From assembly GCA_024693345.1 (NCBI GenBank), contig JAILLB010000033.1:1-33605 (forward strand): DNA of 33,605 nucleotides, read 5' to 3'. The notes beneath the pieces are model-generated. The model was not told the origin of the DNA. It saw only the letters and a program-made list of their open reading frames with translations, and searched no databases. A program made the translations under genes and the position numbers. The stretch's first letter is position 1; each line of letters starts with the position of its first letter. This stretch comes from Clostridiales bacterium. Its GTDB lineage: Bacteria > Bacillota > Clostridia > Oscillospirales > CAG-272. Positions 1-33,605 of this stretch are shown here, piece by piece.

Positions 1-2
1 TC

Positions 3-428
3 ACAAGATGGATTGCTGACTATTGCACTACAAATCATATCAATACTGTGATTATTGGAGATTTGACCGGAATACGCGAAGACAACGACAAGGGTGATCG
101 AGTCAATCAAGAACTGCATGCGTTGCCGTATAAAATAATCACAGATATTCTCGAGTACAAATTGGGTCTTTTCGGTATATCCATGGAGAGAGTCAAAGAG
201 TGTTATTCAAGTCAGTGCAGTCCCAACTGTAGTATTGTACAGAAGGTATCCGCAACACCGGAAAAGAGAATCAACAGAGGCTTATACCAGGATGGACATG
301 CAGTATGGAATGCCGACAGTGTAGGTGCGTATAACATTATGCGTTTGTATTTCCAACAAGAAGGAATTATACGAACACTCAATCAAAAAGGGTTATCTAA
401 TACAACAATAATCAAGGTAGCTGCGTAG
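3..428 (+). CDS. tnpB: TnpB / IS200-IS605 family OrfB, C-terminal part (5' end truncated by window edge)
   Basis: The ORF is open to the left edge in this frame (..RWIADYCTTNHINTVIIGDLTG..). It ends in ..ECYSSQCSPNC...NRGLYQDGHAVWNADSVGAYNIMRLYF.., matching the TnpB RuvC-III/zinc-ribbon end (NADxxGAxNI). Confidence 0.85.
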   Translation, partial: TRWIADYCTTNHINTVIIGDLTGIREDNDKGDRVNQELHALPYKIITDILEYKLGLFGISMERVKECYSSQCSPNCSIVQKVSATPEKRINRGLYQDGHAVWNADSVGAYNIMRLYFQQEGIIRTLNQKGLSNTTIIKVAA

Positions 429-520
429 CCTATGGCAGCAGTAGTGGTGGCATGGACCCACCGCCATCCCGGCTTTGCCGGGCTCTGGATGCTCGGTTAT
501 TCAATTGCCGAGTAGTTCAC
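429..520 (+). ncRNA. Candidate TnpB omega-RNA scaffold / IS right end (probably overlaps the tnpB 3' end)
   Basis: Successive hairpins right after tnpB: ggtgg/ccacc (446-462), cccggc-ttt-gccggg (468-482), ctcgg...ccgag (492-512), then tagttcac. This position matches known TnpB omega-RNAs. Confidence 0.55.
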
Positions 521-667
521 GTTATTGATTACCTTTTTCTCGATGGGGCTGTAAAAACCCAAATTGACGCTTAAGCAATAAGGCAACAGAACATGAGACA
601 ACATTGACGAAGAATACCATGTGTTCCACCCGACATTTGTCTTTTTTCTCAATTCATCATAAGTCAT
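497..667 (-). pseudogene. N-terminal fragment of a GH63-like (MGH1-type) glycosidase, truncated by the IS insertion
   Basis: Good RBS (AGAGGTGTTGTAAC-ATG) then MTYDELRKKTNVGWNTWYSSSMLSHVLLPYCLSVNLGFYSP. The GWNTW..SxLSHVLLPxxxxxNLGF pattern resembles MGH1-type glycosidase N-termini. The ORF ends within the IS right end. Confidence 0.55.
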
Positions 668-810
668 GTTACAACACCTCTTTTGCTTAGAAAACATATA
701 ATGTTCTACCAACAAAAAGTATATCCCAGATTAGCACACCTGTAAAGAGAAATGGGCAGTTCGCTCAAAAACAATTATCGACCGAATTCGATTACGAGTC
801 CGGTCGATTC

Positions 811-887
811 TGGCGTTCCCGACTGGATTCGAACCAGCGGCCTGTCGCTTAGGAGGCGACCGCTCTATCCTGCTGAGCTACGGGAAC
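811..887 (-). tRNA. tRNA-Arg (anticodon CCT)
   Basis: Reverse complement GTTCCCGTAGCTCAGCAGGATAGAGCGGTCGCCTCCTAAGCGACAGGCCGCTGGTTCGAATCCAGTCGGGAACGCCA. It has a 7-bp acceptor stem, D and T arms, anticodon loop CTCCTAA and an encoded CCA. Confidence 0.95.
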
Positions 888-920
888 ATATCGGTGTCAT
901 GTGACACCGAAAACATGTTC

Positions 921-2231
921 TTATTCATCTTTTTTCTTTTTAAATGGATTTCTAAATTTCTTTTTTTGTTTTTCAGTATTTTCTTCTTCGGATTTCTTGT
1001 TGAAGGCTTCGGATACTTTAGCCCTGTGCTCCTCATCCGCAATGATGATTTCCCTGTCCTTGTCATTTGACGCATAATCGGCAAGCTCGGTTGACTCTCC
1101 TTTTTTGGAAAGTCTGTTATCAACAAGTTCTTTGATGAATATGTACGCGACTGCAAACAAAGGCACAGCCACAACAGCGCCGGCTAAGCCAAAGATTCCT
1201 GCCATAAGTACAACTGCAAGGAAAACAAATGCAGCTGAGAATCCGAGATTTACCTTGAGCAATCTTCTCATGATGAAGTGGTAGTCTATTACCTGTATTA
1301 CGACAAACGAAATAACGTACCAGATTACAATATCGGGATTTGAAATAAAAACTATGAACGTTGTTATCAATCCACCGATAATCGGTCCGAAAATCGGAAC
1401 GAAATTCGTGATGGCGGTAATCAAACTGATAAGAGGATAATAAGGAACTCCAAGAATCATGTTTACGAAGAGAGATATGACGCCGCAAATGATGGAATCC
1501 ATAAGTTTTCCGTAAACAAATCTTCCGAAATACTGATTCATTACGTTCTTTGCATGGCCCAGTTTCGTATATATCTTATCCTTGAACATTGCTCTCATCA
1601 GCTTCTTTGCCTGAGCAATCAATCTCTCTTTTGCAGCAAGGAAATATACCGAAAGAATAAGTCCGAGAAGTACATCTTTAATCGCATTTGCTATGCCCGT
1701 AACAAAACTTGTTATATTCGGCATATACTGCGACAATAAGTCGTAAATTGTATTCAAGGCATTCTTTGCTGCGTCTATGATACTTGCAAAGAACGGTGCA
1801 ATTATAGAGCCGCTGGATGCCTGAGCCTCAAGCCAGCCGACAACTGCATTGATATAGGATGGTAGCTTGCCAGACAAGTCAGTATAACCATATCCAACCT
1901 GAGGAATAATAACCCAGAATACAATTCCGAGCAATATGAGCAGGATAAGGTATGTCAAAACCAGTCCGAGTGCCCTTCTGAGTCTGCGGCCATATTTCAT
2001 CTTGTCACAGAACGAGAACAATTTTTTCTCGTAGAACACCATCTGAAAACTCAACACATATGCAAATCCGATTCCAAGCAAAACCGGTCTTAGAATTGAG
2101 ATGATTCTTCCCAAAAACGAGGAAACATCTCCGTTTTTAATGAAGAAAAATACTGTGAGAATGCCAAGTGCCAATACTATAAAAGTATAGAAGGCAATCG
2201 TAGCGTACTTAGGGTTCTTTTGAAATTTCAC
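921..2231 (-). CDS. AI-2E family transporter (TqsA/YdiK-like permease)
   Basis: 436 aa polytopic protein with characteristic C-terminal motifs (NFVPIFGPIIGGL, VIQVIDYHFIMRRLL, AGIFGLAGAVVAVPLFAVAYI) and a charged C-terminal tail. Confidence 0.85.
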   Translation of the reverse strand: MKFQKNPKYATIAFYTFIVLALGILTVFFFIKNGDVSSFLGRIISILRPVLLGIGFAYVLSFQMVFYEKKLFSFCDKMKYGRRLRRALGLVLTYLILLILLGIVFWVIIPQVGYGYTDLSGKLPSYINAVVGWLEAQASSGSIIAPFFASIIDAAKNALNTIYDLLSQYMPNITSFVTGIANAIKDVLLGLILSVYFLAAKERLIAQAKKLMRAMFKDKIYTKLGHAKNVMNQYFGRFVYGKLMDSIICGVISLFVNMILGVPYYPLISLITAITNFVPIFGPIIGGLITTFIVFISNPDIVIWYVISFVVIQVIDYHFIMRRLLKVNLGFSAAFVFLAVVLMAGIFGLAGAVVAVPLFAVAYIFIKELVDNRLSKKGESTELADYASNDKDREIIIADEEHRAKVSEAFNKKSEEENTEKQKKKFRNPFKKKKDE

Positions 2232-2265
2232 GTTGTTTGCCTCCTATTCTTCAAGATTTTTGATT

Positions 2266-4533
2266 TTACTCTGTAACTTTTGTTTCAGTTTCTTCTGTTT
2301 CGGTAACCTCTTCTGTATTTACATCCATGGCTTTTCTGTAGGTTGCGATAACTCTTTCAACTATATCGCTCCATGGTTCCGGTATTGTCTCTTTGGCTTT
2401 CTGGTCAACCAAAGCTTTCTTCTCCGGATCACTGAATATTTCAACAATTCTGTTGGCCATTGAAGTTTCGTCGAGTTCGGCAACATAACCATTTTCTCCG
2501 TCCTCAACAACTTCAGCAGCGTTCGAGCCTTTTGTCATAAGTGACGGAACTCCCATAAGGGCCGCTTCTCTGACAACAAGAGGTGCGTTATCATACATTG
2601 ATGGGAAGAAGAACAAATCGGCTGCCGAATAAACACCGTACAGCTCCGGTCCGTTTACCTCTCCAATAAACTTCACGTTTTTGACTTTCAGACTGTTTGC
2701 GTATTTAAGTATTTCTTTTTCGTGGTATCCTTGTCCGGCAATTATGAGGAAATACTCATCACTTATTCCCTCAAGCTTTTTCATTGTATCAAGAATCAGT
2801 TTCAGATTCTTGTGCCAAATCAGCTGACCTGTAAACAAGAGAATTTTCTTGTCTTCCGGGATTCCATACTTTTCAATGGCATCCTTCTTCAATTGTTCAA
2901 CATCGATTGACGGATCCAATGGTTCAATACCATTGTTCATAACGTGGATTTCTCCGTTGTATCCATATTGTCTCAATGTATTTGCTGTGCTGTATGAACA
3001 CGACCATACCATGTCGCATTTACAAAAATGATCGACGACATTGTTGACAACAAACTTAGCCAAAAGCTTGCTGTGTGTTATGCTGACGGTATCGTCATAA
3101 AACTTGCTGTGGAATGTTGATACAACAGGTATGTTGAATATCTTACCCAGTTTTATTGCGATTCTTCCGGTAATAAACGGGGAGTGACAATGAATGATGT
3201 CAAAGTTCTTTTCCTTGAAATACTTCTTTAGTTTTTTTGTTACAAACGGCCACGGGAAACTGTAATCCCAGCCCGGAACCTTTACAGGATCAATTAAGAA
3301 CATTTCATATGGTAATTGTGAATAATCAAATCCCTTTTCTCTGGGGCAAATAACCGTAACATTTCCGTTATACATCTTGTTGATGTATTTGCCATACGCA
3401 TTGACAGTCTTTATTACCCCGTCGACCCTGGGCAGATACAAATCAACAAATATTGCCACTTTCAACGGACCTTCCTGAGGAGGTCTCTTTTTCAAATGCT
3501 TTTTATTCTTCATAGTGCTCTTTGCTGTAATGAATATTCCTATGATTATCCATAGGTAGTAGACCATGAATCTCCATGCAATAACAGCCCAGAACAAGAA
3601 TCCTTCCTTCAACTGGGAGAATACTGCATAGAAATACCCCTCTGCTGCTCCCGAGTTACCGGGGCTTGGAATTATAGTGATTGCTGCGTAGATGTACACA
3701 ACAAGTGAAAAAATGTCCCACCAGCTTCCTGTTCCGCCAAATGCCTTAAGCATGAAATACGGGATGGACAGAATGGCTGTCTGGTAGATAATTGACAGGA
3801 ACAGAAGCAACAATGTAAAGTGAGGTCTCTTGTTGATGATTTTAAAGCTCGAGACGTAGTCATTCATTACTCTCGTTATGTTGTTGACAGCTTTTTCCTT
3901 GTCTTTGATGATTCTTATTTTGTTCAAAAACTTTGCTATCGCGTTCAAAAATGCCACAAAAGGCTTCGGGAAGAAAGCAAAGAAAACAATTGCGGCTGGA
4001 ACAAATGCATAGCATAAAAATCCCACATAAGCCTGTACTCTTACAAGTGTGACGGAATCAACTATGTTCCTGTTCGCAATAAATACAACTAAAGCGATTA
4101 TTAGGAACGCAAATTGCTGAGACAAAAATCCAATAATCGGAATCGATCCGCTTGCTCCGTTTGAGTATCCGCGCTGTTTAAGATACAACATTTGGAATGG
4201 CTGTCCACCAGCACCGAGTGGTGTTACGTTGTCGTAGTACTTACCAATCATTGCGCACTCGAATGCACCTTTGGGGTCATTCTTTCCTGTTGCAACCATC
4301 AGCATCTTCTTATATCCGAGATACATAACAAAGACGGCTGCGGCAAAGCAAGCCAAACCTATTCCTAAATACCATAACTTTACATCGGAGAAATTGATGA
4401 ACGATGCTGATTCCGATTGTTTTTTGTACTCATCTATCGCTATATAACCAACGACTAAAAGGTTGATTACCAAAACGATAACCAACCATAATCGTTGCTT
4501 TTTCTTAGTGTTTTTGATGTTTGTATTGTCCAA
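2266..4533 (-). CDS. Fusion: N-terminal flippase-like (LPG synthase TM/UPF0104) domain plus C-terminal GT4-type glycosyltransferase
   Basis: N-terminal half is multi-TM with GKYYDNVTPLGAGGQPFQMLYLKQRG and IPSPGNSGAAEGYF. C-terminal half has ..VAIFVDLYLPRVDGVIKTV...VVSTFHSKFYDD...LFTGQLIWHKNL...FFFPSMYDNAPLVVREAALMGVPSL.. Confidence 0.85.
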   Translation of the reverse strand: MDNTNIKNTKKKQRLWLVIVLVINLLVVGYIAIDEYKKQSESASFINFSDVKLWYLGIGLACFAAAVFVMYLGYKKMLMVATGKNDPKGAFECAMIGKYYDNVTPLGAGGQPFQMLYLKQRGYSNGASGSIPIIGFLSQQFAFLIIALVVFIANRNIVDSVTLVRVQAYVGFLCYAFVPAAIVFFAFFPKPFVAFLNAIAKFLNKIRIIKDKEKAVNNITRVMNDYVSSFKIINKRPHFTLLLLFLSIIYQTAILSIPYFMLKAFGGTGSWWDIFSLVVYIYAAITIIPSPGNSGAAEGYFYAVFSQLKEGFLFWAVIAWRFMVYYLWIIIGIFITAKSTMKNKKHLKKRPPQEGPLKVAIFVDLYLPRVDGVIKTVNAYGKYINKMYNGNVTVICPREKGFDYSQLPYEMFLIDPVKVPGWDYSFPWPFVTKKLKKYFKEKNFDIIHCHSPFITGRIAIKLGKIFNIPVVSTFHSKFYDDTVSITHSKLLAKFVVNNVVDHFCKCDMVWSCSYSTANTLRQYGYNGEIHVMNNGIEPLDPSIDVEQLKKDAIEKYGIPEDKKILLFTGQLIWHKNLKLILDTMKKLEGISDEYFLIIAGQGYHEKEILKYANSLKVKNVKFIGEVNGPELYGVYSAADLFFFPSMYDNAPLVVREAALMGVPSLMTKGSNAAEVVEDGENGYVAELDETSMANRIVEIFSDPEKKALVDQKAKETIPEPWSDIVERVIATYRKAMDVNTEEVTETEETETKVTE

Positions 4534-4780
4534 AATATATACCCCTCTTCATTATGCGTGAAGAAACTAAAATTCAATTTTATGCAAATTTATTTTTTTA
4601 CAAAAGTTGCTTATGTATAATACCACGAGTTCGTACCAAAGTCAATCAATATGGCTGCCCGCAACAACCGACAAGTGTGTTTTGTTGTTGTTTTCGCCAA
4701 CTATGGGAACATTTTGGTATTGTTATTGGTAATAAACAGTAGTAAAATAGTAATACTGCATTCACAAGAGAGGATTTTGT

Positions 4781-7700
4781 GTGAAAAACCATTCTTTCAA
4801 AATTATCAAAAGGGTATCAACAGCAACAATTTCAATTTTGTTATGTTTGATGTTTGTCGTGTCAACTGTTTCAGCACCGGCATTAAACACTTTTAACTAC
4901 TCGGATTCAAATGAAAACATGTACACAAACAGTGTTGCCCCGAGTATATTGGTGGAACTGATTACCGGAAGCACCTACACTGCTTTTGAAAAAGAATATC
5001 TTGACACGATTCAGGACTATTACTTAAGATACAACACTCAGATTTCAACAGATTATGTTGACCTTGAAGCTGTTGGATCCATCATTTTTGTTTCCGCGAG
5101 AAGCTACACCGCTATTACAAAAAACAACAAAATGATAAAATGGGTCCCCGTATCTGCAACATGTAATGGTGTTACTCTTCCTTTGACCTCAAACGGTGCT
5201 GTATATGAGTGTCAGTTTGATAATGTCAAGCCCGATACTTCTTACCCAATAAAGGTTAATTATTCCGCAACAATTGACATAGTCCCAGGTGATGCAAACC
5301 TTCTCGCAAATAAGGTTTATAACGATGCGCTTGATGTAAAAACCATAATGAATACATATCAGTCGCAGTTGGAAAAATATAACGTTAGTGCAAATGCTTA
5401 TGCTTCATATCAGAAACAATATGAACTGTACAAAACTGAACTCGAGCGATACAACAAATACCTTGCCGACAAGGAAACTTATAACATTCAGGTTTCCGAG
5501 TACCAGCAGTATTTGAAAGACTGTAAGGTATATGAAGAAGAACTGGTGAAATACGGCGAGTATCTTGTTGCACTTGAGGAATACAACACTGCATATGCAC
5601 AATACCAGGAAGATCTTGAAAAGTTCAAACAGAACAGCGAAAAATATGCCGAATATTTGGAATACATCGCCAAAATCGAAAAATGCGAAGATTACCTGAA
5701 ATACATGGACCGCATATTCATGAACTCGGCAGAAGGCCACTCGATGTATGGAACAATTGTTGGCGGAACGGTTGACACTGTTCTTAACAACAAGGAGCAA
5801 TTGGTCAGCTACGGTGGCGTCAGCCCTGAAGACATAGACAATGCCGGCACGGCGACAGTGGCACTCAGAACTCTTCTCGGAGAATACTCCAACCTTAAGA
5901 CTAACGAGGCCAGATTCAACTGGTACAAAGAAAAACACGATGCCCTTCTCAGTGCATTTTCCCTTTTGTATTCGAGTCTGTACTCTCTCCTGAAAAACAG
6001 AGCAGTATACGTTGAACTTTCAAAAAGAGATAAACTAACGCGTTTCTACCAATTCATTTCACAGATGTATGTCATCTGCACTAATCTTGATGACAATGCC
6101 GCTCTCTCCAAGGATTGGTACATTTATGATATAAAAAGCAAAACGAATCTTACTTTGATGCAGGTCCTGGAACCGGATTTGTATTTTGAAGACACAAACA
6201 ATTCGGTGCCCACAAACACAAACTGGCCCACTGAAGTAGAAAAGGTTGAAATACCTACTTCTTCAACAGTCCCGGAAAAACCCGCAACCATGTATGAACC
6301 GATGCCGCCCACAGTAGTAACAGAGCCGGTTGAACCGGAAGTTGTCACTATGCCAACGGCGCCCACAGTGGTTCCCGCTCCAGGTGCAAAGCCATCTGAG
6401 CCAATCCTTTCTTCAGTACAGAAAAACCTTCTGGCAGAGCTGGAAAACGGCACATTGAAGAAAAGAGTCAACGTCACATCAACATACAGTTACAAAATCG
6501 AAACAACAATCAATACGTTCCTTACAGCAGCAGATATTTATCCGTATCCTGTCGTGACGTTTGTCAACTACAACGGAACTGTAATCGTTGATCTTGTTTT
6601 GAAAAATCCATCCGATGTTCAAGGCATTATGCCGGATATTCCGACATCAGCATACGAAAAATATACCTTCGAGTACTGGGAGACTACCGGCGGAACCAGA
6701 GTTGATTTCAATAATGTCAACAGAAATATGACGGTATACCCGCATTTTTCAACTTCGGAAGCAAAATATGAGATAACCTGGCAGCTCAAGGGAAAGTCAT
6801 ACAAGGTTACATGTTCGTACGGAGAAACTCCGACATTCCCGGGCACAATAGAACCATACTATGACGATGAATATGAATACACTTTCGTCAGTTGGGACAA
6901 AGACATAGTTCCGACAACCGAAGACACAACATATACAGCGAAATATTCAACCGAAAAACGTTCATACGACATTCAGTGGATTATAGATAAGAGCATTTTT
7001 GTCTCTACGTGTGAATACGGAACAATTCCGGTCTGTCCGGAAACTGAGCTGGATTACTACACAGATGATTCGTTCTATGAATTCACAGGATGGGACAAAG
7101 AAATTGCAGCTGTAACGGGAGAAACAACATACACCGCAAGATTTTTAAAACACGAACTGATTAAAGAACAGAGCGGAAAAACAATCTCGGTCACAAGGGA
7201 TTCGAATTCATTTGCAATCAGCCTGCCAGATAATTCAGGCGTCTTGGACATTTCCAACCTCGCAGGTCTGGTTTCAAGCAACAATTTGAAGGTCACAGTT
7301 AATTCGAACAACAACGCAATTGAACTGCCGGCAGAGTATGTAAAGACATATGTGTCGAACGGAATTATCGTCTCTTTTTCGACATCGAATCCTACTGAAG
7401 GCTCAGTGGTTTTCAATGTGAGTGTTACAGATGCAGAAGGCAAACCCATCAGCACAAACGGTCTTATCATCAAGTATTACGAACCCGACAGTACTGAGTA
7501 TGCATGTTATTATGTAAGTGGCCTGGAAAAGATTAACTGCACTCTGTACAGGCAGGCAGATTATTTCGTTCTCACGATGAACGGAGAAAGCCACTCCTAT
7601 ACATTCGAAAAGGTAAAAGGCAACACTGAAGAAGAATACTACATTGTCAATTTTTACCTTGAAGGTCAACTGTATTCAAGTGGAAAATACAAGTTCGGAG

Positions 7701-7990
7701 AACAGTTGTTTATGCCGTATACACCTACAAAAGAAGGCAATGACGAGTATGAGTATTCATTCTCTGGTTGGTCACCGACAGTTGTCACAACAGTAACAAA
7801 AAGTGTAGATTACAACGGATATTTCAAAGAAACAAAGAAAGCCGGATCAGGCGATTACAACGTCTCTCCTCACACCACTCTCTACCCGATTCATCTTCTA
7901 TTCATCGGGTTTGCTATAGTGGAAGTTCTTACAGTTGGAATCACCTTCCTGGTCAAATTCATAATGACGAAAAAGAAGAAACATGACTAG
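4781..7990 (+). CDS. Large membrane-anchored surface protein: signal peptide, Tyr-rich coiled region, InlB B-repeat-like modules, C-terminal TM
   Basis: GTG start after GAGAGGA. Hydrophobic signal ISILLCLMFVVSTVSAPA. Repeated YxIxWxxxGKxYKVTCSYGETPTFP...YTFVSWDKDIVPTTEDTTYTAKY modules. C-terminal TM then KKKKHD. Confidence 0.75.
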   Translation: MKNHSFKIIKRVSTATISILLCLMFVVSTVSAPALNTFNYSDSNENMYTNSVAPSILVELITGSTYTAFEKEYLDTIQDYYLRYNTQISTDYVDLEAVGSIIFVSARSYTAITKNNKMIKWVPVSATCNGVTLPLTSNGAVYECQFDNVKPDTSYPIKVNYSATIDIVPGDANLLANKVYNDALDVKTIMNTYQSQLEKYNVSANAYASYQKQYELYKTELERYNKYLADKETYNIQVSEYQQYLKDCKVYEEELVKYGEYLVALEEYNTAYAQYQEDLEKFKQNSEKYAEYLEYIAKIEKCEDYLKYMDRIFMNSAEGHSMYGTIVGGTVDTVLNNKEQLVSYGGVSPEDIDNAGTATVALRTLLGEYSNLKTNEARFNWYKEKHDALLSAFSLLYSSLYSLLKNRAVYVELSKRDKLTRFYQFISQMYVICTNLDDNAALSKDWYIYDIKSKTNLTLMQVLEPDLYFEDTNNSVPTNTNWPTEVEKVEIPTSSTVPEKPATMYEPMPPTVVTEPVEPEVVTMPTAPTVVPAPGAKPSEPILSSVQKNLLAELENGTLKKRVNVTSTYSYKIETTINTFLTAADIYPYPVVTFVNYNGTVIVDLVLKNPSDVQGIMPDIPTSAYEKYTFEYWETTGGTRVDFNNVNRNMTVYPHFSTSEAKYEITWQLKGKSYKVTCSYGETPTFPGTIEPYYDDEYEYTFVSWDKDIVPTTEDTTYTAKYSTEKRSYDIQWIIDKSIFVSTCEYGTIPVCPETELDYYTDDSFYEFTGWDKEIAAVTGETTYTARFLKHELIKEQSGKTISVTRDSNSFAISLPDNSGVLDISNLAGLVSSNNLKVTVNSNNNAIELPAEYVKTYVSNGIIVSFSTSNPTEGSVVFNVSVTDAEGKPISTNGLIIKYYEPDSTEYACYYVSGLEKINCTLYRQADYFVLTMNGESHSYTFEKVKGNTEEEYYIVNFYLEGQLYSSGKYKFGEQLFMPYTPTKEGNDEYEYSFSGWSPTVVTTVTKSVDYNGYFKETKKAGSGDYNVSPHTTLYPIHLLFIGFAIVEVLTVGITFLVKFIMTKKKKHD

Positions 7991-7996
7991 CAAATG

Positions 7997-8028
7997 ACAT
8001 GGCTCAAAAAACAGAGCCATGTTTTTTT
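7997..8028 (+). terminator. Rho-independent terminator
   Basis: acatggctc-aaaaaaca-gagccatgt hairpin followed by a T run. Confidence 0.85.
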
Positions 8029-8091
8029 GCCGTATTCCATGATGAAAATGGCGACTTTTTGTAAATTTGACGCATTTTTCATATATATATA

Positions 8092-8120
8092 TTGACACTT
8101 TTAAAAAAATGTGCTAAATT
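8092..8120 (+). promoter_or_regulatory. Sigma-A-type promoter
   Basis: TTGACA (8092-8097), 17-bp spacer, TAAATT (8115-8120), upstream of the 8260 CDS. Confidence 0.7.
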
Positions 8121-8259
8121 ATATCCATTAAATAGGCTTATCATGGCTTTTTGCCCCCCAGAGCGTTGTCGCGAGATGCTCCGGAAGCAAGAACTTGCGA
8201 TAATATTTCGACCATCTAAGCTGATTCAATTTAATTATTCCAGAAAGAGAGAATTGAAA

Positions 8260-11200
8260 ATGAAAAGTACGAAATTTCTAAAAAGAACTCTTGCTTCATT
8301 ACTTGCAGTTCTTTTGCTTGCTGGTTGCTTTTCACTGAGTGTATTCGCTGTTAATGCCGGTTTCGCCGGAGCTGATGGCGTTATAGTCACTTATGAAAAC
8401 GGTGTTGCAACAATATTGTTCTCATCAGAAAAGCTTGCAGCAATGATCAGTCAGAAGAAGGTTACTCTTGACGACTTGAAGTCATTCTTCCCTGACGAAC
8501 TTTACGAAGCATTCAAAGACAAAGGCATCCCCGGTGTTTTGATGTGCGAAAGTTTTTCAAATGTTTTCAAAATTGATGAACTTCTCGAACTCATTCCAGA
8601 GGAAATAATTGACGAAGTATTCACCAAGGAAGCTGTAGAAGCTGTTGCTGATCCTGAAGAAGTATACGAATCACTTACACAGGAACAGATGATTGAGCTC
8701 TACGAAATCATCACAGGTGAAGAATTCAATGCTCAGAACATTAACTGGGAAGTATTCAACAACATTCAGCTCAATGGTTCTGACTTGATTAAGATTTTGT
8801 CCAAGGCTGTAGAGACAGGCGCCATTGATCAGCAAAACGTTGAAATGAGCCAGGAAGACCTCGAAGAGCTCTTCAGACAGGCACTCTACAAAGTGTTCAC
8901 ATACACTGATGACCTCACAATCAACGATGAATCAGTCTGGGTTAACTACAAAGTTGATGACAGCCTTCTCGAAAAAGTACTTCTCGAGAACCTGCCGACA
9001 AAAGATGACTTATCAGATTCAGAAGAATATGAAGAATTGGTTGTTTTGGATGTTGTATTCGACATTGACGATACAATATCTCAGGACGACGTTGAATTCA
9101 GAATCGTTATCGGCGCATCCGGCGATGCAGACATAAGCAAACTCGCTGATTACTTCAGCTATGACAGCACAACAGGTATTTCTGCCAAACTCCCATTCAG
9201 AGCCAGCCAGTACCTCGCTCTTCTCGAATCAGAAGATCTGGATGCTGATAAAAAAGCTGAAATCCTCGAATTCTTCTCAACACCTATTGTCGATGTAGTC
9301 GCAACAATCGAAGAGTATGACGTTGAAACAATTTGCGCTATATTCGATGCCATTTTCGGTGGAAACGATGTTCAGAGTCTTGCTGATTTCAGCGATAGTA
9401 AGGTATCAAGAATTTATGACCTTATTATCTCAGTATTGAAGTCTCTCCCTGAATCAGTTCAGGAAAAATCTCTGCTTGACCAGTATAACGAAGAAGAGAA
9501 CGAATTCGAAGCAACATACAAGTTCGGTACTCTGTTGAACAAACTTCTCAATAAAGCTGCTGACAAGATTGGTGGCGACCAGAATATCATTGAAGAATTC
9601 TTCACATTCAACTCAGATAACGCTACATCAACAACTATTACCGTTTCAAACGAAGACACAAACATTGGCCGCGTTACATTCGTAGTATCCGGTTCAGAAA
9701 ACTTCGAATATACAACATTCCTCCCTGCAGGCTACACAGTTGAAGCTCTCGGTGCAATCGTCGAAGACCTCGATCATGATTTTGTTGACGAAGATGACAA
9801 CGCTGTCACAGAATTCACAGGCGAAAACATCACAGTTTACTACACTGATCAATACTGTGTAATCTTCCAGGATGAAGACGGAAACGAAGTTGAAACAGTT
9901 TACTATCTCGCCGGCGACACCGAAATCGACGAACCTGAAGTTCCTGAAAAAGCAGGATACGCAATCGTTGGTTGGAGTGAATATGAACTCGGCAGCGAAC
10001 CCGTTATTATCGTAACACCTGTTTATGACTTCCTCTATACAATCGTATTCTTGGATGAAGACGGAAACGAAGTAGATACAGTTTACTATGTCGAAAGCGA
10101 CACAGAAATCGAAGAACCTGAAATCCCTGAAAAAGATGGATATTATGCAATCGGTTGGTCAGAGTATGAACTCTGCGAAGCTGAAGTCTTGTACATCTAC
10201 CCGGTATATCAGATTTACTACAAAGTAGTCTTCCTTGATGAAGATGGCGATGAAGTTGAAACTGTTTACTACAGACTCGATGACACAGAAATCGAAGAAC
10301 CTGATGTTCCTGGAAAAGATGGATACTATGGTGGATGGGCTGAGTATGAACTCGGTGTTGAAGAATTCACATATGTATCTCCGGTTTACGAAAAGATTCC
10401 GTACATCGATTATGGCTACTACGCAGTAATCTTCTACGAGATTCGTGGTGACGAAGTCTTCACAATCGACGTTGTAAGATATAGACCGGGCGCAAGATCA
10501 ATCGTTGAACCTCCGGTACCGTCCAAGCCTGGTTACACAGGAACATGGGCTCCGTACAACCTCAACGAAGCAATCGTAGTTTCTACAATCCCAGTTTACA
10601 CACAGAACGAAACATACACAGTAATATTCGTAGATGAAGCTGGCAAGGAAGTTGCAAAAGTTGATTATCTTGTTGGCGTAAAATCAATTGAAGAGCCTGC
10701 TGTTCCCGCTAAGACCGGTTATATCGGTGCTTGGGAATCATATGAACTCGGCGTTGAAAAGACAATAACAGTTAAACCTGTTTACACAGTTGATCCTGCA
10801 ACAACAACAGAATCTTCTGTAACAGAAACAACAGAAAAGATAACAACAGAAGAAACAACAACTGCTGAAACAACCGAAAAAGTTACGACAGAAGGAACAA
10901 CAACTGTTGAAACAACAGAAAAAGTTACAACTGAAAAGGTAACAACTGAAGAGACAACATCAAAAGTTGAAGAAACCACAACTTCTGACAGTGGCGAAGG
11001 CAAGAAGGGCGACCTCACATGGCTCTGGATCCTTCTCGCTATAATCCTCCTCCTCGTAATCATCATCCTCATTCTCGTATTCAAGAGAAAGAAAGACGAT
11101 GACAACAATGACGAGAACAAAGAAGACAAACCGGAAGAAACATCTGGTGAAGGCGATGCTGCTGAATCAAAGGCTGATGACGCTGCTGTAGGCGCTGCTG

Positions 11201-11493
11201 CTGGTGCAGCTGCTGCTGGCGCTGCTGAAGGTTCATCTGAAGAAACTCCTGCTGAAGAAGCATCCGCTGAAGAAGCATCCGCTGAGGAAGCACCTGCTGA
11301 AGAAGCTCCCGCTGAAGAAGCTCCCGCTGAAGAAGCTCCCGCTGAAGAAGCTCCCGCTGAAGAAGCTCCCGCTGAGGAAGCTCCCGCTGAGGAAGCACCT
11401 GCTGAAGAAGCTCCCGCTGAAGAAGCTCCTGCTGAAGAAGCATCCGCTGAAGAAGCTCCTGCTGAAGGCGAAGACGATACAAAAAAAGAATAA
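8260..11493 (+). CDS. Membrane-anchored surface protein with five ~60-aa extracellular repeats, Thr/Glu stalk, TM and long acidic (AEEAP/S)n cytoplasmic tail
   Basis: Start re-assigned from ORF start 8092 to ATG 8260 (RBS agagagaattgaaa) followed by signal peptide MKSTKFLKRTLASLLAVLLLAGCFSLSVFA. Repeats VIFxDExGxEVxTVxYxxxxxxIEEPxVPxKxGYxxxWxxYELG..xxVxPVY. TM LTWLWILLAIILLLVIIILILVFKRKK. Confidence 0.75.
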   Translation: MKSTKFLKRTLASLLAVLLLAGCFSLSVFAVNAGFAGADGVIVTYENGVATILFSSEKLAAMISQKKVTLDDLKSFFPDELYEAFKDKGIPGVLMCESFSNVFKIDELLELIPEEIIDEVFTKEAVEAVADPEEVYESLTQEQMIELYEIITGEEFNAQNINWEVFNNIQLNGSDLIKILSKAVETGAIDQQNVEMSQEDLEELFRQALYKVFTYTDDLTINDESVWVNYKVDDSLLEKVLLENLPTKDDLSDSEEYEELVVLDVVFDIDDTISQDDVEFRIVIGASGDADISKLADYFSYDSTTGISAKLPFRASQYLALLESEDLDADKKAEILEFFSTPIVDVVATIEEYDVETICAIFDAIFGGNDVQSLADFSDSKVSRIYDLIISVLKSLPESVQEKSLLDQYNEEENEFEATYKFGTLLNKLLNKAADKIGGDQNIIEEFFTFNSDNATSTTITVSNEDTNIGRVTFVVSGSENFEYTTFLPAGYTVEALGAIVEDLDHDFVDEDDNAVTEFTGENITVYYTDQYCVIFQDEDGNEVETVYYLAGDTEIDEPEVPEKAGYAIVGWSEYELGSEPVIIVTPVYDFLYTIVFLDEDGNEVDTVYYVESDTEIEEPEIPEKDGYYAIGWSEYELCEAEVLYIYPVYQIYYKVVFLDEDGDEVETVYYRLDDTEIEEPDVPGKDGYYGGWAEYELGVEEFTYVSPVYEKIPYIDYGYYAVIFYEIRGDEVFTIDVVRYRPGARSIVEPPVPSKPGYTGTWAPYNLNEAIVVSTIPVYTQNETYTVIFVDEAGKEVAKVDYLVGVKSIEEPAVPAKTGYIGAWESYELGVEKTITVKPVYTVDPATTTESSVTETTEKITTEETTTAETTEKVTTEGTTTVETTEKVTTEKVTTEETTSKVEETTTSDSGEGKKGDLTWLWILLAIILLLVIIILILVFKRKKDDDNNDENKEDKPEETSGEGDAAESKADDAAVGAAAGAAAAGAAEGSSEETPAEEASAEEASAEEAPAEEAPAEEAPAEEAPAEEAPAEEAPAEEAPAEEAPAEEAPAEEAPAEEASAEEAPAEGEDDTKKE
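9853..10794 (+). repeat. Five tandem protein repeats of about 60 aa (InlB B-repeat/MucBP-like)
   Basis: Aligned by eye: YCVIFQDEDGNEVETVYYLAGDTEIDEPEVPEKAGY.., YTIVFLDEDGNEVDTVYYVESDTEIEEPEIPEKDGYY.., YKVVFLDEDGDEVETVYYRLDDTEIEEPDVPGKDGYY.., YAVIFYEIRGDEV..SIVEPPVPSKPGY.., YTVIFVDEAGKEVAKVDYLVGVKSIEEPAVPAKTGY... Confidence 0.8.
11251..11460 (+). repeat. In-frame 15-bp minisatellite, 14 units (gctgaagaagctccc-type)
   Basis: Fourteen uninterrupted 15-nt units coding for AEEAP or AEEAS, with only third-codon-position and P/S variation. Confidence 0.95.
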
Positions 11494-11513
11494 TTAATTG
11501 AATCACGCTTTTG

Positions 11514-11544
11514 CCACCACCTCATCCGAGGTGGTGGTTTTTTT
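11514..11544 (+). terminator. Rho-independent terminator
   Basis: ccaccacctc-atcc-gaggtggtgg perfect stem followed by ttttttt. Confidence 0.92.
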
Positions 11545-11603
11545 GTATTGCAATTTATAAAAAAAAAGACTATTATTATCGTGTTAAGTTTTTTAGAAAG
11601 GAT

Positions 11604-11735
11604 GTGAGAATATGGATAGCAGTGGCGGTCGAGGGTGCAGAACTAGCTCTAATCAACCTGTTCCCTTATGTAAGATAAATAAATATTCTCATGTCTTTGT
11701 GGGATAAGGTTCTGATTAAACCTGTTTTGCCTCAC
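11604..11735 (+). promoter_or_regulatory. Candidate structured leader RNA upstream of mgtE
   Basis: Rod-like nested pairings: gtgag (11604-11608)/ctcac (11731-11735), cagaa (11638-11642)/ttctg (11710-11714), cctgttccc (11657-11665)/gggataagg (11701-11709, partial). I do not recognise it as a known riboswitch class. Confidence 0.4.
11612..11707 (+). CDS. Possible 31-aa leader peptide/uORF upstream of mgtE
   Basis: RBS-like AAAGGATG about 10 nt before ATG. Translates MDSSGGRGCRTSSNQPVPLCKINKYSHVFVG* and lies inside the candidate leader RNA. Confidence 0.35.
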   Translation: MDSSGGRGCRTSSNQPVPLCKINKYSHVFVG

Positions 11736-11766
11736 TACAATTATATATATTGAGGAGGTATAGAAT

Positions 11767-13158
11767 ATGGATCAGAAATACACATTGGAAAACATTGAAG
11801 AACTTTTTAATTTTATTGAAAACAAACAGTACAGAAATCTAAAAGATGCAATTGTTGACTGGAACGAAGCGGACATAGCTGAACTCATCGAAAAAGTAGC
11901 TGAAGAGTACGGAAACGAAAAAGCCGTACTGCTTTTCCGTCTCCTTTCGAAAGACGTTGCATCAGATGTTTTTGCCTTCCTGCCAACTTATGTTCAGGCT
12001 GATATTGTCAATGTAATGAGCGATGTCGAAGTCAAGAACATTCTTGAAGACCTTTATGTCGACGATGCCGTCGACCTTATTGAGGAACTCCCGGCAAACG
12101 TTGTAAAAAGAGTTTTAAAGAACGCAACTTCGCAGACAAGAGCCACAATCAACCAGTTCCTTAAATACCCAGATAACTCTGCCGGAAGCATCATGACAAA
12201 TGAGTATCTGGCAATAAAGAAAACACTGACTGTACAGCAAACTTTTGATTACATCCGATCAAATGGTCAGGATATGGAAACAATCTACACTTTGTTTGTC
12301 ACAGACAAGCAGAGGCACCTGGAAGGCATAGTTACTGTTAAAGACCTTTTAATGAACCCGTACGAAACTGTTGTCGAAGATATAATGGATCCAAATGTTA
12401 TATATGCAGTCACAACAGATGACCAGGAAGACGTAGCAGATCAGTTCAGCAAGTACGGACTTGTAACAATGCCTGTAGTGGATAGTGAGAACCGAATGGT
12501 CGGTATCGTTACTGTAGACGACGTAGTCGATGTCATGGAAGACGAGGCTACCGAAGATATTGAAAAGATGGCAGCTATTTTGCCGACAGAAAAACCTTAT
12601 TTGAAAACAAGCGTTTTCAATACTTGGAAATCAAGAATACCTTGGCTCCTTCTGCTCATGATATCTGCCACATTCACAGGGCAGATCATAACGAGTTTCG
12701 AAGACGCATTGGCTACTTGCGTTGTTCTTACAGCATTCATTCCAATGCTTATGGACACGGGCGGTAACTCAGGCTCCCAGGCATCAGTAACCATCATTCG
12801 TGCACTGTCGCTTGGTGATATTGAATTCAAAGACATTTTTAAAGTCATTTGGAAAGAATTCCGGGTATCAATTGTATGTGCAATTACACTTGCAACATTG
12901 AACTTCGGAAAGATAATGCTCATAGACAGACTATTATTCAACAACACAGACGTTACTGTATTTATTGCATTCGTCGTATGTCTTGCAATGGTATTTACAA
13001 TCATCGTAGCAAAATTCGTCGGATGTACTCTGCCCATGCTTGCTCAAAAGATTGGTCTCGACCCTGCGGTAATGGCTTCTCCGTTTATCACAACAATTGT
13101 TGATGCAATTTCACTTCTCATTTACTTCGGAATTGCAAAATGGCTTTTGAATATATAA
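11767..13158 (+). CDS. mgtE: Magnesium transporter MgtE
   Basis: TGAGGAGGT RBS. N domain plus CBS pair (..YPDNSAGSIMTNEYLAI..) and C-terminal TM domain with MDTGGNSGSQASVTIIRALSLGDI. Confidence 0.95.
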   Translation: MDQKYTLENIEELFNFIENKQYRNLKDAIVDWNEADIAELIEKVAEEYGNEKAVLLFRLLSKDVASDVFAFLPTYVQADIVNVMSDVEVKNILEDLYVDDAVDLIEELPANVVKRVLKNATSQTRATINQFLKYPDNSAGSIMTNEYLAIKKTLTVQQTFDYIRSNGQDMETIYTLFVTDKQRHLEGIVTVKDLLMNPYETVVEDIMDPNVIYAVTTDDQEDVADQFSKYGLVTMPVVDSENRMVGIVTVDDVVDVMEDEATEDIEKMAAILPTEKPYLKTSVFNTWKSRIPWLLLLMISATFTGQIITSFEDALATCVVLTAFIPMLMDTGGNSGSQASVTIIRALSLGDIEFKDIFKVIWKEFRVSIVCAITLATLNFGKIMLIDRLLFNNTDVTVFIAFVVCLAMVFTIIVAKFVGCTLPMLAQKIGLDPAVMASPFITTIVDAISLLIYFGIAKWLLNI

Positions 13159-13243
13159 ATGAATATATATAATAATGTTGTTTGTTGAAATCTAATATGA
13201 TAAAATTGTCACGGACAAAAAACGCAAAGGAATGGTAATTAAA

Positions 13244-14245
13244 ATGTTTGAAAAACTCATTGAAATCTTAAAGGCAAATCCACGCAAAATAGTCTTCACA
13301 GAAGGTCCAGATGCGAGAATTCTCGAAGCAGCATCACGTCTTAAAAAAGACGGATATCTCACACCTATTTTGGTAGGTAATGTTGAAGAAGTCAAAAATG
13401 CTGCAAAAGAAACCGGTTTTGATATTGAAGGAATAGAAATAATTGACCCTGAAACATATCCGAATTTTGAAGAAATGGTTGCAAAGATGGTTGAACTCCG
13501 CAAAGGAAAGATGACCGAAGAAGAATGCAGAACTCTTCTCAAGAAGAGCAACTATTTCGGAACAATGCTCGTAAAAATGGGCGTTGCAGATTCTCTTCTC
13601 GGCGGTGCTACATATTCAACTGCTGACACAGTCAGACCTGCACTTCAGCTCATAAAAACAAAACCTGGTGCGCACCTTGTAAGCTCATGCTTTATCCTTC
13701 ACAAGGAAGGTACTGAAACACTTGCTATGGGCGACTGTGCCATCAATATTGACTATCAGGATACCCTAGACAAAGACGGAAATGTAGTAGTCACAGCAGC
13801 TGAAAAACTTGCCGAAGTCGGTGTTGAAACAGCAAGAACAGCCAAGATTTTCGGAATGGATCCAAAGGTTGCATTCCTCAGCTTCTCTACCAAAGGTTCA
13901 GGCAAGGGCGGAACAGTCGAGCTTTCAAGAAATGCAACTGCAAAAGCACAGGAACTCGCTCCGGATGTTGACATCGACGGCGAACTTCAGTTCGACGCAG
14001 CAGTGTCCCCTGTTGTTGCTCAGACAAAGTGCAAAGGCTCCAAAGTTGCAGGACATGCAAACACATTCATATTCCCATGCATTGAAGCCGGAAATATCGG
14101 TTACAAGATAGCTCAGAGACTCGGCGGATATGAAGCTTACGGTCCTATCCTTCTCGGTCTGAATGCCCCGATTAATGACTTGTCTAGAGGTTGTAATGCC
14201 GAAGAAGTATACAAGATGGCAATAATCACAGCGGCTCTTAAATAA
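13244..14245 (+). CDS. pta: Phosphate acetyltransferase
   Basis: PTA_PTB family motifs (KIVFTEGPDARILEAA, VRPALQLIKTKPG, FSTKGSGKGG, NTFIFPCIEAGNIGYKIAQRLGG, GLNAPINDLSRGC). Start moved from 13232 to 13244 because AAAGGA abuts the upstream ATG. Confidence 0.92.
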   Translation: MFEKLIEILKANPRKIVFTEGPDARILEAASRLKKDGYLTPILVGNVEEVKNAAKETGFDIEGIEIIDPETYPNFEEMVAKMVELRKGKMTEEECRTLLKKSNYFGTMLVKMGVADSLLGGATYSTADTVRPALQLIKTKPGAHLVSSCFILHKEGTETLAMGDCAINIDYQDTLDKDGNVVVTAAEKLAEVGVETARTAKIFGMDPKVAFLSFSTKGSGKGGTVELSRNATAKAQELAPDVDIDGELQFDAAVSPVVAQTKCKGSKVAGHANTFIFPCIEAGNIGYKIAQRLGGYEAYGPILLGLNAPINDLSRGCNAEEVYKMAIITAALK

Positions 14246-14288
14246 TTAGGAAAGGTATGCGGGAAGCTTTTGTTTCCCGCTTTTCGTT

Positions 14289-15440
14289 ATGGAAAAGATC
14301 ATTTATAGAAACAGACGCAACACAAACTCCTACAAATGGGATATCATACCGTCTGAATATGACAAAGGCGAAACAATACCGGCATGGGTTGCAGACATGG
14401 ATTTTGCAGTTCCGAAATGTGTCAGAGACGCAATAATAAAATCCGGAAGATTCGGTGTTTACGGCTATTCTTTTGCCGGAAAAGACTATTACAACAATTT
14501 CATCAAATGGGAAAAGAAGCGTTTCAATCACACAATAGAACGCGATTGGATCAGATTCTCAACCGGAGTCGTTGCTGCGATTAACTGGATTGTTCAGTCA
14601 ATGACAAATCCAGGCGATGCCATTATTATACAGACACCTGTTTATCACCAGTTTGCAGAATCCGTAAAAAGCAATAAAAGAAAACTCATCTGCAATGACC
14701 TTGTGAATACAGATGGTGTTTACACAATTAATTTTGAAGATTTTGAAAAAAAGATTAAAGATAATAATGTAAAAATGTTCATCATGTGCTCTCCGCATAA
14801 CCCAGTTGGAAGAGTATGGAAAAAAGAAGAACTTGTCAAGATGATTGAAATCTGCAAAAATCATGATGTCATCGTTCTTTCAGATGAAATACATCATGAT
14901 TTTGCGTTCAATAACAACAAGCATATTCCGACAATGAGCATATCCGATTATGACAAACTCATAATGCTGACTTCATCCACAAAAACATTCAATCTTGCAG
15001 CTCTTGAGAATTCCATAATCATAATAAAAGATAAGAAACTGAGAGATATTTATGATGCCAAGACATCAGATATTCATGAATCATCAGGAAACATAATAGG
15101 TTATATTGCGGCGGAAGCAGCGTTCGGAGGAGGAGAAGAATGGCTTGAACAGGTCAAGTCAATTATTTATTCAAACTACGAATTGTTAAAAAAATCTCTG
15201 CTCGGAAAATACGACAAACTGACCATATCTCCTCTTGAAGGAACTTATCTGGCCTGGGTTGATTTCGGAGCATATCTGAAACCCGAAGAAATATCTGATT
15301 TCTTCAAGAAAAAATGCGGCGTGATTTTCAATCTTGGAGAGGATTTCGGCGGTGATTGCAAATCGTTTGTGAGAATCAACCTCGCAACATCAAAAAAGAA
15401 CATTCAAACAATTTGTTCAAGAATCAAACAGAACCTTTAA
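14289..15440 (+). CDS. MalY/PatB-type PLP-dependent aminotransferase / C-S lyase
   Basis: IPAWVADMDFAVP, CSPHNPVGRVWKKEEL, DEIHHDF, TSSTKTFNLAALENS (PLP lysine). Confidence 0.9.
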   Translation: MEKIIYRNRRNTNSYKWDIIPSEYDKGETIPAWVADMDFAVPKCVRDAIIKSGRFGVYGYSFAGKDYYNNFIKWEKKRFNHTIERDWIRFSTGVVAAINWIVQSMTNPGDAIIIQTPVYHQFAESVKSNKRKLICNDLVNTDGVYTINFEDFEKKIKDNNVKMFIMCSPHNPVGRVWKKEELVKMIEICKNHDVIVLSDEIHHDFAFNNNKHIPTMSISDYDKLIMLTSSTKTFNLAALENSIIIIKDKKLRDIYDAKTSDIHESSGNIIGYIAAEAAFGGGEEWLEQVKSIIYSNYELLKKSLLGKYDKLTISPLEGTYLAWVDFGAYLKPEEISDFFKKKCGVIFNLGEDFGGDCKSFVRINLATSKKNIQTICSRIKQNL

Positions 15441-15453
15441 CCTAGAAATTTTT

Positions 15454-15487
15454 AGACCGGCAAGCCTTGACTTGCCGGTCTGTATTT
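15454..15487. terminator. Intrinsic terminator between convergent genes
   Basis: agaccggcaag-ccttga-cttgccggtct perfect 11-bp stem followed by gtattttt, between the aminotransferase and MATE stops. Confidence 0.85.
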
Positions 15488-15490
15488 TTG

Positions 15491-16837
15491 TCATATAAAA
15501 CTTCTGTTGAAAAATGATTCTCTGCTCCTCTTGAACAGCATCGGTAAAGTGAAGAAAAGCATTTTGAAAATGATATCAGCCATCATACAGAACCACACTT
15601 CTCTCAGTCCCAGATGCCATACATTAATTACCAAATAGGTAAACACCACTCTTACACCCCACATAGAAATGATTTCCCCTATCATGGGATATCTGTTTTG
15701 GCCGAGTCCGTAGTATATTCCCTGCATGATAATCATGACGCCGAACAATGGTTCCGTAAACGCAATTAACCTAAGCATTTCTGCACTGAGTTTTGCCACT
15801 TCATCGCTTATGGTAAAGAATGACGCAAGCGGATCAGATATTAGGTACATTATTGCCCCTGTCACGGTCATGAAGATCAGCACCATTAAACTGCCCGACC
15901 GAACAACTTCTTCAAACTTCTTGTAGTTTCTCTCTCCAACAGCCATTCCTACCATTGTCTGAACGGCTATCTGAATGCCGAACCCTCCTACGTAGAACAG
16001 ACCTTCTGCAGTAATTGCTATGGAATGAGAAGCGAATATTGTTGTTCCCATTCCTGAAGAAACAAGACCGGAAAACACAACATGCGCCATCCTCGTTGCA
16101 ATGTGAGTCAGAAGCACCGGAAAGATAAGCCTCCAGCAAATGCGCATGGTAACCTTGTCATACCTGAGTTCTTTCATCGGATAATACAAGCATGCCTTTT
16201 TTCTGTATATAATGAAGATTGCAATGCCGGAGAATGTATGGGAAATTGCAGTGGCAATTGCGGCTCCCAGCACTCCGAGACCAAGTACGTAGATGAACAA
16301 ATAGTTTAATCCCACATTAAATATGTTCTGAGTAATAACAACGTACATTGTAGACTTTGTGTCACCTGTTGCCCTGATGGCATCACCCAGAATAATGGTT
16401 GCAGACCTGAACAACATCGGAATGCTTGTTATAGCAAAATATATAGACGCATCGTATCTTATATCTTCTGCAGCACCCATCCATACAGGTATAAACGGGC
16501 TTGCTCCAATGCTTATGGCACCAACTGCAATACCGAATATGAATGTAAGAATCAGCGACTGTTTTGACAATATGACTGTCTTTTTTCTGTCCTGACTTCC
16601 TATTGAACTTGCAATCAGTGTCATTACAGCTATGCTTGCAGCAAAAGATATGCTGTTAATCAGCCATGTAATTGTAGTTGTCAGACTAACTGAAGCAGTG
16701 GCATTTTCACCGAGCTGGCCAACCATTGCCGTATCGACATATTGCGTCAGCGTAATAAGCAGCTGTTCAATAACAACAGGTATTGACAACAAAATTAGGT
16801 TTTTGGTTGTTGAACCGTTCTTGAAATCTATTTTCAT
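15491..16837 (-). CDS. MATE family efflux transporter
   Basis: 448 aa, 12-TM-like, starts MKIDFKNGSTTKNLILLSIPVVIEQLLITLTQYVDTAMVGQLGENATASVSLT. Confidence 0.92.
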   Translation of the reverse strand: MKIDFKNGSTTKNLILLSIPVVIEQLLITLTQYVDTAMVGQLGENATASVSLTTTITWLINSISFAASIAVMTLIASSIGSQDRKKTVILSKQSLILTFIFGIAVGAISIGASPFIPVWMGAAEDIRYDASIYFAITSIPMLFRSATIILGDAIRATGDTKSTMYVVITQNIFNVGLNYLFIYVLGLGVLGAAIATAISHTFSGIAIFIIYRKKACLYYPMKELRYDKVTMRICWRLIFPVLLTHIATRMAHVVFSGLVSSGMGTTIFASHSIAITAEGLFYVGGFGIQIAVQTMVGMAVGERNYKKFEEVVRSGSLMVLIFMTVTGAIMYLISDPLASFFTISDEVAKLSAEMLRLIAFTEPLFGVMIIMQGIYYGLGQNRYPMIGEIISMWGVRVVFTYLVINVWHLGLREVWFCMMADIIFKMLFFTLPMLFKRSRESFFNRSFI

Positions 16838-16907
16838 AATATAATCTTTCCTCGTAAATTACAGAATGAAATTTTACCACATTTTTGTTAAATTATCGAT
16901 ACTTTTA

Positions 16908-16936
16908 TTGCTATTGTGGCTTTTCGAATGTATAAT
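16908..16936 (+). promoter_or_regulatory. Sigma-A-type promoter for the esterase gene
   Basis: TTGCTA, 17-bp spacer, TATAAT. Confidence 0.7.
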
Positions 16937-16973
16937 AACTCGGAAAACTTAAGAGAGAAGATTAATAGAAAAC

Positions 16974-17720
16974 ATGAGAACAGTTGATTCGATGGAATAT
17001 TGTCATCTTGATTTCAAAAGCAAGAATTATGATGACGGATATGATCTGCCCTACAGAGTGTATTATCCGAGCAGATTTAACAAGAACAAAAAGAAATATC
17101 CCTTGTTGTTTTTCCTCCATGGATACGGCGAATGTGGGGTGGAGAACGAAAAACAAATCAGAGTCTTGACTAAAGAAAACAGACTATTAGATATGGTTGT
17201 GGAGCATGATGACTGTGTCATAGTAGCACCTCAGTGTCCGCCCGATCCCGCCAAATACAACTGGGTTCCAATTAATAAAGTCTGGTCTACAGGATCAAGA
17301 GAACTGTCAGAATATCCTACCGTAACTTTGGAAGCTGCAACAGAACTGTTGTTCTCTTTCATAAACAACGAAAGAATAGATAAAACAAGAGTGTATCTGG
17401 CAGGAATATCCATGGGCGGATATGCAACATGGGAGATGCTGGCCAGATATCCGGATTTGTTTGCAGCAGCCATTCCTGTCTGCGGAAGCGGAATACCTAG
17501 TATGGCAGATAGACTCATCAACATTCCTATCTGGGCATTCCACGGAATGGAAGACGGCACTGTTCCTCCAAAAGGAACTCAAGATATGGAAGAAGCCATC
17601 AAAAAAGCCGGCGGAAAACTGATGAAAGCAACATATTTTAAAGGCGTTGGTCATAATGTGTGGCCAAATGCGTATGCAACTCCGGGTCTAGTCGATTGGA
17701 TGATGGAACAGAAGAAATGA
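16974..17720 (+). CDS. Alpha/beta-hydrolase esterase (phospholipase/carboxylesterase or PHB-depolymerase-like)
   Basis: LPYRVYYPSRF...YPLLFFLHGYGECG, nucleophile elbow GISMGGYATW, later WAFHGMEDGTVPP and GVGHNVW. Confidence 0.85.
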   Translation: MRTVDSMEYCHLDFKSKNYDDGYDLPYRVYYPSRFNKNKKKYPLLFFLHGYGECGVENEKQIRVLTKENRLLDMVVEHDDCVIVAPQCPPDPAKYNWVPINKVWSTGSRELSEYPTVTLEAATELLFSFINNERIDKTRVYLAGISMGGYATWEMLARYPDLFAAAIPVCGSGIPSMADRLINIPIWAFHGMEDGTVPPKGTQDMEEAIKKAGGKLMKATYFKGVGHNVWPNAYATPGLVDWMMEQKK

Positions 17721-17730
17721 ATATTTGTAT

Positions 17731-17756
17731 AAAATGCACCTCACGGTGCATTTTTT
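17731..17756 (+). terminator. Rho-independent terminator
   Basis: aaaatgcacc-tcac-ggtgcatttttt. Confidence 0.85.
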
Positions 17757-17858
17757 GTATATTTATGCAATTGTTGTGCATGTTGACACTATTTTTTGTT
17801 TCTACGGATTTGTTGCGGTAAAGATATACAAAAAACGCAATACCATTCACTTTTTTAA

Positions 17859-17887
17859 TTGACCTCAAGTGTAAATGATGATATAAT
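17859..17887 (+). promoter_or_regulatory. Sigma-A-type promoter for the AI-2E/ABC cluster
   Basis: TTGACC, 17-bp spacer, TATAAT. Confidence 0.75.
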
Positions 17888-17922
17888 TTCGTATATTAAT
17901 TAAACAAAAAGGAGGGCTAAGG

Positions 17923-19155
17923 ATGAAACTTGACAGAAATGATAAGTATTTTACTATTGCAGTGTACTCGCTTATAGTTGTACTCGCTTGTATAATTCTT
18001 GTTTTCCTATGCATAAATGATTCTCTTTCCTCCGCTTTGTCAAGAATAAGTGCAGCTCTGAGCCCTGTGGTTTACGGGTTGGTGTTTGCATATCTGTTCA
18101 AGCCTATAGTTGTCTTTTTGGATTCAAAGGTTTTGAAGTTCATCAAACCAATACGTATTAAGAGACTCATTTCCATCATAACAACATTTGTCTTTGTCTT
18201 GTCGCTGATTTCCCTGTTCTTGTGGATAATTGTTCCTCAGCTTATTTCAAGCGTGTCAGAACTACAGTCCATGCTCGGTGACTTTATAGGAAGAGCAAAC
18301 GAATGGATTGACAAAAACTCGGCTAACGCTTCGGACACTTTGAAATATGTTTTTTCACTGGCTTCCAACGCACTGAACAGTGTACTCGACACAATATCCA
18401 ATTACATCGGCAATTCACTTCCCGCAGTCGGTTCTTTCCTGTCAGCGGTTATAGTGGTACTGGGACAGTCTTCACTCGGATTTCTGTTCTCCGCTCTGTT
18501 CTTATTCTCATACGAATTCTTCGGACTCTCTGCCAAAAAGATATTGTTGAGCATTTTCAAACGCGAAAGATATGACAGAATTCTCAAAACATGTTCAAAG
18601 ATTGACACCAGTTTCGGCGGATATCTGAGAGGAGTCATCCTGAATGCAATTGCAGTCGGAATCGTAACATTTATATTCCTTGCAATATTCAATGTTCAAT
18701 ATGCACCGCTTCTCGGTCTTATCATGGGTGTCGCAAACATGATTCCTGCTTTCGGAGCAATCATCGGTGCTATTCCGGCGGGCCTTATAATTCTGGTATC
18801 TCAACCGGATAAATTGATATGGTTTATTATCATAGTGGTTGCGGTTCAACTGCTGGATGGAAATATCCTTGCACCGAAACTCATGGGAACAAACATAGGA
18901 TTATCTTCAGAACTTGTTCTTGTGGCCATCATACTTATGTCAGGCCTCTGGGGAATAACAGGAATGCTGCTTGGTGTGCCGATATTTGCAGTTGCATACT
19001 CCTTAATAGGAGACTGGGCGAGAAATCGCCTACAGAAAAAAGAATTGAGCACGGAGCTTCGGGATTACTGCTCCGAAGAGGATTACGAACTAATCTCTGA
19101 ATCTGCAAGATGTGCAGAAGAAAAAAAGTTAAAAAAGGCACAGTCAAAAACTTAA
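17923..19155 (+). CDS. AI-2E family transporter (paralog of the 921-2231 gene)
   Basis: 410 aa polytopic protein with NMIPAFGAIIGAIPAGL, VVAVQLLDGNILAPKLMG, SGLWGITGMLLGVPIFAVAYSL. Confidence 0.87.
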   Translation: MKLDRNDKYFTIAVYSLIVVLACIILVFLCINDSLSSALSRISAALSPVVYGLVFAYLFKPIVVFLDSKVLKFIKPIRIKRLISIITTFVFVLSLISLFLWIIVPQLISSVSELQSMLGDFIGRANEWIDKNSANASDTLKYVFSLASNALNSVLDTISNYIGNSLPAVGSFLSAVIVVLGQSSLGFLFSALFLFSYEFFGLSAKKILLSIFKRERYDRILKTCSKIDTSFGGYLRGVILNAIAVGIVTFIFLAIFNVQYAPLLGLIMGVANMIPAFGAIIGAIPAGLIILVSQPDKLIWFIIIVVAVQLLDGNILAPKLMGTNIGLSSELVLVAIILMSGLWGITGMLLGVPIFAVAYSLIGDWARNRLQKKELSTELRDYCSEEDYELISESARCAEEKKLKKAQSKT

Positions 19156-19180
19156 ATTTTGAATAACGGAGACTACGATT

Positions 19181-20200
19181 ATGAAAAAGATTTTAGCTAT
19201 TGTATTAACTTTTGTATTTATTTTTGGTTTTGTATCATGCTCAACAGGCAACAATGATGTTAAGACATATAAAGTAGGTATTTGTAATTATGTCGATGAT
19301 GCTTCGCTGAATCAGATTGTCGCAAATATCAGATCACAGCTCGACAAGATTGCATCTGAAAAAGGCGTAAAATTTGAAATCAAATATGACAACTGCAACG
19401 CGGATGCAAGTGTTCTCAACCAGATTATCGCAAACTTTATTGCAGATAAAGTAGACATCATGATTGGTGTTGCAACTCCTGTTGCCATGGCAATGCAGGC
19501 TGCAACGGAAGACAACAAGATACCTGTAGTATTTGCTGCAGTTTCTGATCCATTGTCAGTCAGCCTTGTAAACACTCTTGAAGCTCCGGGTGCAAACATC
19601 ACAGGAACATCAGACTTTTTGAACACTGAAGCACTTCTCAACTGTCTGGTTGCCGTAAATCCGGGCATCAAAAAAGTCGGACTTCTTTATGACATCGGCC
19701 AGGATGCCTCAACAACTCCTATAGCAGCTGCAAAGACATTCTTCGCAAGCAAAGGCATTACTGTCGTTGAACGTACCGGAACAAACGTAAGTGAAATATC
19801 ACTTGCAGCTGACGCTCTTATTGCTGAAGGCGTTGAAGCAGTATTTACACCAACAGATAATACTGTTATGACAGCAGAATTGTCAATTTACGAGAAATTC
19901 GCAAATGCAAAGATTCCGCACTACTGCGGTGCTGACTCATTTGCACTCAACGGAGCATTCTGCGGTTATGGTGTAGATTATGCAAACCTCGGAGTTGAAA
20001 CTGCAAATATGGTTGCAGACATTCTCGTCAACGGAAGCAAACCCGAAACAACAGCCGTAAAGACATTTGACAACGGCACAGCAACAATCAACACAGAAAT
20101 CTGTGAACAACTGGGCTTGGATTTTGAAGCAGTAAAGACAGCAATCACTCCTTACTGCATCAAGATTGAGACAATTAAGACAGCAGAAAACTTTGATTAA
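19181..20200 (+). CDS. ABC transporter substrate-binding lipoprotein, TrpX-like (ABC_sub_bind family)
   Basis: Lipobox FGFVSCS. YKVGICNYVDDASLNQIVANIRSQLDKIASEKG, IGVATPVAMAMQAAT, PVVFAAVSDPLSVSLV, GANITGTSD. Followed by permease and ATPase. Confidence 0.88.
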   Translation: MKKILAIVLTFVFIFGFVSCSTGNNDVKTYKVGICNYVDDASLNQIVANIRSQLDKIASEKGVKFEIKYDNCNADASVLNQIIANFIADKVDIMIGVATPVAMAMQAATEDNKIPVVFAAVSDPLSVSLVNTLEAPGANITGTSDFLNTEALLNCLVAVNPGIKKVGLLYDIGQDASTTPIAAAKTFFASKGITVVERTGTNVSEISLAADALIAEGVEAVFTPTDNTVMTAELSIYEKFANAKIPHYCGADSFALNGAFCGYGVDYANLGVETANMVADILVNGSKPETTAVKTFDNGTATINTEICEQLGLDFEAVKTAITPYCIKIETIKTAENFD

Positions 20201-20208
20201 ACTATAAT

Positions 20209-20236
20209 ATGCCACCCTTGAGGTGGCATTGTGATT
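20209..20236 (+). terminator. Weak intra-operon hairpin/attenuator
   Basis: atgccacc-cttga-ggtggcat followed by tgtgatttt, between the substrate-binding and permease genes. Confidence 0.4.
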
Positions 20237-20258
20237 TTACAGATATTTAAGGATTTTT

Positions 20259-21194
20259 ATGGGATTAGATACAATTTTGATGCTTGTTCAGACCGCTCTT
20301 GAACTCGGCCTGATCACATCGCTTACCGTATTGGCATTGTTTCTCAGTTATTCAATGCTGAATGTGTGCGATTTGTCCACGGATGGCTGTTTCACTCTTG
20401 GAGCATCGGTCGGTGCTGTAGTCGCCATGTCCGGACATCCTATCCTGGCTATATTTGCAGCCATCGGAGCAGGACTTTTATCCGGATTTATAACCGCATT
20501 TTTGCAGACGAAAATGGGAATCAACAGCCTTCTCGCCGGAATCATTGTCAACACCGGTCTATACTCAATAAATATAGCAATAATGGGCAACACCGCATTG
20601 CTTAACATGAACAAAACCGAAACTGTTTTCACAATGATGAAATCGGCACTTGAAAACACCATTTTCAAAGATCAGTATAAACTCTTTGTAATACTTATTG
20701 CCGTTATAATTGTTCTTGTAGTGCTTGTATTGTTCCTCAAGACAAAAGCAGGACTTGCAATAAGAGCAACAGGCAACAATCCTACAATGGTCAGATCTTC
20801 TTCTTTGAACACTGTTGTGACAACAATTATAGGCCTGAGTATTGCTGGCTCCATCACTGCCCTCTCGGGATGCCTTATGGCTCAGTCACAGAAATCCATG
20901 GACATAAACATAGGAACAGGCATTCTTACAATTGCCCTCGCTTCCCTGCTCATAGGAAGAACAATTACAGGAAAGAGAGGCCTCTGGACAAGAGCTATAG
21001 GCTCAGTCCTCGGTGCGTTCATATTCAGACTCGTATATACAATTGCGCTCAGATTGAATATGCCGGCATTTTTGCTGAAGCTTGTTTCTGCAGTTATTGT
21101 TATTCTGGCAATTTCCATCCCGTACTTCATACAGCACTCGGATGAAATAAAGAGAAAACTCTCTTACAGATTTGGAAAGAAGGGAGTGAATTGA
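20259..21194 (+). CDS. ABC transporter permease (TrpY-like)
   Basis: BPD_transp_2-like: LFLSYSMLNVCDLSTDGCFTLGASVGA, GINSLLAGIIVNTGLYSINI, AIRATGNNPTMVRSS. Confidence 0.88.
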   Translation: MGLDTILMLVQTALELGLITSLTVLALFLSYSMLNVCDLSTDGCFTLGASVGAVVAMSGHPILAIFAAIGAGLLSGFITAFLQTKMGINSLLAGIIVNTGLYSINIAIMGNTALLNMNKTETVFTMMKSALENTIFKDQYKLFVILIAVIIVLVVLVLFLKTKAGLAIRATGNNPTMVRSSSLNTVVTTIIGLSIAGSITALSGCLMAQSQKSMDINIGTGILTIALASLLIGRTITGKRGLWTRAIGSVLGAFIFRLVYTIALRLNMPAFLLKLVSAVIVILAISIPYFIQHSDEIKRKLSYRFGKKGVN

Positions 21195-21195
21195 C

Positions 21196-21981
21196 ATGCT
21201 TGAGCTTAAAGATGTTACCGTTGTACTTAGCAGAAGTACAATCAACGAAAAAAAGGTGTTTGACAACCTCTCTCTCACCATTAATGACGGAGATTTTGTC
21301 ACTATAATAGGTTCCAACGGAGCAGGAAAATCCACTCTGTTCAATACCATTTGCGGAAATGTACCAACCATGTCCGGTTCTGTAATTCTCGACGGAGAAG
21401 ACATTACTTATCTTCCCGAACATAAGAGAGCAAGAAAAATAGGAAGACTTTTCCAGGACCCAAACAGCGGAACGGCTCCGGATATGAGTATTGAAGAAAA
21501 CCTGTTTTTGGCATCCGGAAGAGGTCATTGGCTTTCAGGAATAAAGAAAGTGGACAGAGAGTATTTCAAAGAACAATTATCTACTCTTGGCATGGGGCTT
21601 GAAGACAAGCTGAGCAGACCGGTAAAACTCTTGTCTGGCGGACAGAGGCAGGCTGTAACTCTTTTGATGGCTACGATGTCAAAACCAAGCCTGTTGCTTC
21701 TTGATGAACACACTGCTGCTCTTGATCCGAAGACTGCAGATATCGTCCTTGACATGACAAACAAAATTGTCACCGAAAACAAGATAACTTGCCTGATGAT
21801 TACTCACAACATGCAGTCTGCTCTCGATTTCGGAAACAGGACATTAATGATGCAGAACGGCAACATCATTTTTGACACAAGAGATGATGAAAGAGCAAAA
21901 CTTACAGTAAATGATTTACTCGTAAAATTCAAAGAGAATTCCGGAAAAGAATTCACAAACGATCGTGCTCTGTTGAGCTGA
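21196..21981 (+). CDS. ABC transporter ATP-binding protein (TrpZ-like)
   Basis: Walker A GSNGAGKSTL, signature LSGGQRQ, Walker B LLLLDEH. Confidence 0.93.
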   Translation: MLELKDVTVVLSRSTINEKKVFDNLSLTINDGDFVTIIGSNGAGKSTLFNTICGNVPTMSGSVILDGEDITYLPEHKRARKIGRLFQDPNSGTAPDMSIEENLFLASGRGHWLSGIKKVDREYFKEQLSTLGMGLEDKLSRPVKLLSGGQRQAVTLLMATMSKPSLLLLDEHTAALDPKTADIVLDMTNKIVTENKITCLMITHNMQSALDFGNRTLMMQNGNIIFDTRDDERAKLTVNDLLVKFKENSGKEFTNDRALLS

Positions 21982-22010
21982 CAATTAATTACTAATTTTT
22001 GGGGGTTAAT

Positions 22011-22625
22011 ATGAAAAACACAATTAAAGCCATATTATGTTTTGCGCTCGCATTGCTATTTGTTTTTACTGCAGTTTCATGTTCAAATGGTAATGAAACA
22101 GCAGTACCGGAACAAGGCACAATTGACGTAGAAAAAAGAACATACGAAAACAAATCCATCGGTCTGGGCTTACGTCTCAAGGAAGGCTGGACAATAAAAT
22201 CGACAGAAGAATTGCAGACTGAAGTTAACAAATTGAATTTTGATGAATCTTTAAAGACCGCGGATGTAATTTACGACTTCTATGCTGTAAATGATAAAAG
22301 CGACAATGTAATCATTCTGTTCGACAATACGAAGAAAAACAACAATCGAGTTATTGGCGAAAAAGAATACATGGAAAGTTACATGAGCAGTTTGGAATCA
22401 ACTCTTGCAGGTAATGGAATCACTCTGACAAAAGTCGAAGAATTGAGCCTGAAAATTGACAAAAACGATTACAAGGCAAGTTATATCGAGGCAACTAGTA
22501 ACGGCGAGGTTATTTATCAATACTTGCTGATTAAACAAATTGGTGAGTTCATGACTTGTATCACTATCACTGCTCACAGTGTTAACGATTTGAACAGCAT
22601 CTTTTACTGCTTCTATTCTTTGTAA
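22011..22625 (+). CDS. Putative lipoprotein of unknown function
   Basis: RBS gggggtt. MKNTIKAILCFALALLFVFTAVSCSNGN signal/lipobox. 204 aa from ATG 22011. Confidence 0.65.
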   Translation: MKNTIKAILCFALALLFVFTAVSCSNGNETAVPEQGTIDVEKRTYENKSIGLGLRLKEGWTIKSTEELQTEVNKLNFDESLKTADVIYDFYAVNDKSDNVIILFDNTKKNNNRVIGEKEYMESYMSSLESTLAGNGITLTKVEELSLKIDKNDYKASYIEATSNGEVIYQYLLIKQIGEFMTCITITAHSVNDLNSIFYCFYSL

Positions 22626-22642
22626 TTCTTGCTCACAATCAG

Positions 22643-22671
22643 TTGCTTTACAAGTACCACTATGATATAAT
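22643..22671 (+). promoter_or_regulatory. Sigma-A-type promoter for the T-box/pheST transcript
   Basis: TTGCTT, 17-bp spacer, TATAAT. Confidence 0.75.
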
Positions 22672-22692
22672 ACTTATGCATATATAAAAGTT

Positions 22693-22916
22693 ATGACGAA
22701 GCGGCATTGCAATGTTCATTTCACAGAGAAATCCGAGATGGCTGAGAGCGGATTATTGGATTGCAAATTCGCCTTTCACTTCCGAGCTTCTTTTGTCATA
22801 AGCAAAAGACGTTAACCCGCGTTAAGGGATAAGAGTGCCCACGAAAGTGGGAAATCGGGTGGTACCGCGGAGTTCTTTGCCTTCGTCCCAATTTGTGGGC
22901 GAAGGTTATTTTTTTC
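22693..22916 (+). promoter_or_regulatory. T-box leader (predicted tRNA-Phe sensing)
   Basis: Canonical T-box GGGTGGTACCGCGG (22857-22870). Stem I closing gaagcgg/ccgagcttc. Candidate specifier TTC at 22775-22777. Terminator ccttcg...cgaagg with T run. Confidence 0.93.
22880..22915 (+). terminator. T-box conditional terminator
   Basis: ccttcgtccca-atttg-tgggcgaagg followed by ttattttttt. Confidence 0.9.
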
Positions 22917-22935
22917 AATAAAGGAGATATTTGTT

Positions 22936-23952
22936 TTGGATATCAAAGAACAACTTGAGCAGATCAAAAAGAATGCATTGGATATGCTCAACAGTGACAG
23001 CGATCTTGAATCGATAAGAGTTAAATTCCTGGGCAAGAAGGGCGAATTGACAGCCGTTCTCCGCAGCATGGGACAGGTCTCCCCTGAGGACAGACCTCTT
23101 GTTGGCAAGCATGTCAACGAAGTGCGCGAAGCAATTGAACAGGCAATTGAAAACAAAAAATCCAGTTTCATGGAAAAAGCAATGCAGGCAAAATTGAAAG
23201 CTGAGACAATAGATGTCACGGAACCCGGAAAGAAACCGGAAATCGGACACAGACATCCTATCGCTCAGACTGAAGAAATGCTTGTTGACATATTTGTCGG
23301 AATGGGGTTCAGTGTTGTTGAAGGTCCTGAAATCGAGTACGATTACTACAACTTCGAAGCATTGAACCTTCCAAAGAATCACCCTGCACGCGATACGCAG
23401 GACACTTTCTATATTACAGATAACATTCTTCTCCGTTCCCAGACTTCACCTGTACAGGTAAGAACGATGGAGAACACAAAGCCTCCGATCAGAATCATTT
23501 CTCCCGGAAGAGTTTACAGAGCTGACCCAGCGGATGCGACACACTCACCTATATTCCATCAGATGGAAGGTCTTGTTGTAGACAAGGGCATAACAATGGG
23601 AGACCTTAAAGGAGTTCTCGAACTTTTCGCAAAAAAGGTATTCGGCGAAAACACAAAGATAAGATTCCGTCCTCACCACTTCCCGTTCACAGAACCCTCA
23701 GCAGAAGTTGACGTTTCATGCTGGGAATGCGGCGGAAAAGGATGCAGAGTTTGTAAGGGCGAAGGATGGGTTGAAATACTCGGAGCCGGAATGGTTCACC
23801 CGTTCGTATTAAGAAACTGCGGAATAGATCCTGATGTATACAGCGGCTTTGCTTTCGGAATGGGAATTGAAAGAATTGCCCTCAGCAGATTCGGAATTGA
23901 TGACTTGAGACTGTTCTACGAAAACGATGAACGTTTCCTGAAACAATTCTGA
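22936..23952 (+). CDS. pheS: Phenylalanyl-tRNA synthetase alpha subunit
   Basis: TTG start after [65 protein letters not shown] and [22 protein letters not shown]. Confidence 0.97.
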
Positions 23953-23971
23953 TTAAAGGAGGATTCAGTAT

Positions 23972-26404
23972 ATGATTTTATCAATGAACTGGCTCAACGA
24001 TTACGTTGACGTCAAAGATATAGACATAAAAGAATATTGCGATACCATCACAGTCACAGGCTCAAAAGTCGAAGGCTGGGAAAAGATGGACAAGGAAATA
24101 AGCAATGTCAAAGTCGGCCTTATAAAAAGTGTTGAAAAACATCCTAACGCCGATAAGCTTGTTGTCTGCAAAGTTGATGTCGGAATGGACAGAGATCTGC
24201 AGATTGTAACAGCAGCCAAGAACGTATACGAAGGTGCTCTTGTTCCCGTAGCAATTTCTCCCGAAGGAGCAGGCTTGGTAGCCAAAGTCCACGGCGGTGA
24301 AATCAAGACAGGAAAACTCAGAGGTGAATTGTCTGAAGGAATGTTCTGTTCAATTGCCGAACTCGGACTTGATCTTCACGATATGCCTCTCGCAATTGAA
24401 GAAGGCATACTAATTCTGAACGAATCAAAAGTTGAATGCAAACCCGGAGATGACGTTGTTGAAGTACTGAAAATCAATGACACTTCTGTCGAATTTGAAA
24501 TTACTCCAAACCGTCCCGATTGTCTTTCGGTCATAGGACTTGCAAGAGAAACATCAGCTTCTTTTGACAGACCGATTCACCTTCATAAACCTGTGGTTGA
24601 AGAAGCAGGCGGAGATATTAAGGATTACGTAGATGTCACAATCAGCGACCCCAAGTGCAGCAGATATTGTGCAAGAGTTATCAAGAATGTAAAGATTGCT
24701 CCTTCTCCGATTTGGATGAGAATGAGACTTAAAGCTTCCGGTGTAAGACCAATAAACAATATCGTAGACATTACAAACTATGTAATGCTTGAATACGGTC
24801 AGCCGATGCACGCATTTGACTACTCATGCATTTCAGGCAAAAAAATCGACGTCAGAACTGCAAGAGAAGGCGAAAAATTCATAACTCTCGACAACGAAGA
24901 AAGAACACTTTCATCCGACACACTCGTGATTGCCGATGCAGAGAGAGCCATTGGTATTGCAGGTGTAATGGGTGGTGCTAACAGCGAAATTCTCGAATCA
25001 ACAGATACAGTTGTATTTGAGTCCGCTAATTTTGACGGAACATCTGTCAGAATCACAGGCAAAAAACTCAACATGAGAACAGAATCATCAGGAAGATTTG
25101 AAAAAGGTCTTGATTCTGAAATGTGCCTTGAAGCTGTTGAACGAGCATGTGAACTTGTAACTCTGCTCGGAGCAGGTGAAGTTGTCACCGGTTCAATCGA
25201 CATTTATCCGAACAAAAAAAAGGTATACAAAGTTCCGTTCGAGCCAAAGAGAATCAATGAATTCCTCGGAATTTACGTTTCTCCGAATGAAATGAAAGCA
25301 ATGCTTGATAAACTGTTCTTCAGTTTCGATGGTGATGATCTGGTTGTTCCTTCATTCAGAGATGACGTCAGATGCATGAATGATATTGCAGAAGAAGTTG
25401 TCAGAATGTATGGATACAACAAAGTAGAAGCAAGCAGAATTGTAGCTCAGCTCGTTCCGGGCGGCCTCACACCCCTCCAGCAGTTCAGAAGAAAAATCTG
25501 CACACTTCTCTGCGGAATAGGATATGACGAAATATGCACATATTCCTTCATGTCGGCTAAACTGTACACAAAAGCAGGATGGAAAGAAGGAGACGAATCA
25601 ACAAAATCCGTTGAAATCTCCAACCCGTTCGGCGAAGACACAAAGACAATGAGAACATCATCAATCCCGACCATGCTCGAGGTTCTTGAGACAAATGCAA
25701 CAAGAAGCGTTCCTTCAGTTCGTCTGTTCGAATTGGCAAAAGTGTTCATCCCAAGAGAAAACGTTGTAACAAACATTCATGGTCTTGAAGGAACTCTTCC
25801 TGAAGAGAGACAGAAGATAGTTCTCGGAACATACGGTTCAGGAAACGATTTCTATACACTCAAAGGAACAGTCGAATCACTGATTGATTCAGCAGGAATC
25901 AAGAACGTGAGATTCGTTGCAAACAAGGAATTCTCCGTAATGCATCCGGGCAGATGTGCTGATGTTTACATAAACGATGTGAAGCTCGGAACATTCGGCG
26001 AACTCAACCCGACTGCGGCAAAGAATTATACATTCTCAAGCAGAGTATATCTCGCCGAACTGGATCTTCAGACATTGTTTGAAAACATCCAGAAGAGCGA
26101 AAAATACAGCCAACTTCCGAAATATCCTGCCATCACACGTGACTTCTCATTTGTATGCGGCGAAGAAACGGCAGCAGGCGATCTTGCAGAAACAATCAAG
26201 AACTGCGATAAGACTCTGATTGAAAAAATCGAATTGTTCGATGTATTCAGAGGCGGACAGATTGCACCCGGCATGAAGAGCCTGAGCTTCAGTGTAACAC
26301 TCAGAGCCAAGGATCATACTCTTACAGTTGAAGAAGCAGACAGAATTTCAAGAAAGATAATTTCCGCAGCATCATTCAAACATGGTGCCGAAATAAGATC
26401 GTGA
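23972..26404 (+). CDS. pheT: Phenylalanyl-tRNA synthetase beta subunit
   Basis: 810 aa, MILSMNWLNDYVDVKDI, EMAP/tRNA-binding domain, FEITPNRPDCLSVIGLARE, B3/4, B5 and FDX-ACB regions. Confidence 0.97.
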   Translation: MILSMNWLNDYVDVKDIDIKEYCDTITVTGSKVEGWEKMDKEISNVKVGLIKSVEKHPNADKLVVCKVDVGMDRDLQIVTAAKNVYEGALVPVAISPEGAGLVAKVHGGEIKTGKLRGELSEGMFCSIAELGLDLHDMPLAIEEGILILNESKVECKPGDDVVEVLKINDTSVEFEITPNRPDCLSVIGLARETSASFDRPIHLHKPVVEEAGGDIKDYVDVTISDPKCSRYCARVIKNVKIAPSPIWMRMRLKASGVRPINNIVDITNYVMLEYGQPMHAFDYSCISGKKIDVRTAREGEKFITLDNEERTLSSDTLVIADAERAIGIAGVMGGANSEILESTDTVVFESANFDGTSVRITGKKLNMRTESSGRFEKGLDSEMCLEAVERACELVTLLGAGEVVTGSIDIYPNKKKVYKVPFEPKRINEFLGIYVSPNEMKAMLDKLFFSFDGDDLVVPSFRDDVRCMNDIAEEVVRMYGYNKVEASRIVAQLVPGGLTPLQQFRRKICTLLCGIGYDEICTYSFMSAKLYTKAGWKEGDESTKSVEISNPFGEDTKTMRTSSIPTMLEVLETNATRSVPSVRLFELAKVFIPRENVVTNIHGLEGTLPEERQKIVLGTYGSGNDFYTLKGTVESLIDSAGIKNVRFVANKEFSVMHPGRCADVYINDVKLGTFGELNPTAAKNYTFSSRVYLAELDLQTLFENIQKSEKYSQLPKYPAITRDFSFVCGEETAAGDLAETIKNCDKTLIEKIELFDVFRGGQIAPGMKSLSFSVTLRAKDHTLTVEEADRISRKIISAASFKHGAEIRS

Positions 26405-26414
26405 GGTGTCTATT

Positions 26415-26975
26415 ATGGTATATAAGATGAAGATTGCAGGACTCGACAGAGAGCTTCCGCTTTGCAAATTGAATGACTCATTGAAAATAGGAGCCTTTGT
26501 AATGTTCGGCGACGTTGAACTGACCAAGGCTTGTGCTACGGAACTGTTGAAAAGGATTCCCGAGCACGACATAATGCTGACAGCTGAGAGCAAAGGTATT
26601 CCGCTCACATATGAAATGGCAAGACAAAGCGGCGAAAACAATTATCTTTTGGCCAGAAAAATGCCGAAACTGTATATGACCGGAGTATTTGAATCAACTG
26701 TTAAGTCAATCACAACCGAAAAAGTACAGACCCTGTACCTTGACAAAAAAGACGCCGATTATATGAGAGGCAAAAGAGTCGTTATCATTGACGACGTAAT
26801 CAGCACAGGCGAATCGCTTCGTGCTCTTGAAAAACTGGTAACTGATGCGGGCGGCATAATAGTCGGAAAGATGACCGTGCTTGCCGAAGGCTCAGCTGCC
26901 AAGAGAGATGACATCATTTACCTTGAACCGCTTCCGCTGTTCAATGCAGATGGTGAGCCTCTTCCAATAGATTAA
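26415..26975 (+). CDS. Phosphoribosyltransferase (adenine/xanthine PRT-like)
   Basis: PRPP-binding motif VVIIDDVISTGESL. GAGGTG RBS supports ATG 26415. Confidence 0.82.
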   Translation: MVYKMKIAGLDRELPLCKLNDSLKIGAFVMFGDVELTKACATELLKRIPEHDIMLTAESKGIPLTYEMARQSGENNYLLARKMPKLYMTGVFESTVKSITTEKVQTLYLDKKDADYMRGKRVVIIDDVISTGESLRALEKLVTDAGGIIVGKMTVLAEGSAAKRDDIIYLEPLPLFNADGEPLPID

Positions 26976-26989
26976 GAAAGGAATATAAT

Positions 26990-28381
26990 ATGAATTTTGA
27001 AGTCAACAAGTACATAGACGATCATGTCGGTGACATGGTAGCCGATTTGGGCAGACTGGTAAGAATTCCTAGTGTCAGTGCAGAAGCAGAACCCGATGCA
27101 CCTTTCGGTTCTAACTGTGCCAAAGCTCTTGAAGTTATGCTTTCAATAGCGCAGTCTGCAGGTTTTACCGTTTCAAATTTCAATAACATCATGGGTGAAA
27201 TAGACCTTTATCCTGGCGAAGAACCGGAACTGGCTGCTCTGTGTCATCTTGATGTGGTTCCCGCCGGTACAGGTTGGGATTCCAATCCTTTCTCGTTGAC
27301 GCTGAAAGACGGAAGAGCTTACGGACGTGGCACAGCAGATGACAAAGGTCCTGCGATTGCAGTTTACTATGCAATGAAAGCCATTACGCGCAGCAGAGTC
27401 AAATTGAACAGAAATATGAGACTCATCGTAGGCACAGACGAAGAATGCGGCAGTGCAGATCTGAAAGAGTACAGAAAGTACAACAAGCTTCCGAAGATGG
27501 TGTTTACAGCTGATGCTGACTTCCCTGTCATAAACCTTGAAAAAGGAATGATTCACTCTGGACTGAAGGGAAAATGCAAATGCGGCGGAACAAAGACAAT
27601 AGCACGCCTTCAGGGCGGCACTGTTGTAAATGCAGTTCCCGGTGAAGCAACAGCATCTGTTGCAGGTTTCACGCTTGAAGAACTCAATGCTGCTGCAGTG
27701 GCAATGGGAAAACCCGAGCTGTTTACTTTCACTGAAAACGGTGCAATTATCAACATCAAGATAAAAGGTAAAGCAGCCCATGCTTCTTATCCGCGTGCCG
27801 GAATAAACGCTATCACAGCATGTATTGCTCTTTTCGCAAATCTCAATTGTGATGACGGAACAGGCGATTTGTTCAAAGCACTTAATACTTGCTATCCATT
27901 CGGAGAAGACAACGGAAGTTCACTCGGAATCAAGATGTCCGATTCAAAATCCGGTGTTCTCACGGAAGTACTCAGTGTTATGGACTATTCATGCGGAGAA
28001 TTCAACGCGAAATTCGACATAAGATTCCCGACATGCGGTTCTGTTAACGGAATAAAAGAGATTCTTACATCAAAATTTGAACAGAAAGGTTTCAAACTCT
28101 CCGGTTTTTCCGGTGTTGAACCACATTACGTTGAAGAGAATTCACCATTTATCCGCGCACTTCTGAAATCCTATACAGAAGTAACAAACAAACCCGGAAA
28201 ATGCGTTGCAATCGGCGGAGGCACATATGTCCATGACATCGAGGGCGGTGTTGCATTCGGTGCAAACTTCCCTGGTGACGGAGACTGCGAACATGCTCCG
28301 AACGAATACATAGACATCAAGAGACTTGTTCTTGATGCAAAAATATATGCAAATGCAATTTTGAGCATCTGCACACAGTAA
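26990..28381 (+). CDS. M20 family metallopeptidase, PepV/Sapep-like dipeptidase
   Basis: LAALCHLDVVPAGTGWDSNPFSLTLKDGRAYGRGTADDKGPAIAVYYAMKAI, GTDEECGSADLKEY, GGGTYVHDIEGGVAFG. Confidence 0.92.
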   Translation: MNFEVNKYIDDHVGDMVADLGRLVRIPSVSAEAEPDAPFGSNCAKALEVMLSIAQSAGFTVSNFNNIMGEIDLYPGEEPELAALCHLDVVPAGTGWDSNPFSLTLKDGRAYGRGTADDKGPAIAVYYAMKAITRSRVKLNRNMRLIVGTDEECGSADLKEYRKYNKLPKMVFTADADFPVINLEKGMIHSGLKGKCKCGGTKTIARLQGGTVVNAVPGEATASVAGFTLEELNAAAVAMGKPELFTFTENGAIINIKIKGKAAHASYPRAGINAITACIALFANLNCDDGTGDLFKALNTCYPFGEDNGSSLGIKMSDSKSGVLTEVLSVMDYSCGEFNAKFDIRFPTCGSVNGIKEILTSKFEQKGFKLSGFSGVEPHYVEENSPFIRALLKSYTEVTNKPGKCVAIGGGTYVHDIEGGVAFGANFPGDGDCEHAPNEYIDIKRLVLDAKIYANAILSICTQ

Positions 28382-28396
28382 TTATCTAAAATACTT

Positions 28397-28434
28397 AAGC
28401 GGGATGAAGTACTCTGCTCCATCCCGCTTTTTGT
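28397..28434. terminator. Bidirectional intrinsic terminator between convergent genes
   Basis: aagcgggatg...catcccgctt stem followed by tttgtt; converging M20 peptidase and GH94 genes. Confidence 0.85.
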
Positions 28435-30701
28435 TATCCAATTTCAACTTCAACTTTGATATTTTTCTTTCCTTTAGGATTGATTATATTTCCGCTGATC
28501 TTTTTGCCGTCGGCCTTGATGGATTTGACTTCACATCCTTTGCCTGTGCGTTTGTAACTGACTTCTATTCTGCAGCCTCTGAACATCTTTGTTATAGAAC
28601 ACTTGTCCCATGAAGGCGGCAGACAAGGATCAATTCTGAGTCCTTCCAGCTCCGGATGCATACCAAATACGTATTCAACCGTACTCTTCAAAAGCCATGA
28701 ACTTGCTGCGGTCCTCCAGCTCTGACCCGGTGTTCCCTCTCTGTATCCGCACTCAGGTGCAAAATATGAGTTGAACATTGCGTAGGGCTCACCGCATTTG
28801 ACTGCATATGTTGTATCCCATGGAAGCATCTTTCTGAGCCCCATTTCGACTTTGTCTGCGCGTTTGAGGATGCTGTCACATGCAAGTTTCCAGGCAGCAC
28901 AGTGCAGATATACTCCGCCGTTGTCCTGGCATCCCGCGGGTTTTTCCGAACAGCTTCCTATGTAGCTGAGTCTGTGTGTAAATGCGTGATAAGATAATCT
29001 TGTTCCAAGATCAATTTCAAGGTACTTATCTACGCTGTCCATTGCGATTTTTTCTCTTCCGCATTCAGAAACTCCGGACAAAACCGACCACAATTGCGGT
29101 ATGAGATAAATCTCACCTGCTTCGCTTCCCTTTGAACCGAGTTTTATATCGTCATCAGTTCTGGCATAAATGTAATACTCGCCATCCCATCCGTACTTTT
29201 CGATTCTTTCCTGCATGATCTTTGCCTGTTCATCGACCATCTTGGCGTCATCTTCTCTGCCTACTGACTTTGCAATACGGACAAATGTCTTTGCGGCTCT
29301 GTACCAGGCAAGTGAAAGCCATACTGATACACCTTTTCCTTTGAGTCCGGCAAAGTTCACGCAGTCATTCCAGTCTCCTCCCCAGATTCTTACAAGTCCG
29401 TAAAGACCCTGGAAGTTGTACAGGAATTCAACCGATCTCTTGAGATGTTCATAAACAGGTGCTTCTGAACCATCATTGAACTTGACTACATCGTCAAACA
29501 GTGATACGTCCCCTATTTCCTTAACTATGGTGTCAGCTGCAAATGTCATCCACACAGTGTTATCAGAGAAATTTCTATCCCTTATTGCGCCGTCAATAAT
29601 TGTTCTCGGTGCATATCCGTTTGAGTACTGGTATGAGAGAACCCTTTTCAGTCTTTCCCATGCAAGTTCCGGATTGACACATCCAAAGCATTCGGAATCG
29701 CTTGTCATGTCTCTGTATCCGTTATGTCTGACTCTAGCCCATCTGCTTCCCAGATCCGCACAATATTTCATCCAGCCGTTGATAAGGTAATCAAAATTCT
29801 TCCACGGAGAATGTATTTCCACTCCGCCGAGTTCCCTATCATACTTGTCTTCCATCTCTTTGAAGAGTTTTTTGACTTCGCTTGATTTGTATACAGGATA
29901 TTCATCCTCGTTTACTGTTGCGCCGACTGTGAAATGAACCGTTTTTTCTTCCCCTGCCTTAAGTTCAATTGTTGTTTTGAGAACAAGGCAGACTTTTTCG
30001 GAATTGCAGTCAGTATTCTGAGTCAAAAGACCGCTTGTTATGGCATATGGATGATTTTCATCTCCGTACGTTCCTATAAATGCATTTCTTCTGGAATCAA
30101 ATCCGGTAATCTTATCTGAACAGCCCATATATACTCTGACAGGTCTGTTCTCTTCAGTGTAGAACGGCATAAATGATCTTCCCCAGACCACTTTGTGCTT
30201 TTTGTCAAAGCCGCCTGTGCCGGTATTGTAGCCCTGAGGCTTATATGTTCCGTCGATTTCTGTTTTTGCATATGAAATGAGTTCAAGAGTTCTGTCCTGA
30301 TCTGTCGTATTTTTCAGTGTCACACTCCAGATTTCGCACATTCCGGCATTCGGAACAAACACTCTGAATGCACTCTCAACATTCTTGTATTTCAGTCTTA
30401 TGACACTTGATCCGTTTTTGTGTGAGCAACTGTACTTCTTGTATCCGTAATTAATCGGCAGACCGCAGATGCTCCAGCTCTTTCCGTTTTCAGAAACAAA
30501 AAGATTTCTGTTTGAAACAACAGGTATTCTCCTTCCGAGATCATCCTGAGCAAATCCTTCACCGAAACCAACCTGTGAAGTGAAACTTACATAATCGTCA
30601 TTAAAGAAATAGTTATACCAGTGCCTGGGTGTATCCGGCTTTGTTATTTCGAATACTTTTCCGTTTTCTTTATACTTTCCATACCAGATATATTTGTCCA
30701 T
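28434..30701 (-). CDS. GH94-like glycoside phosphorylase (cellobiose phosphorylase superfamily), substrate unknown
   Basis: RHWYNYFFNDDYVSFTSQVGFGEGFAQDD, RHNGYRDMTSD, GGDWNDCVNFAGLKGKGVSVWLSLAWYRA, GCQDNGGVYLHCAAW, EPYAMFNSYFAPEC, LRIDPCLPPSWD. Confidence 0.85.
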   Translation of the reverse strand: MDKYIWYGKYKENGKVFEITKPDTPRHWYNYFFNDDYVSFTSQVGFGEGFAQDDLGRRIPVVSNRNLFVSENGKSWSICGLPINYGYKKYSCSHKNGSSVIRLKYKNVESAFRVFVPNAGMCEIWSVTLKNTTDQDRTLELISYAKTEIDGTYKPQGYNTGTGGFDKKHKVVWGRSFMPFYTEENRPVRVYMGCSDKITGFDSRRNAFIGTYGDENHPYAITSGLLTQNTDCNSEKVCLVLKTTIELKAGEEKTVHFTVGATVNEDEYPVYKSSEVKKLFKEMEDKYDRELGGVEIHSPWKNFDYLINGWMKYCADLGSRWARVRHNGYRDMTSDSECFGCVNPELAWERLKRVLSYQYSNGYAPRTIIDGAIRDRNFSDNTVWMTFAADTIVKEIGDVSLFDDVVKFNDGSEAPVYEHLKRSVEFLYNFQGLYGLVRIWGGDWNDCVNFAGLKGKGVSVWLSLAWYRAAKTFVRIAKSVGREDDAKMVDEQAKIMQERIEKYGWDGEYYIYARTDDDIKLGSKGSEAGEIYLIPQLWSVLSGVSECGREKIAMDSVDKYLEIDLGTRLSYHAFTHRLSYIGSCSEKPAGCQDNGGVYLHCAAWKLACDSILKRADKVEMGLRKMLPWDTTYAVKCGEPYAMFNSYFAPECGYREGTPGQSWRTAASSWLLKSTVEYVFGMHPELEGLRIDPCLPPSWDKCSITKMFRGCRIEVSYKRTGKGCEVKSIKADGKKISGNIINPKGKKNIKVEVEIG

Positions 30702-30722
30702 AATCCTTAACCTCTCTCAATC

Positions 30723-31175
30723 TTATGTGTTTTCTTTTGAAACTTCAGATATTTTTTCTCCGCGCATTGAAGTGAATTTTTCACGAAGTTCTTTAATCAG
30801 TTTAAAATCTCTTTCGGAGTAGCGTTTGTATTCCTCGATATTGAGATACTCTTTTCTTGTTCTTCCTAACGATGTAGTTTTATAACTGATTCCCCAGCTC
30901 CAGGGATGATAGTCAGTCATGAATATATCGCTATTAGGTCTGTCTGCAAGTGAAAAGACTCTTTTCTTTTCCAGAAACTCTTCAAACTGTTCAACAGCAT
31001 CCGGTGAAACCGAATATGTCGTTGTAATTGTAGGCTCTCTGTAGTATTCACGGTCGGTCGAGACATATATCCAGTCGCCATCTTTACTTTTTTGCAAAGA
31101 TATTTCGTGATATTCGCCTCTCATATCTCCATAGCCAGGGCTATAGCAGATGCTATCAAGTTTTATTTCTTTCAT
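30723..31175 (-). CDS. Hypothetical protein
   Basis: RBS GGAGG then ATG (MKEIKLDSICYSPGYGDMRGEYHEISL...). 21 nt upstream of the GH94-like gene on the same strand. Start moved from 31199. Confidence 0.6.
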   Translation of the reverse strand: MKEIKLDSICYSPGYGDMRGEYHEISLQKSKDGDWIYVSTDREYYREPTITTTYSVSPDAVEQFEEFLEKKRVFSLADRPNSDIFMTDYHPWSWGISYKTTSLGRTRKEYLNIEEYKRYSERDFKLIKELREKFTSMRGEKISEVSKENT

Positions 31176-31304
31176 GGGTCCTCCGGGATATGTGTTCAAT
31201 TAATTTTACAAAAAACGATATGTATTGTCAAAGACAAAATGGGTGTTTCTTCACTCATCGAACCAAGTTTTTGTTTCCATGTTTACAGAATATCTCTTTT
31301 TTTC

Positions 31305-31333
31305 TTTACCGGTACATCATTATTTGATATAAT
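31305..31333 (+). promoter_or_regulatory. Sigma-A-type promoter for the ABC exporter gene
   Basis: TTTACC, 17-bp spacer, TATAAT. Confidence 0.6.
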
Positions 31334-31364
31334 CATCTTACAATTAAGAAAAGAGGACACTAGA

Positions 31365-33326
31365 ATGGGACCAGGCGGACCGGGCGGACCAAGATTCGGC
31401 GTTAATGAACAAAACAAAGAACCAAAGCCCCAAAGTATTAAGGAAGTGCCCGGATATGTATGGCGAGTCATATCTAAGTTTTTCTACAGGCTCTTTTACA
31501 TATTCAAGTTGGTTTGGGAAACAAATCCATTAATACTCATAGCTTTGCTGTTGTTTGCTTTGCTGACAGGTGTTATCCCAGTTATTTCTTCAATCGTATC
31601 AGCTAATGTACTGAACACTCTGGCAAGGGATTACACAATTGCTCAGACAATCGGAGGCAACTTTGATGACTTGATGAACGATGTGATGAAATTGCTTATA
31701 TGGCAGTTTGTCATTATATTCGGAACAAGTCTTATAAACCACGTAAGAACAACTGTTACTAGAATTGCAGGAGATCTGGTTTCAAACCACGTCACTGTAA
31801 AAATAATGAAAAAAGCCAAGGAAGTTGACTTGGCCAGTTTTGACAGACCGGATTTTTACGAACGCTTTGAGAACGCGTCAAGAGAAGCCAACTCAAGACC
31901 GCTTCAGATTCTTTCATCCACTTTCTCAATCGTAAGTACTGTAATAAGCGTCGTTTCATATGTCATAGTCCTCTGGTCTGTAAGCGCATGGGCGCCATGG
32001 GTTATAATAGCCATGTCCATTCCATCTGCCATCATTTCATTCTCATACAGAAGAAAGTACTGGTTCTATATGAGACACAGAAGCAAGGACAGAAGACAGT
32101 TATCCTATTACTCAGGCCTTTTGACAAACAAGGACATGGTAAAAGAAATAAGAATGTTCGATTTGTCAGACACTCTCATAGACAGACATCAGTCAATATT
32201 CAAAAAGTATTTTAAAGGACTAAGACGTTTGTTTCTTGCAGAAGGTGCATGGAATATGGGCATTGCAGTTGTCCATTCACTTGTAAACTGCCTGTTGTTC
32301 ATTTTCATTGCGACGGGTGTTGTAAGAGGCGACACACAAGTAGGTAACTATTCTCTGTACACAGGTGCTTTAAGTTCTATTTCAAACGGTGTCTCATCAT
32401 TCATTGCCACGACGGCATCAATTTATGAAGGCACACTGTTCATTGACAACCTCATTCTCTTTATGAACGAAAAGAGAAACATACGACCAATTTCCGACGA
32501 GCCTGTACATGTCAAGAGACATATTCCCCACGAGATAGAACTCAGAAACGTATCTTTCAGATATCCGGGCTCAGACCATGATGTAATCAAAAACATCTCA
32601 TGCACAATAAAAGCAGGCGAAACAATTGTACTCGTAGGCTTAAACGGAGCCGGTAAAACAACCCTGATTAAGCTTATAACACGTCTGTATGACCCTACCG
32701 AGGGAGAAATCTTCCTTGACGGAATAAACATCAAGGAGTACGATACACAGGAACTCTATTCCATCTTCGGAATAACGTTCCAGGACTTCGGTAAATATGC
32801 AGTAACAGTCAGAGAGAATATTGCGTTTTCCAACATAAAACAAGAAATTGATGAGGAGAAAATTCAGAAAGCTGCCCGTGAAGGTTATGCTGAGGAGTTC
32901 ATAAATAAACTGCCGTACAAGTATGACACACCATTGATGAAATATTTCGAAGAAAACGGTATAGAACCATCAATAGGACAGTGGCAGAAATTATCTGTAG
33001 CTCGTGCTTTCTATTCTGATTCAGACATCCTTATTCTCGACGAACCGACCGCTTCTCTTGACGCAATTGCCGAACAGGAGATTTACGATCAGTTCGACGA
33101 ACTCAGAAAAGGCAAGACAACGATATTTGTTTCGCACAGACTTTCAAGTGCGACAACAGCTGACAACATCATAGTAATCGATGAAGGCAGACTCATAGAA
33201 TACGGACCTCACGCAGAGCTGATGAAGAATCACGGAAAATATTACGAGCTCTTCTCTACTCAGGCGCGCAGGTACATAACCAATAAAGATTCAGAAGGCA
33301 TTAACGAAGGAAATACACGTCAATAA
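31365..33326 (+). CDS. ABC transporter, fused permease/ATP-binding (exporter type)
   Basis: AGAGGACAC RBS then MGPGGPGGPRFG... TM domain, Walker A GLNGAGKTTL, Walker B ILILDEPTASLDA, H-loop VSHRLSSA. Start moved from 31092. Confidence 0.92.
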   Translation: MGPGGPGGPRFGVNEQNKEPKPQSIKEVPGYVWRVISKFFYRLFYIFKLVWETNPLILIALLLFALLTGVIPVISSIVSANVLNTLARDYTIAQTIGGNFDDLMNDVMKLLIWQFVIIFGTSLINHVRTTVTRIAGDLVSNHVTVKIMKKAKEVDLASFDRPDFYERFENASREANSRPLQILSSTFSIVSTVISVVSYVIVLWSVSAWAPWVIIAMSIPSAIISFSYRRKYWFYMRHRSKDRRQLSYYSGLLTNKDMVKEIRMFDLSDTLIDRHQSIFKKYFKGLRRLFLAEGAWNMGIAVVHSLVNCLLFIFIATGVVRGDTQVGNYSLYTGALSSISNGVSSFIATTASIYEGTLFIDNLILFMNEKRNIRPISDEPVHVKRHIPHEIELRNVSFRYPGSDHDVIKNISCTIKAGETIVLVGLNGAGKTTLIKLITRLYDPTEGEIFLDGINIKEYDTQELYSIFGITFQDFGKYAVTVRENIAFSNIKQEIDEEKIQKAAREGYAEEFINKLPYKYDTPLMKYFEENGIEPSIGQWQKLSVARAFYSDSDILILDEPTASLDAIAEQEIYDQFDELRKGKTTIFVSHRLSSATTADNIIVIDEGRLIEYGPHAELMKNHGKYYELFSTQARRYITNKDSEGINEGNTRQ

Positions 33327-33327
33327 C

Positions 33328-33605
33328 CCATGATTGAAATCACGGGCTTGAAAAAGCAAGTGAAGAAATCAGCTACGTAAGTAGATTGTTGACTACCCTA
33401 AGTCTTGAGACAAAGACTACGTTGGTTTAATTATCACACCTGCAGACGTTTGTCCTAATCTGCAGCACTGTGGTTCGTTATTAAAAGTCCCGATGGGTAA
33501 GGACGGTGTGGCGAACGAGTAAGTTTTACCAACATTGGGGAAGGGCACATAACGGTAAGATGTGTACCGGCTTACAGCATTAAAACACATCAAAAACAAA
33601 GGAAA
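33328..33605 (+). ncRNA. Structured RNA, candidate HEARO/IscB-type omega-RNA (or IS605-family left end); continues to or past window edge
   Basis: Nested helices GTTGGT/ACCAAC, CACACC/GGTGTG, CTGCAGA/TCTGCAG, GTCC/GGAC, AGTCT/AGACT, CTAC/GTAG, CACAT/ATGTG, plus crossing GTTCG/CGAAC and CGGTA/TACCG. Non-coding on the + strand. Preceded by ATGA at 33330. Ends in purine-rich aaaggaaa. Confidence 0.6.

Follow-up and report, generated by a model that had tools for sequence, protein, structure and literature searches.

We found that the window, a stretch of 33,605 nucleotides that forms the entire contig C5 of a 2.03-Mb, 126-contig assembly of a Clostridiales bacterium, almost certainly ends with the left part of an IscB insertion element carrying an omega-RNA. 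The explanation that we regard as likely is that of an IscB element inserted at a start codon, with the Shine-Dalgarno (SD) region of the interrupted gene as guide and a mobile ribosome-binding site at the right end. From comparison of sequences we also incline, more cautiously, to the general view that HEARO-type IscB elements are start-codon transposons, which would take the start codon as target and TAM and the SD region as guide and would return translation to the gene through a hairpin-bridged ribosome-binding site, leaving insertion into operons, even before genes essential in E. coli, nearly neutral and the landing site protected. The HEARO RNA itself is of an already known kind; new, as far as our literature search goes, are the start-codon boundaries and the SD/hairpin architecture of the right ends in this clade. 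The features of the window, all on the plus strand, are as follows.

31092..33326 (+), upstream host gene, ABC transporter (PF00005, 103.7 bits; list of open reading frames)
33303..33318 (+), presumed guide segment: the 16 nt of flank that adjoin the left end on its 5' side, with the native SD GAAGGA of the downstream gene
33319..33605 (+), left part of the IscB insertion element, up to the contig break at a collapsed repeat (homology to about ten genome copies from 33318/33319; empty site)
33319..33553 (+), HEARO/omega-RNA scaffold (Rfam RF02033, 132.5 bits; covariation in 33 homologues)
33319..33393 (+), outermost helix 33319-33325/33387-33393, enclosing the left-end hairpin and 33347-50/33357-60 (Rfam, covariation)
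33327..33346 (+), left-end hairpin CCCATGATTGAAATCACGGG, containing ATGA at 33330-33333 (sequence, Rfam pairs)
33421..33533 (+), long-range helix 33421-33431/33523-33533 (Rfam and covariation; seven of ten pairs changed on both sides)
33440..33465 (+), hairpin 33440-33446/33459-33465 (Rfam and covariation; 93% paired)
33473..33516 (+), hairpin 33473-33481/33508-33516 with inner 33487-33490/33501-33504 (Rfam and covariation)
33553..33591 (+), possible H-type pseudoknot, 33553-57/33565-69 with 33559-64/33586-91 (compensatory change in paralogues)

A search of Rfam with the last 287 bases of the window matched positions 33319-33553 to the HEARO family (RF02033) at 132.5 bits against a gathering score of 83 (E 1.5e-27), and the model was covered over its full length (1-211 of 211). 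We aligned 33 omega-RNAs, namely that of the window, three other copies from the same genome and 29 loci of other genomes. Of the Rfam pairs, 66 are present in the window; across these homologues they are 87% paired, changes on both sides are seen in 39, and the score for covariation amounts to 0.466 compared with 0.193 for shuffled and at most 0.105 for slid controls. The outermost helix is 95% paired, with four of its seven pairs changed on both sides, and the same holds for eight of the nine outer pairs of hairpin 33473-33481/33508-33516. The omega-RNA structure is real, far beyond chance, and membership in RF02033 is borne out both by the score over the whole model and by a consensus structure maintained by covariation.

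The original prediction, made from the letters of the sequence, of a HEARO or IscB omega-RNA at this edge was right, as seen from the covariance-model match that it had proposed as a check, the covariation and the presence of iscB in paralogues. The sequence words on which it was built all occur, each where it had been placed or within about 1 nt, and five of its helices coincide with HEARO consensus pairs: GTTGGT/ACCAAC (33421-26/33528-33), CTGCAGA/TCTGCAG (33440-46/33459-65), GTCC/GGAC (33487-90/33501-04), CTTG/CAAG (33347-50/33357-60) and AGTCT/AGACT (33401-05/33414-18). The covariation test that it had called for supported the 66 consensus pairs, but not two others of its pairings. CACACC/GGTGTG conflicts with the Rfam model, in which 33508-33516 pair with 33473-33481, and covaries no better than shuffles, while CACAT/ATGTG is lost in paralogues, which favour GATGTG (33559-64) with CACATC (33586-91). 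The latter pair is replaced by GGCGTG/CACGCC, a compensatory change, in paralogues C79 and C102, and these few sequences weakly suggest that GATGTG/CACATC may be pseudoknotted with CGGTA/TACCG. The proposed CTAC/GTAG stem falls within a hairpin insertion (33361-33383) that is absent from the Rfam model. Because the outermost helix had been overlooked, the start of the RNA had been set at 33328, 9 nt downstream of the true start at 33319. The ATGA at 33330-33333 exists as described, but it belongs to the left-end hairpin CCCATGATTGAAATCACGGG, which has its twin in CCCACGACTGAAGTCACGGG at the right end, and the reading of this ATGA as the RTGA integration motif is rejected because the empty site puts RTGA 3' of the right end of the element.

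The element sequence of the window recurs about ten more times in the genome with 88-99% identity, and contigs break inside it. Altogether there are about 11 elements: seven full, one divergent and three that possess the RNA without iscB. For the long form, seven left and seven right ends were counted, with complete copies on C27 and C35, five unpaired left ends (C5, which is the window, C14, C26, C118 and the start of C35) and five unpaired right ends (C85, C77, C11, C51 and C80); the one divergent complete element is that of C33. The short elements without iscB comprise a complete one on C79 and two cut at a contig end (C74, C102), C107 being one of their left ends. RNA-only copies (e.g., L021:1933-2278, which is C79 of this genome, and L024, L023 and L025) have the omega-RNA fused directly to the right end, and they could serve IscB in trans as a source of guides. 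The distribution of HEARO is sparse and patchy: it was detected in eight of 398 genomes of the window's family, and it occurs in four of 399 genomes from the phylum of a Muribaculaceae record, a lineage that makes little use of SDs, two matches there lying on contigs shorter than 3 kb suspected to be misbinned.

The complete element of C27 is 1613 nt long, encodes a 425-aa IscB from element position 304 and is 99% identical to the element part of the window. As the latter stops at element position 287, the contig ends about 17 nt short of the expected iscB start. An ORF had been predicted to begin just outside the window, and iscB does so in C27, where it starts 17 nt past the position that corresponds to the window's end; the window's own copy falls into an assembly gap at that place (element positions 288-722, comprising the first 140 codons of iscB). 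Its C-terminal half, with HNH motif and frame intact, is assigned to contig C85, which starts inside iscB. The C27 protein contains the RRXRR and HNH Pfam domains and scores 341 bits with the NCBIfam guided_IscB profile (cut-off 175), and its closest solved relatives are IscB chains, OgeuIscB among them. Paralogues C27, C35 and C33 all have an intact iscB, i.e., an ORF with RuvC/HNH domains directly downstream of the RNA, and residues D60, E156, H218/H219, H307 and D310 are invariant in the three when aligned to solved IscB.

The assignment of C85 to the window's element rests on the empty site of one relative and not on reads, and it should be taken as probable in that sense. The ABC-transporter gene of the congener G004, 81% identical to the left flank of the window, ends 4 nt ahead of an ATGA and runs into a right flank like that of C85, with no element between them. 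The right flank of C85 is 72% identical to that of G004 over 1466 bases, and none of the other right flanks compared with the G004 site rose above noise. The junctions read ...AACAC|ATGACAATCATTGAAAAC in G004, ...AATACAC|GTCAATAACCC... in the window and ...GAGCCTAGATATC|ATGAAAATCATCGAAAAA on C85. It follows that the element spans GTCAA to GATATC and was inserted without target duplication, one C being ambiguous. On C85, it directly adjoins, on the 5' side, an ATGA that opens an ORF of 360 codons. Judged by the empty site, the insertion lies exactly between the SD region and the ATG(A) start codon of the gene downstream of the ABC transporter, and the left flank in the window ends with GAAGGAAATACAC, which would suit the C85 gene well as an SD. 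The ABC-transporter frame enters the element by 8 nt and ends on the TAA of the latter (33324-33326); compared with G004, this gene thus gained a few C-terminal residues.

As is usual for IscB, the RNA would start in the left flank of the element, which would act as the guide. For the window we took the guide to be 16 nt long, the length presumed for IscB. The empty site consists of the left flank followed by ATGA, RTGA stands at all right boundaries of the genome, and the anatomy corresponds to the IscB layout, in which the guide is the 5' flank and the TAM lies 3' of the empty target. It is therefore quite probable, as far as this anatomy can tell, that the left flank with its SD region serves as the guide and the RTGA start codon as the TAM, both being presumed assignments. 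Such a guide would have unexpected content, namely an SD and a spacer. Elsewhere in the genome, no intact site with the window guide and NTGA was found at zero or one mismatch.

With regard to movement, both features of the IS200/IS605 type that can be read from the ends were detected, i.e., subterminal hairpins at the two ends and the lack of target-site duplication at the empty site, whereas a tnpA gene is absent from the 1613-nt C27 element. Two full Y1 tnpA genes lie elsewhere in the genome, at L053 (C116) and L054 (C97), the C97 one being followed by a TnpB-like ORF; this makes mobilisation in trans possible, and we consider that the elements are probably mobilised by a Y1 transposase in this manner. 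Contig C63 (L055, about 1189-1220) bears the hairpin motif of the IscB elements in opposite orientation near the contig end. The loci on C63, C116 and C97 are candidates for mobilising IscB elements in trans.

Every copy in this genome is followed at its right boundary by ATGA or GTGA, and in nine of 11 cases this is the first codon of a gene. These genes encode HPF/YfiA (C79), a TIGR04076 protein (C80), YhbY (C33), Lgt (C35), a peptide that we take, from our own reading of its sequence, to be SCIFF (C74), lipoprotein-like products (C11 and C102), a glycosyl hydrolase (C51) and the C85 product, and the profile alignments of several of these proteins begin at the first residues. As for the remaining two boundaries, that of C77 has a GTGA that falls 4 nt short of the ATG of a phd-like antitoxin gene, which is followed by a doc-like gene (L049), and that of C27 faces a broken hepT-like ORF. 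Only 2% of the RTGA sites of the window are at gene starts, or about 20% once coding sites are excluded. A similar picture was obtained for Duodenibacillus massiliensis, which has 21 HEARO matches and long ORFs opening at 17 of 19 located right boundaries. NCBIfam profiles (SerC, LplT, LolC/E, NtrC and others, a histidinol-phosphatase-like HAD protein among them) align there from their first residues at the ten boundaries tested, so that these boundaries are real start codons. Set against the non-coding background of about 20%, the counts for the two genomes correspond to p ~2e-5 and p ~3e-9, the latter computed with a conservative 16 of 19. D. massiliensis also contains internally deleted copies of 596, 779 and 1129 nt.

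The comparison took in about 80 relatives, and the claim covers the HEARO-like IscB clade; distant IscB (30-43% identity) of Ligilactobacillus, Pseudoalteromonas, C. difficile, Nostoc and Shewanella plasmids, considered by annotation only, stand outside it. When the elements of the different species were taken together, 36 of the 58 boundaries were followed by an open frame that had 80 codons or more or reached the contig end, compared with 22.6% of 5637 control sites (p 1e-10), and 14 of 35 elements combine an open right frame with a left-flank SD of at least 4 nt, compared with 6.9% in the control (p 3e-8). Among five unrelated plasmids, the PGAP start of the next gene coincides with the boundary on three, those of Finegoldia, Anoxybacillus and Cetobacterium, but not on those of Natranaerobius and Paenibacillus. 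About 40% of the boundaries across species open no long ORF, and a start codon is thus not required for insertion; it is, in turn, strongly favoured among the insertions that survive. Insertion at start codons is in our judgement very likely. Four copies of Sutterella (L144, L146, L151 and L161) show ATGG instead of RTGA after the right boundary; they form a related subgroup in which the target/TAM is shifted but begins with ATG as before.

The right ends of nearly all elements retain a common layout: (GA)AAGGAG(G), 0-8 nt, a stem, TTCCT, a hairpin, (G)NTCC, the closing strand of the stem, 6-10 nt and the start codon. All 14 pairs of the bridge stem and inner hairpin changed on both sides, with a score of 0.621 against 0.186, and 46 of 48 right ends match an SD over 4 nt or more beside the stem. 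This SD is found in each of the three iscB frames and, four times, downstream of the iscB stop codon, so that the protein does not account for it. The median distance from SD to start codon is 52 nt when measured linearly and 10 nt (interquartile range 8-11.75) when the stem is closed. Predicted bridge closure has a median of 0.96, while the predicted probability that the SD is unpaired is moderate (median 0.39). The right end is also retained in RNA-only copies. A natural test of its proposed function as a ribosome-binding site is offered by L102 of Sharpea porci, where, compared with L115, the hairpin has been lost and AAGGAGG is kept 15 nt from the start codon. Right-end sequence and predicted structure are those that a split ribosome-binding site would have, and this comparative evidence leads us to favour, with moderate confidence, a right end that works as the ribosome-binding site in place of the displaced one. 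The covariation taken alone is no proof of a role as RNA, because a TnpA-type transposase also needs the hairpin, as single-stranded DNA. Our literature search on HEARO with ATGA/GTGA and on IscB with start codon or Shine-Dalgarno retrieved no description of the right end, although the founding papers may contain one.

The course of events that we propose would begin with an RNA whose start lies in the left flank and which carries the SD region of the disrupted gene as its guide. IscB from any intact copy would then cut element-free alleles with RTGA as TAM, and repair from the sister copy would restore the element, which would provide for its persistence and spread. Transcription would read through the omega-RNA and iscB into the downstream gene, where the right-end hairpin would fold away the intervening sequence and leave the SD of the element about 10 nt from the start codon, so that this SD could drive translation of the gene. 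If this reading of the right end is true, the elements could sit before housekeeping genes without silencing them, which would explain up to about 20 copies before such genes in a 2.4-Mb genome. In this way a mobile element would restore translation to the very gene that it has interrupted, by a logic like that of a self-splicing intron, applied at translation initiation.

The right-end hairpin and the purine-rich motif might, instead, be only DNA signals of transposition, in which case the excess of start codons would result from the RTGA target combined with selection against intragenic insertions, which would leave the surviving ones in intergenic DNA with its many start codons, and the SD would be incidental. 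Ends of the IS200/IS605 type require subterminal hairpins, the left and right ends here share one, no long ORF begins at the RTGA sites of some elements, and the predicted accessibility of the SD is modest. We nevertheless hold this to be unlikely, as with about 20% of non-coding RTGA sites at gene starts it does not account for nine of 11 and 17 of 19 boundaries, nor for an SD motif that is not part of the hairpin, has a constant bridged distance and occurs in any iscB frame. It is also at odds with Sharpea porci L102, where AAGGAGG persists at 15 nt from the start codon although the hairpin is gone, and with homologues of lepB, lolC/E-type genes and serC that have been parted from their own SD. 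These genes are essential or conditionally important in E. coli, and their homologues must hence be translated from something despite the loss.

Two further explanations concern the downstream gene itself. Ribosomes that finish iscB, whose stop codon often falls within the right-end hairpin, could re-initiate at the nearby start codon, and a stop 28-35 nt ahead of the start codon in several elements would suit such translational coupling; it is nonetheless very improbable, given that RNA-only copies without iscB keep the right end before the genes for HPF, SCIFF and a lipoprotein, and that the iscB stop precedes the SD in some elements. Least credible of all, and scarcely to be entertained, is a domesticated element whose RNA acts as an attenuator- or riboswitch-like cis regulator. 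An RNA with so much structure, placed immediately before genes that run in the same direction, would fit this idea, yet nearly identical copies face different downstream genes, and the loci resemble recent transposition with empty sites and not vertical inheritance.

Set beside known systems, the RNA of the window is the same as the HEARO motif (RF02033; Weinberg, 2009), with a match over the full model and an HNH/IscB ORF downstream. Unlike that motif, the window copy includes the hairpin insertion, and RTGA is here mapped to the right boundary. OMEGA IscB systems (OgeuIscB, PDB 7utn/7xht; OrufIscB) share with the present elements the RuvC/HNH protein with a PLMP N-terminus, the omega-RNA 5' of iscB, a guide expected from the left flank and a TAM on the right. 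The elements described here differ in that they encode a smaller protein (417-425 aa), are multicopy and have RNA-only derivatives. IscB is the ancestor of Cas9. The TAM of OgeuIscB is NWRRNA, with which ATGAAA is compatible. The presumed TAM in our elements, read from 11 boundaries, is RTGA, and published TAMs differ from it, that of OrufIscB being NTAAA (PMC13180657). Similar to IS200/IS605 elements, both ends have subterminal hairpins, the target is short and exact, and there is no target duplication; in contrast to them, the IscB element has no internal tnpA and its target motif lies 3' with respect to the iscB-coding strand, so that it would be reversed relative to a tnpA/tnpB element. 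As for the right end, the closest likeness that we can name is with genes 38 and 25 of phage T4, proven cases in which an intervening hairpin brings a distant SD close to the start codon, from 22 to 5 nt and from 27 to 11 nt, respectively (PMC3014915). The resemblance is one of analogy and not of homology, as the arrangement is fixed in two phage genes in T4, whereas in our case a transposon would bring it to numerous genes of the host.
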